NCBI GenBank assembly: GCA_024195585.1 | Contig: SWBL01000007.1 | Span: forward strand, 62,001 to 126,000 | Direction of reading: 5' to 3' | Source of the DNA: Aureobasidium sp. EXF-3400 | Taxonomy: Eukaryota; Ascomycota; Dothideomycetes; Dothideales; Saccotheciaceae | DNA length: 64,000 bases | Part shown: in pieces, positions 1 to 64,000 of the stretch | Numbering within the stretch: position 1 is the stretch's first letter | How the letters are laid out: every line of letters begins with the position of its first letter | Notes under the pieces: model-generated | The model's input: only the letters and a program-made list of their open reading frames with translations | Database searches by the model: none | What the model was told of the DNA's origin: nothing | Position numbers and translations under genes: made by a program

Positions 1-305
1 GGTCACGACTGAGGATCACCGTAATATAGACAAGTATACGCAGATGTCGACTCATTTGTATTTTCCCGCTGGTCTGCCAGGCAAACACTCGTTTCCCCAT
101 TCAACTTTCTGTGTACAATCCTCTCGATGTGCTAGGGTATCTACGTCTTTCACATCACTGCTGTTGACTGTGCCCGTCAAAACATGATAACCGCAAAACA
201 AGAAAACGTGACGTGAATCCTTCCAGATCCTCCAGGCGCCAGCCAGTCCGGCTAAAATGACCTCTTTCCCCCGCTTTCGTCAACCACATCAACCACTCGA
301 CACTC
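1..305. other. Left-edge sequence without a supported gene
   Basis: I see no convincing coding region here. The last part is presumably promoter and 5' leader of the beta-lactamase-like gene that starts at 306. Confidence 0.4.
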
Positions 306-2169
306 ATGTCTCGACACTCTGTTATTATATCACTTATCGTGTGGTGCTTGCTCCACGGTCTAGCCAAATCTGACACACCTGTGCTTGACGCTGGCTTCGA
401 TACATTTGTGCAGCAACTTTGCAACGTCCTGCACGTACCTGGGCTCGGTCTAGCTGTGGTCCGCACAGATTCTTTTGAGTCCAAAGTGAGGCTTGATCTC
501 TACTCTGATCATCAAAATGCTTTGGTCTAACATCAGCAGGGATATGGCTTTGCGAAGTTTCCAGATATTGAGGCTACACCCGATTCTCTATGGTATACAG
601 GCAGCACAACTAAGGCATTCACGGCAGCCGCCGCTGCACGTATCGTCCACGATGACGTTGGTTTTCCTGATATCAGCTGGTCCAGTTCACTTCGCTCGCT
701 CTTGCCTGGGTGTTTTGCCCTCGAGGACGACTATTATACCTTTCACATAACCCTTGAAGACGCACTCTCTCATCGGTCAGGCTTGCCTAGGCATGACCTC
801 GCGTACGGCTGGGATGATGCTGACGTGATCGATGTTATACTTACTATGAAAGATCTTCCTTTGACTGCTGAACCGAGGACCAAGTGGCAGTATTGTAACA
901 TCATGTACGCAACCGTGGGACAGTGGCTAGCAATGAAAGGAGGCCTTAGGTTTGGCGATGTCATACGGAAGCTGATCTGGCAACCCATCGGAATGTTATC
1001 GACAACCGCGTCCCTAGAAGAGGCCGAAGCCTCCATAGACCATCGTGGGCAGAAGAGACTCTCACGAGGCTATTTCTGGAACAAGGATCACTATCTACCA
1101 GAGTCCTACCCTAACATTAAAGCCGATGCAGGCGCTGGTGCTACAATATCTTCGGTCAATGATTACGCTTTGTGGATGCAAGCCTTGCTCAATGCCGGCA
1201 GTAATGACTCTTCTCCAATAACCAATTTCATCTATAGAGACATAACTGGTGCACGAATGATCATGAAAGATATCCCTGGAGCAGCAGGTCAAACCATCCC
1301 CCCGCTCTACGCCCTTGGCTGGTTCACTACTACGATAGGCTCGCACACGCTAGTCACACATTCAGGATCAGTGACCGGTTTTGGAACGAACGTCTACTTT
1401 CTACCTGACGAAGGGTTTGGCGTGGTTACCATGGGAAACACAATGGTTAGCAGTAATCAGGCTGGCGCATTGATATTCCTTGCACTTCTCAAGAAATTAG
1501 GCAATGTATTTTCGGAACACGATGCAGCTCACCTAGATTCTCTGCACGAATCTGTCATCAGTCATCAACAGGGCTATCAGCAGGAATCTCGGAAAGTCAA
1601 GAGTGAGCACTCGACGGATTCGAAGTTACCTCTTCCTGGATATCTGAAGGAATACATCGGCCTGTATCGCCATCCCGCTTACGGGATGTTCAATGTCTCT
1701 GCTATCGAAGAACGGTCTCGTTATCAAGGAAGATCCGCCGCAGATCTCCAAGAAGCTTTAACATCCACCTCAGCCCGAGTAACGCTGAACGCCCGACCTT
1801 CAACCAGGTCATGGCCATACGAGATTACACTCAAGCACGAGAGCGACACCCTCTTCGCAGCTGAGTTATTCGTAAGTTTGTTTATCCACTCAGACAATTC
1901 TCAATGCTGACTATCATACGTAGTGGGTCCATGGTCAAGGCGATGTCGGAGATGAATGTGCTCAGGACAGCACGACACAGTCACCAAACCGCGGTCCCGA
2001 ATGTCGTCAAGAGGTTTTCTTCGAGTCTTTGTATGAAGGCAGAGCCGTTTTCGAACGAGACCTCAATGGTGAAGTCACGACGCTGGGCATGGAGCTCGAA
2101 CCAGAGATGTTCTTGAAAGCGGGCAGTAAATGGAGAGACGGCATGATTTGGTTTGAGAAGCAAGCATAA
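306..2169 (+). CDS. Secreted beta-lactamase-like serine hydrolase (three exons)
   Basis: Exons 306-485, 540-1871 and 1924-2169 give 585 residues. Both introns (54 and 52 nt) have GT-AG ends and are phase 0. The N-terminus (about residues 1-22) is hydrophobic like a signal peptide. The body is a class C beta-lactamase/penicillin-binding-protein fold: the nucleophile motif SxxK is STTK at residues 82-85, the YxN motif is Y178-C-N180, and an HSG triad lies further on in THSGSVTGFG. The C-terminal 200 residues look like the beta-barrel domain often found after this fold. Fungal members act as secreted hydrolases or esterases on varied substrates; the substrate here is unknown. All three catalytic motifs are intact, so it is probably an active enzyme. 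Confidence 0.85.
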
Positions 2170-2766
2170 GCCAGGACACGATTTAGAACGAGTTTTATGC
2201 GACGGTGAGTAGTAGTGGGCAGATAGGAGACAAAGTTTAGTACACAGGATGCATTTCTTGGACACACGGTGAGGACTGAGCGAAAGGAAAAGCACTGAGA
2301 TCTGTTGAGAACCTCAAGAATGTCGTTTCGAAGGCTTGCTAAGGCTATGAGTCTGTGAGAGACAACTACTGTGACTAATCATGCTGTCGCGCTATCGTTT
2401 GTGCTTCTTCGTGCAAAAGTAAAGACTGTGGTGAATGTTGCTGGGATCAATTTCCTCTTGTCCCGCCTTTTCGCTTCTCATGGTAAAATTGCTGTCGCGG
2501 TATCTACTAGTGGTTGAGTCAGATCGTGGGTGACAAGCGGATGAATGAATCGAGCTTACGTGAAGTTTCTTGTCGATGTGTCGTCTGCGTCTCTCTATAG
2601 AAAGGCAATTTATGTGGCGGATGCCACCCGCTGCTTTCCTCTCGCGTTCTATCGTTCCATTTCCTTTCGTAGAATCACATCTTCGCGTCTGTTGATGATT
2701 GAGTCAGATCGCGTATCAGAAGCGCGTTAATGCAGCTTACATGGAGTGGTGGGTTCTTGATAGCAC
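2170..2766. other. Intergenic, no gene recognised
   Basis: No ORF of convincing composition. Two short stretches share the words tggttgagtcagatcgtg (near 2512) and gattgagtcagatcgcg (near 2698), with similar flanks, which suggests a small old tandem duplication of about 185 bp. Confidence 0.35.
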
Positions 2767-2769
2767 CTT

Positions 2770-3272
2770 TCAGACCCTGTTGCACGGATCTCCCTCCTCA
2801 TCCTCCTGCTTCTTGAGTACTTCGGCGAGAAGCTCCTCGAGCTGATTCATTCGTCGCTCCATAAGTTCTTGTTGAGCCTCAAGACTCTCGATCTTCTGAT
2901 AAGCTTTCTTGAGATCGCAGGCGGTTTTGTGCTCTAGCATACACTGATCTACTTCGATACTGGTCAGGCGGTTGTAGAAGCCAGTGATATGGCTGTTGGT
3001 AGTGCGCTTGAATCGCTTCAAAGCGTCATGGAGGATGTTGATGCGATCCATTGTGGGATCTTGCACGCCGAGAATGTCCTTGTGGTAACTGAGATGGCCG
3101 CGTATGGACAGGAGGGTGGAGGTTGTGGTATGAGGAAAGGGATAGTTCTCAAGCTCGAGTGAAGTAAACGCTCAATGATCCGATTGTCAGCGTTCAACAC
3201 AATAGTCTTCATTGTGTCACGGTTAGCAATTGTTGTACCCACGTCAAAGCACGACCTCTTGGCGCTGAGCAT
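2770..3272 (-). CDS. Hypothetical coiled-coil protein, possibly frameshifted or with a small intron
   Basis: Two overlapping reading frames together look like one gene. The 5' frame starts at 3272 (MLSAKRSCFDVG) and runs to about 3135. A second frame, open from about 3140, carries ENYPFPHTTTS, QDPTMDRINILHDALKRF and a Glu/Lys/Leu-rich tail with heptad pattern (KKAYQKIESLEAQQELMERR), so the last 60 residues are probably a coiled coil. The change of frame near 3140 is either a short intron I cannot place or an indel. A TATA-like sequence on the minus strand lies near 3350. Family not recognised. Confidence 0.45.
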
Positions 3273-5358
3273 GGCTGTTTACAGGCAGCAGCCCGATTCG
3301 GCTGCCCTATCGAATCACAATCACCCGCGAAATATACCAAAATCTCGTATAAAGCTTCCCTATCTTCGTTTTGGCTTGGAAAAGGCATGTCCGGACCTGT
3401 ATCTCCGTCGACAATCGTTCAAAACCGGACCTACAGGACAGATCCACCGCCGAGAGTGGCATATGCCACACCACAGGAAGAACAGTCTTCTCAGGTTATA
3501 AATTGAGAGATGCGCTTCACAACAAGACATGATGCCTGGGTGGAAGAAGCGATGCGACACAGGGACTGTGTATGATAGGTCGTCACCCGTAGGCATTCTC
3601 AACTTTCAATGATGGTCTTAAACCTATCTGATGCAGTTCATGGGCTAACCTGTAGATCCGGCTTGTTGTTGAAGCAGAGCGAACCCCTTATTTGCTGACA
3701 AACAGTGCGCTGAAGTACAGGAGCATTGATATGATGATCCTCACTCAGTTGCTTCTGGGACTCGTTGATGTGATCGAGGAGAAAGCAGAGGACTTTTTTG
3801 CCCTACCTACTGATGACCTTCGCACGCTGATGATCTGCCTTCTAAAGGAGTTTCGAGACCAAAGCTGATGATGACTTCTACAAGAGAGAATTTCACCCAG
3901 TGGGCGATACCATTGGAACACGACTCCGAGGTTGCTATCTTTGTCCCTGACTCCGTTAGTCATATAACGACGGTCACAGTCCGATATCAAGTTGATGATC
4001 ATGGAGCAATCATCACGCCAGATATCGCTGGCGCTATGGTTATCCTACCTATTATCGCAATACCATCATACACTCCCACTTGTGTATTTAAATGCTTCGA
4101 TCGTACCGCATTTTGTCCAATGATGTTGTGGCCCCTCTCGCTATTCTTCCAGTGTCTCTGGAGCGGCTCTACTTCTTGATCCTGTTCGTTCTCGAGATTT
4201 TTTACTGGAAGAAGACTATCACAAGTGAGGGAAATGACCAGGCCAGACACACGCTTTATCCACTCCATCCTCCTCTTTCGCAGCTTGACCCGAGCCCTCC
4301 GCCAATGATCATCAGCAATTTTGAGTGCAGCTGCTCTGGGATCATACAAGTAAACCTGGGATCACAGACCTTAACACTTCCTTCGCAATGCTTGACTTCA
4401 CGAAGCGAAGGAGCCACTCATCTGTGAGCGACGATTACTCACCCTGCGAGATTTGCACATAACTTTATGTTTGGAAGCAAGAGATGTACTTTTGAGCTTG
4501 AAGAGTTTGAGGGCGGCAGTGATTGGGATAGCGTTGTGTTGTTGAGTGGGCTGGCGGTGCTTGAGTATGTGAGGAAGAGCTAGGGTCGGTCGTGGTAAGC
4601 AAGTTGAAAGATCCTCCACTAGTCGAGGCGCAGTTGCTCTCCGGCGGCCAGGAGTTCTGCGGCTCTCGCCGCATCTCTGAGGACCGCGGCCCCGGGAACA
4701 CCAACGCCATCGTATACAGTCAAAATACTACACTCTAAACAGAATCAATACACTTCCTCTGCACCGAAACCAAGAATCTGGCGGTAGCCAGCGTAAGCAC
4801 GAGCGCCGTACATACCTGCTTTCAAAAGGCGTTGACTATATTTATCAGCTGCGAATTCCATACCTAGTTCTGTTAGAGATCTGCATACGTTGTTCACTCG
4901 TGACTGGCGCGAGGACATCGATGAAGGGGTCTTTACCAACAAAGATTTGTTAGACATATCCGGAACACATTTTTCTACTCCCAATAATCAGGATATCGGC
5001 TTGGGAGAGGCTGCTCTCCGGTGACTGACTGAACACATGTGGAGGATTGACATCGCTTAATGTACTTTTAGCGCATCAATGGCAAGCAAGATGCACCATG
5101 GATCGTAAGCAAGCGTTTTGTGACAATCCATACCATGCAAGTCACTTGTGGTATGAGTACCACTTGGCAGCAGGTGGTTTAGAGACCTCAGAGCAAAAAT
5201 ACTCATCTTGCTTCCCTGTGTCCTTCTCGGTCCAGGAATATCGAAGTGGATATCAGGGTCTTGAGAGATGACCTGTCCTCCAGAACAGTTCAGAAATTGC
5301 CTACCTGTAGATTGGTTAGTATTTTTCGAACCACGGAGAACGTCAGCGACGGAGGGCA
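3273..5358. other. Gene-poor stretch with unassigned short minus-strand ORFs
   Basis: No gene can be supported firmly. Minus-strand ORFs at 4745-4984 and within 5057-5359 have protein-like composition, the first ending LKAGMYGARAYAGYRQILG. They could be 3' exons of genes belonging to the neighbouring array. At 4356-4373 there is a stray copy of the array arm (gggatcacagacctt) without the rest of a unit. Confidence 0.35.
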
Positions 5359-5497
5359 AGGGGTCTATGATCCATCCCTTCCACCTCTATTTCTCATCTG
5401 GCCTGCTGTCATACTATCAATGCAAGTACAAATAGCGATCTATCTGGTTAATGGGAGACAAAGACAAGATGTTGTCGTTTATAGACCTGATGAGCTT
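5359..5497 (-). repeat. Array unit 1
   Basis: A arm at 5359-5373 (ggggtctatgatcc), B arm at 5478-5497 (tatagacctgatgagctt). No TATA-like box at the usual distance, because unit 2 begins there. Confidence 0.5.
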
Positions 5498-5651
5498 CTC
5501 TGGCCAGCTGCCAACTGATACCAGCGCTTAACCATACTTTGAAGTGTTCATCACCCAAGACACCTCCTGGCGGGTTAGTGCCCAACACTTTAGGTCGACT
5601 ACTTGGGAATCTTTTATTCATCCATCTCTCGTGGTGAACAGAGCAGGAGAC

Positions 5652-5901
5652 CAGGTCTTTGATCCCCACTTTCCCCCTTTCATTCTCATATTCCTGCCAC
5701 TTCTACCAGACGGGGGATGGTAATATGACTAGTGTTCATAGACCCGATGATCTCAGCATATGAGCATAGTTGTATGGCATCGTAGGCCATTCTTGACCAC
5801 CAACAGTCAAGGAGAGCAACAAGTCGATTCATAATGGCAAGAAAGCCGGCAAAGCAATCCCCCCATACTCCACAGAGGTATGTAGTAATCGAAGGTTTTA
5901 T
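5652..5901 (-). repeat. Array unit 2
   Basis: A arm 5652-5667 (aggtctttgatcccc), B arm 5734-5756 (ttcatagacccgatgatctc), minus-strand TATA-like box at 5895-5901 (ctataaaac). An ATG at about 5832 opens a minus-strand frame (MNRLVALLDCWWSRM) that runs into the B arm as AEIIGSMN. Confidence 0.55.
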
Positions 5902-6554
5902 AGTGGTATTGGGAGCAGATTTGAGAACCTTCGGCGCTAAAAAGAAGAAGAAGAGGGAGGAGAAAAAATCTGCTTCCCGGGGAGGAGCCTCATTGTCTGT
6001 GCGTTGACATTGGCATGTGCAATCACATATACAAATGCGATTGAATGTGCAAGAGCAAGTGTCAATCGGAACTGAAGTGGAATGGCTTTTCTTGTGCAGA
6101 CGATTACAGCAAAATGTGGTGGTGCTTTGGGGATGATGAATCTCTTGCGTTGAGAAGGCGTTCGACCACCCCTCAACGAATGAATCAGGGCTTGGCTTCC
6201 TTTCGTTCTGCTCATCAAAAGAGCAATGACGTGGTGAGGAGCACACTATAGCTCAAAAATTGAACGTCTTCATGACCAACAGAAATGTACATCGTCGTTC
6301 CCTATGGCACCTAGTGACGCGGAATCGTAGTTGCGTGTACATTGCAATACCCTGGTTTCCAGACCGACATAAAACCTGATTTGAGGGCCTCGATACATCC
6401 TGATCTTTGATCACATTGTCTCAACAAGCTCTCTGGACGGATCGAGGACACGGAGTCAAGCCATTTCCCTGGATGGATCTAGATACATGTCCAGTAGTAG
6501 ACGGAGCAATCTACCACGAGTGTAATGGGAGAGTAAGTCAGCAAGATAGCGAAG

Positions 6555-6866
6555 AAGGTCGATGATCCTCAATTTCCTACTTTTCCTGCTCTCTCTTGCC
6601 TCATCCTCGTACTTCGTACCATAAGTGAAGTCCATAAAGTGATAGGAAAACTACAGCCGACCTGGAATATAGACTCGGTGCTAGGGATCATGGACCTGAT
6701 CATCTCAGAGTGTGATATCTGCTGGGACTACAGGCTAATGTGATGTAATGACATCTTGTGCAGACGTCTGTAGAAGTATCTGTAGCTATCTCGGGGAGTT
6801 GGTAGAGCCTGGCGATAATGTTTGTCATCGAGTAGAAGTTCGAAGCTCGGCCAGTACATTATATAG
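6555..6866 (-). repeat. Array unit 3
   Basis: A arm 6555-6570 (aaggtcgatgatcct), B arm 6683-6710 (agggatcatggacctgatcatctc), TATA-like box (ctatataatg on the minus strand) at 6857-6866. The minus-strand peptide at the B arm reads EMIRSMIPS. Confidence 0.6.
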
Positions 6867-7101
6867 GTTTAAGTGCTTGCCACACCTATCAGAAGAATAG
6901 TTATCGTGCAAGAGGATTGTGAAATCTGCGTCTGAAACGTCCGTAGTTACTACAATCGTTTGACTATGTAACTTCAACGATCTGGATACCAACCATGTCA
7001 TACTGTTCTCAACTGTACCTACGCGTACAGGGACAGACAGAGTGACTCTACTCAAATTTGCTCCGAGGGCGACAGAGAAGTCCGGAAGTATAGCAGGGAG
7101 G

Positions 7102-7390
7102 CAGGTCTATGATCCTGTATTCCTGCTCTTGTAATTCAACTCACCTACTCATGATTCTTTTGCAAACTCGAATTAGTGTCTACAGTGCGACAATACATCG
7201 CCCCACGAGTGAGAGATGAGGGTGAGTGCTCGAAATCATGGACCTGGTGACCTTCTTGCTCTGCTCGCGACAATGACACACTCGTCGAGGGCAAATAGTA
7301 TATCGAAGAACGCAATGTAGCATGTATAATGTAGCCATTGACTTCACACAGTACGTCTGCGTCGTCCTTATCAATATTTTACGGTATAAA
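7102..7390 (-). repeat. Array unit 4
   Basis: A arm 7102-7116 (caggtctatgatcct), B arm 7233-7255 (aaatcatggacctggtgacc), TATA-like box near 7384-7390. A minus-strand ATG frame (MATLYMLHCVLRYT) runs into the B arm as KVTRSMIS. Confidence 0.55.
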
Positions 7391-7901
7391 CTTGTCACGG
7401 CCGAGATTGTCGTATCTGTACAGTGGTCGAAAAGTTGTCCCTAGCAGTCTGTTTTCCAGAATTGGAGAAGGAAAGTCCGACTATCACAATCTACAGTAGA
7501 TAGGCATGCACGTTCGAATATCTCATGGATATTCATTACCTCATCATCGTGGTAATGCTCACAGCTACCTTTACATGATCATCGCAATCAAAACCCACCT
7601 GAATGGAATCCATACAAAAAAGGCTGTCCATAGGATAGAAACTAGCCTTCATTCATCAAGTTCCTCAGGAGTATAACAGAAAGGTAATGCAACAAGTAAA
7701 CACTTGAGGATAACTTCAAGTCGCGATCTCAAGATCTCAGCTATTCTGCGAACAGCAATCTCTTAGTATGGGGAAGAGCCTCCCAAGGCACACCTTCCAT
7801 TACCATGACTTGAGCCAATGACGCAGCACGTGTATCAGCCTGCACAGCAACAGCTACAGCTAGGCTCCAGGATACTTGGGCATACCATGAAGGAAAAGAG
7901 A

Positions 7902-8004
7902 GAGGTCTATAACATTTGCTATCCTCCGATTTCTCCCCCTCGTGCTTTGTTCGAGGTCGAGTGAACATGGCTGTTTCCCAGGTTTGTGGACCTGATCGCT
8001 CTCG
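7902..8004 (-). repeat. Array unit 5 (most diverged arms)
   Basis: A arm 7902-7916 (gaggtctataaca), B arm 7980-8004 (ggtttgtggacctgatcgc). No good TATA-like box upstream. A minus-strand ORF of 90 codons (7741-8013) crosses both arms. Confidence 0.45.
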
Positions 8005-8740
8005 GGACTCCATCGTTGGAGATATATTGTTTTGAAGCTCGGTAGGGAGCGAACTGCAGCCTGTATGTCGTGTGCGCTCTGTTCAAGGGAACGTGGTCAT
8101 CGGAGGCTCCGTTGGGCTAGATAATTCTATCAGAATTATTTTTGCCGTGTTTGTATCGTGACAATTGATCACTTTCACACCAGTCTTCTGTGGAATTTTC
8201 AGGAGAAGCATAATACAACTTGTAGATTACTGTACTAAATGCCGGGTGATTATGGTCTCGAGTGTCGTTGCCTAAGAGTGTATGCCTTTTGCGTCGACAC
8301 TCACGCTCATTCGTAAGAACTGGCATATTGTCAATCAGACCATAGCATAGAAAACATACATCAAGTGGGCAACTGAGTGTAGCCATATTCTAACACCAAC
8401 CTAAATATAACAAACGGCAGTTGCTCACAAACAAACATCACCATCTTGCGAATCACTAAGATGCAATCTTGTCTCTCGACCTCTCAATATTCGACACAGG
8501 TTGCAAGGTTCAGCGATCTCTTGTTTTTGGACATGTGTTATCATAGATCTCCATTTAGTAACCATTTAAATACCACTATAAAGCCTTATAACTTAACCTA
8601 GTGTTCATGTCGACGGATGTCCATTCTTCGGGCTAGCACTTGTGGAGGACGCAATCTCAGACCATGTCTCCCAAGTTCCACCTAATCGGATCTAACGGTC
8701 TTAGACTGGGAGACCAGGATATGAGGGCAGAGATGGTACT

Positions 8741-9031
8741 AAGGTCTGTGGTCCCGTTTTCTACTTCACCAGTCCCACCACTTGGTCTCATTTGGCTTGT
8801 CAGGGTAAGGGGTCCTTGATAAGCGACTGGAGAAACAGAGATATTGCTCAGGATCACGGACCTGGCGACCCTGTTTATCTGCTGATGTATAGACAATCAT
8901 CGGAGTATATTGAACGCTGCATGATGTGACCATGCGTCTTCTGGAACGACCGGACACCTGGTGGTATGAACTCTGCACTGTCGCTGATACCCTGGTTGTA
9001 AAACGGGTGAACCAACTGTGAGACATATATA
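8741..9031 (-). repeat. Array unit 6
   Basis: A arm 8741-8755 (aaggtctgtggtccc), B arm 8848-8872 (caggatcacggacctggcgacc), TATA-like box (gtatatatg on the minus strand) at 9023-9031. A frame beginning directly after the TATA-like box crosses the B arm in another phase (GRQVRDPEQY), so the arm is not read in one fixed frame in all units. Confidence 0.6.
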
Positions 9032-9461
9032 CAAGATCCACTTGTACGGTTATTGAGGCAAATACGGTGTAGCGGACCAAATCAGATGCCGGATTGTCAA
9101 TATCTCCGCTATCGTGGGGGTTCTCAAGATATCTACTTGTAGGTAACCTCGTATAGTCGCTATGGTCGAGGACAACGATGCACACCTCCATGTGCGAGAC
9201 TTACCTACAATTGTCAGTCCATCGATAAAGTTCTTCACAGGGTCTTGGCGTCATTACTTCCCATTAAGCAGTCGTTGAGGCCAACCTATAAATACCAACA
9301 CGGTTGCTCAAAACGGTTACGACTGTTGAATAGCGGACAAACACCTTGCTATCCATGGTGATGGCAACCTTGGAGCTATCGATGATCGGGAGATTTCTTA
9401 TGTATCATCCTACAGACTCCTGGAGGGCTTCTGAGCAAGATATGGAAGTAAAGAAGGTAGC

Positions 9462-9730
9462 AAGGTCTATGATCCTATCTTTTTGCTCCTACTCTCTCTT
9501 TCGACTCTTGCTTTAAACTTCAGGACTCAAGGATTGAGTAGAGCATTAAAGACTTCGCTTAACATCACGGACCCAATGATCTCTGCATATCGCTCACGAG
9601 TAGAGAAAGAAGGAAGAGCCAGAAAAACTGCCTCGATTGAAGTAGTCGTTAGACGAGGACACACAAAGGTCAAGCATGGTGTATGTTTCCTATGACATGA
9701 TGCAAACTGATACAGCATGAACTTTTATAT
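9462..9730 (-). repeat. Array unit 7
   Basis: A arm 9462-9476 (caaggtctatgatcct), B arm 9562-9584 (acatcacggacccaatgatctc), TATA-like box (gaatataaaag on the minus strand) at 9723-9730. Confidence 0.6.
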
Positions 9731-10122
9731 TCGTACGGCGATATGTTGAAATCGCTTTCATAAAGGAGCTGCAGATGTTCTTTGCCATGAACGAAACATA
9801 ATAGATAAGTGTACACAAGTTCTTCGTTTCGACACCGAAGTCCAGGAAGTAGTCATCGCTACATACTGCCCCACGAGTCCAGATATTCATACCAACGATG
9901 ACCTTCATCACAGAGCCTACTAGTGCTTAGTTCGGTACACTTCGTGATTATATAAGTCACATACACCAGCGTCCGCCAGCGCTACCTACCTCTCAAACCT
10001 ACCCTCAACTCTGATCAGAGAGAGGAACCTCCAAACGAGCATCACTTACAAGGGGGGCAATTCTAATCGAGTCACAAAAACAGCCGACGACAAGATGAAG
10101 TTTGTGGACGAAAAGAAGTGAG

Positions 10123-10297
10123 GGGGTCTGTGATGTCGATTATCTAGTCCGTCCCTCCTTGACTTGAAGCAACACACTTGTTTGAGAAGAATGAGAGACA
10201 GAATTAGAGTTAGAAACCTGATTATTTTCTTGTTTTACTCTGGATTGTGATCGAAGAGAATATGAATGGGATTTCCAGATCATGTTTGGATATTCTG
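10123..10297 (-). repeat. Array unit 8 (weak B arm)
   Basis: A arm 10123-10137 (ggggtctgtgatgtc). The B arm is only weakly recognisable at 10278-10297 (gatcatgtttggatattct). A TATA-like sequence near 10467 lies further away than in other units. Confidence 0.4.
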
Positions 10298-10849
10298 TGC
10301 TTGAACCTAACAAAGGCCTCGCTGACGACTTTGTACCGTCGAGCATGAGGGTGTAAAGATGATTCGCATCGAATGTTACAAACTGATCACACAGACAGAT
10401 TCTAGTCATGTTAGTACTCAGAATTGATTGTGTCGAGAGTAAATCAGCTGCAATGAACACCATACAAATGATATAAACTAATCAGAACATGGAATTCACA
10501 CTGGTGGAATGGTGAGTAGAAAGTCAAGAAAACCACAGGACGAGCGAATTTGGTTTGTGACTATATGCCAGAGTGATATCGGATCACAAAACAAGATTTA
10601 TCACTACATTGACCAAATCGTTCAAGCCTACAGTAAGAATAGGATAGAGAGTACAACAGTCGAATCTTCGGGCACGAGTATATATGGCAATGGCTGAGGA
10701 CTAAAGGTTCCCTATCTCGGCACACTCAAGAGGCCATCGCTGGCGCTCCTTCAAGCAACCACATGTCCTCTCGACTTTACCTTCAGATCTTGATCCCCCC
10801 ATGGTGTGCAACCCCAAGATATCATGCTTTGCAGGGGTGAGAAGGAAGT

Positions 10850-11124
10850 CAGGTCTGTGATGCTTGTCTTCTGCCCTCTGCTTCCCACACTTGTGTCACA
10901 TCAAGTCAACATTGCGACGATGAGACGATGATGAACAAGTTGAGAAACAGGAGGGTTACTCAGGATCACAGACCTGATGACCTCGCTACCCCACTGCACT
11001 CAGACGATCCACCTTGTGCAAGCCACGATAAAGCATCGTGATGAACGTTTGATACCAGCACGTTGATAGAAAGAAGTACTTAGCTGCTGACGCATCGATA
11101 GCAACAGTGAATCAGCCTTTATAC
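10850..11124 (-). repeat. Array unit 9 (closest to consensus)
   Basis: A arm 10850-10864 (caggtctgtgatgct), B arm 10959-10986 (caggatcacagacctgatga, then cctc), TATA-like box (cgtataaagg on the minus strand) at 11118-11124. The arms pair over 11 consecutive bases. Confidence 0.65.
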
Positions 11125-11531
11125 GAAACGCAAAGGTCGACTAGGACCTTTTCCATAGACCCCATATTGCCATAGCTCAGTGACTGAGTTCCAACTAGAA
11201 CTTCCACATCACCTCCGAACCTCCTGTTATCTCTAGCTACAAGAAAAAGCTTAAGTGAATACTTTTTCCAGAGACCAATTTTGTCTAGACAAAGATCAGC
11301 TATATATGAGAGAAAACCAAAAGGATCGCAAAACCATAGAACAGTACCGCTTTCTATAAAAGAAAGCCGAAGGGGCACTAAGACTAGATCAAGGAAAAAC
11401 TACAGTACCTTGAGCCTCGATCCCAGAAGAAGGTCAAAACAAGGCTGAGCAACTCGATACTGTTGACAGAAATAGAATCTCGAAACGTCGATGCAACCAG
11501 AAAAACAAACATACCAGATGAGAGAAGACAG

Positions 11532-11833
11532 CAAGGTCCGTGATTCTCGTTTCCACGACTGCTCTCTTTAAACTCTCTCCCATCGCTTTGTTTCACGGCG
11601 ACTCATACTGACGAGATGATGCCACACAAGCTGAGATATGCAAATATTGCTCAGGGTTGCGAACCTGATGACCTCTTGACGGGAGTCATCGGTGAGCAAG
11701 AAATCGTGTGCTGAACAGAAAGAAAGGGACACCAGGGAACTCTTCAAAAGCTTTTCCGCACTGTGCAATGAGCCGACCGAGCCGAGAAGCGCTTTCATGT
11801 CACTGATAATCAATGGGGAAGCAGCTTTTATAC
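11532..11833 (-). repeat. Array unit 10
   Basis: A arm 11532-11546 (aaggtccgtgattct), B arm 11649-11676 (cagggttgcgaacctgatga, then cctc), TATA-like box (ggtataaaagc on the minus strand) at 11826-11833. A minus-strand ATG about 35 bp after the TATA-like box (MKALLGSVGSLHS) leads in frame into EVIRFATLSN at the B arm. Confidence 0.6.
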
Positions 11834-11894
11834 CGAAGCGCCAAGCAAAAAACCGTAATGAGTTGATGAAGCAAATGAAATCCATTAGATCAGA

Positions 11895-13718
11895 TCAATG
11901 ACTCCTCAACTTCTGATACGCCAACCCACTTCGTCTACTCTTAACCACCCTCTCAGCCACAAAGACCAACACAGCAAAACTACCCACCGCAACCAGCACA
12001 ACCCCACCGCTTCCCAATCCATCCATCTGCGTAATTCTGCTAACAAGCCCTTGTTTCCACAGATCCACGAATTCCGTTTTACCAAGAACCTCTCCATTTT
12101 GATCCAGTGCTTCCACAACCACAAACCTCAACTCCTTACCAAAAGCCTCAGGAAGATCAATCTCAGTCTCAAAACCACCCTTCAACTCTTTCCTATGAAC
12201 TTGCCAAGTCTCATCAATAAGGAAGGAAAGCCTCCAAGCATAAACACCAGTAGCCCCATTCCAAGAGACAAAAACACTGGATCTATCCTTTCCAGCCACA
12301 GCCACAGGTGCATAATCCGGCACCCCATGCCAAGGGAACTTCAACACTGAGTATGATTGCACATACCCTTTGCCTGGGCTTTGCATAGCGGATTCAACTA
12401 CAATGCGGGAATCGCAGAGTAAAGTGCCGTTGGCGAGGTATTCGGTCCATGTGCCTTGCCAGCCAAAGCCGAGGAGGATGTGTGGGTCAGAGTTGGCAGT
12501 GAGGTTTGAGTGGACGAGTTGGAGGGAGCCTTGAGAGGTGGAGTCGATGTGGAGAGGGTGTTCGTAGGCTTTGATGAGTTTGGCTGTTAGAGGGATGGTG
12601 GAGGTGCTGCCTGGGGTGGGGTATGTTAATTCGAGGATGAGACCGCGAGCTGGACGTGGGGGAATGCCGTTGTCGAAGAGCGTAAGTAGTTGCTTGGTGG
12701 TACCGTCTTTGTGTATTTCCTTGCCGTGGGAGGCGATCTCTTTGGCCATCAGAGATGGGAAGGTGGTTAGAGGTGCAAAGCGTGCGAGATGTTGGTATTG
12801 CATACTCGTTGCTTGACCATTGCTGAGATCAGTGAAGGAGTTGCGCTTGCCACCCAAAACCCAGATGATTGCACCGGTACGACCGTTGACGTAGGTGATT
12901 GATGAGGTGAAGCGGGCAGAGACAAGATAGTTGCCGAGGTCATCTTTCTGAACGCTATTGATGTGGTACCAGTCAAAAGGGTGTTCAGTAGTATAACCAT
13001 CTGTACCGATGAGTGCATAAGACTCGTTTAGATGATGATGATCCGAGGCTCTCCACTCAAAGATGAGTTTTTGCGATGCAATGTCGAATTCTTGAAACAA
13101 ACAGTCGGAGATGTAGACGGTATCCTTGATCCGGAATACACCAGGTTGATTGAGAGGATAGATCTGGTAAAAGGTGACGATAGCAGTGCCCCCGGGAGTA
13201 ATGGTGAACTCGTGGAGGTCGGCACGCAAATCGTTGACACCTCTGACACGAGCGATCTCCTCATACTTTGTGTTGAGTACATAGAAGTAGCCTTCACCAT
13301 GTCCGCCAACAGCATCATCGCCAACCCAATATGTCAAGACCTTTTCTCCCTTGTACTCTTGAACTTTCAGATTGTAGGCCTGGCCTTGGACCTGTTTCGA
13401 CCAGATGAGACGACCATGATTGTCCAGAATGGTAACGGCAGGGTTTGGGACTCGGTGACCGCGAGGAGAAAGGAAAATGTGATTGTCGTCATAGCATTGC
13501 AGCGAGTCTGTTGCCTTCCTCACAGCAGGAGAAGTGAGATTGGAGGATCGGTACGATTGAGTAGGGTATGAGCCATATTGCGTCTCCCAGGCGTTTACGT
13601 CAAACTTGGACTCTCCAGTATTTAGATTATAAGTCAAGGGACTGTAGTCGTTTCCGACATCGTTGGCGACAGCGCTAGCGACTAGTAGAGAGAGTAGGGA
13701 GAGCGAGCCGAGAATCAT
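11895..13718 (-). CDS. ASST-like (arylsulfotransferase family) secreted or membrane protein
   Basis: Intronless, 607 residues from the ATG at 13718. This start is chosen because it begins directly with a signal peptide (MILGSLSLLSLLVASAVA); the upstream in-frame ATG at 13880 adds a basic 54-residue leader. The body matches the fungal arylsulfotransferase-type (ASST, Arylsulfotran_2) beta-propeller family: PAVTILDNHGRLIW, DLHEFTITPGGTAI, HPFDWYHINSVQKDD and TGAIIWVLGGKRNSF are typical blade motifs including the conserved DWxHxNSV. Several Asn-X-Ser/Thr sites suggest glycosylation. A hydrophobic segment at about 572-590 followed by basic residues suggests a single C-terminal membrane anchor. 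Most fungal members have no proven reaction, so sulfotransfer is not shown. It shares a 293-bp divergent promoter with the PhyH gene. Confidence 0.85.
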   Translation of the reverse strand: MILGSLSLLSLLVASAVANDVGNDYSPLTYNLNTGESKFDVNAWETQYGSYPTQSYRSSNLTSPAVRKATDSLQCYDDNHIFLSPRGHRVPNPAVTILDNHGRLIWSKQVQGQAYNLKVQEYKGEKVLTYWVGDDAVGGHGEGYFYVLNTKYEEIARVRGVNDLRADLHEFTITPGGTAIVTFYQIYPLNQPGVFRIKDTVYISDCLFQEFDIASQKLIFEWRASDHHHLNESYALIGTDGYTTEHPFDWYHINSVQKDDLGNYLVSARFTSSITYVNGRTGAIIWVLGGKRNSFTDLSNGQATSMQYQHLARFAPLTTFPSLMAKEIASHGKEIHKDGTTKQLLTLFDNGIPPRPARGLILELTYPTPGSTSTIPLTAKLIKAYEHPLHIDSTSQGSLQLVHSNLTANSDPHILLGFGWQGTWTEYLANGTLLCDSRIVVESAMQSPGKGYVQSYSVLKFPWHGVPDYAPVAVAGKDRSSVFVSWNGATGVYAWRLSFLIDETWQVHRKELKGGFETEIDLPEAFGKELRFVVVEALDQNGEVLGKTEFVDLWKQGLVSRITQMDGLGSGGVVLVAVGSFAVLVFVAERVVKSRRSGLAYQKLRSH

Positions 13719-14011
13719 GGGCGCATTGTGCTGGAATGAAGCCGCTATCCGGACGATGAGACGTCTAGAAGCTTTAGGAGAATAAATAGGAGAAAAAAGA
13801 ATAAATGGAGAACTAAAGCGTCTCCGGATAAGCGGGCGGGGGTGGCTTATCGAGTTGCGATAGGCGCAGCAGCCAATCATGGTTAATCACGCAACCATTG
13901 ACCATTGAACCATCAACCTTCACAGTTTACATTTTATCCCTTGCTCTCACCTCTCTTGCTTCTCCTCTCTCCTCGATTCCAGCTCTCTCCCGAGCCACAA
14001 CACATTACACA

Positions 14012-15030
14012 ATGCCCGCGCGCGTCTCGCCACCACCAGCCGCCGACCTAAGCAGCGGCCTCACCACCGAACAGCTCGACTTCTGGAACACAAATGGCTA
14101 CCTCCTCATCCCCGATGCCCTGAGTCCTGAGACCACAAAGTCATTGCTTGAAGAAGCTCACACCATGCTCGACAACTTTTCTCTGGACGATCATCCCATG
14201 ACAAAGTTCAGTACTGGCGAGAAGAGCGATCATGTCGGTGACAGCTACTTCCTCGACTCTGGCGACAAGGTTCGCTTTTTCTTTGAAGAAGGTATGATTT
14301 CACTTTCCCTGTTTACAACAACACACTCTAACTTACTGTTACAGACGCCTTCGATTCCAACGGCCACCTCACAAAGCCAAAATCAAAAGCCATCAACAAA
14401 ATCGGTCACTACCTGCACGGCCTATCCCCCCTCTACCGCAGCGCCTCTCTCTCCTCCTCAAACGCCGCAATCGCAAAGGCACTAGGCTATATCGACCCAC
14501 GAATCCTACAATCAATGATCATCTGCAAGCAACCAGAAATCGGTGGTCGGGTACCTCCACACCAAGACAGCACTTTCCTGTACACAGATCCACCTTCTGC
14601 AGTAGGTTTCTGGTACGCTTTAGAAGACGCAACAGCAGAAAACGGATGCTTGAGTTTCGCAGCAGGAAGCCATAAACGCGCTCCCATTCGCAGTCGTTTT
14701 GTGCGCAGTGCCCCCTCCACCTCCTCCGACTCCCCTGCTTCCGAGGACGAAGCAACCGGCACAACTTTTGCCGAAAACACCGGTTCCCAATGGCCTCAAA
14801 ACCTTACCGAAGACACCACCGTCAAAAAAGAAGTGTACGAGTTGGGAGAAGTGAAAGCAGGTACTTTGGTCCTCATACATGGAAACCTTTTACACAAGAG
14901 CGAGAAAAATACTAGTATGAAGGGAAGAATGATATATACTTTCCATTGCATTGAGGGTGGAAATGAGTATGATGGTAGGAATTGGTTGCAGCCTCCGTCA
15001 GAGGGTTTCTCGAAGCTATTCCAGTCATAA
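14012..15030 (+). CDS. Phytanoyl-CoA dioxygenase family protein (PhyH, two exons)
   Basis: Exons 14012-14291 and 14345-15030 give 321 residues; the 53-nt intron is GT-AG. The start MPARVSPPP is preferred over 13898 because it leads directly into the family N-terminus (TTEQLDFWNTNGYLLIPDAL). The Fe(II) ligands of the 2-oxoglutarate dioxygenase fold are visible: H166-x-D168 in PPHQDSTF and the distal His at about 277 in GNLLHKSEKN, followed by an Arg in KGRMIYTFH that could bind 2-oxoglutarate. Length and motifs fit PHYHD1-like proteins. The substrate is unknown. An acidic, Ser-rich insertion at about 195-225 separates the two metal motifs. Confidence 0.88.
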
Positions 15031-15785
15031 CCTCGAGGAGGCATGCCGGGGCTGATAGGGCATGCTAAATGACTGTTGGGGGGCGCGAAGGGGGATTGGA
15101 GACGAACGGCGTCGAGGGTTGGAGACACAGCATTCATTCCTTTCTGCACTGCTTGCATCCTTTCTTTCTTGTCCCTTTGTTTCAGAGGATCCCGTCCTCT
15201 TTCTTGACGTTAATGAATTTTTTCCTTTTCTTGACCCAGATTGTTAGCATTTGTGACTATCTGCTATGCCTTCTGACACGCTATCAATAGTGACGACTTT
15301 GGAGCAGAGCATGCCGCTGGAAGATTGCGAGGATGTGAAGGTTGGTTGCCCTGGGGGTTGAAGACATAAGGGCTCCTTTCTTGGTTCCAAGTTTCTGCAT
15401 TCTTCTTCCCTTTCTGCGGACTCCGTCTTCTTTTGACGTCAATGACACACTCCTTTCTCTCTTTCTCGCCACGAGTGTGTTCGATTGCGCAGCCACGACG
15501 CGCAAATTTGTCTTTGCTAGTGCATGTCAGGCAGGTCGTGTATTATCCTACACAAGACTACCTACAAGCCTTCTGCAGCAGCTCCCACTGATGCAATAAC
15601 CATGGCCTTCCTTACATGTACAGACAAGGAGACTCCATCTCCTGACCATCACGTTGCTAGAGAATACCTAGGTCGCGAGTCTTCGTTTGCAATCCGATAT
15701 TTGGTTATTGTTACTAACCCAAATGCATAATTTATTAGTCCTTTTTCCTACTGTTACAAGATACTAGTACATATTTACATCCCAT
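15031..15785. other. Intergenic between PhyH gene and PPR gene, with an old duplication
   Basis: No gene. Two stretches resemble each other: 15120-15215 and 15350-15445 share ggttggagacacag/gggttgaagacataag, ttctttcttgtccct/cttctttccctttctgcg and gatcccgtcctctttcttgacgt/gactccgtcttcttttgacgt. This is a diverged direct duplication of about 100 bp, probably in the 3' flank of the PhyH gene. Confidence 0.4.
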
Positions 15786-18700
15786 CTATATCTCCTCATC
15801 TCCATCCTCCATTTCATCGGCCCCGGAATTTTTCGTCTTCTCCATCATCTCCCTCATCTCCTCATGCAGCTTCCTCCACTCCCCAAGCGCCTCTGCCTCT
15901 TTCTCTTCCGCTTGCCTTTTCTCCTCCTCCTGCCTCCTCAGCCACTGCTCCTCCCTCCTCTTTTCCTCTTCCACCCTCCACTTTTCCTCTTCCTTAGTCA
16001 ACCAACGCTTCATCGCCATCTCCTTATCCACCCTCTTCTTCTCCTTTGCAGCAGCTAATTCTTGCTCTTCTTGGAGTTGCCGTCTTTCCTCGCAACGCTG
16101 TTCATATTCCAGTTTTTTCGCTTTGACAAGTTTGGCTTTTGCTTCCCGTAGCTTTTCCCATTCCACCTTGGCGGCTGCTGCGAATCGTGCCTTTCTTTGT
16201 TGATCTTTGTACATCTTCACTCTCTTTCTTGCGTCCTCTTGTTGGGCTAGTTTGAACCTTTTCACTTCTTCGCTTTCGAGTTCTAGTAATTGGAAGACGA
16301 ATGGGTCTCTCTTTGACAAGTCTTCTTTGAGCTCGATCTTCCTGACCATTTCTCCTCGGAATTCAAGGCTCTCAAGCTCGACTTTTCTGACTTTGTCCTT
16401 TGAGGAAGGAATTTGGAGCGTCTCAAGTTCGTGTTTTCTGACTTTATCCTTTGGGAAAGGAACTTGAAACGACCCCCGTTCGACGTTCCTGATCAGTGGC
16501 GTTTCCGTTTCGTACTTGTTGATCAAAGGTTCCTGAGGAAGACCTTGGCGTCGCTCGACTTGCACGGTAACAGCTTCGGCCAGCAAAGTCTGCAGCGAGG
16601 CATCCTTGTCGTAGCCTTGCTGTTTCCAGAGCAGATCCCTGTCGGCGGCCGCGCGCAGAGCTGACATGAAGGGTACGATGGGGAGAAGTAGTTCGTGGGC
16701 CTGAAGGTCGGCTGCAAGGATGGGATGAAGGCTGGATTTGCCTGTCGGCGGTGTGGCAAGGCTCAAAGGCGAGTCGGCGTCTGGAGATGTAATTCTTTCG
16801 AGAGAGGTAGTCTTGTCGGTAGATGCAGTGGTGTCGGGAGTCGCTATGGCATCAGGAGATGCAATAATGTTTGAGGATGAGGGCATTTCCACATCTTCGA
16901 CTTGCACAGGCGGCGCGAGTCTAAGTATCTCTGCGTGACTCATGACCTCCTCAATGCCTACTGCAACGATCGGAGCCATGGCCTTGAATTTTTGATGTCG
17001 ACTGACCTTGTCATCGTGGACGCCAACCCCGACATCCAATGTCTGTGCAAGGCCGAGTTGATTACATGCAGACCCCATGAGTGTCTTTTGCATCTTTCGT
17101 ATGAGCTCGCGTGACACATTGCCGCTTAGACATGCGTATCTCCATACTACGCGAAGTGTGTTGTACGCACGTGTCCTGAAGGCCATCTTAACAAGTTTGT
17201 CAAAGGTGTCGCGGTCAGGTTTCAGAGAATCTGATTTTCCGATCGTGGCCTCCATTGCGTTGATTGCGAATGTCAAGTTACGATAGCTGGACGCAGCGTC
17301 GATGAGGATATGCGTGGTCACCATATTGGGTTTCTTGTTACGACTTGCGAGCTCGTTGAGAAGAGGCATGACATCTTGTAGGTTTCCCCTTCCAACGAGT
17401 AAGGTAATGAGTTGATTGCAGGCGAACGGGTCAAGCCAGTCCTTGCCGTCCCAGAGCTTGTCGTAGTGGGCGATGAAGTCAAAGATGGATTCATCTCTAC
17501 GCAGCCACTCTGAAGCAGTCGTACTCAAAGTGACGTTGGCAGTAGCAGTTTTTCCGATAGTCGAAGACAGCATACCCAGATTGCGCATCGCGTTGACGAT
17601 ATGTTTGGCATTACGTGGGCTGATTTTTTGGACCAGTTGCAGTAGAGGAGTCCATGTCTCGGCAGTAGGAGCCACTCCGCGATCAGTCATCATGCGAAGG
17701 AGGAAGTTGTAGGTATGCAGATCCAAAGCTTGAGATGCAGAGTCCAAAAGCACATTGAAGACTGCTGGATTGGCGAGTACCAAACGAAGAGAGGCATGTG
17801 ATTTGGCCTTCGACTCGACGAGCTCGAGAAGCAGACGTACCTGCGGGGTTTTGGCCTTGGTGGTCAGGTATTGCAAAGTCAAGACTGTGGCACGCATGGA
17901 AGCCCAGCGAACAGATTCAGGATTTTTGTAGAGAGCCATCAGCTTCTCGGTAACTAGATCGACATGTGGCTTGTCCTTGGGAATCGTTCTTGACTTGGGA
18001 CGTGAGGGAGGGGAAGTTGAATTGACGAGGGCCTCGACGTATGCAGCAAAGGTGGTAAATGACCAGGTCTTTGGCTCAAGCACGTCGTACAGCTCTTTTG
18101 TCTTTGTGCTTGGCTTGCTCCAGACAGAACGAGGCATGACCCTGTCCAAGACAACGGGAGTGGCTGTGATGGTGTAGCTTCCCATATTGCCTTTGTCATT
18201 TATATCGTCGTCGCTCTCGACCTGTACAGATTCATTCAAGATGTTCTTGGCCAGATTGATGCTCGTCAGGGTGCCAGACAGTTCAAGAGCTGAAAACTTG
18301 TCGTCTTTGTGGTCGTCGCCGCGTGAGATTTGAACATGACATTCGGTATGGAGGTAAATGTCCAGAAAGAGATTGGAAAGGTTGCCAGGATAGAAGCCTC
18401 GCATGCCTTGGGGCATTTCCAGTCGAGCGAGTTTCTTGACATGATGATATTCTCCGGCGGGTGTGTGTTTGCGAAGCAGCGTCAGAGGAGTGCGCCAGTC
18501 GTTGCCGTAGAAGGCTTTGCCATGCAGCTGCATCCGCCTTGCATCTTTCATCTGTCGCACTTGGTCCCTTCGCTCATACGAGCCTGGGACGCGTCGGATA
18601 CCGACATATTCATGTTGTATCTTGGTGTTCGGTAACGTGGATTGGGCCTCTCCTAGCTCGTTCTGTGTTGTCGCATCTTGTCCTGCGGAATCTTTCGGCG

Positions 18701-18824
18701 GAGTCGATTCGGGAACGTCGAGGGATGCATTTTCGACCGAGTACCAGCGGGGGTAGAGGAAAGGTGATGGTTCATATCGCGGGAACAGTCGCGGCCATGT
18801 CAGGCGGGTTATACGTGGCGGCAT
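15786..18824 (-). CDS. Mitochondrial PPR-type protein with a charged C-terminal coiled coil
   Basis: Single-exon, 1012 residues. The N-terminus (MPPRITRLTWPRLFPRYEPS, then FLYPRWYS) is Arg-rich, free of acidic residues and amphipathic, as in a mitochondrial presequence. Residues about 290-620 contain helical pairs of pentatricopeptide type, for example DLHTYNFLLRMMTDRGVAPT, FACNQLITLLVGRGNLQDV and NMVTTHILIDAASSYRNLT. Residues about 780-1000 are a long Lys/Glu/Arg-rich coiled coil preceded by three short related copies of KVRK-x-ELE-x-L. PPR proteins bind organellar RNA in processing, stability or translation; the target here cannot be read from the sequence. The gene is divergent from the TMEM234 homologue with about 240 bp between starts. 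Confidence 0.75.
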   Translation of the reverse strand: MPPRITRLTWPRLFPRYEPSPFLYPRWYSVENASLDVPESTPPKDSAGQDATTQNELGEAQSTLPNTKIQHEYVGIRRVPGSYERRDQVRQMKDARRMQLHGKAFYGNDWRTPLTLLRKHTPAGEYHHVKKLARLEMPQGMRGFYPGNLSNLFLDIYLHTECHVQISRGDDHKDDKFSALELSGTLTSINLAKNILNESVQVESDDDINDKGNMGSYTITATPVVLDRVMPRSVWSKPSTKTKELYDVLEPKTWSFTTFAAYVEALVNSTSPPSRPKSRTIPKDKPHVDLVTEKLMALYKNPESVRWASMRATVLTLQYLTTKAKTPQVRLLLELVESKAKSHASLRLVLANPAVFNVLLDSASQALDLHTYNFLLRMMTDRGVAPTAETWTPLLQLVQKISPRNAKHIVNAMRNLGMLSSTIGKTATANVTLSTTASEWLRRDESIFDFIAHYDKLWDGKDWLDPFACNQLITLLVGRGNLQDVMPLLNELASRNKKPNMVTTHILIDAASSYRNLTFAINAMEATIGKSDSLKPDRDTFDKLVKMAFRTRAYNTLRVVWRYACLSGNVSRELIRKMQKTLMGSACNQLGLAQTLDVGVGVHDDKVSRHQKFKAMAPIVAVGIEEVMSHAEILRLAPPVQVEDVEMPSSSNIIASPDAIATPDTTASTDKTTSLERITSPDADSPLSLATPPTGKSSLHPILAADLQAHELLLPIVPFMSALRAAADRDLLWKQQGYDKDASLQTLLAEAVTVQVERRQGLPQEPLINKYETETPLIRNVERGSFQVPFPKDKVRKHELETLQIPSSKDKVRKVELESLEFRGEMVRKIELKEDLSKRDPFVFQLLELESEEVKRFKLAQQEDARKRVKMYKDQQRKARFAAAAKVEWEKLREAKAKLVKAKKLEYEQRCEERRQLQEEQELAAAKEKKRVDKEMAMKRWLTKEEEKWRVEEEKRREEQWLRRQEEEKRQAEEKEAEALGEWRKLHEEMREMMEKTKNSGADEMEDGDEEI

Positions 18825-19062
18825 TCGCTCCTTCTCTGCATGTCAATGAGATGATTATTTGACAACGACAAGCTTTCGGGGATGCTGCTTCTCCAAACTC
18901 CGCAGTCGCGACTTCCAGCCGACGTTTCGCCGTTGAAACACCTTGATCGCGACTTCCGTTCGAGCTTCCGGTCAAGATACCACAGCACGTGTCAATTTTT
19001 GACAACACTTCCAGGACACTCCAGATCAATTGCCCAAATTCACCGAACCCACCAAACTGATC

Positions 19063-19662
19063 ATGGACCCCAACCCCGACACCCAACCTTCTGCCCCAAA
19101 CCCAGGCCTCTTCCGCTACGTGCTCGGCTTCCTCCTCGTCGGCGCAGCCTGGGGTCTCACAACTCCCTTCATGCGCCGCGCCGCTTTATCTTCCACCTCT
19201 TCCACCCCTGCCTCTCGCGAATGGCTCACTCACCCAAATACATCATGGTTCAAGGCAAAGGTGTGGGGTATATTGTACGGTGTTTACGACACTTTGAGGA
19301 ATCCGGCTTATGCGGTGCCGTTTTTGATCAATGTGACCGGAAGTGTGTGGTTCTTTTTGTTAATCGGACAGGCTGGTGAGTTTCGATTCTTGGAAGCAGC
19401 GGGAGAGCGGAGGGTGAGGGTAGGGGCTAATGGGAGTACAGAATTGAGTCTCACGGTGCCGATTACGAATTCTTTGGCTTTCTTGTTTACGGTGTTGGGA
19501 GAGTGGTGGGCTGAGAAGAAAGTCATTACGAAAGGTAAGTTTTACGTTCGTGTCTATTTTGAAACATTCTCTAATTGGCTTTTGCTTGGAACAGATACAT
19601 GGATAGGTATGGCTCTGGTTCTTGGTGGCATTGCCCTCTGTGTTCATTCAAAGAATACTTGA
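19063..19662 (+). CDS. TMEM234: TMEM234 homologue, small multi-pass membrane protein (three exons)
   Basis: Exons 19063-19375, 19442-19534 and 19595-19662 encode 157 residues (168 if the in-frame ATG at 19030 is used). Introns are 66 and 60 nt. The segments FRYVLGFLLVGAAWGLTTPF, AVPFLINVTGSVWFFLLIGQA, SLAFLFTVLGEWWAEK and IGMALVLGGIALCV are the four membrane helices and typical motifs of TMEM234 (DMT-superfamily-like half-transporter). The molecular role of this family is not established. The gene converges with NDUFAF7, with only 79 bp between stop codons. Confidence 0.88.
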   Translation: MDPNPDTQPSAPNPGLFRYVLGFLLVGAAWGLTTPFMRRAALSSTSSTPASREWLTHPNTSWFKAKVWGILYGVYDTLRNPAYAVPFLINVTGSVWFFLLIGQAGEFRFLEAAGERRVRVGANGSTELSLTVPITNSLAFLFTVLGEWWAEKKVITKGKFYVRVYFETFSNWLLLGTDTWIGMALVLGGIALCVHSKNT

Positions 19663-19741
19663 TCAATTCAACCAAGCATAACCGGCATCGGACTCTTGAA
19701 ATAAGTATACCAATCATGGGATCCATTCTTCGCTATCGAGT

Positions 19742-21305
19742 CTATACAGTAATCATGACAGACGCATTCTTGTACCAGCTCAAGAGCGGGTTCTCTCCGT
19801 TCCTCGTCTGTGTGTCCTCAACATAGGCCCATCGCTTGAAGAAGTCCTCGTGCTTCATAACGCGAGTAAGTTTTCCGGTGATGGCACGGTAAATTGCTTC
19901 ATTCACGGCAAAGTCTGTAGGGAAGAGGATGTCAAAGAATCCTTGGTGGACCTGTGATACTATATGTTAGTCATCTGTATTTTCGAAAGTCGAAGAAAGA
20001 AGGACGTACTAGAGGGGTGGTGACAGGCACCATACGACGTTGATAGCGGGTCTGGACAACAGGTGCATTGACACCATCCACAGCATCAGGAAGAGCATGG
20101 AAATCCGAAGTCACCAGTTTGTGTGCTGGGAAGTATTTGTGCAAGATATCGAAAAAGTGCATCAACCTCGTGGGGATGTACTCGGGCGTACTAAGGTTGG
20201 GAGCAAAGGGCAATTTACTCCTCAGCTTTCTCAGCATGGCTGGAGAGTTGCGCAGAGGATGAGCGTAGTTGATGTCCTTGCATGCAGCATCTCTAACACG
20301 CAGGAACCGAGACGCCACAGGATCAATGTCCTTTGAGTAGAACTCATAAAAGTCACCGTTTGCATCGACAAGAGCGGAGCCTTGAAGCGGTTCTTCGGTG
20401 AAAGGGTCGTATCTGATCACATCATGGGCGAAGTTGTCGAAGACTTCCATGGCCAGGAAGAAGCAAGGTGAAGCCTCATAGATGTCCCAGTCGAAGATTG
20501 ACTTGTTGATGATAGAGACCTTGTCCGCGTGACCCTTGGCTTGAGCGTTCCTCATCAACTGACTACCCTGGATGGAGGCCAGAGCAGATGAGACTTCAAT
20601 GACGCGGAAGCGTGTGCGAGCGTAGACTTCAGGATCGGTCTGGCGAATGTAGTCGAGGACGTTCATCATCAGAGTTCCGTTTCCGGCACCCATCTCGTAG
20701 ATGAGTAGATCATGGTATGGGTATAACTGCAACTTGTAGTTTGCGACCAGATGGCGGGCAATGGCCTCGCCGTAGTATGGACGGAAGAGTTCTGTGGGAG
20801 TATGCCATAATTGACGGGTCTCGTTGTATTCCTTTGCATCCAGCTGGTCCTCAAAGTCGTTGTAACGTTGACCATATTCTCGGTAGAAGGATTGTTCGTT
20901 GGGAAGTTGGTTGAAGTCGAAGGGTTCGCCAGGAGTCCAAATGACGACGTGCTTCGAGAAGTAGCCGTATTGTGGGTTGTAAAGACTGTCTTCTATGAAG
21001 TCGCGCATCAACATGCGCACTCTTCTCGGTCTCTCTTTCCTTGCGCGTAATTCATCGGATGTGACCTGTGGATATCTCTTGTATTCTTCGAGTTTGTCCG
21101 GAGGGAAAGAGGTACTGCGTTGTTGCCAGTTGCTCTCAAGCTTGTTATCTTCCTTTCGGCGGCCTTGGTAATTCGGGCTTGTGTATTGCTTCTGTGAGCT
21201 GTACAGTCGGCGGGGAGCTTGTCGCAGCTGGGGCGAGAGACATGTCCGGCAGGGACGATGTTGAAAAAGCTGTTTGAACAGCTGCGACACGGCGGCTGAC
21301 TCCAT
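19742..21305 (-). CDS. NDUFAF7: NDUFAF7-type mitochondrial complex I assembly arginine methyltransferase (two exons)
   Basis: Exons 20010-21305 and 19742-19951, joined across a 58-nt intron, encode 501 residues. The N-terminus (FQHRPCRTCLSPQLRQAPRR) is a mitochondrial presequence. The MidA/SAM-dependent methyltransferase domain shows RMLMRDFIEDSLYNPQYGYF, the SAM-binding loop IYEMGAGNGTLMMN and FFLAMEVFDNFAHDVIRY (where NDUFAF7 proteins have a xGNEFFDALP-like loop). The second exon (VHQGFFDILFPTDFAVNEAI) is required for the family C-terminus. NDUFAF7 dimethylates an arginine of NDUFS2 in human complex I assembly; fungal proteins of this length are usually annotated the same way. It shares a 186-bp divergent promoter with the cysteine synthase gene. 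Confidence 0.88.
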
Positions 21306-21491
21306 TATTGTAGTTTGGCAAGAGCGACGATGCCTATCAGGTCAAATGGAAGTCACAAGCTTGCGGGAAACTCAACATGTGGCTGTGCAGTCAAACCGTG
21401 GCTGAAACTGTGGCTGCTCCTTCCGATACTGACGCCAACGAGTTTCCAACTTTCTTGAACATTTGCACTTGCAGCATGTGACAATGAAGCA

Positions 21492-22790
21492 ATGTCGCTA
21501 GACCAGCACACGAAAGTCTACCTGGGCCTGGCATTCGCCGCTGGCGTCCTCATCACCCTAGGGTACAAGGACTTCTATCCTGATCTCGAACGCCGCTTCC
21601 ACGATGGCCTACGGAAGAATCGAACCCGCCGCCGCTCTAGCGCTACAGTCTCGCTGCAGATAAACGAACCTCAGGAGGACTCCCCCGCCGCTCCTTTACC
21701 CGCTTCTGCTATTCGGGAAGGTATTGAAGGTGCAATTGGCAACACTCCCTTGATCCGCATCAAATCTCTGTCCGACGCCACGGGCTGTGACATTCTGGCC
21801 AAAGCAGAGTTCCTCAATGCTGCTGGCAATTCGCCTAAGGATCGCGTCGCCCTGTCCATGATCCAGATGGCCGAGGCTGAAGGCTTCTTGACTCCCAACT
21901 CGGGCGACAAAGTCTATGAAGGCACAGTAGGCAGCACGGGCATCTCGCTTGCTGCCATCTGTCGCGCAAGAGGTTATACCGCACACATCTGCATGCCCGA
22001 CGATGTAGCCATCGAGAAGTCTGACCTGCTACTGCGACTTGGTGCTGTCGTTGAACGAGTTCGTCCTGCCTCGATCGTCGACAAAGGTCAATTCGTCAAC
22101 ATGGCTCGCGCTCGTGCCCAACAACATACTTCCGATCCCAACCAGAAGGGTCGCGGCTTCTTCGCTGACCAGTTCGAGAATCCTGCAAACTACCTGGCAC
22201 ATCTACATGGAACAGGTCGTGAAATCTTCGAGCAGACTGGTGGCCAGCTGGATGCGTTTGTCGCTGGTGCGGGCACTGGAGGCACTATCTCTGGCTGTGC
22301 TCTCTACCTCAAGCCTCGTCTGCCCAAAATGAAAGTCGTTTTGGCCGATCCTCAAGGTAGTGGTCTGTACAACAGAGTCAAGCATGGTGTCATGTTCTCC
22401 CCTACCGAACGCGAAGGTACTCGACGTCGCCACCAGGTCGACAGCATAGTCGAAGGCATCGGCGTGAATCGTGTTACTCACAACTTTGAGGCTGGTAGAG
22501 AACTCGTTGATGATGCGATCAAAGTCACTGACGAGCAAGCCATGATGATGGCTCGTTGGTTGGTCGAGCGCGATGGTCTGTTCGTAGGAAGTTCATCCGC
22601 TGTTAATTGTGTTGCTGCTGTCAAGACTGCGCTGGAGCTGGGCTCTGGCCATCGTGTGGTCACTATTCTCTGCGACTCTGGTACGAGACACTTGTCCAAG
22701 TTCTGGGCCAAGGCTGGCGCAGTAGGTGGAGATGACGAAATGACCATGGACAGCATCCTGAATCCTAAGGACTCGGTCCTATCAGTATAA
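21492..22790 (+). CDS. MCY1: Membrane-anchored cysteine synthase (CS2/Mcy1 type)
   Basis: Intronless, 432 residues. An N-terminal hydrophobic helix (about residues 8-24, VYLGLAFAAGVLITLGY) precedes a basic stretch, as in the yeast mitochondrial outer-membrane protein Mcy1. The catalytic part is a fold-type II PLP enzyme: IEGAIGNTPLIRIKSL, the PLP lysine K116 in GNSPKDRVAL, the substrate loop EGTVGSTGISLAA, the phosphate-binding loop GAGTGGTISG and the late SSSAVNCVAA and CDSGTRHLSKF motifs. The family makes cysteine from O-acetylserine and sulfide, though this paralogue's main role in fungi is less clear. The GTVGSTG loop replaces the GNTGIG-like loop of cytosolic enzymes, a known feature of CS2 proteins. 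Confidence 0.9.
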   Translation: MSLDQHTKVYLGLAFAAGVLITLGYKDFYPDLERRFHDGLRKNRTRRRSSATVSLQINEPQEDSPAAPLPASAIREGIEGAIGNTPLIRIKSLSDATGCDILAKAEFLNAAGNSPKDRVALSMIQMAEAEGFLTPNSGDKVYEGTVGSTGISLAAICRARGYTAHICMPDDVAIEKSDLLLRLGAVVERVRPASIVDKGQFVNMARARAQQHTSDPNQKGRGFFADQFENPANYLAHLHGTGREIFEQTGGQLDAFVAGAGTGGTISGCALYLKPRLPKMKVVLADPQGSGLYNRVKHGVMFSPTEREGTRRRHQVDSIVEGIGVNRVTHNFEAGRELVDDAIKVTDEQAMMMARWLVERDGLFVGSSSAVNCVAAVKTALELGSGHRVVTILCDSGTRHLSKFWAKAGAVGGDDEMTMDSILNPKDSVLSV

Positions 22791-23212
22791 ACACAAATTG
22801 CCGCCGTGTAGACCAGACCGAACCCAATACGTTTGGTAGACCTACGAATGAAGAATCGTGTCTTGTCACATTCCAGCTTCCATTGGAGTCGCGATGCTCT
22901 TTGTCATTCGCAGATTGTCACAGGTATGACTACATACATGTACAAGTGGCCACATGTTGTCTCGTTGGGCGGTGCCATCGTCCACACGCTACACCGAAGT
23001 TGCGACAAAGCACGGTCTGCGAAATGCGCAAGTTTGCGATTTGCGCCTGACAGTGTCAGAGACCCTGGACAGTACAAGAAGACAACAGAATCCGCTGCAC
23101 GAAGCTCTTCTTTGATCACTCCCCTGTCGCTCTGGGTCATTCCACTCATTGTCAACATTCGAATCCCATACTCCGGAATTACCACACCCAAAAATCAGAT
23201 ACCACGCCAAAA
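22791..23212. other. Intergenic
   Basis: No gene seen; presumably the 3' flank of the cysteine synthase gene and the promoter of the BTB gene. Confidence 0.4.
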
Positions 23213-23932
23213 ATGAGTCCATCGTCAGTTCCATCAGTACCCAGCCATCGGACGTTCTACCCACACATGAGTGATAGGTATAACGATGAAGCGACTTCCG
23301 ATATCACTCTGTGGTTTGGCGAGAACGAAAAAGTCCACGCTCACAAGATCATCCTAAAAGCGGCATCAGGGGTGTGGAATCAAGCGTTCAACAGCAAGCT
23401 GCCAATATCTGCCAGTGACAAATATCACATTGAAGGACATTCGAACGTCGTCATTCATGCCATGTTGCGTCATGTCTATGGAATGCCTCTCGATGCGAAA
23501 CCAATCGATATCCCCAAAGAAGGTCGAATTGACCATCTCTTCGACGTGTTCGACATTGCTAACGAGTACCAAATACCATCGCTTGGCGAGGCTGTCACCG
23601 AACGGGTCGTCCAGCTCATGGATGCCTCTCGCATAAAACCAGCCCGTATCAGTGGAAGCGTAGCTGGAAACTATACTGGAGTCGAAGAAGGAAAACGTAA
23701 ATTCTGCGCCGTCATATCCAGAACAGCCGAGCTTTATATGGGCAACAATGTGGCAGACAAATCCTTGATGAACGGTGTGCTGGATGCTTGCTTCGATCGT
23801 GTCCAAGAGATCGTTTGGTTGGAAGATGAGCTGGAGCTCTCATCTTTGATCGAAAAGCACGACCCTTTCTGTGGACGACTGTTGAAACTGTTTCTCCCAA
23901 ACTTACAGCAACGGGGTTCGAGCTTCGAGTGA
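23213..23932 (+). CDS. BTB/POZ domain protein
   Basis: Intronless, 239 residues (221 if translation begins at the second Met, MSDRYNDEATSD). The BTB core is clear: SDITLWFGENEKVHAHKIIL, KAASGVWNQAFNSKLPISAS and YHIEGHSNVVIHAMLRHVYG. A helical C-terminal part (FDIANEYQIPSLGEAVTERV) follows, which in fungal BTB proteins takes the place of the BACK region. Fungal stand-alone BTB proteins form large lineage-specific families, some acting as Cullin-3 adaptors; no partner domain is present. A paralogue, now frameshifted, lies on the minus strand near 31.3-32.0 kb. Confidence 0.85.
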   Translation: MSPSSVPSVPSHRTFYPHMSDRYNDEATSDITLWFGENEKVHAHKIILKAASGVWNQAFNSKLPISASDKYHIEGHSNVVIHAMLRHVYGMPLDAKPIDIPKEGRIDHLFDVFDIANEYQIPSLGEAVTERVVQLMDASRIKPARISGSVAGNYTGVEEGKRKFCAVISRTAELYMGNNVADKSLMNGVLDACFDRVQEIVWLEDELELSSLIEKHDPFCGRLLKLFLPNLQQRGSSFE

Positions 23933-24525
23933 GCATGGTGCACGGTGTTGGGCCAAGGCAGCCGCAGCAAGCTGTAGTCATTTGCGAACTACCATCCCCG
24001 ATGTCGCATCTTCGGCAAACTTCGCCCTGCGCATCAATGTCTGCCTCTACTTTTACAACATACCACGACTACTACTCCTCTGTTGCTTGTCTTTATCAGA
24101 ACTCAGACTTGCCGACGGACGTTACCACACACTAGGAACAAGCTACTTGAACGCTGAAGGAAGAGCAAGATCTCGCCCTCGGGTTTCAATCTATCCCTAG
24201 TCATTCACAAACAATCTTATATGCTTGAGTCAATACAATCAATCATGCTGCTGAGTTCATTGCACGGTCAATGGAACGTCTTGTCATTCTATCATATCGT
24301 TGATCCCTCCAAATCTTGCTCGTGGTAACTACAGCCTAGCAAACACAAACCTGTTAGTCCTTTCTACCTGTTTCTTTGAAAGCAAAACGTATTCCTTGTG
24401 CTATAGAAAATTATCCCTTAGTCAAGGATGAAGATTGAGATGAGCAGTGACAGTATGAAACGGAAGCGAGACAACTTTCTACCCTCAAACATCAACTTGG
24501 ATATTCTCTCGACTCAAAACCTGAT
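23933..24525. other. Intergenic between BTB gene and HeLo-like gene
   Basis: No supported gene. Short plus-strand ORFs at 23929-24200 lack recognisable features. Confidence 0.4.
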
Positions 24526-25526
24526 CTATGGCATATGACTCCAACGGGCACTAAGAGCAGCACTATGGTCGACATTGTTGTGCATGCCGATGAATCCTGT
24601 CGCTTTGTTGCCGACCTTAACATCACCAATCCTCTGCCTGACATCCAATATCTGGTCGACATTGCTCATACCGACAGCGGCGTACCCAGATTCTGCAATA
24701 TCGACTTTGCCAATTTCTTGGCCCGTTTGAGCTGCAGTGGTTTCAGCAACATATCTACTCACAGTTGCGAATCTTGTGACTGCGGATCGAGCTAGGGAGA
24801 GGTTTTCCATGAGCTCTGAGATTCTTGCTTCCTCACGGTCATCGCAGCGATCTTCCGAAGCCTCTTTAGCAACTTGGAGCTGTCGTTCTTTTGCGCGCAG
24901 AGTTGCGATCATAGCTGTCTGTGTCGCGAGACGTTCGGTCGCTGCTGCTTGTTGTGCCATCAGCTGGTCGAACCGCTGCGTGGTGTCGTGCGAATTTTGG
25001 ACCTGACCAAGACTTGTTTCGGTCAGCACTGAGCATATACAACGCCTTACACCTAAGATACCTACAGCATACAACTGTTCAATGACAATGTCACACTCTG
25101 CTTGCAAGTGACGAGTTGTGTCCGAAGCTGCGAGATCTTGCTGTCGTGAAAGGCTATATTGAAGTTGTCTCGCAGCGAGAGCTTGCCACCAGGAGTCGAG
25201 TGTTTCGTCCATCCTTCCAAGTACTTGTAGGTCCTCTCACAGATCTTTCTCAGCGTATCGAGAGCGTTCGATAGCTTGGTGTCTCTCAACATGTTTGTCC
25301 AAAACTCCGACATTGCACTGTCATTCAGACTAGAATTCAGATTTCGAACGACTCCCTCGGTGTCTGCCAAGTCGTTTCTCAAGTCGCGTACTGTTGTTGG
25401 CGCGGCTTCGATGTTGTCGATGAGATCGATGATCACGTGTATGGAATGAACTACGACAGCGGCGATACCGACAACCCCTGCCGAGGTGCTCAGCGGGTCT
25501 ATCATTCTGGGGGAAAGTGTTGACAA
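24526..25526 (-). CDS. HeLo-like STAND N-terminal domain protein with two C-terminal amyloid-like repeats (candidate cell-death effector)
   Basis: Exons 25073-25526 and 24526-25028, joined across a proposed 44-nt intron (GTATGC to CTCAG), encode 318 residues; a start at the second Met (25505, MIDPLSTSAGVVGIAAV) is equally likely. Residues about 8-155 match the fungal N-terminal domain of STAND proteins (HeLo-like): hydrophobic first helix DPLSTSAGVVGIAAVVVHSI, APTTVRDLRNDL, then NIAFHDSKISQLRTQL. The middle is a Gln/Ala-rich helical region. The C-terminus carries two tandem pseudo-repeats 28 residues apart, KVDIAESGYAAVGMSNVD and DVKVGNKATGFIGMHNNVD, the second 14 residues before the end. There is no NACHT domain; the divergent neighbour supplies it. 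By analogy with HET-S this is a candidate membrane-acting effector (inference). The exact splice sites need RNA data. Confidence 0.7.
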
Positions 25527-25795
25527 TGGAGTTGATAGAACTCAGAGACGACTGCGTCGTGGTTTCAGGAGCTATTGAAAGGCTGAAGAGCGGCTGAGGA
25601 TGATGAGGGTGTAAGCGCTGGTGGCGTTCATGCAGATCACTAGTTTCTCACGAACGAGGGGCTCGCATATCGGGCTGATCTGGTCATCAGCAGCTTTATC
25701 TGACTTTCTACATCGTGGCAAGCATCTGACTACGAGACAGATTCTCATTTTCGCTGTCTCATGCCTGTGACCACCACACCTCAGCACAGCCTACC
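25527..25795. promoter_or_regulatory. Shared divergent promoter of effector and NLR genes
   Basis: 269 bp separate the two start codons. Both genes must be driven from here, in keeping with co-expression of an effector and its sensor. No specific motif identified. Confidence 0.4.
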
Positions 25796-28717
25796 ATGAA
25801 TCATCAACTCCCTTTCCGCCTTGGAGAGCAGACTATCGAAAACGTAGTCATAGGAGACAACTCGAGCGCATATATTGGGAGCTTTAGCTCTTATAACGTC
25901 CAGGAGCAACGAAATGCTCAGCAAGCCCTGTCTTTTCCTGAGATGTACGATCGACAACATCAAATCCAGGCCGAGTCGCCCGACACTTGTTCGTGGATTC
26001 TCGAAGACCCTGTGTTCGTGCTTTGGCAGGAATCTTCTCAAGGACTACTCTGGATCAAAGGTAAACCTGGTGCTGGCAAGTCAACCATCATGAGTTACAT
26101 ATGGAGAATTCTCGCTAGAAGTCGAAAATCACAATCAAGCGTCACAGCATGCTTCTTCTGCCACGGCCGAGGAAGAGAACTCCTTCAACGATCACCAAAA
26201 GGCGTGTATAGAGCTCTATTACACCAGATCGTACAACAGGTACAACAATTAAACGCAGAATTTGCAGAAGACTTCGAAGCTCGTTGTAAAGCCCGAGGCC
26301 CGCATGGCTCTGCGTGGGATTGGGAAGACGTCGAGCTGAGGACATTTTTATCGAATTATCTCAACAGGGCCAGCCGGGATATCGAGGTACTCATACTTGT
26401 TGATGCTCTCGACGAATGTGGAGAGAATGCTGCGAAAGAGCTCCTCCGGTGGTTCCTCCAGCAGAGTGACAAGATCGCATCGGAAACCGGACACCAGAGC
26501 TATCTCAAAGTGTGTGTATCCTCGAGGCATTACCCCCTGGTCGCCACCGGTGTGCCATATATGATATCTGTGGACGACAACAACTCAGCAGATATCCATG
26601 AATTCGTTGAACATGAGCTCGGTCAAGTTATCTGTCAAGGAGCAGAGTATGATCAGCTGTTGTCAGCCATAGTTTCCGGAGCTGAAAACATCTTCCAGTG
26701 GGCTGTCGTCGTGGTTGCACGCGTGATCAGATCCATTGAGGATGATAAATCCATTGAGATGGTGTTGGATGACATTATAGAGACGCCACAGGAACTGTTC
26801 CCGTTGTACCAGCAGATTTTGCGAACTCGACTAGACACCACCAACATCACATCCAAAGACAGAAGGCGGTTTTCTGATCTGTTTCAATGGGTAGCTCTTG
26901 CGAAACGTCCGCTATCACTAGAGGAACTGGACTTTGCTCTCTCGGCCCAGTCCTCCGATAGCGAACCCAGGCGCAAAGGCAACACCTCGAAAAGATACGT
27001 CGAGCGTTTGTCGTGTGGCCTCATAAGCCTAGCTACAGATCATGACGGACAGTCTATCGTTCAATTTATCCATCACTCAGTGCAGGAGTACTTCCTCAGC
27101 GGTCAGGGTATCCGGGATCTTGGACATCCCGGCTCATCGATGAACACACGCGCGATGCACCTCGACATAGTCAAGACTTGTTACCAGTCGATCCTACCCT
27201 CACGAGCGTTAGATCCTCGCACTCGAACTCCGTTACACAGATATGCTTCGCACTATATGCTTGCCCACGCCAGATCTGCCGAAGAAGAACAAGCAGTACA
27301 GCATGATCTTGCTCGCATCTTAAAATGGCCTCAGGAGGATTTTGTGAAAACATTGGCGGCTTTCTCGCCCAACGATCATGTCATCTTTGGAGGTCTCGAA
27401 TATCTTGCAAGCAAGGGTTTGTGCCTTCTTCATTTCGCGGCAGCGTTCGACATTCCCAACCTCGTGAGCAGTGTCCTTATGCTGGCGCCAGACATGGACA
27501 TCAACACTTGCGACTCAAACGGTCGGACCGCTCTCCATCATGCTGCAGAGTAAAGCAGTCACGGTGCTCTGGACAGATTGTTGGATATCGGCCGCCGGTC
27601 CGGTACTATCAATGTGAACCGAGCACTTAATCTGAACGCTCGTACATTCAATGGAGATACTCCATTGATTACTGCTGCTGCAAGGTATGGTAGCGATACT
27701 GTATTAGAACGACTTGCGCAGACGCCGGGAGTGGACTTGAACGCAGTGGATAACGTGACACATTCCACAGCTTTGCATAGTGCGATAAAAAATTGGCGTG
27801 TGGCGGCGGCAAGAATCCTGATACATCATGGAGCCGACATTCGACTTAAAGATAACGGACTGCGGACCCCCTTGTCTATTACTGTAGAGCATGCGACATA
27901 TGATGCGAGATTTGATACATTTTATACAACGGACGACGACCGCAAAGAAGCGTTTGCCCTTCTCCGTTCTTTGCTTGCCGAAGCCAAAGAAGACTTGTAT
28001 CTGAGAGATGATCAAGGAAATACGCCTCTGCAGATCGGACTCTCAAGCGCTCAAAGCCGAATCTTCGCGAAAGCTTTGCTTGGGGAGGGTCTTGATCCAA
28101 ACACCCCGGACCAGTACGGCTGTACGTGGTTGTCATACCTCGGCGATCATACCACTTCTGGTACTGTAAGGCTTTTACTAGCACAATCTGGAGTTGATGT
28201 CAATATCAGAGATGGTGACGGTAGGACAATCCTTGCACGTTGGGTAAACCGAGATCACGTTAATAAGTCTGCGGTGAAAAGGCTTCTCAAGGATCCTAGA
28301 GTGGATGCGTCCAGCCGAGACCATAGAGGGAGAACTCCGTTGATGATCGCGGCAGCCAAGAGCTGTTTCAGCGGGGTCAGTGTGCTGTTGAAAAATGCCA
28401 GATCGGATGCTCAAGCACTTGACGACGATAATCATTCTGCGATGTATCATGCTGTTGCAAGAAAGAGCGAAATTGAAGCGCAGCAGAGTGTACTGTACCA
28501 TCTCAAGAGCGAGAGCCTGACACTTTCTCGGAAAACTATAGAAGAGGAAGTGAGAAGAGAACGGGAAGAATACATGGCTGGAATTCACATGAGAGCAGCA
28601 GAGCAAACTATCAAACTCCTCGAGCGTCACGCAAAACATCATTCCGTACATACAATCGATCGCATCAGTCTCGAGACAAACGACGATAACGTCCCAGCTG
28701 TCACCAAATCGACTTAA
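25796..28717 (+). pseudogene. NACHT-ankyrin NLR with N-terminal amyloid-like motif, interrupted by an in-frame TAA
   Basis: One frame is open from 25796 to 28717 except for TAA at 27551-27553 (codon 586 of 974). Residues 16-35 (NVVIGDNSSAYIGSFSSYNV) align to the two C-terminal repeats of the divergent HeLo-like gene. NACHT features follow: P-loop GKPGAGKST at 89-97, Walker B VLILVDALDEC at about 198-208, and the winged-helix-like LFQWVALAKRPLSLEELDFA. The ankyrin region begins near residue 540 (GRTALHHAAE just before the stop) and continues after it (NGDTPLITAAARYGS, DNVTHSTALHSAIKN, RTPLMIAAAKS). The repeats flow straight across the stop, so it looks like a recent point nonsense change, for example of a Gln codon, unless it is a sequence error or natural truncation to 585 residues. 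There is no effector domain on this chain. Confidence 0.8.
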
Positions 28718-31257
28718 GGATGATTTCTAGATCCACACAACTCAAACACCGTCCAAGCAGAGTGTCCATTAATGTGGCCACCGCCTCTGTAGGATACTTT
28801 TCTAGACAGACATTTTCGCAAGATTGTCTTAGTCGTCGATCTTCTCACACATATACATAGGCAGCAATTAGGTCCGATATCTTATGTCCATGACTTTACT
28901 AGAGATACTAGAGACTTCCAATGTATGTAGCTACGCTGCCACCATCGTATAACGCTCTTCCTGTCTATCTAAAGATGATCTACAGGACGACGAGGAGGCA
29001 CGCAGAGTTGCAAAATAAGGCATTCAGAGGACGTCGGATTAAGCCTATTAAAGACCCAACCTGCATGAATTTGCTAGTGAGCAGCGAAACACAGCATCAA
29101 GAGTTCAACAAACGTCGTCTGTTTGTGGCTTTGGAGGACGTGTGGTGGGAGGTCAGAGCACGTACTGGCAAGCGACAACAATTCTTACACCTGAGTCAAT
29201 CTTACACAAACAAGAGGAGCAAACGATGCTAATCAGGGCTTTTTGCTAAGTTGAGACGACTGCTTGTCTATCTTGACAGATTCTCCATGCACGATTGCTG
29301 CCAAACATCAGAAGAACGTGATTTTGCTACTCGATGTTCTAAACATTCAACAGATGCCAACGTGATACATGAGCCATGCTACTGATAGTAAAAAGAGATG
29401 CTTCCGCTATAGGCTCTCTATATATGAACGTGCAACATGTGAGTACGAAAACAAGACAGCATCTATTGAGCAGCGATATGTTTTCTGCTTTTTTGGGCGC
29501 TCTCTGTAAACTTCAGAATATCATGCCTTCTTGTCTCATTTGGATTCTTGCAGCATACAATCTAGGTTCCTTGCTTTGTCGTTCTCAATGCTGTCGATAT
29601 ATGAGAGCGTTTTCCCCGAACAGAACGTCAATCCTGGAGAAGCTTACTCTAGGAACGTCTTGCTTTTCCTTGAAAACATTAGCGAAACATAAATGATCGT
29701 GCAATCCTATCAGTACTTTCTCAATATGTTTTTGCATATAGAGAGGATCTGTAGTAATTGAAAAATGGAAGATTAGAGAGGGTAGAAAGATCTGAGCAGG
29801 GTCGCCCGGGTTACCATGATCTTTTCCCTTTTTTGTTGTCCCCTCTTTTGTCCCTTTTTCTTGTTATGGTCTTTGTCTGTCTGTGTGGTAACGTGATTGT
29901 TAAATTAAGCTTAGCGATTTGCGGGAAAAAATCTATTGTGATTCTGGTGAAACGACACGGGAAAGAACAACACACATAGCAAGATCTTACACAAAATGGT
30001 TCACAGATTTCTGACAAAAACCAAGAAGAGCGATGTTTGTAATCTTTCGGTTTCGACTGCGGCTTTCTTATAGCCATTTTGCTTCTCTCTTGTATTGCTT
30101 GCCTTCCATCATTGTCATCTGAGGGCTACATCATGGTCTGTCGTCTGTGCAGATGAGTGGAATGACACTTCTCCTAGAGGTAACAGATAACCCTAGACAT
30201 GGGGCATCTCTGTTCCATAGTTTCTCTTACTACAGATACGTTATCCTTTGTGACGAAAATAATATAGATACCAGTATCATGGTAGAATAGATATTATGGT
30301 AGCAAAGAAAGCAACAAAGAAAGAAGTAAGAAGAAGAAAGGCCAAAAATCATGGATGCACAGGTGACCCTGCCCAAACCTTCTGATCACCTCTATCCATC
30401 GCAATTCATAGATACTCTTCGTGTATACACTCGTATTGCGCGGATTTAGCTTCAAACTTATCCGGTTTCTACGTCAATTTTACGAACAGTTCACTACATA
30501 CTTTTAGTAGAAAAGGTTTTCGTTCTAAGGCCATCACTCAGGCTGTCACCCGATGCAGCCAGTCCAGGTCGTCAACAACCGAAGACGCTCGAGAACAGAA
30601 CATTTCTGATACTCCACATCGCCCTCAACTCTCTACCGTAAACTTCTAAACCTGCCCTAGGGATACATCGGCAGTACCGCCACTGCACCAACCATCATCA
30701 CAATTTCTTGACAGTCTCCAAAGCCAACAGTCAACAGATCTTCCGATGTATCACTTCCTACCGACAACCCTCAAAGTCTCTGGCTCTGGGCTTCCAAGTA
30801 AACTACGTTCAGATCAACCAGGTTAGTCAAGCATGCGAGCTGTCATAGTCTTCTAAAATCCTCATGCAACAGACAGTCAATTGGCTCCACTACCGCGGTT
30901 GCCAGGTATGTAACGACAGCAGACTCTGGTAGTCTCCATACTCTCCTCGTGAGAAGATATGGATGCTATGGAAAGGCACAATGTTTGCTAGATCGAAGAT
31001 GAATCCAAAGAAAGCTGGGAGCGAATGCTGCTTTCAATGGATACTACCTTACTTCTCACCACTATTGTGCATTTCTATGGAATGTCACGTTGAACTTTGG
31101 ACAACTGGAGATTGGTGGAGCAAAGTTATCGTATAAGGTTAACATTTCTTTGATCTCTACTTGTATGATGTACTTCTGACGGTTTGCAGCAATCGCGCAT
31201 GAAAAGACTCTTACGAAAGGCGAACAGCCCGTTTAGTTTGCTGCGGATGGAACCCGG
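28718..31257. other. Gene-poor stretch with a possible distant array-unit copy and a possible small gene
   Basis: No gene is firmly supported. At 29800-29822 (cgggttaccatgatctttt) and 30343-30371 (aaatcatggatgcacaggtgaccct) are sequences like the A and B arms of the 5.4-11.8 kb array, but more than 500 bp apart. Near 30745 a short plus-strand frame (MYHFLPTTLKVSGSG) is followed by intron-like signals (gttagt to caacag, then gtatgt), perhaps a small spliced gene of unknown function. Confidence 0.3.
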
Positions 31258-32027
31258 TCATCGTCGTTTGCTTGCGTTGTCTCTGAAAGGTCGGCTTGGT
31301 GGAGGGACCCGTGGTTCCTTGGGCCTACGGCTGAACACGGAGACGTCGAGGTCTCTCTGAGGATCGGGCCTGGACCAGTCGGCCATTGTGACGGGCGGGA
31401 AGAGTGTAGACTTCAAGGTGAACAAGGGCCCCTGGCTGCGATCGGTTGTCCTCTGAACATAAAGGATCTCCAGAACCTCAGGTATGCTGATAATAAGCTT
31501 GCGACAAGGCTCAGTCCTCGTGAAGTTGGCGACGCCGTTGAGAGAGATCTGTCAGCGATGGCATTGTCTTGGTACAAGGCAGCAATCTCTTCGAGCAAGT
31601 GACGAAGGTCCGTGAGATGATTTCCATCGATCGTCGAGCGTCTGACATGATGCCCGCAGAGGACAACCAGGTACTCTGCAGCAGCTCGTCCCAGTCTCGG
31701 AACCTCATACTCGTTGGCGATCATGAAGTGCAGAATAGCAAACTCTTGTGGAGATCTCGTCGGAGTTATGTTCTTGATGAAAGGAATATCGTCGTAGATG
31801 GACCTTAGCAAGTGTTCGACAATGTCGGGTTCGTGACCTTCGATTTCATAGACGCCCCCTTGAGCAATTGCAAAGTTGCTGTTGAATGCGGTGTAGAACA
31901 AGCCAGAACCTGCCATCAAGATGCTTTTGTGGGCATGAATCGTACGGTCACCGAATCTGATGACAATGTCGGATTTGATGGGATTGTTGTACATCATTCC
32001 TTGATGCCATCTTAGGCGAGTGCTCAT
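31258..32027 (-). pseudogene. BTB/POZ domain gene with a frameshift in a TC tract
   Basis: The frame from 32027 encodes a BTB core (SDIVIRFGDRTIHAHKSIL, GSGLFYTAFNSNFAIAQG, YEIEGHEPDIVEHLLRSIYD) and a helical part (FMIANEYEVPRLGRAAAEYL) clearly paralogous to the BTB gene at 23.2 kb. After DRSL, at the TCTCTCTC tract (31540-31547), the continuing homology moves to another frame: NGV follows there, matching DKSLMNGV of the paralogue, and that second frame stays open down to 31258. In the original frame the protein runs on to 31413 with unrelated sequence. A 1-nt deletion or 2-nt insertion at the dinucleotide tract explains it; a sequencing error is possible. Confidence 0.65.
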
Positions 32028-34320
32028 CGTGTCGGATTGAAGGAATTTGAAGGAGGGTGTGCGTAGGTAGTTTTGGTAGATGACACCAGTTTGTGTCTTT
32101 GAACGCCCTAGTGTAATGATACCCCCTGGTGTTCATAGACAAGAGACGATTGATCTGGACGAATCGTAAGATGCGTCGGACAAGCAACAGATGGATGCAA
32201 AGTAGTGAATTTGGCTGCTGAATGTGTGGTTGCGTGACAGGACCGGCGAAGATACCAATGAGTGAAAACCACCGTCGCGACTTACGACTGGCACGTCGAA
32301 GACATCGCAGGGGAACAAATCCAACCACGGTACGGGGTAGCCATAACGTAGATTCTCGAGGAGCATTCTTGCTTTTCGAGCAGAAGTCTTACTCCAGGCA
32401 TTCTGACAGGACCAGATTGGACGTGATAACAACACAAAGGCGATTATTCCTGTACGAAGAATCAAAGTTCCCTGTCGTCTGCAGGACAAAGAGCGAAGAG
32501 TGACCTCCAGATGTACGAAAGGTTCATAAATCAGAGAGACGCTGCTGGATGTACTCTTCATGGCGTATGGTGCTTTCAGCCTGTATCCAACAGCAAACAT
32601 TAAGACTGCTCGGAATGGGTCTGTAGGTATCGATACCAGCACTTCTCCATGATAGGAATTTGTCTTTCAATCGCACGACATCGCCCTTTCCTGAGGACAT
32701 GTAGCAATATCGTAAGCTGCTAATCAGCGCCTAGCCCTCCAGGAAGGAGTCATACCGCAGCAATGAGTCTTTGCGGGACCCGCTACCACCAGTGTGGGCG
32801 ACACCGAAGGACCCTGACAATTGCTTCGACGCGAGGTCGTACTTGTCGTCCTCTCCGTACGGCCTTGGGCCGAGGGTATCACGATAGCCGGACGTAGCAA
32901 GCACTCTGCGGTCTGCAGGTCGATCTCCCCATAGACATCACATGTTATTGTATCGTTTCGGCGGTTATGCGGAGGTGGAACGTGGAAGTTGAACTCTGAA
33001 TAAAGGAAGCGCAAGAACCAAAGACTTGAGGACGTGCTCGCAGATCCGACGTTGTCAAGACACGTGGTGTTGGAGGAAGCTTTTGAGTTACCAGATCTAG
33101 GTATCGATAATATCAGGGCAAGAGCGGGAGCACGACAAGTGGCATGCAGATGCGAGTAACGGTCGATAGGGCTGAGGATACATACAAGAGGTCGGCTGTG
33201 AACTGTGAACTGTGACATAATGACGAGATGGCTTCAGCAGCCTCTTCCAGCCATCTACCGAGAGTCAGGGCCTCAAGCGGTCGTTCGGAAGGGTCTCCAA
33301 AGAAGGAAGGCAGCAGTTCAACGAAGACGAGAAAGAAGACTGTTCGACTCAGTTGACACGGGACTGGCAAGAAACAGAGTTTGATTGGCCATTAACCGTT
33401 GAATGGAAATGTCAGAACCTCGTGTAGAGGATGAAACGCTTGACTCGAGCATAGTTTCGAAACGGCAAAAAGCTCGGAAACTGTGTCAAGGACGAAAGCA
33501 AAAGTACAACGGTCTCTCGGCAGCTGAGTCTGCTGATTGGCAGGACCGAGATTGGCTCCGGTGGTGGAAATAGGAGGGTAGAAGAGCGAAGAATAGGTCG
33601 GTACTCCAGACTGGCGGTGACGACAAGCGTGGGTAAAATAAAGGTTGTGGATGGTTGGAAGAAAGAAGGGTCAAAGGAAGCTTCGGAGCTGGAACTTATC
33701 GAAGCCGACGGTTTTGAAGAGCCGCGTGCTGCTGCCAACGGTCGTGACTGCCTCCCGAAAGCGAAAAGAAACAAGAAATCGAGAGCAACGACATATGAAC
33801 GCTTCCACCGTGTTCTATACAGTTCACAAGAATTGAACTTTCTCTTTGTTCCTCAATAGTTGGAAACCTCGGAACAAACAGTCACCTGACCGGAGAGTGG
33901 CTGCCAAGGACTAGAGGTTTGGGATCTTCTGGAGATGAGGCCGTGCCCTACACTCGGTCCACATGCGGGAGACGGTTGGACTTGTACCAGTATCCGACTA
34001 GCAGCGGGCCATGAGATCAATGGAATTTGGAAAAAACGTACGGCTATCATGTCCGTCATGTCGAGGCTAGAAATGACTGATCAAGTCGACGTCTCCGTCG
34101 TGGTTGTCGTCTGTTGACTCCTCTCCCGATGCTGGTCGACCGGACGATCCTTCGGAGCTGAAGATTTAGACCTGTGGCGCCGGCTGATGCACAAGACCCG
34201 ATACTGTTCGTTCGTACCAACGCGCTCCTGAAACGCAGACAAAGGCCGATCCTGTCGCACAATCCCGGTCAGCCCAAAGACAACAACAGACCGGACTGAG
34301 TCTGTCGTGTCCGCCGCAGC
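32028..34320. other. Long stretch with unassigned minus-strand ORFs and the leader of the next gene
   Basis: Minus-strand ORFs at 32133-32642, 32724-33218 and 33113-33370 are open but unrecognised; the last begins with a signal-peptide-like hydrophobic stretch (TVFFLVFVELLPSFFG). They might be exons of one spliced gene, but I cannot join them. From about 33.4 kb the sequence is presumably promoter and 5' leader of the gene at 34321. Confidence 0.3.
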
Positions 34321-37300
34321 ATGACGGCACCCTTAGGCTCCTCTTCTGCACATGCTGGCGTGTCTCCGTCTGCAGCAGCAACAAGCATGAGAGACTCGTA
34401 CGCCAATTCAATTGCCAGCGACGCTCCATCCCTTGCCTCGGCAACCGCCTTCACCACAACTCCCGCAAACGTCGCCAACGTCAAGCCTGCGCCAGAGTAC
34501 ATTTCGCTATCCAGCGCATCCCAGCTGGCCACCGACGTCGCTGATGCCCGCGCCGACGAAGACCATTCATGGCGTCTCCACCACAGAGCCACAGTTGCAG
34601 AGAGCGCTGTGGCTTCCATCAACCAATTCCTCGATCGCCAGCTCTACGAGTACATCAATGTCGCCAGAACCGCCTCGCTCAACGCTCTGAAGCCTGCCGT
34701 CACTGAAGTCCTCAAGAAGAATCTCGCAAGAGACGCAATTGCCAGCGCCCAAGACAACCTCGAGGATCTACTCGCTCTGCAGGCAGACGATGAGTTCAAC
34801 GACCCAAGTCGGCCTTCGAGCCAGAGCGGCGCCGCCAGATTTAACCTCGACTTTACCTGGAAGAGATCGCGTCTGAGGGTCATGATGCGCACAGAAAAGA
34901 GCGAGTTTGACATTGATGACGATGAGCGCTACGTGCGCGAGGAGGGCTTGAACACAACTTTTTCAGAAACCGCCGGCGTAATCAGTCTGGCATCTGAGAT
35001 CTTCTTGGCCGGCGTGCTCGACTACCTAGGCGAGATGCTGCTCACCATGGCATCTCAAGTCGCCCTCGCTCGCATTCAGCGTGCAGGTGCCAACTCGACT
35101 CTGCCAGAACATAGCGACGACATCATGTACATGCTCGTTGATGACGCAGACTTGGAACGAGCTGTGCTCAACTCCCCTCTTGATCGTCAATGGCGTACTT
35201 GGAAGAAGTCGGTCCGTATCTTCAACCGCGCATCCCAGCAAAGCCACTCGGCAGCAACCAGTCCGGTCGTTGTTCGTAGAGGCAGCCTGTGGGATCGTAT
35301 CCCGGATCGTCCAGAGAACAACTACCCTGAGCATGTCCTTGCTTCCAATATTCCACTACCCGAGACTCTGCGCGATGTCGATGAGATCGAAGTTCCTGGC
35401 CTTGCCAGAGATCCTGATCGCCCAGAGTCTGCTCAGCAATCTTACCAGGTGCTGCGAGTTTATCGTCCACAGAGCGCTGGCTTCGGCGCCCACCGTCAAT
35501 ACAAATCAGAAAACTTCAGTAAACTTCGACCTGTTTCGGTTCCTCTACCTATCACAACCCCACTCGTTGAAGCTCCTGGAGCCTGGCCCATGGATACACC
35601 TGCAGTAGAAATTGTGAACCCAGCATCTCACTACGCCGAAGGTCAAGCTGGAGAAGGTTTACCCAGCGTTCAAACAAACGATTCAGACCGACCGGAGTCA
35701 AGAGACAGCGCTCACACCGAAAAGGCTTCCATTTCATCTCAGCCTACCGATCTGGATGACGGTCTCCCTGCTATGAAGGTGGTACAGCGACCTAAGAGAC
35801 TCGCCATTTACGGTCTTTCATCAGCCAGGTACACACAAGCACTCAATCTTTCGCAAGAAGGTCTGGAGCTTGCCGCAGAATTGGATCGTCCTTTCAGCCC
35901 TGAGGATTTCTTGGCCAGTCGTAATCTCAGTGGCTCTCACTCAGGTTTGACACCAACATCCAGCCACAGCAAGCCTCAAGCACTCGGGTCTCCTGCTGAG
36001 CTTCCCGCCGAGACTTTCATGGACTCAGACAGCGGTAGCGATACCGAGGACGAACCCGAAACTGTTGTTCACACGGCACTCAGTTCTCCCGTGGTTGCCA
36101 CAAGTCCTCTGGCAAGACAGTTCCCTGGTCTGGGAATCACAAGGACTAGTTCAGGCGCTTCTTCAAACCGTGAAAGAACGCCAATCTACGAACAACGCGT
36201 CTCGGCCGACTTTGTGAAGACTAGAAGGTCCTCGAAGTTGACAGACTCAGACTCGAGTAGCCCTGTTGCGAAAATCAGCCCACGACACATTTCCAGACCG
36301 AGTGTGGACGAAAGAAGGAAGTTGCCCACATCCTCGCTGACTTCGGAAAAAGACTTTGATGCTCTTCTGAAGAGAGACGAGACCATCAAGTACACTTTGA
36401 CACCTGAGAACGTCAGAGATGCCTCTGATAGGTCTTTTAGCCCTCCAACGAAGATGAAGAAACCAACACTATTCCGCTCCAATTCGAAGGAAAACTCCAG
36501 GCAAGATAGCGACAATCAATCTGTACGTTCCAATCGTAGCGGAACTTGGTCGCTCGGAGGTGCCAACCAAAAGAAAGAGTCAAAGCCAGTCGAGGAGTCG
36601 AGACTCAGGAAAACTTCAATCAGTCGTCCATCGCCTCAGAATGTGCATGCTCTTCCTTCAGGACAGATGGCGCGCGAGGCAGTCATGCAGACAGAGTCGA
36701 CAAGAGATCTCGCAGACTTCCTTCGCTCGACTGCTCCGGACAAGGAGCCAAACCCAATCGTCCCTGGTCTCGCTACTAGCCGCAGCCTGGCTTCTATTCG
36801 CGCCACAGCTCAAGCACAGGCAGCAAGCGCGAGAGATGCACCACCCGTGCCTAAGCCTACCACTTCCAGCGGCAAGTACATTCCAAGGAGCCCGGCGGGA
36901 CCACCACCAAAACGTTCAGGCAACCGACCAAGCTTGATGGCCAGAGCAGCAACAGGATCATCTGACAACAATAGTGATCTGATTGACTTCATCAGAGGCG
37001 GTCCTCCTGGTCCCGATGGCAAGGCTCGAGTGCCCAATCACATCGCGCCCTTCGCTGATTGGGAGGGAGGTGATGTCCAGACGACGATCAGCGGTGCTTC
37101 AGAGGCATTTAACAGATTCAATGGCAATAGACCCCTGACCTCCTCCACTTCGGACTCACGGACAGGACTATTGATGAATGGGTCTCCTAACATCAACTAC
37201 GGCAGTAACAACACACCTAAACTGCCAATGTCACCCTTGACTCAGCCTAGCTCTCCTGCTATGAGCCTACTATTGCCCAACACACGTCCTGCAGTTAGCA

Positions 37301-37884
37301 GTGATGGTCGCACACGGAGCAGAATCAAGGACCCTTACGCCATTCCAGACGACTCTGATGAAGATGATGAAGAAGATGTACTTGCTGCTCTGCCACACGC
37401 TAACAGCAATGGCAACACAGTTGCAGGCGCAGAAAAGCCTCGTGCTGGTTCAATCACCAGTATGCACTCCTCAGCCGGACGATCTCCGGCTATGAGCAAT
37501 GGCAACACCCCTACCTTATCGCCCAATCCAGGATATGCTCCCAGTATAAGCAGCATCCAGACAGCAACTTCCAATACTGCAGTGCGCCCTGCTCATATTA
37601 CTTCTCACATCTCCAGCGGCAATATACCCCGCAGCAATAAGCCAAAGCTGGAAGTGCGCTCGGCCGGCGTTGTGAGAAATGCCAGACTTGACCCCTTTCA
37701 CTCTTCAGGTACCAGTGATCTTGCAGACTTCTTGATGTCTTCGGGACCGCCTGAGCCAGTTCAGAGACCTGCCCAAGCGCCCACTGTTGGCAAAGGTGGC
37801 AAACCTGACAAGACCGAGAAGAAGAAGAGCAGATTCTGGCAGCGCTCTTCCTCCACTAAGATGACCTACGGCGATATGCCTTGA
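34321..37884 (+). CDS. Large Ser-rich, mostly disordered protein with a conserved helical N-terminal domain
   Basis: Intronless, 1187 residues. Residues about 55-260 are ordered and helical (SWRLHHRATVAESAVASINQ, LYEYINVARTASLNALKPAV, FLAGVLDYLGEMLLTMASQV), with a pattern reminiscent of histone-fold helices, though I cannot name a family. The remaining 900 residues are Ser/Pro/Arg-rich and likely disordered, with many SP and basic phospho-type sites. Three short related motifs stand out: DLADFLR at 796-802, DLIDFIR at 886-892 and DLADFLM at 1133-1139, each followed by a Pro-containing stretch; these look like repeated docking motifs. The C-terminus is basic (KKKSRFWQRSSSTKM). It may be a scaffold or polarity protein (inference only). 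Confidence 0.75.
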   Translation: MTAPLGSSSAHAGVSPSAAATSMRDSYANSIASDAPSLASATAFTTTPANVANVKPAPEYISLSSASQLATDVADARADEDHSWRLHHRATVAESAVASINQFLDRQLYEYINVARTASLNALKPAVTEVLKKNLARDAIASAQDNLEDLLALQADDEFNDPSRPSSQSGAARFNLDFTWKRSRLRVMMRTEKSEFDIDDDERYVREEGLNTTFSETAGVISLASEIFLAGVLDYLGEMLLTMASQVALARIQRAGANSTLPEHSDDIMYMLVDDADLERAVLNSPLDRQWRTWKKSVRIFNRASQQSHSAATSPVVVRRGSLWDRIPDRPENNYPEHVLASNIPLPETLRDVDEIEVPGLARDPDRPESAQQSYQVLRVYRPQSAGFGAHRQYKSENFSKLRPVSVPLPITTPLVEAPGAWPMDTPAVEIVNPASHYAEGQAGEGLPSVQTNDSDRPESRDSAHTEKASISSQPTDLDDGLPAMKVVQRPKRLAIYGLSSARYTQALNLSQEGLELAAELDRPFSPEDFLASRNLSGSHSGLTPTSSHSKPQALGSPAELPAETFMDSDSGSDTEDEPETVVHTALSSPVVATSPLARQFPGLGITRTSSGASSNRERTPIYEQRVSADFVKTRRSSKLTDSDSSSPVAKISPRHISRPSVDERRKLPTSSLTSEKDFDALLKRDETIKYTLTPENVRDASDRSFSPPTKMKKPTLFRSNSKENSRQDSDNQSVRSNRSGTWSLGGANQKKESKPVEESRLRKTSISRPSPQNVHALPSGQMAREAVMQTESTRDLADFLRSTAPDKEPNPIVPGLATSRSLASIRATAQAQAASARDAPPVPKPTTSSGKYIPRSPAGPPPKRSGNRPSLMARAATGSSDNNSDLIDFIRGGPPGPDGKARVPNHIAPFADWEGGDVQTTISGASEAFNRFNGNRPLTSSTSDSRTGLLMNGSPNINYGSNNTPKLPMSPLTQPSSPAMSLLLPNTRPAVSSDGRTRSRIKDPYAIPDDSDEDDEEDVLAALPHANSNGNTVAGAEKPRAGSITSMHSSAGRSPAMSNGNTPTLSPNPGYAPSISSIQTATSNTAVRPAHITSHISSGNIPRSNKPKLEVRSAGVVRNARLDPFHSSGTSDLADFLMSSGPPEPVQRPAQAPTVGKGGKPDKTEKKKSRFWQRSSSTKMTYGDMP

Positions 37885-39455
37885 TCTCTTGCTATTGTTG
37901 TCCTCCTTTTCCGCTTCTTGACAGTTTCTCGGCTTCTCTTGTACATTTTGGTGGACATCTTGGCCGAATCATGCAGCGTAGTTCGATGGCGATCAGCACG
38001 CAAGCCGAACGCGAGTATGATCTAGACGTTGGAGATTTGTGCAGACAGTCCCTTTTCGCTTCGCTTAGACGACAAGAATCTGCAATGAAACATCTGGCAA
38101 GATTTTCAGGATGAAACAGATGGACCAGAGAAGTCTTCTTGTGGATACGATAATTTTTTCCTTTGTCTTCTACAATGGGCGCGGATAAATACCCCTTTTT
38201 GTCTTTTAGTTGTACAGTATAAACGACCACCTTTTTCTCTGACTTATTCCTTGACCTCTTGTGTTCCCATGTGTGAGCCGGTTGCATGTGTAGCCTGGGG
38301 GAGTGATTGTTCGATGTTGGAGAAATCGGTGATGTCAGAGTGGAGAGACCCTGTCTCTTGTCGCGGGAGATCTGCGGGCTGAGCACTCTGAAACACGAGC
38401 CCTGAACCTACCACTCTCTTCCTACTTCTCTGACAACCATCGCATACCACGCGAGAATTGAACGTTTTCCAACTTGCGAATGCATCTCGTCAATAGGTGC
38501 CGCACATCATGTTTAGCGTTCTCGTAAGGACTGTAGCCCTCTATAACCCTGAGAAGCGACTACGATTCCAGGAATGGAAGGCCTAAAGCGTGCAAAACTC
38601 TTTTGCTTTGACGACAGACAAGCAGATAGAAATACGAATACAAGGGAGGGTTGAGTTTCAGGCCTCCCCCGCACGTTCAAGGATCTTTCCCTGAGAATCG
38701 GGTTGGCTACTACTTTTGGATCCCGGTACCTGGGACGATTACGACAACCCGGTCTCATCGTGGAAGTCGATAAATTGAAGTTGCTGCTCTGCTCGGCTAG
38801 TAAGCCTCGATATGGACCTCAATTGCGTCTTCGGAACCGATGAACCGTAAAGTGCTACTGGAAACAGATATCGGAGGGTTTCATCAGGCGTCCGGTGCAA
38901 TGACAGCAGCCACCCGTACTGTAGATTGCCCATGTCATCAGCCTTACCATCTGACTCAGCTTTCCATGGCAGATTCGACCCAGTCACAGATCTCAACGTC
39001 ATCGCCGTGGTCGGCAAGTAGGGCAGCATTGCGACTGCAATTGCCAAGTCGAAGAATGATTCGTTCAGACAGCTGCCATGTGTGCGGCCACGTTATCCCC
39101 GGATGCGATTACTGGTAGCTCACCCTCCTACCACCATAGGACTCGAGCATACCCTGTCAGGCTCGTTCCTCCTGACAATGGGCTAACCCGGTAACAGACT
39201 GGATCAACAACACGAACACGCGCCGAACGTGTTTCTGCACGCATATAGCTTTGGCTCCGAACGCCTCTTACGATGTCCTCTGTTTCATCCACTCAATTCT
39301 ACTCCACTCATACCCCCTCTACCACCACTTCGTATCCCGTTGGGATTAGCCAGGGTTTCCGCGCGAGAATCGTTGTCCGCATCCGAGACCCTCCGGGAAA
39401 GTCTATTCGAGGTTCTTCTTCCGCAAGTATATAAAGGCGAGGAGACTTGGTCGCA
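37885..39455. other. Intergenic, aquaporin promoter at the right end
   Basis: No firm gene. A minus-strand ORF at 38739-39047 (about 100 codons, containing LQYGWLLSLHRTPDETLRYL) has protein-like composition but no family. At 39428-39436 is a TATA-like box (tatataaag) about 25 bp before the aquaporin ATG. Confidence 0.35.
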
Positions 39456-41117
39456 ATGTCCAGACCTAGGCTTGTCAGATCCGGTACTTCAGCATACAGT
39501 CAAGTTGGCAGCAAAGATCCAGACGCCATGATCTCGCAATATCAACATGCTCCTGCCACACCTGCGTCGCAGAAATCTAATAGACAACTTCATTATGATT
39601 ACAACACCTCGAATGGCACCAGTGTACTGCGCAACTCGCCTTCGCAAGAGAGTCCCTCTTCAGCAAGATTCATCTCCTCGCCTCCACCAGCAGTTCCGGG
39701 ATCTCGACCGAGCACATCTACAGGCGGTCCCTCGTCAGCAGTGATCCCTCGCCCAGGCACCGCACAGACAGTCCAACCAAGAGAACGCTCAACCAGCAAC
39801 TCTACCCCACAATCCTACTGGGGCCCTCTACCTCGTGGCTACAACAACGAAGCCTACGACATGGGAAGCCGCCCAGCATTCTACAAACGCCATTCTTACA
39901 CCGACTACGAAAACCTTGGTCCCCAGATTGACGACAGCGACACTCAAGCTTTGGATCCTACTCCCCGCAGTAACCTGAAACAAGCATCTGTGGATCCGTT
40001 TCCGACTGATGTGCAGAGGATTCCTGTTAATGCTGATAGCCCGTTGCATCAGATGCATTATGTGCGTCGTGCGCCTTCGGATTCATTGAGGAGTTTGCGC
40101 TACGATACTAAGAAACGGTCTTATCGCTTTGACGACTTATCTGATATTGAGAGCGAGAAGGGTCCCAGAGGTGGTGGCGGAGGTTCCTTCTATAGGAACG
40201 GGCGGTCTTCTACTCCTGTAGAGGAGATTTTGCGGCTACCGATGACTTGGTGGATGAACTCGACAGCGAAGAATCGTAAGTGACTTCCTTACTCGCAAAT
40301 CGTTACATTATGCTAACGGAAATCCACAGACTTCGTAGCCATGATAGGCGAATTTGTCGGCACAACAATGTTCCTCTTCTTCGCCTTCGCCGGCACCCAA
40401 GTCGCCAACATCCAAACCGCCGCCACAACCACCACCACAAACGCCACCAACGGCTTTTCTCCAATCGTCCTCCTCTACACCGCCGTCTCCTTTGGGTTTT
40501 CCCTCATGGTCAACGTATGGATATTCTTCCGCATCTCCGGAGGCCTCTTCAACCCTGCCGTCACTTTAGCAATGGTGATGGTGAAATCCCTCGACTACGT
40601 GAGAGGCTCGCTACTCTTCCTAGCACAGATTTCTGGCTCGTTGTTGGCGTCTGTGTTGGTTAGAGCGCTTTTTCCTACTCCACTTAATGTGAGAACTACG
40701 CTTTCGGCAGATACCAGTAAAGCAAGAGGTGTCTTTATCGAAGCAATCCTCACCGCCGAATTGGTGTTTACCATCTTCATGCTGGCCAAAGAAAAACACC
40801 GCGCTACTTACATGGCTCCCGTTGGCATTGGCCTCTCCCTCTTTATCGCTGAGCTCGTTGGCGTCTTTTACACAGGCGGCTCTCTCAATCCAGCAAGGAG
40901 TTTTGGTCCTTGTGCGGTAACGGGCGTTTGGGATCAAGAGCATTGGATTTATTGGTTAGGTCCTGCACTTGGAGCACTCATTGCGGTGGTTTTCTATAAG
41001 TTTATCAAGATTTTGGAGTATGAGATTGCGAATCCGGGGCAGGATGCTGAGAGGGAGGATGAAGAGTTGCCGTTGAGTAGGGATGGAGTTTGGAGGAAGA
41101 AGGACGAGGAGGCTTGA
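39456..41117 (+). CDS. Aquaporin/aquaglyceroporin (MIP family) with long N-terminal extension (two exons)
   Basis: Exons 39456-40275 and 40330-41117 encode 535 residues; the 54-nt intron is GT-AG. The channel occupies residues about 275-510: first helix MIGEFVGTTMFLFFAFAGTQ, first pore loop with the full NPA box in SGGLFNPAVTLAM, second NPA box in GGSLNPARSFGPCAV, and six helices. The N-terminal 270 residues are Ser/Pro/Thr-rich and hydrophilic with no fold, as in fungal Fps1-like or Yfl054-like proteins, where such extensions regulate gating. An Arg follows the second NPA as usual; water versus glycerol selectivity cannot be decided safely by eye. The start is the first ATG; the frame is also open just upstream. 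Confidence 0.88.
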
Positions 41118-41697
41118 TCTGATAGTACAGGAGGTTGAGGTCGGGAAGAGAGATTAAGGAGTCATGGTTTGTAATAATGAGATAGACGGTTAATGATACT
41201 CTGCTTTCCTTTTTGATCTGTTTCTGTCGTGGTAGGAGACCAGAAGTCATGATCACTTCCAAGTCACTATCCTATGACTGAGCTCCAACAAGCAAGTACA
41301 ACATCCACAGTACTGATGCGAATTGTACTGGATTACACACTTCATCGGTACCATCTGCCTCCAGATCTCGACCAGAGCTTTACGGATCACTCAGACACTG
41401 TCCAAGATTCAAGTTTCCTGGTTTCGAACACAATTTGCTATCAGCCGACCGTACAAGTCTAAACTACATCCGTAGCTCTTGAAAATATACTATAGTCTAA
41501 ACCCATTAAGATGAACATTTCATGTAAAAGAGCGACTTCAGGTCAGACAAAAAGTCCTCCGCCAAGCCACAACTTCCACCCCGCTCCGCCGAAAAAGCAC
41601 CGCAGCACCAACCACTTTTTCTTCACCACTGTGCAAAAAGTTTTTTGCAAGCCAAAAGAAAAGTGTCTGGGTCGTGGGAGGCATGCAAAAGAAAGAT
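41118..41697. other. Intergenic, aquaporin 3' flank
   Basis: No gene seen. Confidence 0.4.
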
Positions 41698-41799
41698 TCC
41701 GACACGGGGAATTGAACCCCGGCCTCCTCGGACCTAGTTGTTGTGTTAGAAACACAACGATTTGAGAGCGAGAAATCCTAGCCACTAGACCATATCGGA
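41698..41799 (-). tRNA. trnE(CUC): tRNA-Glu (anticodon CUC) with a 31-nt intron
   Basis: The minus strand folds as a full cloverleaf: acceptor TCCGATA/TGTCGGA, A box TGGTCTAGTGG, anticodon stem TCTCG/CGAGG with loop CTCTCA, T arm CGGGG-TTCAATT-CCCCG (B box GGTTCAATTCC). The anticodon is CTC, read as Glu. After the base 3' to the anticodon (position 37) there is a 31-nt insertion, the canonical place for a nuclear tRNA intron; it can form its own hairpin (gttgtgtt-tct-aacacaac). Without it the tRNA is 71 nt. A run of T for Pol III termination follows within 10 nt (41686-41689). Confidence 0.93.
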
Positions 41800-43724
41800 T
41801 GTTGATGCAAGCGTTTTCAATCTGTCAATATATGTACTATTACAATAATGGGAGGTATGGGAGATGGTGAACTGCTGAGGAAGAACACCACTTTTCCATG
41901 ATTCAATCATGATTCTCATCTAGTTGCCCTTGAATGTTCCTTAGTCACCACTCAGCAAAAGTAGACGGTCGGCTTCAATTTTCGCATCTTGAAACTCGTC
42001 AGAGTTGGTCGTTCTCGAGGCTCATACTGCTTTATTCTTTAACTTGAAATTGCCTTGGTACCCGATTCATAATCATTCCACAGTACCCGGCTCAAGTTTA
42101 AGCAGAGACTTGGAGTTTTAATACCAATAGGAAATTGTCAAAGAAAAGTACTCACATGCTTGGAACACTTCTGCCAGGGTCTGATTGGCGATGGTAAATA
42201 GAGGTCTTCGAGGTCGCACGAGATGTGGTGCCGCCGACTTCTCGGTCCGAGATCTTCAACGTCTTCTGCTGGAGTCGAATACTAATATCAAACTAATCCT
42301 AGTTGATCTTGCATACATTGAACAACACACGGAGTCCAGCTATAAGGCTTTCCATAATATCCTATGAGTTTGATCCATCGAAGATTGAGCGAGCTACAAA
42401 TTCGACAGATGGACTTCTGAGCGAGCGATTTAATAGCTGTCCAGGTTCAAATTTCTCGCAGCTAGGTTGAAGAAGTGTATTGTTCGAGATGCTGTACAAG
42501 ACGGGCTCAATTCGAAATAAGACTTGATCTTGTACTGACAACTTTTGCAAAGTTTTATCGTCAAGTCGACGCAAAAGCGTTTGAATGTCTCTCTTGATGG
42601 CCTCTACGAAGTTCAACTCTGTAGACTATCCTGAGCCTGGACTTCTCGATCATGCACTCCAACCCGTTGAACGCTAATTATCAGGTCGAAAGGCTCATAG
42701 AGCTTTGGGATCAGACGACTCGAGGTAATTATTGCAGTTCTAGTGGCAAGCAAGAACAAAGAAGACACGGCAGAGGTCGTCCATCGTTCCTGCCGAAAGC
42801 GGCTCCGACTGCAAACAAAGGATTTGACAGACTCGAGGCTATGAAGAATCTACAACCAAGTTTGTCATCCTTAGGAACTATTGGTTTCTTCTAATGGCAA
42901 CGCTGGATCTTGATTTGGAGTGTACTGGAATCATGACCTGGCATACAAATGGCTCTCTCTAAGCAAGTAGAAGCTCAAAATCTTCCAAAAGAGCTCCTCG
43001 TCGCCTGATGGAAGATCAGGTCCTGGTCAAGGTTCCCGAGAGAGTCGGTACGCTCGTCTCCAGGCAATGTCAGTGTCAAGTTGAGACGAGATCTCCCAAC
43101 GCCACATAGTCTGACCAGGCCGTCTGCTTCGTGGTGATCAATTGCCGTTTCACGCTCTGTCGTCGAAGTGGTCAATCCAGTCTCCCGATACCAGCATCAG
43201 GAACAGTTTTGTCAGCGCCACCAATGCTCTCTCTTCTTGTGTTGGCAAGAGCAGCACGACCGTGTGTATCGATGACAAGCTGGGTAACAGTACCGTATAG
43301 CAGGCTCACAAAACAGTCTCAACAGTCCCACATGCCATTGGCCAGAGGGTAGCTCGACCAATTTATGGCATCCAGACTTGAGCATCAGACTCACAGCAAC
43401 TCTGCTGGCATCCACCTTGCATGGTGAGGACTGCTTAAAAGCATATGGATCTCGCGGATGGCTAGACCGGGCAGCTCCGGCCAGTACATGATTGGAGACG
43501 GCAACCTCTGGAGCAGACTGGGCCTGATCTAATCTTTTCCGGATGTGCACTTCAAAGAGTAGCATGCGCATGACTGCAACATCGGGAAGGAAGCTCTGTG
43601 TAGCTCTGGTGCCGGTTGAAAGCTATAGCATGACCTCCCACAATGAGCATGAATCGCCATTGAACAAGCTGGACTCGTTCTGCAGAGCTAAGTCTGACAT
43701 GCCGTGACATCATGGCTCTAGACC
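41800..43724. other. Unassigned stretch with short ORFs on both strands
   Basis: No gene recognised. A minus-strand ORF ending at 42362 (containing RDIQTLLRRLDDKTLQKL) has good composition and begins right after an acceptor-like TCTACAG, so it may be a terminal exon. A plus-strand ORF at 42185-42367 (DLQRLLLESNTNIKLILVDL) overlaps its 3' end. The minus-strand ORFs at 43212-43571 and 43552-43764 are unassigned. Confidence 0.3.
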
Positions 43725-44399
43725 ATGAGTGAACAAACGAAGTTACTGTCGACATCTTCAGCATCGGGGTGAGAATACGGGACGTTCACATTATTCGTCA
43801 CTCGAGTGCCAAGACTTGTCGAGTGGTCGACGGAAGGGACTGTGTTGTTTGCAATTCACCAACGATCAACACTCTTCTGTTCCCACCACAAACCATCTCA
43901 CCACAATCACCCAGAGCTACGCTACATCTCTCAAGATCTCTCAAGTGTACCGCATCCCAAGCAACTGGCCCCTGAGGCCCAGGTGCTCGCGTACCTCGAA
44001 GATTGTACGTTTAGATGCCCAGGTCTTTGTACGCGTGATTATACTAATGCGTCTCTTCTAGTCATCAGACCAAACAACAACGACTCTCTGCAGATCTGTC
44101 TAACAAGTTCTCTGGCACCCCATCAAATCGTCTGCAGCACTACATCTCTACGCCGCTCGGTCACTCGCACAAGCAATCAACCATCATCAAATCTTGTGGT
44201 AAGCCACGGCAAAGATCTTTGGCTGTACCATTGTTTAACCCTTTCCAGGAGCTATCATCTGCAACTGTCTGTCACTGCATCCAATTCTCAGACCACTACT
44301 TCCTTGAGAACGACCCTAAAGAAGGGCTGCGATCGTGTCTTGCCTGCTTGTGGCAGATGTGCCGCTCGCGGCCACCCCTGTGTTTACTCACGCGGGTAG
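43725..44399 (+). pseudogene. Probable degenerate fifth member of the small Zn2Cys6 cluster
   Basis: The start is tentatively the ATG at 43725 (MSEQTKLLSTSSASG), followed by a donor GTGAGA. Good intron signals occur at GTACGT...TACTAATG...TTCTAG (about 44008-44061) and GTAAGC...CTTTCCAG (near 44201-44250). The last exon encodes KKGCDRVLPACGRCAARGHP, then CVYSRG and stop: the third to sixth cysteines of a Zn2Cys6 cluster with normal spacing (C-x6-C-x2-C-x6-C). The first two cysteines are missing (Thr and Arg at the expected positions), so the motif cannot form a complete binuclear cluster unless splicing differs from what I see. It lies head-to-tail with the four intact genes downstream. Confidence 0.45.
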
Positions 44400-44924
44400 G
44401 AGTTGATTAGAAGGTGTGGAAGAGAATGGTGTCATACCGGGTGGTTCGACGGAGTCGTCTCTTTTCTCTGTTCAAAATGCAGCATGATTTACAGCCAATC
44501 TCCATGTCTCACGGCAATTCTACAAGTGCCAATCCGTGATTGAAAAGCCATTGAACCGTGCTGGATGAGTAGACTATCCCGTCGTGGAAGACTGCAAGCA
44601 GACGAGACATCCAGCTGGATATTGATAGGGATATTCAATAGTCATTTCTAAGAGATACATACTCCTGGAAGCTGAGTGTGATAGACCCTCAAAATTGCCT
44701 TCATGGCTATTGAATCAAGGGATGTTGTAAGCATGTCTCTCTGATCGTAACAATAGACATGTAAGTCTCGTATGAGCCTGGTTGCATTGTCGACACGGAG
44801 GTTGTTTGCCAAGGAGTTTGCACTTTGGTCGATAAATGATGCTCTTGTTGCTTTCTTCCGCGTCTCAGACCTGATCAAGCTCTCTCACGACATCTTCTTA
44901 CGCGTATCCACAACAGTCGCGACT

Positions 44925-45519
44925 ATGTCTTCAATCAACATCGATATGCCGTTCCTCAATGACTTGGACGAGCTCGAATTCCTCGAGGAATTCGCTGGCA
45001 GACCCTTCGTCTCCGAAGAGGAGTTTGTTGATGCCTTCCTCTCCCTGTGAGTACCCTCCCGCCAAAAGATATGCATCAACTTCCGCCAAAGATTGTGCGC
45101 GCAGTACCACCCCTGACGAGAACAACGGATTCATCTACCACACTGGCCCATCCAACTACAACACTGGCGCTATCAACTACAATGCTGGCCCATTCAACTA
45201 CAACACTAGCGCTATCAACTACAATGCTGGCCCGAGCAACCCCAACACTGGCGCCATGAACGGGTAAGTCTACACACAACTAGACAAGAGTTGCTCCCCG
45301 TCTCGAGACCAAAATTACTAACAACTTTGCAGCCAGCCATCAATCAACACTGTCCAGGCTGGAATCGCAGGACCTCACAAGAAGGCCTGTAAGGAGTGTG
45401 GACGACGCAAGATGAAGTGCGTTATCATCGCCGGTACTATCCCACAGCAATGTGAGGCCTGTCAGAAGAGAGGCTCGCGCTGCGAGTTCGAGAAAAAGAA
45501 GGAGTATACCAGAGCTTGA
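44925..45519 (+). CDS. Small Zn2Cys6 protein with NYN tandem repeats (cluster gene 1)
   Basis: Exons 44925-45046, 45105-45263 and 45333-45519 encode 155 residues. Introns of 58 and 69 nt have GTGAGT and GTAAGT donors, and the second has a TACTAAC branch site. The N-terminus is acidic (DLDELEFLEEFAGRPFVSEE). Exon 2 encodes a 14-residue repeat, NYNTGAINYNAGPF then NYNTSAINYNAGPS and a partial third copy. Exon 3 has a complete Zn(II)2Cys6 cluster at the C-terminal end: CKECGRRKMKC, CEACQKRGSRC. Fungal Zn2Cys6 regulators usually have the cluster near the N-terminus and a 400-700 residue regulatory part; both are absent. It may be a DNA-binding regulator or a dominant competitor (inference). Confidence 0.8.
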
Positions 45520-45994
45520 GACCAGATGCACTGCATACATGCAGTTAGTCACAATAAGCTACGTTTGTTTCTTTTCTCTGTAAAATTAGACATCAAAACC
45601 CCCGTATCATCAATTGATCATTTGAGACCTTCCTTGGCATGTTTCCACCGTTTGTAGATATTGAACTGTATACCATCGTGCATTTCCACCAAAGTTTTGT
45701 CACTCTTGTTGGCGACGAAACCGCCCTCATCCCCTTCTCGCTTGTAAGTTGTCCTCTGTACATGTCTCTGTCTCCGTGCCCCTATGTATCCATAGTCTTC
45801 GCACGCACAACAAAAGCCACCGAGGCAGACGACTACCAGTTCTTGTTTCTTCTCGACATCGAGAAACATTCACTAACAAGCATCGCGACCTTCACGACTC
45901 GGGCTCCGTGACCTTCACGACTCGGGCCCCGTTCGCTTTGCCATCTCCCCAAGTGACTGGAGCTAACTCTCTTCCAGTCACCCAACACGAAAAC
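45520..45994. other. Spacer with a 23-bp tandem duplication
   Basis: No gene. The sequence gaccttcacgactcgggcyccgt occurs twice in tandem at 45887-45909 and 45910-45932, within the leader of cluster gene 2. Confidence 0.5.
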
Positions 45995-46613
45995 ATGGCA
46001 AACTACCGCGCTACGGCGCTGCAAGCACCCGGCGGCGCGCCCACCTGGGTTTCCCTCCGTAGTAGATGCAACCACTGCTATCTGCTTCGTCGCCCCTGCC
46101 GCAATGGCACTACAACTACTCCTTGCGACAGATGCAGGGAGCAGGGCGTGCTCTGCACGTTCAGCCCACGCGGCTCGCATGTTGACAAGCATATCCCGGG
46201 TAGAAAGACGGTCGACCCAAGCAAAGATCGCCCGATCACCGCAACCGGTTCGTTTTCACACAAATCGCTCGTAAAACTCGTCAATTGACTAACAATTACA
46301 AGCAGACGAACAGAACGAGAACGGCAACCCCACCGTCGTCAAGGGCCCGGGTGTCGGCCCTGTCTCGACTCAGACTTTGGTCGAGGAGGCTACAGTCAAG
46401 GAGCCTACCCTCGAAGAAGGCCAAGTCGCAAAGCCAAAGTCCTACATGGTCCAAGGCGACAGATTCACCATCTTCACTCAAGACCACATCGACCCTGGAG
46501 AAGATGCTACGATGAGTGCATGGGAGTCTTTGACTACTCGCCAGACTTTGGGATACCATGTGATGGCTTACCACGAGGACAAGATCGATCTTGAGATGGA
46601 GGATGATGAGTAG
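45995..46613 (+). CDS. Small Zn2Cys6 protein with acidic tail (cluster gene 2)
   Basis: Exons 45995-46247 and 46303-46613 encode 187 residues. The intron ends in a tandem acceptor aagcag, so splicing at 46305 would drop one residue in frame. The Zn2Cys6 cluster lies at residues about 27-55 (CNHCYLLRRPC, CDRCREQGVLC). The second exon is acidic and ends LEMEDDE; it has no fungal transcription-factor middle domain. Start chosen at the ATG that opens MANYRATALQAPGGAPTW; the longer upstream frame has UTR-like composition. Confidence 0.78.
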
Positions 46614-46951
46614 GAGGAAAGACTGAATTACACAGAGTGCTTGATGAATGCTGGTTCATATCATCCACTTGACTACAGCTTCTGGCAAGCGAGAGAACTA
46701 CGTTAAACATCAACTATCACAATGAACAAACTCAATGCCTTCGTCTGATATCGTGTTCCTATTCTCACTGTTCCCTAGTAGGTTAAAGCTTTGACGTACG
46801 AGTAATTGGTCGTCGAGGCTCCGTTTGTTAGTGCTTCTAAAGGGTTCCGTCGTGGGCTTGAACACGACAACAACAACCACGCGGAACTTACGCGAGTCAC
46901 AATTCTACGAACACAAACTTCCTTCCATAACCAACTCATCATCAAGCAGCT
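46614..46951. other. Spacer between cluster genes 2 and 3
   Basis: No gene seen. Confidence 0.4.
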
Positions 46952-47683
46952 ATGGCTGGAGACCACTACGCGGGTCTCTCCTTCGAGGACCTGCTCGATG
47001 ACTCCACTACACTAACTAATCAGCCCACCTACAACCGGGTCCCATCAATTCAAACCTTCTCTCTCGACTCTGCACGAGTTCCCTTGGCTACATCTCCTGC
47101 TTTGGAGACACTCAGAAACCATAACTCCATGATGAATACCTTCGCGTAAGTTTGTGGCGTTTCAAGTGGTCACAGACCTTCATTAACATATTGTAGTGCT
47201 CTCAACTACACCCAGGCTGAGCATGAGTACGACTCGCTGATCAACGGCATTCTAAGTGTCTCGGCCAGCTCTCAGAGCCATGAGCCTCAGAACAGTCCTC
47301 ACGCTGTTAACACCGCCAACGAAGACGAAGCCCTTCTCTGGGACAACCCTCAAATCGAGCTTGATTTTCTACCTACTCCCGATACAACTTACATCCCTCA
47401 CACGATCAACGTCGCCGACCAAGACGAACCCCTTCTTCTGGGCTACCCTCCAACTGAGCTTGCCTCTCTGGCTACTCCCGAATCAACTCACAGCCATAAC
47501 AACCACAACAAAGTCCCAAAGACCGGCGCTTCGCGCGCAACCTGTGAAGGTTGCCGCAAGTTGCATGTCAAGTGTATTCCCAGCCCAGAGAGCAATCGTT
47601 GTGAAAAGTGTACAAAGAAAGGACGCGATTGCGTGTTCCTGCCCAGAGCAGAGTATGGCTCGAAAACCAAGACCAACAACTGA
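46952..47683 (+). CDS. Small Zn2Cys6 protein with internal duplication (cluster gene 3)
   Basis: Exons 46952-47145 and 47197-47683 encode 226 residues; the 51-nt intron is GTAAGT to TTGTAG. The N-terminal part is acidic (AGLSFEDLLDDSTTL). The middle carries two related copies of about 30 residues: NTANEDEALLWDNPQIELDF followed by LPTPDT, and NVADQDEPLLLGYPPTELAS followed by LATPES. The Zn2Cys6 cluster is at the C-terminal end: CEGCRKLHVKC, CEKCTKKGRDC. As in cluster gene 1, the DNA-binding motif is C-terminal and there is no large regulatory domain. The acidic duplicated part could be an activation region (inference). Confidence 0.78.
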
Positions 47684-48522
47684 TCATGGTGTTTCACCTG
47701 AAAACGATTCAGTCTTTTCACTAAACACACCACTACCCTCTTCGGTCTGCACAACAAGAGATCCTCGGCAAGCACTCCAATTGGGGTCACAACCAACTCA
47801 ACAACAACATCTCCTTCTCCTTCTTCTTCTGTTGCTCGCGCTGCTTCTTGCAGCTTCTTTTACTACACAGTTCGCGCGGAGGCATTGCTTGTTCACACGA
47901 ACACCCTTCCAGTCTTCCTGTGTGCTGGTGGTTCCTGGATGCACGACCTGTAGAAAGGCGAGATGGGACATTGTCTGCTTCGGCCGCTTCGAACAGTCCG
48001 ATGGATCCTTGCGTTTTATTGTGTTGGCAGGCATGTTCACGGTGTTTCTTTTCTTGTTTCTGCGCCATGCTGCGTTCCTGTTCCCCTTTTCTGTACCCTA
48101 TAACCTTTTTAATTGATCATTGAAACCCATCATGAACGTCTTCTTGTACCAGCAGTGCATTTGTGATATCAGTGAAAACATTGGTCGTGTACGGGGTCTG
48201 TGCTCGGTAGTGCTCGGGGTGTCGTGAGCGTCGTCGCGATACTTCCGCGACCGCAAGTATCTCCAATATTCAAGCGCATCACGCATCAACCCCTCACTAC
48301 AACTGTTCCCACGTTCCTGCTCGGCTGTAAGTTCATCCCTTGAGTTGCGCCATCAGCAGCGGTTCCCCTGCTTGTGCGCGTCAACAACCTGCCTTCTACT
48401 CCTCCACTTGCCTATGGTCATCGCGCCTGCGCATCCTCTCCCATATCTCTGACCATCAACGACTATCTTGTGGCATCTCAGTATCAGCTCATGCTTACAT
48501 TCGACGTACAGAAACCTCCATA
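47684..48522. other. Spacer between cluster genes 3 and 4
   Basis: No supported gene; contains CT-rich tracts near 47806-47860. The long plus-strand ORF at 47256-48116 is mostly an out-of-frame shadow of cluster gene 3. Confidence 0.4.
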
Positions 48523-49047
48523 ATGTCAACCCCTCTCCGTTTCGATGTTCACGTCGCCTGCATAAACGCGGCAACCAACATGGACGAGTTTGTCCGTGCG
48601 AACGAATTGGCTGTCCTCGATAAACAGTACGCCAATCTTTCTACCTCTGTGCCTCGTTGTGATCGTCGACTGAATTGTATGCGTAGGTATGGCGAGCCAG
48701 TTGACATGGCTATCGACTTCCACCAGGCCGAGGACGAAGACACCACGTCCGCCGCCCAGCACATCACCGCCACTGGCGCTCACGCATCTTCCGACCCCTT
48801 TGCGGTCAACTTCACCGCTCCCTCTGCAGTCGTTACCCCTGCTTCCTCCACTTCCGCCGCCGCCGCTACTGCCACTCCCCTCACCACTACTGCCAGCACT
48901 CCGGCAAGTGCAGCCCGCACCCACGCCGCCTGCTCGGAATGTCGTAGAAAAAAGCAAAGATGCGAACGCCCCTCGGGCACAGGAAGCTGCAACAGGTGCC
49001 TCCGCGCTCGCGGAGGCCCTGCTGTATGCAGCCTTGCACAGGGTTGA
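48523..49047 (+). CDS. Small Zn2Cys6 protein (cluster gene 4)
   Basis: Intronless as read, 174 residues from the ATG at 48523 (MSTPLRFDVHVACINAATNM). A Thr/Ala/Ser-rich linker (about 95-140) leads to a C-terminal Zn2Cys6 cluster: CSECRRKKQRC, then CNRCLRARGGPAVC, with 8 rather than 6 residues between the last two cysteines. No further domain. The ORF continues upstream to 48340 but without convincing coding character. Another intron or exon at the 3' side cannot be excluded. Confidence 0.7.
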   Translation: MSTPLRFDVHVACINAATNMDEFVRANELAVLDKQYANLSTSVPRCDRRLNCMRRYGEPVDMAIDFHQAEDEDTTSAAQHITATGAHASSDPFAVNFTAPSAVVTPASSTSAAAATATPLTTTASTPASAARTHAACSECRRKKQRCERPSGTGSCNRCLRARGGPAVCSLAQG

Positions 49048-50489
49048 AGAGCCGCACAGCTGCCCTTAGACAGAATCACTTTCAGCACGGAGACCGAACG
49101 CCAGATTCAGGATCTTGCTGTTACACAGTTGAAGGCTCAGGTATTGCAATCATCTTTCTCGGGATGCAAGACGTTGGAGCAAGCACCCTTCTCAGGCAAC
49201 AACAACATGCATCGATGTCTTTGAACTCCAGATTGACGCTTACTGGCAAGTCGACTGCTATTCATGTCTGCGAAGGCCAGGGGGGTTCGACTGAGAAGGC
49301 TACTCAGACAGGAACGGACATGGTCACACCTCTCGCTTTTTCTTTCTTCTTTTTGGTTTTTTGCGTGGTTTGTTCTAGGTGGAAGCAGTAATGAAAAGGG
49401 GATGTTAATGAGGGGATGAGAAGAAGACGTTTTGCGAATTGTTTTGTGCTTTCTTTTCTTCTTGAGTGGTTCTTTACACTCTCTGCCTTTGGGCTTTTTG
49501 ATTGCTTTTCTTTGGTGGTTTTGCTTTGCTGTCTTTTTGACTATAGAATGAGAGCGAGAAAACGAGAGAAAGTAACGAAAGGGAAGATCGGAGTTGGAGA
49601 GAAGACAGAGAGAAGGAAATTATACACCCACACCCAACAACTTACTTTCTCTACATACTTACTCGTCTAAACATCCCTATGAATATCGCTGAAAACGTAT
49701 GTCAAAAGTCAAAGAAAAAAGAAAAAGCTCAGGACACGACGTCGAAATAACATCCGCATTGACAAAGGCTCATCCCGAAGTTTAAGCGTTAAAACGCTTG
49801 GAATGCTTGGAGTGACCCTGACTCTTTCCCACCTTGCCTCCTCCATTGCACTTTTCAATGAGACTATCAAGATGAAAATTGTTTTTCTAAATACGACTAG
49901 CCAAAGATATGGCCAGGAATACCATACCTCAATGGTCAGAAGCGAAGAATGATGGACATGGTGCGTTCTCATGAACTTTGATGCTTGACCCAGCAACAAA
50001 AAATATCACAATTCTCTGTCAGACTTACTACATTCCATCCGAATTAAGTAGCACGGTTCGATGCGATAAGAACACATAATTCCTTGTGACTGACTATGCA
50101 CTTCCAGAGAAAGCTGTAATTGTGCACCGTAGCTCTATGGACAGGCTTCCATCCTTCCATCCCGATACCGTCCTGCGTTTTGAGAGCGGTACGCATAAGT
50201 CAATTCTGGATGCAAAGCGGCTGGTGAACAGACAAATAGTCCCCAGGCTGTCGCTGGGAAAAAAAAACCGGTAGGTTGGTCTTCTTCCTTGGATGATCTG
50301 GGGTTGGCGCTGATACCATTTCATACTGCAACTTTGAACATGACTGTGACGGCAAACAGTGAGAAGACTGATGTTTGTGGGGAAAGTGTTTGAGAAGAAT
50401 ATCGTTCGAAGCTTTGTTTTGGTAATAATACTTTTCGTCTCTGTCGTCTACCACAGCTCTCTCTCATCTTGAACAGTCAACCGACATTT
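49048..50489. other. Intergenic, no gene recognised
   Basis: Short ORFs only. 49340-49560 is T/C-rich with runs of ttctttt. Possibly the 3' UTR of cluster gene 4 and the 3' flank of CDT1. Confidence 0.35.
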
Positions 50490-51929
50490 TCAAGCAACCC
50501 TAGCATCCTCAAGTGCCCTCCTCAACTCCTCAGGCCTAGGTTTTCCACCCCTGGTAACAACAACAGCATCCACACTCCCCGCCCTAACAATGTTGACAAA
50601 ACCAGGCGTGACTTCCCTCGCCATAATCTCTAAACACTTTTCTCCCTCATCCGCAGAAATAGGATTGCGCAAAGAATTCTGAAGATGCGACAGCAAAACT
50701 TTAGTCGAGAAACTTGCTCTGGCACGGCCATTGGACAGCACATCCAAAACATCCACAATATCAGCAATGCGGTCAATGGCGGATAAACGAGCGAGGTGGG
50801 CGGGATCCGGTCCAGAGACTTTGTTGGCATTGGCGGTTTGTTTGGCGAGAATGCGATCGAGGAGATTGGCACCGCGACTGGCTACTGCAGCGGCGGACTT
50901 GGCTGAAGTCTGAACAAGAGGTTGTCTAGCAGTGACTTGAGCTGCGCGAGCGGCAAGTGCGGTGGCTTTGAGGTCTTGGAGGCGTTCTGAGCCTTTGGTG
51001 AGGTGAGTGGGGTTGCTAGGTGCTACTTGGCTGGTGATGACGTTGACGGTGGGAAGTTGTGAAAAGAAGCTGTCGATGTTTGATGATGCTGTTGAAGACG
51101 AGGATGTCCATTGGTTCCAAAGCGCGGTCAGACGTTTGTGGAAAAGTTGAATCAGCTCGGGTTGGTTGAAGTGGCCGGTGGTAGAATGATTTGTTTCGAG
51201 AAGCTCAATGCAGAGGCTTCCTTCACCATTGTCTGCTAACTCGAACGTGTCGTTGTCTCCAAGAATGCCGAGAATGATGCTCATGTCATGTTCTGTGACG
51301 GCTCTCTTTTTCCAACTCCTTGTGACATGTGGTAATAGATTGGTGATATACATTGGTGTGCCGAGACCATTGTGGGCGGAGTATAATGATGTGCTTGTGA
51401 GGAATGCTTTGAACAGGCGTATCAATTCTTGTAATTGATCAGGCAGTTCAGTAATAGACTGTGATGTTTCAAGACTCTTGAAAGCTCGCGGTGTGAGTGG
51501 AGGTGTGTCGTAGACGGTCTCTTCTGTTGGAGCGGTCGAGGCAGGAGCAGTGTTGCCCAACAGCAGTCGCTCAAACAGCTTGGAGGCACTCTTTGACGGT
51601 GTCTCTGCTGGATTTAGCGGTAGAGCATCTCTGAGCCTCTTGCTCTGTGGTGTTGTGACTTCCTCTTCTGAGTCTCTTGAACGCTTCTTGGATTGTGTTG
51701 TCTTCACTGCTCCCTCCAGCTCTTTCTGTGTTGCATCTGTCGTATTTCTCGTTGATGATGATAATGTATCATTGGCGACTGTATCTAAGATTTTGCGCTT
51801 CTTTGCGCTCTGGTCGACTTTCTGGCTCTTGGTGACACGTCCAAAGGTATTGATAGTCTTTTGGCTGGCGATTGTGCTTTGTTGACCAGCGTCGGGGCTG
51901 CCGGCCTTGCGTTTTCTGGTGACAGGCAT
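50490..51929 (-). CDS. CDT1: DNA replication licensing factor Cdt1
   Basis: Intronless, 479 residues. The N-terminus is basic and disordered with a PIP-degron-like segment (QKTINTFGR at 23-31, Q-x2-I-x2-F), a hallmark of Cdt1 proteins that are destroyed on PCNA. Residues about 160-290 look like the central winged-helix Cdt1 domain (LPDQLQELIRLFKAFLTSTS, HVTRSWKKRAVTEHDMSIIL). Residues about 375-479 form the C-terminal winged helix that binds MCM2-7 (ADIVDVLDVL, KVLLSHLQNSLRNPISADEG, PGFVNIVRAGSVDAVVV). Cdt1 loads MCM2-7 on origins in G1. The second aromatic residue of a strict PIP box is replaced by Gly. Confidence 0.85.
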   Translation of the reverse strand: MPVTRKRKAGSPDAGQQSTIASQKTINTFGRVTKSQKVDQSAKKRKILDTVANDTLSSSTRNTTDATQKELEGAVKTTQSKKRSRDSEEEVTTPQSKRLRDALPLNPAETPSKSASKLFERLLLGNTAPASTAPTEETVYDTPPLTPRAFKSLETSQSITELPDQLQELIRLFKAFLTSTSLYSAHNGLGTPMYITNLLPHVTRSWKKRAVTEHDMSIILGILGDNDTFELADNGEGSLCIELLETNHSTTGHFNQPELIQLFHKRLTALWNQWTSSSSTASSNIDSFFSQLPTVNVITSQVAPSNPTHLTKGSERLQDLKATALAARAAQVTARQPLVQTSAKSAAAVASRGANLLDRILAKQTANANKVSGPDPAHLARLSAIDRIADIVDVLDVLSNGRARASFSTKVLLSHLQNSLRNPISADEGEKCLEIMAREVTPGFVNIVRAGSVDAVVVTRGGKPRPEELRRALEDARVA

Positions 51930-52687
51930 GATATGAAATATGATATGATATGCTCGCTGAACGATGAATTGGGTATAATAGTATCAAGCAATGGCAATAT
52001 CTAATGTCCTGAGGATCAATCAATGACGGACCAAAACAAAGGAACGTGGATGCGCTGGCCCGGTGATGCGCGTTTTCCGTGTCAAAAGCGCGACGGCGTA
52101 AAGTGCCGCCAAGCTTCGAAAGCTGTCCGCTACAAGTCAGGGTCATACCCCTTACAATCTTTCTGATCAACACATCGACAATAACTCGACCACCACCATG
52201 TGTTCTCAGATAAGGGATAGCCAAAAATGTGTAGAATAAATATAGCTATGCTATGGCTTGGTTTAATTTCGAACATATTCCACACTGGAACTAGAATATG
52301 TAGATTCGTGTTTCCGACTTGGCTCCAGGGCCAGTTCACCCTCCAACACCCTGAAATCATACTGTCTGCATTGTTAGATGATGATGAGGGCTGCGAAAAA
52401 GGTTTGTCTCTTATGGTCATTGCAATTATAGCTTTATTTTTAAAGCAATCTCCGTATCTTTACAAGGGTTCAAGACCTCAACGCGTCAAGAACAGGTCAT
52501 CATCACAACGAGCACAGCAGTTTGGACAAGCAGAGATAGGTAGGTTCATTATTCAGTTTTTCATTTCGCAGCCTGAGGTTATTCTTGATAATATAGTACA
52601 ATCGCTGAAAGTGCTGATGAAGAGAAGATTAAAAGGGTGTGTCATGCCATCCGGGACTCGTGTGTTTTGCGCAAGAAGAGGCAATCT
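51930..52687. other. Intergenic
   Basis: CDT1 promoter on one side and the 3' flank of the next minus-strand gene on the other. Plus-strand ORFs here are shadows or non-coding. Confidence 0.4.
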
Positions 52688-53258
52688 TTACTTTCCGCCG
52701 AACCAGCTGGAGAAACCGCTCTTTGCCTGCTCGGCCTTGACTTCGACGGTGGCCTTTGCGTTGGCAGCGGCATCACCGACCTTCTTGTCAAAGGTGTCGA
52801 CGGCGCTGTTGAACTCCTTGTTGGCCTCCTTGCGGTACTGGTCGATGTTCTTCTCTGCGTCGGCGCGGTACGACTCGAACTTGGCGTCGAACTCGCGGGT
52901 CTTGTCACGGGCGTCCTTGACCTTTACAGAGTGTTAGCGATTGATGACGGACGACCCGAGATAGAGCTGAAACTTACGGCGTGGTCAATCTTCTGGCCAA
53001 TCTGCTCGCCGTAGACCTTTGCCTCGGTCTTCAACTCCTTGGCGCGACCGGGAAGCTCGTCTCTTGCCGATGATGAAAGGCGGGCAGCATCGTCTGGAAC
53101 TGGTCAGCGACTTGTCTGAAGCTTGAGGAAAGGCATTACATACGCTCAATCTGCTTCTCGGCAACCTTGGGGCTACCGCCGGCTCTGTACATGTAGTAAC
53201 CACCGAAGGTGGCGGCACCGAGGCCGGCAATGAGGGGAAGGCGGGATCTGGCGGCCAT
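52688..53258 (-). CDS. Calcofluor white hypersensitive-type protein (three exons)
   Basis: Exons 53144-53258, 52978-53093 and 52688-52921 encode 154 residues; the introns (50 and 56 nt) have GTATGT and GTAAGT donors. The N-terminus (SRLPLIAGLGAATFGGYYMY) is a membrane helix with Gly-rich face, followed by a long amphipathic, Lys/Asp/Ala-rich helix (AVDTFDKKVGDAAANAKATV) and a C-terminal SGFSSWFGGK. This architecture is that of the short fungal proteins annotated as calcofluor white hypersensitive protein, probably mitochondrial membrane proteins. Molecular function unknown. The opposite-strand ORF over the same region is a shadow. Confidence 0.8.
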
Positions 53259-53675
53259 TGTGAAGGTGTTTGTGTGGTGGTAGAGGGTGAGAAAGGTGGA
53301 TTGATTGTTGCTAGGAAAGTCTTGTGGTATGGAAGAGTCGAGGAAAGCAGCAGAAAGCAGCGGTATTTGTTTGACAGGTCTCGGTGGAGAAACAGGGAGC
53401 TCTCAGCCACACATGGACGGATTTTCGGTGACGCAATGTGACGTACGCTGCGTTCATTGGCGCACATCTCCCGTTCTCCGCAATGATCGACGCCGATTGC
53501 ATCCCGATCTAGACGAACTCCTAGAAGCTCGACGACGATGAGGTTCAGCAGGTAGGAGATCTTTTTTTACACTTATAGTAGTGTTCAGGGTCGCCTATAA
53601 GGTAGGTCTCTACTCTGGCGGTCCTTGGAAGCTCTGAACCCAAGCTTCCGTTTCGAGTGCTCGTCCAATCCTGCA

Positions 53676-54379
53676 TCACTCAACTTTCAGACAGTGCTCC
53701 CCGAACCAGTCCTCCTCTAGCATGCCCATCTCAAGAACGTCCCTCCACTCGCCCTCTCGCCAGAAACGCTTACGTCGCCGACCTTCTTCAGCGAAACCTA
53801 CTTTCCGGTAGCAACTCAGGGCTTGAACATTCGTCGCATCCATATTGAGCTCAATACGGTGATAACCAAGGGTCGAGAAGACGTAGTTGCAGTACCAGCG
53901 CAGAACTTCGGCACCTAGTCCTCTCCCTGTTACTGTCTCAGCACCTGAATTGTGGGACAACATCTTCCCATTCGTGGACAATGAAAGTGCTTACCTTGAT
54001 GCCCTTGGTCGAACAGAATTCCAAATGATACGATTCTGTTCACATCTGTAGCTCCACCGACCTTGTCCATAGTGAGCATACCGATAGCCGGATATCTAGC
54101 ATGACCATGTGCAGTGCGGTAGTAGTCGTCATCCGGGCCGAGTACTGTGCCAGGCTCATTTTCGACCGTGGGCCTTTCGCAGATGATGAACCAAGGTAAA
54201 GCGTCCTTGTCTTTCGTTCGAGTCTCGAGAAGCTGTTTTGATCTTTCGCGTGACCATGGTAGGGGACCCTGTGTCGTTATAGCGCTGATCGAGTCAACGG
54301 CGTTGGTCCATTGGAGCCAGATTGCGTTGTCCACTTCGGGGTCGATGCCACGTAGCATGAGACGCTTGGTGAAGAACAT
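53676..54379 (-). CDS. GNAT family N-acetyltransferase (two exons)
   Basis: Exons 53995-54379 and 53676-53944 (50-nt intron) encode 217 residues. It reads as a RimJ/RimL-type GNAT: MFFTKRLMLRGIDPEVD, then IGMLTMDKVGG (beta strand 4), GRGLGAEVLRWYCNYVFSTL (the acetyl-CoA pyrophosphate-binding Q/RxxGxG/A motif), LGYHRIELNMDATNVQALSC and YRKVGFAEEGRRRKRFWREG. Such proteins acetylate peptide N-termini, polyamines or small molecules; the substrate is not predictable. The start is the only ATG that gives the RLxLR motif its usual place. Confidence 0.87.
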
Positions 54380-54935
54380 AAAGGGCGTAGAATGGTAAAG
54401 AACAATCGTTAGGTGAGAGACGATGTTTCAATACAAGGAGGATCTGTTAGACACACTGGGATATTGGGAAGAGAAAGAAGTCTGTGTGGAAAGACGGATA
54501 AGCAAAGAGATGCGTGTCTTCACCGGAACGTGCGTATCTCCTAGATTAAATCAATCTGATTACCGGAAGGATTCTGATGAACATGCTAAGGCAATGTGTG
54601 TTCCACTCATTCTTATCATCCCTACGATATCTCATCTCACTCACCGATAGACACCGGGGAAAGTATGGAAGTCTAAGTCAAGAAACAAGTACAAAGGGCT
54701 GTAGAGGCATATTTAAATAGAGTGGTAGCTCCAGTCGTGCCCAGCGTCTTGTGATCGGACTCGTAGTCAAACTGCGGGGAAGATCGACGCGTACTCCTTC
54801 CCGTTTTCGAACGCGGCCGAGACAGCGACTTGGAAACACGACGACGACGAATCTCACCAATTTGATCAGTCGCTCGATAGCTCTATCGAGCACCATGTCT
54901 TGTATTTCACTCAATAATGAACATGTCTGAGCACC
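54380..54935. other. Divergent intergenic region
   Basis: Promoters of the GNAT gene (minus) and the dysferlin-domain gene (plus). No additional gene seen. Confidence 0.4.
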
Positions 54936-56606
54936 ATGTCGACCACAGATCCCCCTACAGACTCGACCCCCGACCGAGGCAGCTCGGCCACCCTGCCAGA
55001 CTCGTTCCCACCTCAACCTTCGCGTAGGACGACAGCCCAGGAAATCACCCTCGTCGATCGCACGAATCCCGATCGCCCCGAGATCCAAAACCCCGGCGAA
55101 GTCCAAGACGAAGACGACGCACCCACCGAATCTGGCTCCCTGTCTAGAAGATGGACCAAGCAGTCGTTGACTGGTCATGCACACTCCCTACAAGGCTCGG
55201 TACAAAACCGCATGACCTCCCGCAAATATCGCAACTACCGGGAAGGAAGATTTATAGGGCCTGATGACCCGGACAACCCTTCTGGCGACGAGCTTTCGGG
55301 CTCTGTCACTCCTGGCAAGGTCACTCGCGGAAAGAACAAAGTACGAGGTCTATTGGGTGCCAGAAAACAAATGAAGCTTGCTCTCGAAGAGGATGCTGTC
55401 ATCGACGTTCTATACGAAAACCAAAGAGGCTGGTGGTTCTTTGGTGTCCCTCATTTCTCTGAGAAGACGCTTCTTAACTTCGATCCCAAACCGTGGCTCA
55501 ACGGCAATAAGAAGCCAAGTCCGGTCAACATCACAAATGCCCAAGTCCCGGATCCAAGTTGGGAGTGGGCTTGGAAGTCTTGGTATGTCGACATGTCTCG
55601 CGACGTCGACGAAGAGGGCTGGGAGTACTCGTTCTGGTTCAGCGAAGGCACAGCGTGGCATGGCACACATCCTTGGGGCTATTCCTGGGTGAGACGAAGG
55701 AGATGGCTACGGAAACGTGTGCGAAAACAACCGCAAAAACCTTCTCAGCAAGGTCATGCTTTCACCTCGGAATACTTTACCATCCATGCCCCCAAGGCTC
55801 CCAGCAGATCGAGCAGTTTCGTCTTCAGTACGGAAGCAAGGGCAAACTTGGCCAAGGCGGAACACTATCTGGAAGACCCAGAGGACGTGCGAGATATTGG
55901 CTCTCTGCTCAACAGTCTGAAGAGAGCAGCTATCGATCGTGAGAAGATCGTCCTGGTCCGCCACTTCATCGACAACGGTGGAGATGATCTACATTACCTA
56001 GGCGAACAGGTAAGTTCATATCCTCTCCGCATATCTCTCATCAGCTAACATTTGCCAAAGATGGAAACAATCATGTCTCTATGCATATTCCAGAACTCTC
56101 GCCGTTATATTCTAACCATGCTTTCCGACAAACTTACCGCAGCCGAGAAGCTACGTGACGAACACACGGAACACAACGAAGAGATCTCCGCTCAAGAACA
56201 GCAAAAGATTACAAATTTGGAAAGTGCAATCTCTGCTGCAGACGAGCAAGTCAAGCGTTTGGAATACTGGAGCGACATCCGCGATATGGCCCGAGCAGGC
56301 ACAACATCATTTGCCACGGATGCCGATGTTTGGGGATATGCCAAATGGCGAGGACTGGACGCTTCAGGACCAGAAGCCGATGACCAAAGTACGGCAAAGG
56401 AGAAAGGAAAGAGTTGGAAACAGGTGAAGAAAGAGGTTAATGGCCAATTGAAACCCAAGGATAATGTGATTAATGGGCATGAGGAGAAGAACCAAACGAA
56501 GAACGAGGTCAGGATTGATGGTCATCTAATGGAGTCGAGTGAGGAATACTATACTACGGCTGCAGAAGATGGGCCGAAGGACAAGGGAAAACAAAGGGCA
56601 GAGTAA
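54936..56606 (+). CDS. Dysferlin-domain (Pex24/Mug65-like) protein (two exons)
   Basis: Exons 54936-56009 and 56061-56606 encode 539 residues; the 51-nt intron is phase 0. The N-terminal 140 residues are polar and likely disordered. Residues about 150-290 hold the DysFN and DysFC segments: VLYENQRGWWFFGVPHFSEK with FDPKPWLNG, then WEWAWKSWYVDMSRDVDEEG, WEYSFWFSEGTAWHGTHPWG and WVRRRRWLRKRVRK. Unlike peroxisomal Pex30-type proteins I see no membrane helices, which fits the sporulation-related SPO73/Mug65 group. Exon 2 is helical (MLSDKLTAAEKLRDEHTEHN) and ends in a Lys/Glu-rich tail. It may act at prospore or other internal membranes (inference from family). Confidence 0.83.
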
Positions 56607-57000
56607 CTTGTCAATCACAGCATCTCCCTTTCTTTTCGATCATTGCTGCCATTTGTCTTTACCAAACCTCCGAACTCCTCGCCCAAGAGTTCCCATCTGG
56701 ACGAACGAGTAATCTCTCCCCTGTCCCTAGTTCTGTAACTTCTGCATTCCTCCGACGATGGCGCTATGCGAAATCCTCGCTATAAAAAGGCACAATAATC
56801 TCTGAGACCAGACATGCATCCCAAGAAAGCCTCAAAAATGTCGCTTTTCGGTTGATAGTATACTGTTCCTCGAAATCACTGTGCATTTTGAATGCTATAC
56901 GCGTTTACAATCTTTGCACATAGGGAGAGTTGTACAATGAGCCCGAGATCAAGGATGTGAATGGTGTATGAAAGCCAATAAAAACCTACTGGAGAGTCGT
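56607..57000. other. Intergenic, 3' flank of the dysferlin-domain gene
   Basis: No gene seen. Confidence 0.4.
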
Positions 57001-57925
57001 CGAATCACTGGTTGTGAGAAGGACGTCAGGTTTCATCACTAGGAGTGTCGCCTGAAATGCACCGAGTGTGAGAAGGGTGAGAAGAATGATGACGATCTTC
57101 ACTGAAAGCGATACTAGAAGCCTTATTTGCGATGATAAGGAGTATGAAACCATCGGAGACCTCTTCCTGGATCTTCACCACTCAGCCAACTGTGGCCATG
57201 CCATGTGTGAAGATTGTATCGAAGCCAGCAAGAACATGCCGGGGTTTTGTCCGGCCACTGGTTGTGAAGATGGCATGTCACCTCAAGATGCCGATCAGGT
57301 CTGCGCGGTGAATACCACTATACTCCAGCTGCGATCTTGGGGGCCACGAATCTTCAACGCTCTGCGCTAATTCGACGTTGGGGTGTTTGTGCATGTCCTC
57401 GCAACGTGTTGTGCAACAACAGCGCTCAACTCTTTCAGTCCTCGTCGAATTACATGTTCAAAGCGTATAAAAACTACCAAGAACCTGCTTCCAGTTCCTC
57501 CGACCACAGGTTGTGAGAAAGACGTCAAGTCTTACCACCTTCTACAGCTGGGCAAGCTTGGAGAATCGGTTGCCAGTGACTTTGGCAGCAAGGCAGATGT
57601 TGCATTGCCTCAACATGCCGATCAGGTCTGCGCGGTGAACACGACTATACTTTAGCTGCGATTTTGGGGACTACGAATTTTCAACGCTCTGCGCTGATGC
57701 GACGTTGGGATATGTTTATACATGTTCTCGCAACGTGCTGGTCAGGGTTTGGGGTACATGTGTTTGTGTGTTTTTGCGATATTGAGAAGAGTATTGCGTT
57801 GAACGCTCTGCGCTACCTCAACGATGAGATAGATTGTTACAAAAACTCGTAGCGCAGACTTTTTTCATCATTCGGAACAAGAGAGGACAATATGTTGCAC
57901 GCCCTGCGCTGATTGGACGGTGATA
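57001..57925 (+). pseudogene. Tandemly duplicated, decayed RING-finger gene remnants
   Basis: The ORF at 57068-57370 contains the second half of a RING-like finger (NCGHAMCEDCIEASKNMPGF, then CPATGC). A cysteine pair (KCTECEKGEKNDDDLH) just upstream is in another frame, so the motif is split. Part of the block repeats downstream: catgccgatcaggtctgcgc plus flank at about 57285-57440 recurs at about 57610-57745, and a short piece (ccctgcgctgattggacg) again near 57905. The repeats differ largely by C-to-T and G-to-A. An RNA-level gene model is unlikely. Confidence 0.5.
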
Positions 57926-58140
57926 AGGATGAGCCATGTGTTGGGGACGCATCAGAGCTGGTAGTGACTTGCTTGTAGGTTGTAATTGCCTCTGGTCAAA
58001 GTTGCCGTCTTCACTGCTCGGCTTTGCTACGCATGCTCGTCTCGCTCAAGCTTCCCGCGTGCTTCTTTCTCTTCGACGCACATCTTGTCAGACCTTTCCC
58101 TTTTCTTTCTCACGACATACGTCTTCCGCGACTACTCTAC

Positions 58141-58985
58141 TATGCCATCGAATCTCAATCCCAATCACCAGATCTTCACAGTCTGTGTAATTGAGTATCG
58201 CTCTCACCGCGCGCGCCAAAGAAACAAGGCTAAGACGCTCGTCCCCGATGATGAACTCGGTAATACACTCGGTGAGTTGCTCCTTGTTCGCACTCGATTC
58301 GTTCAGCTTGCGTTTCTCCGTCACTTTTAAACGAAATCTCTTCGCGCACTCAAAGGCCATCATCACTGTCTTTTCCGTTTGCTAACTATACTTCCAGCAA
58401 CTATCAAGCTGCCAGAACAACAGAAGACATCTTCATCTACTGCTTCAAGCACTGACTTCTGCCCATGTCTATGGGCAGGGCATGGACACCAACTCTCACC
58501 GCGTCGGTCTTGTTCACATGGGTGACACGGAAGAGAAGAGATACCTTGCTGAGCGTCGCTTGCGTCAGGAGAGAGAGGTCCAGCTGTTCGAGGCCGAACA
58601 GGAGCGCAAGGTCAGAGCCGCCGAGGAGGTTAAGGAGAGAGCCAAGGTGATCAACTGGCTCCACACTCGCGAGAGCGAGAGCTTCCCTACCTCGCCTCGT
58701 GTCTCACCTTCCCCTCAGAGAGCTTCTCCTCCTATCGCAAGTCAGGACGACATGAGTCTTCCTGCTCTTGCCGAAGAGACTTCAATGGAAGTCGGTACAG
58801 CCGTCCTGACCTCGGGCCTGAACCTCAAGTGTATCAACCCCGGTCCCCACCTCGCTCGCGATTATGGCAGCCCCGAGTCTATTCCTGCCGCTTCTCCCAG
58901 GAAGAAGTCGGCGTTGTCTGTGGCTTGGAGAAGTTCAAGCGCGGTCTCCGCAAGAGTTAGTCCTGATGGTTTCAGTACTGGTTGA
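58141..58985 (+). pseudogene. Uncertain gene with Arg/Glu-rich coiled coil, probably decayed
   Basis: A frame from the ATG at 58141 (MPSNLNPNHQIFTVCVIEYR) meets donor-like GTGAGT near 58273 and acceptor-like TTCCAG near 58398. A second frame at 58482-58985 carries a charged helix (RYLAERRLRQEREVQLFEAE) and a Ser/Pro-rich part. Near 58890-58945 a third frame looks more coding (EEVGVVCGLEKFKRGLRKS and stop). The frame changes may be introns or indels. Family not recognised. Confidence 0.35.
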
Positions 58986-59639
58986 TCCAGCCACGCAAAA
59001 CTTCTGGATGTGTATTTGCTGCCAAAAGCAATCAAAATCATCGAGGTCGACTGCGGCTGAGAGGCAGAGCCTCAAGTGCTTCTCGGTCTTTGACCGTCTC
59101 ATACAACGACCCTCTACAAAGCAAGCAGCCGAGACCAACCAAACTCAATCAACTCCGAACAGCCGTTGCCAGCACAGGCGCTTCGCCCAACCTGTACGTG
59201 ATCTCCTTCTCACCGGCCCTCGAGCCGTGCTCACGCTGACCTCCCGCGCAAAGATCTGCATCATATTTATGCACTTCTCTCGCACCCAGTGCTGAAAGCC
59301 AACCTTCGTTGCAAGCCTCGCCTCGAGGCAGCTAACAAGCATCATCCCCACGAGCTGGAGAACTTGAGCACAAGTACGCTGCGCTGCGAGTGTCTTTGGA
59401 TGAGCACAAAGGTACTCTCACCCCAAAGACACGAGTCGCTGTGCGCGCTTTCACGTGTTTAAGTTCTTCTCACGACGGCACGATTCACTGCTTGATGTTC
59501 CTCTTCTGCCGCAGTACCTTCAACGACAAGGTCCTTCAATCTCACACGGCTACCTTCTTAATGGCTCAACTCCAGTAGCAGCAAGCTGTCTCAGTCTGCC
59601 CCGAGTAGACAATCTTCACCTGTAACCTTTTATCAATAC
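58986..59639 (+). other. Open but unassigned fragments
   Basis: A plus-strand frame at about 59370-59578 (EHKYAALRVSLDEHKGTLTP) is protein-like. It lies just 5' of the Argonaute remnant, but I cannot connect it. Confidence 0.25.
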
Positions 59640-60465
59640 CGCAGTGTCGCGCTCCGACGTGGTCGAAGAGCTTCATCGGTTCAAGACATGTTCCACGCCG
59701 TCGCATACTTCAACGACTCTGACTTTCAAAGCCTCATCGAGGTTCATCCTGGCGGGAAGCCCTCCATTGATTGTCAACCTTACTGCAGTCATTGACTTCA
59801 CAACCCTCAACGCCTACCTCAGCGACACTGCTGATCACGACAAGAGGATCCTCCAGGCCATCACTGTGCTCGATCACATCATATATAAGAGCCCATCCAG
59901 CCGCTTCATCTCGATCAAGCGTTGTTTCTTCGCACCGGCTTCTCAGTGCAGCGTACTTGGCAGTCTCGTTGAGCACACCACTGGTGTCTACCGGTCTCTT
60001 CGTATCGCTCAGCCTCCGGGTGGTTACCGCATTGTTGTTCATACCGACATCGCCAAATATCCTCGTCCATGTCCATTGCGCTCGCATGCTTGAGGACGGA
60101 TTTTATACCCTCGAAGGTCCTTTGACCACCTGGCTTTCCGACAATATCGGCAAGCTCGGTGTCGCCAACAACACGCATCGCTATCACAAAACTCAGTCCG
60201 AAGGCCGAGATCGTCCGATTACTCGTGAACAACAACCCCAAGTCCTACGATCTTCGTCGTCTGAAGAAGCTTCGTGTTTTTGCTGCTCATCGCAAGGGCG
60301 CCATCGACGACTACGCTATCGACTCTATTCTAAAAAAGGGTTCTTCTTGCCTCTTGCACTTAAGGATGGCACCACTCAGACTGTTGTACAGTACTTCCAG
60401 ACCAAACACAACATCAGTCTGCAATATCCCTTATGGTCTGTCGTTCAGATGACTGAACAGTGACA
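59640..60465 (+). pseudogene. Argonaute (QDE-2/AGO-like) remnant with several frameshifts
   Basis: Homology to fungal Argonautes runs through three frames. Frame 1 (to about 60055): DFTTLNAYLSDTADHDKRIL, QAITVLDHIIYKSPSSRF, SIKRCFFAPA, the N-domain end and linker L1 pattern. Frame 3: NILVHVHCARMLEDGFYTLE. Frame 2: DLRRLKKLRVFAAHRKGAID. Frame 3 again: LKDGTTQTVVQYFQTKHNIS, then LQYP, which is the PAZ-domain signature. Shifts fall at or near short A runs (CCAAATAT near 60053, CTAAAAAAGG near 60330). A stop follows at 60463, and no MID or PIWI domain with its catalytic Asp residues is recognisable downstream. I read it as a truncated pseudogene. Confidence 0.65.
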
Positions 60466-63155
60466 CATTCGCCAAGTTCGAGGATAGCCGGGATCGTTGG
60501 TACGCCCGATATTCTATGAAGTTTGCTCTGGTACCTGGATGTGGATTCTCCATGGCGACGTGACTGGAACCGAAGATGACCGCAGGCCTCTGGGAAAAGT
60601 TCTCTTTTCTTCTTAACTGCCGATCACTACTCTGAAATTGGTTTGTTCGGAGCTGGGGTTTCATGACCGGCAGAGGCTCACACCTTTTCGGGATCATCCT
60701 TCAGAAGAGCTTCATCACCAACAGTGTTGGCACCAACATCACTCTCCAAAAGCTGCAAAGTCCTTGACCGCCCTCTCCAGACGATGTACACAACGCTGGA
60801 GGCGACAAGGATGCTGCCCTCAGCGATTTCACGCACAGCAAAGTGGGTCTCACTATCAGGTAGGAGGATGAGATCATTGCTCCGGACGGAAATCAAACTG
60901 AGACCTGCTTCGAGCAGATCGCCGACAAGCTGAAGTAAGCGCTGCCTTGACTCTCTGAATCTGGTGCCACAATCGAAAGACCACAAAGCTCTTCTTCACC
61001 GAGTCTGAACGCCCGGTACAGGCTCTCGTTCACTCCGAGGGTTGCTTCAAGTAGATAATGCTGCTTTCTTGGACGAGTGGATGAGGTGTCACCATTGGGA
61101 ATCGGAGGCCAGGGTGAGAGTGAAGGTCAAGGTTCTGGAATAGAGAGTACCATTGCAATTTGGTGTTACCAGATCAGTTAAGCAATTCAAACTCATGACA
61201 AATATTGTATAGACAAATCTTCTCCACTATCCAGATAAACAGATGCAGCATCCGGAGACCAAAGTCAGACGCTACTACGAAGAAAGTCAGTCTTCGCGCA
61301 TCAACGAGTCTCGCTCCATCTTCGAACAGTAACGACCACTAACGTTGAGGTCCCCGACATCAATACTCGTCAGGCATGTTGTCTACAAATCAGGATTTCA
61401 AGTAAGAAAACTCCGCCGAGTACCACATGCACTCAGCTAGAGCACGAGTTTGCAAGACTGAGGAAGGAGCGCAAGGACAGCCCCTCGAGAGGCTCAGACA
61501 AACAGCAGGCGAAGGCAACGAGGACTTCGGAGGCTCTTCATCTTACCATTCAGGCAAAACTTTTGCCGACCGGAAGATGGTTTGTGATGGATTTCGAATG
61601 TCAAAGGCAAGGGTGCAAGGCTTGCTTGGATGGTGTAGCTGAAGAGGAGCGATTTGGGAATACAGTGTTTTTAGTCTTGCCACTATCCGCAAAAGGATCT
61701 TCTATGCTGTGATGAACCTATATCATATATTCAAGAGGCTCTCCAAGAAGGATGATTCACAGGTTCCAGAATGTAAATGAGTGTATCATTCGATACAAAT
61801 TTTTTTCAATGGCTGCTACACAAGAGGGATATGGAAAGGTATCGGGGGAGAAGAGGTCCGAAGTCATCTCAGAGTACCAGAAAAGTCAAACGCCCTAAAG
61901 CGCGTACACCTATTTATGTTGATTGAAGACATGGAAGGAGAACGGAAGAAAACAGCGTTCGGTTTTCACACGTTCACAGTGTCTCAAAAGCCATAAGAGC
62001 AGGAAGCAAGAGAAAGATGATTGAAGCTCAGTTCAAGCCACATGCACATGTTCATAGCGGTCAGGTAGTCGTGCGAGCAGAAAGATAGAGATGGAATAGT
62101 CCACAACAGAATCGCTGGTGGCTGAAGTAGAGCTCGAGGACAACCAAAATATCATAGTAGCCTCTTTTGCTCCTGGCCCGATCGGCGACTTTTGCAAGCG
62201 TGGGAGTAGTGTAAGAGAGAGTTCACTTTCAAGTAAAGACAACTGACTTGGACAGATAGCGGTTAACACTGCCAGGAAGATAGACGAACAGATCTTCACT
62301 ACTTTGGCCGTTCTCTTTTGGGAGAGTACACGCGAGCACAAGTGTAAGCGTAATCAAAGTAGAAGGGATGGAAGGCTGACGACTGGGAATGTTGGATTTC
62401 TGCACGAGGCAGACTGCCCAGATTTGAGACGCCCGCGATACTTGTCAACAAAATTGATCAAAGATCAACCCGATAGCCAAAGTTGGGGTGAAAGAAGCGA
62501 TAAATCAGATAACCAGATGAGAGTTGGTATGGACGCGGATTGGAACGAGAGGGAATAAAGCCACTGAGCAAAGAAAAAGCTCACAATTGAATCAGACCTA
62601 GATTTCCATTCTTCGCGAAGCAGGTTTGAGTTCTTTGTCTGCGAGCTTCATCAGACCTTTGGCCTTGTACGAGTCTCTAGCTTCTCATGGTTTCACATAT
62701 AACATGTCATAAAAGCAACTATATCAGAAAAACATTATTGAGGTGTAAAAAATAGTAAAATTGTTATTGCTAAAAAGACCGCTTCATTCACCGTGCTCTA
62801 AATCGCATTTGACTGCGAGAGCTGGATGCCCAAAAGTGTATGTCTGACCCAAAAGAGGACCCGACACCAAAAACGACATCCCAAGTGCACTGCACGCCTA
62901 TATATTCTTCTCCCTCATCATCGAAAACAGTGGTAAAACTACCCTTTGGGGGCTAAAATACACACTGCCCCTAGAAAAGAGAAGAATATATAGGAGTACA
63001 GACAAAAAACAGCCAAAAACTCCGAAACTCCAAAACTCCAAAAAGTCACCGAGAGCAAGATCAAAGAGAGGCTAAGGCAGAAAGAGCTGCAAAAGCGTCT
63101 TCGTTGCCGTGTAGAGGAACCACTTCTACTTCACCTACTTCTTCTTCTCATCTCT
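60466..63155. other. Gene-poor stretch after the Argonaute remnant
   Basis: Fragments only. Near 60790-60930 two plus-strand pieces (DKDAALSDFTHSKVGLTIR and EDEIIAPDGNQTETCFEQIA) look like former coding sequence. 62700-62770 is AT-rich. A perfect 16-bp inverted repeat sits at 62897-62912 and 62979-62994. Near 63019-63048 is a short (aactccaaa)n-like tandem repeat. Confidence 0.35.
62897..62994. repeat. Perfect 16-bp inverted repeat with 66-nt spacer
   Basis: cctatatattcttctc at 62897-62912 is exactly complementary to gagaagaatatatagg at 62979-62994. It could form a hairpin or mark a small element; no target-site duplication is obvious. Confidence 0.8.
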
Positions 63156-63383
63156 TCAGTCAGTAACATTCAAGTTCTCCTTGTAGCAGGCCTCGAGAAC
63201 CTGAACCATGAACTTGGTGGCGCCGGCGTTGGGACAACCATCGGGGACGTCAGAGGCTCCACGACCAGTGTCGGTGGGCACCTCCTTGGGGACGTCGACC
63301 CAAGAATCATCCGCATCATCAGCATCAACACAAACCCATTCTTCGTGGCCTGAGGGACCTTGCTTGTTAGGTGAGGTAGACAT
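63156..63383 (-). CDS. Small acidic hypothetical protein
   Basis: 75 residues from the ATG at 63383 (MSTSPNKQGPSGHEEWVCVD). The first half is Asp/Glu-rich (ADDADDSWVDVPKEVPTD), and the C-terminal part is neutral (ATKFMVQVLEACYKENLNV). The frame is open upstream to 63533, but that part is less convincing. No family recognised. Confidence 0.4.
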   Translation of the reverse strand: MSTSPNKQGPSGHEEWVCVDADDADDSWVDVPKEVPTDTGRGASDVPDGCPNAGATKFMVQVLEACYKENLNVTD

Positions 63384-63901
63384 TTCGGACTGAGTTGACT
63401 TTCTGAAAGAGATGGCCGTTCCAGGGGCTTTTGTAGCAAAGCAGCATTGGTGTAGGAGGATGGAAACTGTGCTGTCGGGATAGAGCACTTTCTTTGTGGC
63501 ATTGTGCAGACTTTCAAGGAGCAACAAAGCCATTGTTAGTTCTGAAAGGGTGATGAGATGTCCTCAAAGAAACGTCCAAGGGGGTCATGAGAGGGGGCAC
63601 ATCCAGCTCTACAGGAACAAGAGACTCAGGCAAAGTGACAACAACGACTTTGGAGAGACATGTATAGACAACAAAAGAAGTCTCTGTCGATCGCCTATCG
63701 GCAGTGAGGGAAGATGACCTCGTCGTCGCTAGTCCGGAAAAAGCACTGACCAACCGGGTCGACTGCCGTGGCCGATGCAGTCGACGTGATTTCACTTTGT
63801 TATTGTTTCGACGTGTAGATCCATTTTGCTTCTCTATCTCTCAGACCTCTCTTCAACGCGACCCTCAGCTTTCACGCAGAACATCCGCGCGCCTATACAA
63901 T
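63384..63901. other. Spacer, promoter of the right-edge gene
   Basis: No supported gene. Confidence 0.3.
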
Positions 63902-64000
63902 ATGGCACCACGACGACTCAGAAACAAGACCAAGCAGCAATGCACCAAGCATCGCATGCCTTGGGGCTACGACGCCCCTTCCAAAGACACCACACCTCTG
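63902..64000 (+). CDS. Start of a gene cut by the window edge
   Basis: ATG at 63902 opens a frame to the last base (MAPRRLRNKTKQQCTKHRMP). Thirty-three codons are visible, basic at the N-terminus. Too short to identify. Confidence 0.4.
   Translation, partial: MAPRRLRNKTKQQCTKHRMPWGYDAPSKDTTPL

Follow-up and report, generated by a model that had tools for sequence, protein, structure and literature searches.

A probable HRAM-type amyloid-signalling gene pair with an interrupted NACHT-ankyrin receptor in Aureobasidium sp. EXF-3400

Background

HeLo-like proteins with HRAM repeats that adjoin NLR genes were catalogued in 2015 (PMC4518210), and ankyrin-type NLRs with such motifs have been reported as well (PMC3321046, PMC4986451). 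One case studied by experiment is HELLF/FNT1 of Podospora anserina, described in PMC7885112, in which a HeLo-like effector with two C-terminal HRAMs is accompanied by an NLR with one N-terminal copy. The same arrangement is found in the locus reported here, but FNT1 combines NB-ARC with TPR and the motif is of class HRAM5, whereas our NLR combines NACHT with ankyrin repeats and the motif has Gln at position 3. Similarly, HET-S and NWD2 of P. anserina (HRAM1), as presented in PMC3321046, are divergent neighbours with two repeats in the effector, one near the NLR N-terminus and a NACHT domain, as in our locus; they differ from it in having a HeLo domain, WD repeats and ladder Asn residues in place of HeLo-like, ankyrin and Gln. 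HRAM2 pairs such as W6Q0M1/W6PZN6 of Penicillium roqueforti share with it the Gln at position 3 and the two-plus-one layout (PMC4518210, PMC5485727). In PNT1/HELLP an adjacent NLR likewise controls a HeLo-like effector via a short motif (PMC7885112), but the PP motif there consists of one pseudopalindrome with Gln at its centre, which was not seen by eye in our motifs; read in this way, they fit neither the PP nor the sigma patterns given in PMC3321046.

Results and discussion

Layout of the locus

The locus occupies positions 24526..28717 of the window, that is, of the whole stretch of 64,000 nucleotides of contig SWBL01000007.1 of Aureobasidium sp. EXF-3400 that was analysed. The effector gene (minus strand) and the NLR gene (plus strand) are divergent, with start codons 290 bases apart. 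A second, intact-looking copy of the pair, an old paralog of the window pair (C7), is present on contig C95. The features were assigned as follows.

24526..25505, minus strand: HeLo-like effector gene, about 308 aa (ORFs, splice model from the C95 paralog, PF17111)
25505-25066 and 25012-24526, minus strand: effector exons 1 and 2, with the stop codon at 24528-24526 (splice model via the C95 paralog)
25013..25065, minus strand: inferred effector intron, 53 nt, GTAGGT...CTGAC...CAAG (donor aligned with that of the 51-nt C95 intron)
25071..25499, minus strand: HeLo-like (PF17111) domain, residues 3-145, predicted helical bundle (PF17111 match, AF2 model)
24658..24720, minus strand: pseudo-repeat R1, residues 245-265, HRAM-like (71% identity to C95 R1)
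24637..24657, minus strand: inter-repeat loop, 7 residues (29% identity to C95)
24574..24636, minus strand: pseudo-repeat R2, residues 273-293, HRAM-like (57% identity to C95 R2)
25506..25795, no strand: intergenic region of 290 bp common to both genes, a divergent promoter (start-codon distance)
25796..27553, plus strand: NLR gene up to its first stop, 585 aa (ORFs, domain matches)
25829..25891, plus strand: R0, the single N-terminal motif copy of the NLR, residues 12-32 (alignments, profile search)
25982..26527, plus strand: NPHP3_N/NACHT NTPase domain of the NLR, residues 63-244 (domain matches, Walker motifs)
27551..27553, plus strand: in-frame TAA within an ankyrin repeat of the NLR (the aligned C95 codon is a sense codon)
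27554..28717, plus strand: ankyrin-repeat frame resuming past the stop, 387 codons and a stop (Ank_2, 113.9 bits)

The effector and its C-terminal repeats

Exon 1 of the effector on its own matched PF17111 with 54 bits (cut-off 27.2), a family currently named PigL_N and termed HeLo-like in PMC9815663, and the AF2 model of this domain was all helical (mean pLDDT 65.6). No NTPase domain was matched in the Pfam domain search of the effector, and PF14479 (HeLo) was not among its domain matches. The intron was set at 25065-25013 because its donor position matches that of the C95 paralog in the alignment; an alternative model with an intron at 25094-25003 (295 aa) was dropped on the same comparison. 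The inferred protein of 308 aa lies within the survey limit of ≤310 aa for short HeLo/HeLo-like partners.

Near its C-terminus the effector has two repeats of ~21 residues spaced by 7 residues, which fits the HRAM layout with its separation of 6-18 residues, and R1 aligned to R2 with a score of 36 (p 0.0005, the lowest value that 2000 shuffles can give). Compared with the C95 effector, R1 and R2 were the most similar regions (71% and 57%, the latter counted over residues 273-295), ahead of the HeLo-like domain (48%), the coil (45%) and the loop (29%). The synonymous distance of R2 was low (dS 0.55 over 23 codons), and part of its similarity may therefore not reflect protein constraint. When three pairs were pooled (C7, C95 and C565, the last a weaker candidate for the same motif class), all six charged R1/R2 positions in register were opposite and none alike (3 of 3 in the window pair alone). 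No other of the 13 registers did as well (shuffle p 0.0034, pooled), and five of the six positions coincide with those named in PMC4518210. The AF2 model of the C-terminal motif, of low confidence (mean pLDDT 57.7), placed its strands alike in the two repeats, at an offset of 28 residues, and gave no fold match in the PDB.

The receptor and its N-terminal motif

The NLR matched NPHP3_N (113 bits), NACHT and ankyrin, and its order is R0, NPHP3_N/NACHT, a winged-helix-like region (below cut-off) and the start of the ankyrin repeats. Both Walker A (GKPGAGKS) and Walker B (LILVDALDE) are present, and the Pfam domain search matched no effector domain at its N-terminus. Thus the HeLo-like domain without an NTPase, the two C-terminal pseudo-repeats and the adjacent divergent NACHT-ankyrin NLR without an effector domain, all named in the preliminary description of this DNA, were borne out. 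The NLR segment resembling the repeats was also recovered, with its span corrected from residues 16-35 to 12-32. The profile search proposed there returned PF17111, NPHP3_N and NACHT, while the Pfam family HET-s_218-289 matched neither the effector nor its C-terminal piece; according to PMC4518210, that family matches just 38 of 155 published double-repeat proteins.

The alignment of the window effector to the N-terminus of its own NLR is weak by itself (score 34, p 0.0185, one of 25 comparisons); the corresponding value for the C95 pair was p 0.0005. The six effector repeats were combined into a profile and searched against the six-frame translations of 31 sources (298,334 residues); the C95 and C7 NLR copies were the two best non-training hits, with the C565 NLR copy ranking 761st. 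When the profile was built without the entire window pair, all three window copies outscored every decoy; the window NLR copy was missed (rank 216) when the profile contained only the effector repeats of C7 and C95, four in all. The NLR motif is 46% identical to that of C95, compared with 43-62% for the remaining NLR regions, and is thus no better conserved than these.

Assignment to a motif class

The HRAM criteria were taken from section 2 of PMC4518210. At positions 5, 8, 10, 16, 18 and 19 the window copies read IVIAVG, IVVGIG and IVIAIG, with the hydrophobic residues and Gly 19 in place and only small residues (A/G) at position 16. Position 15, at which R/K is preferred but not universal, is occupied by Y, T and S. 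The ladder Asn residues of HRAM1 (positions 3 and 20) are replaced by Q at position 3 and by M, M and S at position 20, and the adjacent NLR has the single N-terminal copy (R0) expected of an HRAM pair. Among the nine gapless copies of the three pairs an I and a G are invariant, and Gln occupies position 3 in 6/6 copies of C7 and C95 and in 1/3 of C565. This Gln places the motif near class HRAM2 as that class has been described. Compared with that description, in which the NLR copy tends towards r1 (PMC4518210), R0 of the window is a tie (6/24 identities to both R1 and R2) and the C95 copy is closer to r2 than to r1 (10 v 8 identities).

Taken together, the locus very probably comprises a filamentous-fungal pair for amyloid signalling of the HRAM type. 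The sequences argue for this through the domains, the two-plus-one layout, the HRAM pattern, the charge complementarity, the conservation of the repeats and the repeated divergent pairing. The likeness to HET-S/NWD2 that had been proposed is well supported by homology, through the HeLo-like domain, the layout and residue pattern of the motifs and the paralogous pair. The suggestion of a new variant was not sustained, as the architecture has been on record since 2015 (PMC4518210), HELLF/FNT1 provides an experimental case (PMC7885112) and ankyrin NLRs are known; the window pair therefore adds a member to an existing class. By extension from these relatives, from which amyloid fold, templating and cell death are carried over, the ankyrin repeats would sense a ligand and the NLR would oligomerise via its NACHT domain. 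The clustered R0 motifs would then adopt a beta-solenoid fold and template R1/R2 in the C-terminal part of the HeLo-like effector. The helical domain of the effector would in turn attack the plasma membrane and cause cell death.

The interrupted NLR frame

The preliminary description overlooked a TAA in the NLR frame at 27551-27553, early in the ankyrin repeats, so that 25796-28717 is not a single open frame. An intron spanning this stop was rejected, as the surrounding repeat is of normal length and matches C95 there. The TAA truncates the NLR, and the window copy may therefore be broken; we give about one chance in three that the window pair still functions as a pair in this strain. That the pair is decaying, with the NLR a pseudogene, the locus no longer signalling through it and the effector a remnant, falls somewhat short of an even chance. 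Such decay would account for the stop and for the excess of unique changes in NLR residues 61-440 of the window over C95 (23 v 11, chi2 4.2, and 23 v 10, chi2 5.1, with the first and second outgroup NLR, respectively). However, the Walker motifs are intact, and the 387 codons open past the stop appear constrained (dN 0.60 and dS 1.77 over 348 codons aligned with C95), so that the stop would be recent, or an assembly error. Moreover, changes in the HeLo-like domain of the effector were not in excess (window v C95: 12 v 13, 8 v 7 and 9 v 12 with three outgroups). At the sequence level the effector thus shows no sign of decay, although the NLR of the same pair carries a stop.

A window NLR that changes faster than that of C95, beside an effector domain that does not, would also be expected if the effector were cross-activated by the C95 NLR, or by another of the same class, and the loss of its own NLR were tolerated. 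The window effector indeed aligned better with the C95 NLR (score 48, p 0.001) than with its own (score 34), and the identities of R1 and R2 to the C95 NLR motif (7/24 and 9/24) exceed those to R0. Nevertheless, the differences are small and the motifs short, and no cross-seeding takes place between HET-s and HELLF, two prions with motifs of different HRAM class (PMC7885112); we consider cross-activation unlikely. Marginally less probable still is that the effector has outlived its receptor, the NLR sensor having been lost by the stop and the constraint kept through templating by the better-matching C95 NLR; if true, this would be a natural receptor cross-wiring inside one amyloid motif class. 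That the common segment is no amyloid motif but a short beta or docking segment of an ordinary kind, arisen by chance or by descent from a fused ancestor, would suit the short, diverged copies and the low-confidence fold model but is improbable, given the fit at most HRAM positions, the copy number, the complementary charges, the recurrence in paired genes and the fact that the effector repeats are better conserved than the HeLo-like and coil regions.

Paralogous pairs in the genome

The PF17111 search of the genome, whose counts are lower bounds, listed seven matches, and all five above cut-off were divergent neighbours of an NLR gene, with 290-441 bases between assigned start codons. None of the eight HeLo (PF14479) hits among the matches listed shared a contig with a NACHT hit, both lists being lower bounds. 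When left out singly, the C565 effector copies scored barely above the highest decoy, and the search missed the C565 NLR copy; with C565 left out as a pair, the copies ranked 9th, 137th and not found, and its best effector/NLR alignment (p 0.0285) lay away from the motif. The genome enlarges an established class of fungal immune switches by two paralogous HRAM2-like pairs and, in all, five HeLo-like/NLR pairs. It could serve as a natural test bed for insulation among motif classes and paralogous pairs, and for one effector serving several receptors. A chance probability of 4e-13 for the PF17111/NLR adjacency (5/7) was rejected as too small, since the C95 NLR (NACHT, 20.5 bits) is outside the 48 NACHT hits listed and the C7 and C95 pairs are paralogs of each other; when 4/7 of the listed matches were counted, a crude model gave ~4e-10.

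A divergent pair of a HeLo-like effector gene and an NLR gene

The effector gene lies on the minus strand and the NLR gene on the plus strand, with the following features:

25505, minus strand: effector start codon (ATG); exon 1 carries the HeLo-like domain
25065-25013, minus strand: inferred effector intron, whose donor matches the aligned place and phase of the 51-base intron assigned to the paralog
24528-24526, minus strand: stop codon ending effector exon 2
Effector residues 245-265, minus-strand gene: first C-terminal pseudo-repeat (R1)
Effector residues 273-293, minus-strand gene: second pseudo-repeat (R2)
25796, plus strand: NLR start codon (ATG), 290 bases from the effector start
NLR residues 12-32, plus-strand gene: single N-terminal motif copy (R0)
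27551-27553, plus strand: in-frame TAA, ending the NLR at 585 residues

The window comes from contig C7 of the assembly searched, which comprises 53.4 Mb in 717 contigs and whose genes point to a filamentous ascomycete. Effector exon 1 matched the HeLo-like profile PF17111 at 54 bits (cut-off 27.2). More than one candidate intron is present, and the splice model inferred with the intron listed here gives a protein of 308 residues. The domain was predicted as an all-helical bundle (pLDDT 65.6), a model that proves little. The NLR matched NPHP3_N (113 bits) and NACHT, followed by a region resembling GPIID_WHD (24 bits, below cut-off) and by the first ankyrin repeats.

A paralogous pair and the NLR stop codon

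A second divergent pair was found on contig C95 (locus L019), with an effector of 310 aa, if spliced in a similar way, and an NLR of 976 aa whose ankyrin repeats are uninterrupted. The two NLRs are 51% identical over query residues 11-584, and synonymous distances between the pairs are mostly near saturation; the duplication is therefore old. Between the effectors, identity is 48% in the HeLo-like domain, 45% in the coil, 71% in R1, 29% in the loop, 57% in R2 and 54% in the tail. The similarity of R2 may not entirely reflect constraint, because its synonymous distance is low (0.55 over 23 codons). The NLR motif is 46% identical, not above the other NLR regions (43-62%), which speaks against strong constraint on R0. 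R1 and R2 share 7 and 9 of 24 motif positions with the C95 NLR copy versus 6 and 6 with their own, and thus weakly suggest that the window effector might be cross-activated by the C95 NLR.

Past the TAA, the window NLR frame stays open for 387 more codons with strong ankyrin matches, and the aligned C95 codon is a sense codon; a one-base assembly error is possible. With the NLRs of contigs C144 and C18 as outgroups, 23 changes between residues 61 and 440 are unique to the window NLR versus 11 or 10 to C95 (chi2 4.2 and 5.1). The HeLo-like domain shows no such excess (12 v 13, 8 v 7 and 9 v 12 with three outgroups). On these small counts, the window NLR may therefore be relaxed and the effector not.

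Pairing across the genome

At least seven PF17111 matches were found in the genome, at least five of them above the cut-off. All five listed above the cut-off are divergent from an NLR gene, with assigned start codons separated by 290 (C7), 328 (C95), 319 (C8), 373 (C100) and 441 (C565) bases. Four of the five NLRs are among the NACHT matches listed; the weaker C95 NLR (20.5 bits) was detected through its neighbour and its likeness to the window NLR. The contigs of the two listed below cut-off (C51, C210) had no NACHT match among those listed.

In the C8 (L016) and C100 (L017) pairs, effector repeats and NLR starts share a different pattern, the effectors ending Q-x-[IL]-G, and may possibly represent another HRAM class; Gln at position 16 is described for HRAM5 in PMC4518210. 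The C8 NLR is split over two frames (intron or break), and the C100 NLR has WD40-like matches below cut-off. The C565 pair (L018:1186-6482) has an NLR with NACHT and 21 WD40 stretches that look very similar on visual inspection, its frame broken between 4680 and 4699 (intron or stop). The C565 effector repeats match the HRAM pattern; the NLR copy is doubtful.

The repeats resemble the HRAM amyloid motif

R1 and R2 align with a score of 36 (p 0.0005, the lowest value that 2000 shuffles can give). Each effector (last 150 residues for C7 and C95, second-exon translations for the other three) was compared with the N-terminal 50 residues of each of the five NLRs, giving 25 comparisons. The window effector matched its own NLR weakly (p 0.0185, one of the 25) and the C95 NLR at p 0.001, the C95 effector its own NLR at p 0.0005, and the C565 effector the window NLR at p 0.0005; C100 effector against C8 NLR gave p 0.004.

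A profile of six effector repeats was searched against 298,334 residues (six-frame translation, 31 sources). The C95 and window NLR copies were its top two non-training matches, and the C565 NLR copy, at rank 761, was not usefully recovered. When the window pair was omitted from the profile, its three copies still outscored every decoy (15.7, 16.7 and 12.3 bits against 7.6 for the highest decoy). A profile restricted to the four effector repeats of C7 and C95 missed the window NLR copy (rank 216). Motif boundaries were set by eye, and the profile and alignment tests are therefore not fully blind.

As described in PMC4518210, HRAM has a conserved Gly 19, hydrophobic residues at 5, 8, 10, 16 and 18, Gln 3 in HRAM2, a repeat loop of 6-18 in 154 of 155 cases, aromatics often in the tail and anti-correlated r1/r2 charges, and 98 of 155 HRAM effectors adjoin an NLR with one copy. 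The window copies have Q3, I5, V8, I/V10, A/G16, V/I18 and G19, with a loop of 7 and a Trp in the effector tail; position 15 of these copies is not R/K. Where both repeats carry a charge in register, the charges are opposite in six cases and like in none across the three pairs. Five of the six are positions named in PMC4518210, and none of 12 other slides equals this register (shuffle p 0.0034). A search pattern with published positions (PMC4518210) and residue classes chosen by us matched 48 times in the 298,334 residues and four times in tandem at 21-45 residues, three of these being these effectors. AlphaFold2, run with three sequences, predicted strands in each of the two repeats at positions 4-5, 8-10 and 13-20 of the motif (pLDDT 57.7), and this model had no match among solved structures.

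Proposed mechanism

A HeLo-like domain with HRAM and an adjacent NLR is a known arrangement, and ankyrin NLRs carrying amyloid motifs are known (PMC3321046 and PMC4986451). In the passages covered of the literature on HRAM2 or HRAM/ankyrin/NLR/HeLo, a HeLo-like HRAM2 protein partnered by an ankyrin NLR was not explicitly described, a result that falls short of showing absence; the combination is expected, because domain mixing has already been described. By analogy with the Podospora anserina pairs NWD2/HET-S and FNT1/HELLF (PMC3321046 and PMC7885112), a ligand would be bound by the NLR repeats, the NLR would then oligomerise, R0 would fold and template R1/R2, and the HeLo-like domain would attack the membrane, leading to cell death; each step beyond the sequence features we infer from these systems.

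Related receptors and neighbouring genes

The next closest NLRs to the window NLR, on C144 (L032) and C18 (L033), begin with a fused phosphorylase-like segment at the N-terminus (PNP_UDP_1 at 36.9 bits in C144; C18 assigned through likeness only). Judged by sequence, they and the paired NLRs share a common receptor scaffold with a different front end, phosphorylase-like versus motif. On C210 (L021:4044-6620), a weak HeLo-like domain (25.5 bits) is followed downstream by a stretch resembling an AIG1 GTPase (20.8 bits, below cut-off); the two are perhaps a single spliced gene. BTB/POZ-domain genes flank the window pair on both sides (23051-23929 and 31416-32132), and a PALP-family (pyridoxal-phosphate enzyme) gene lies at 21459-22787.
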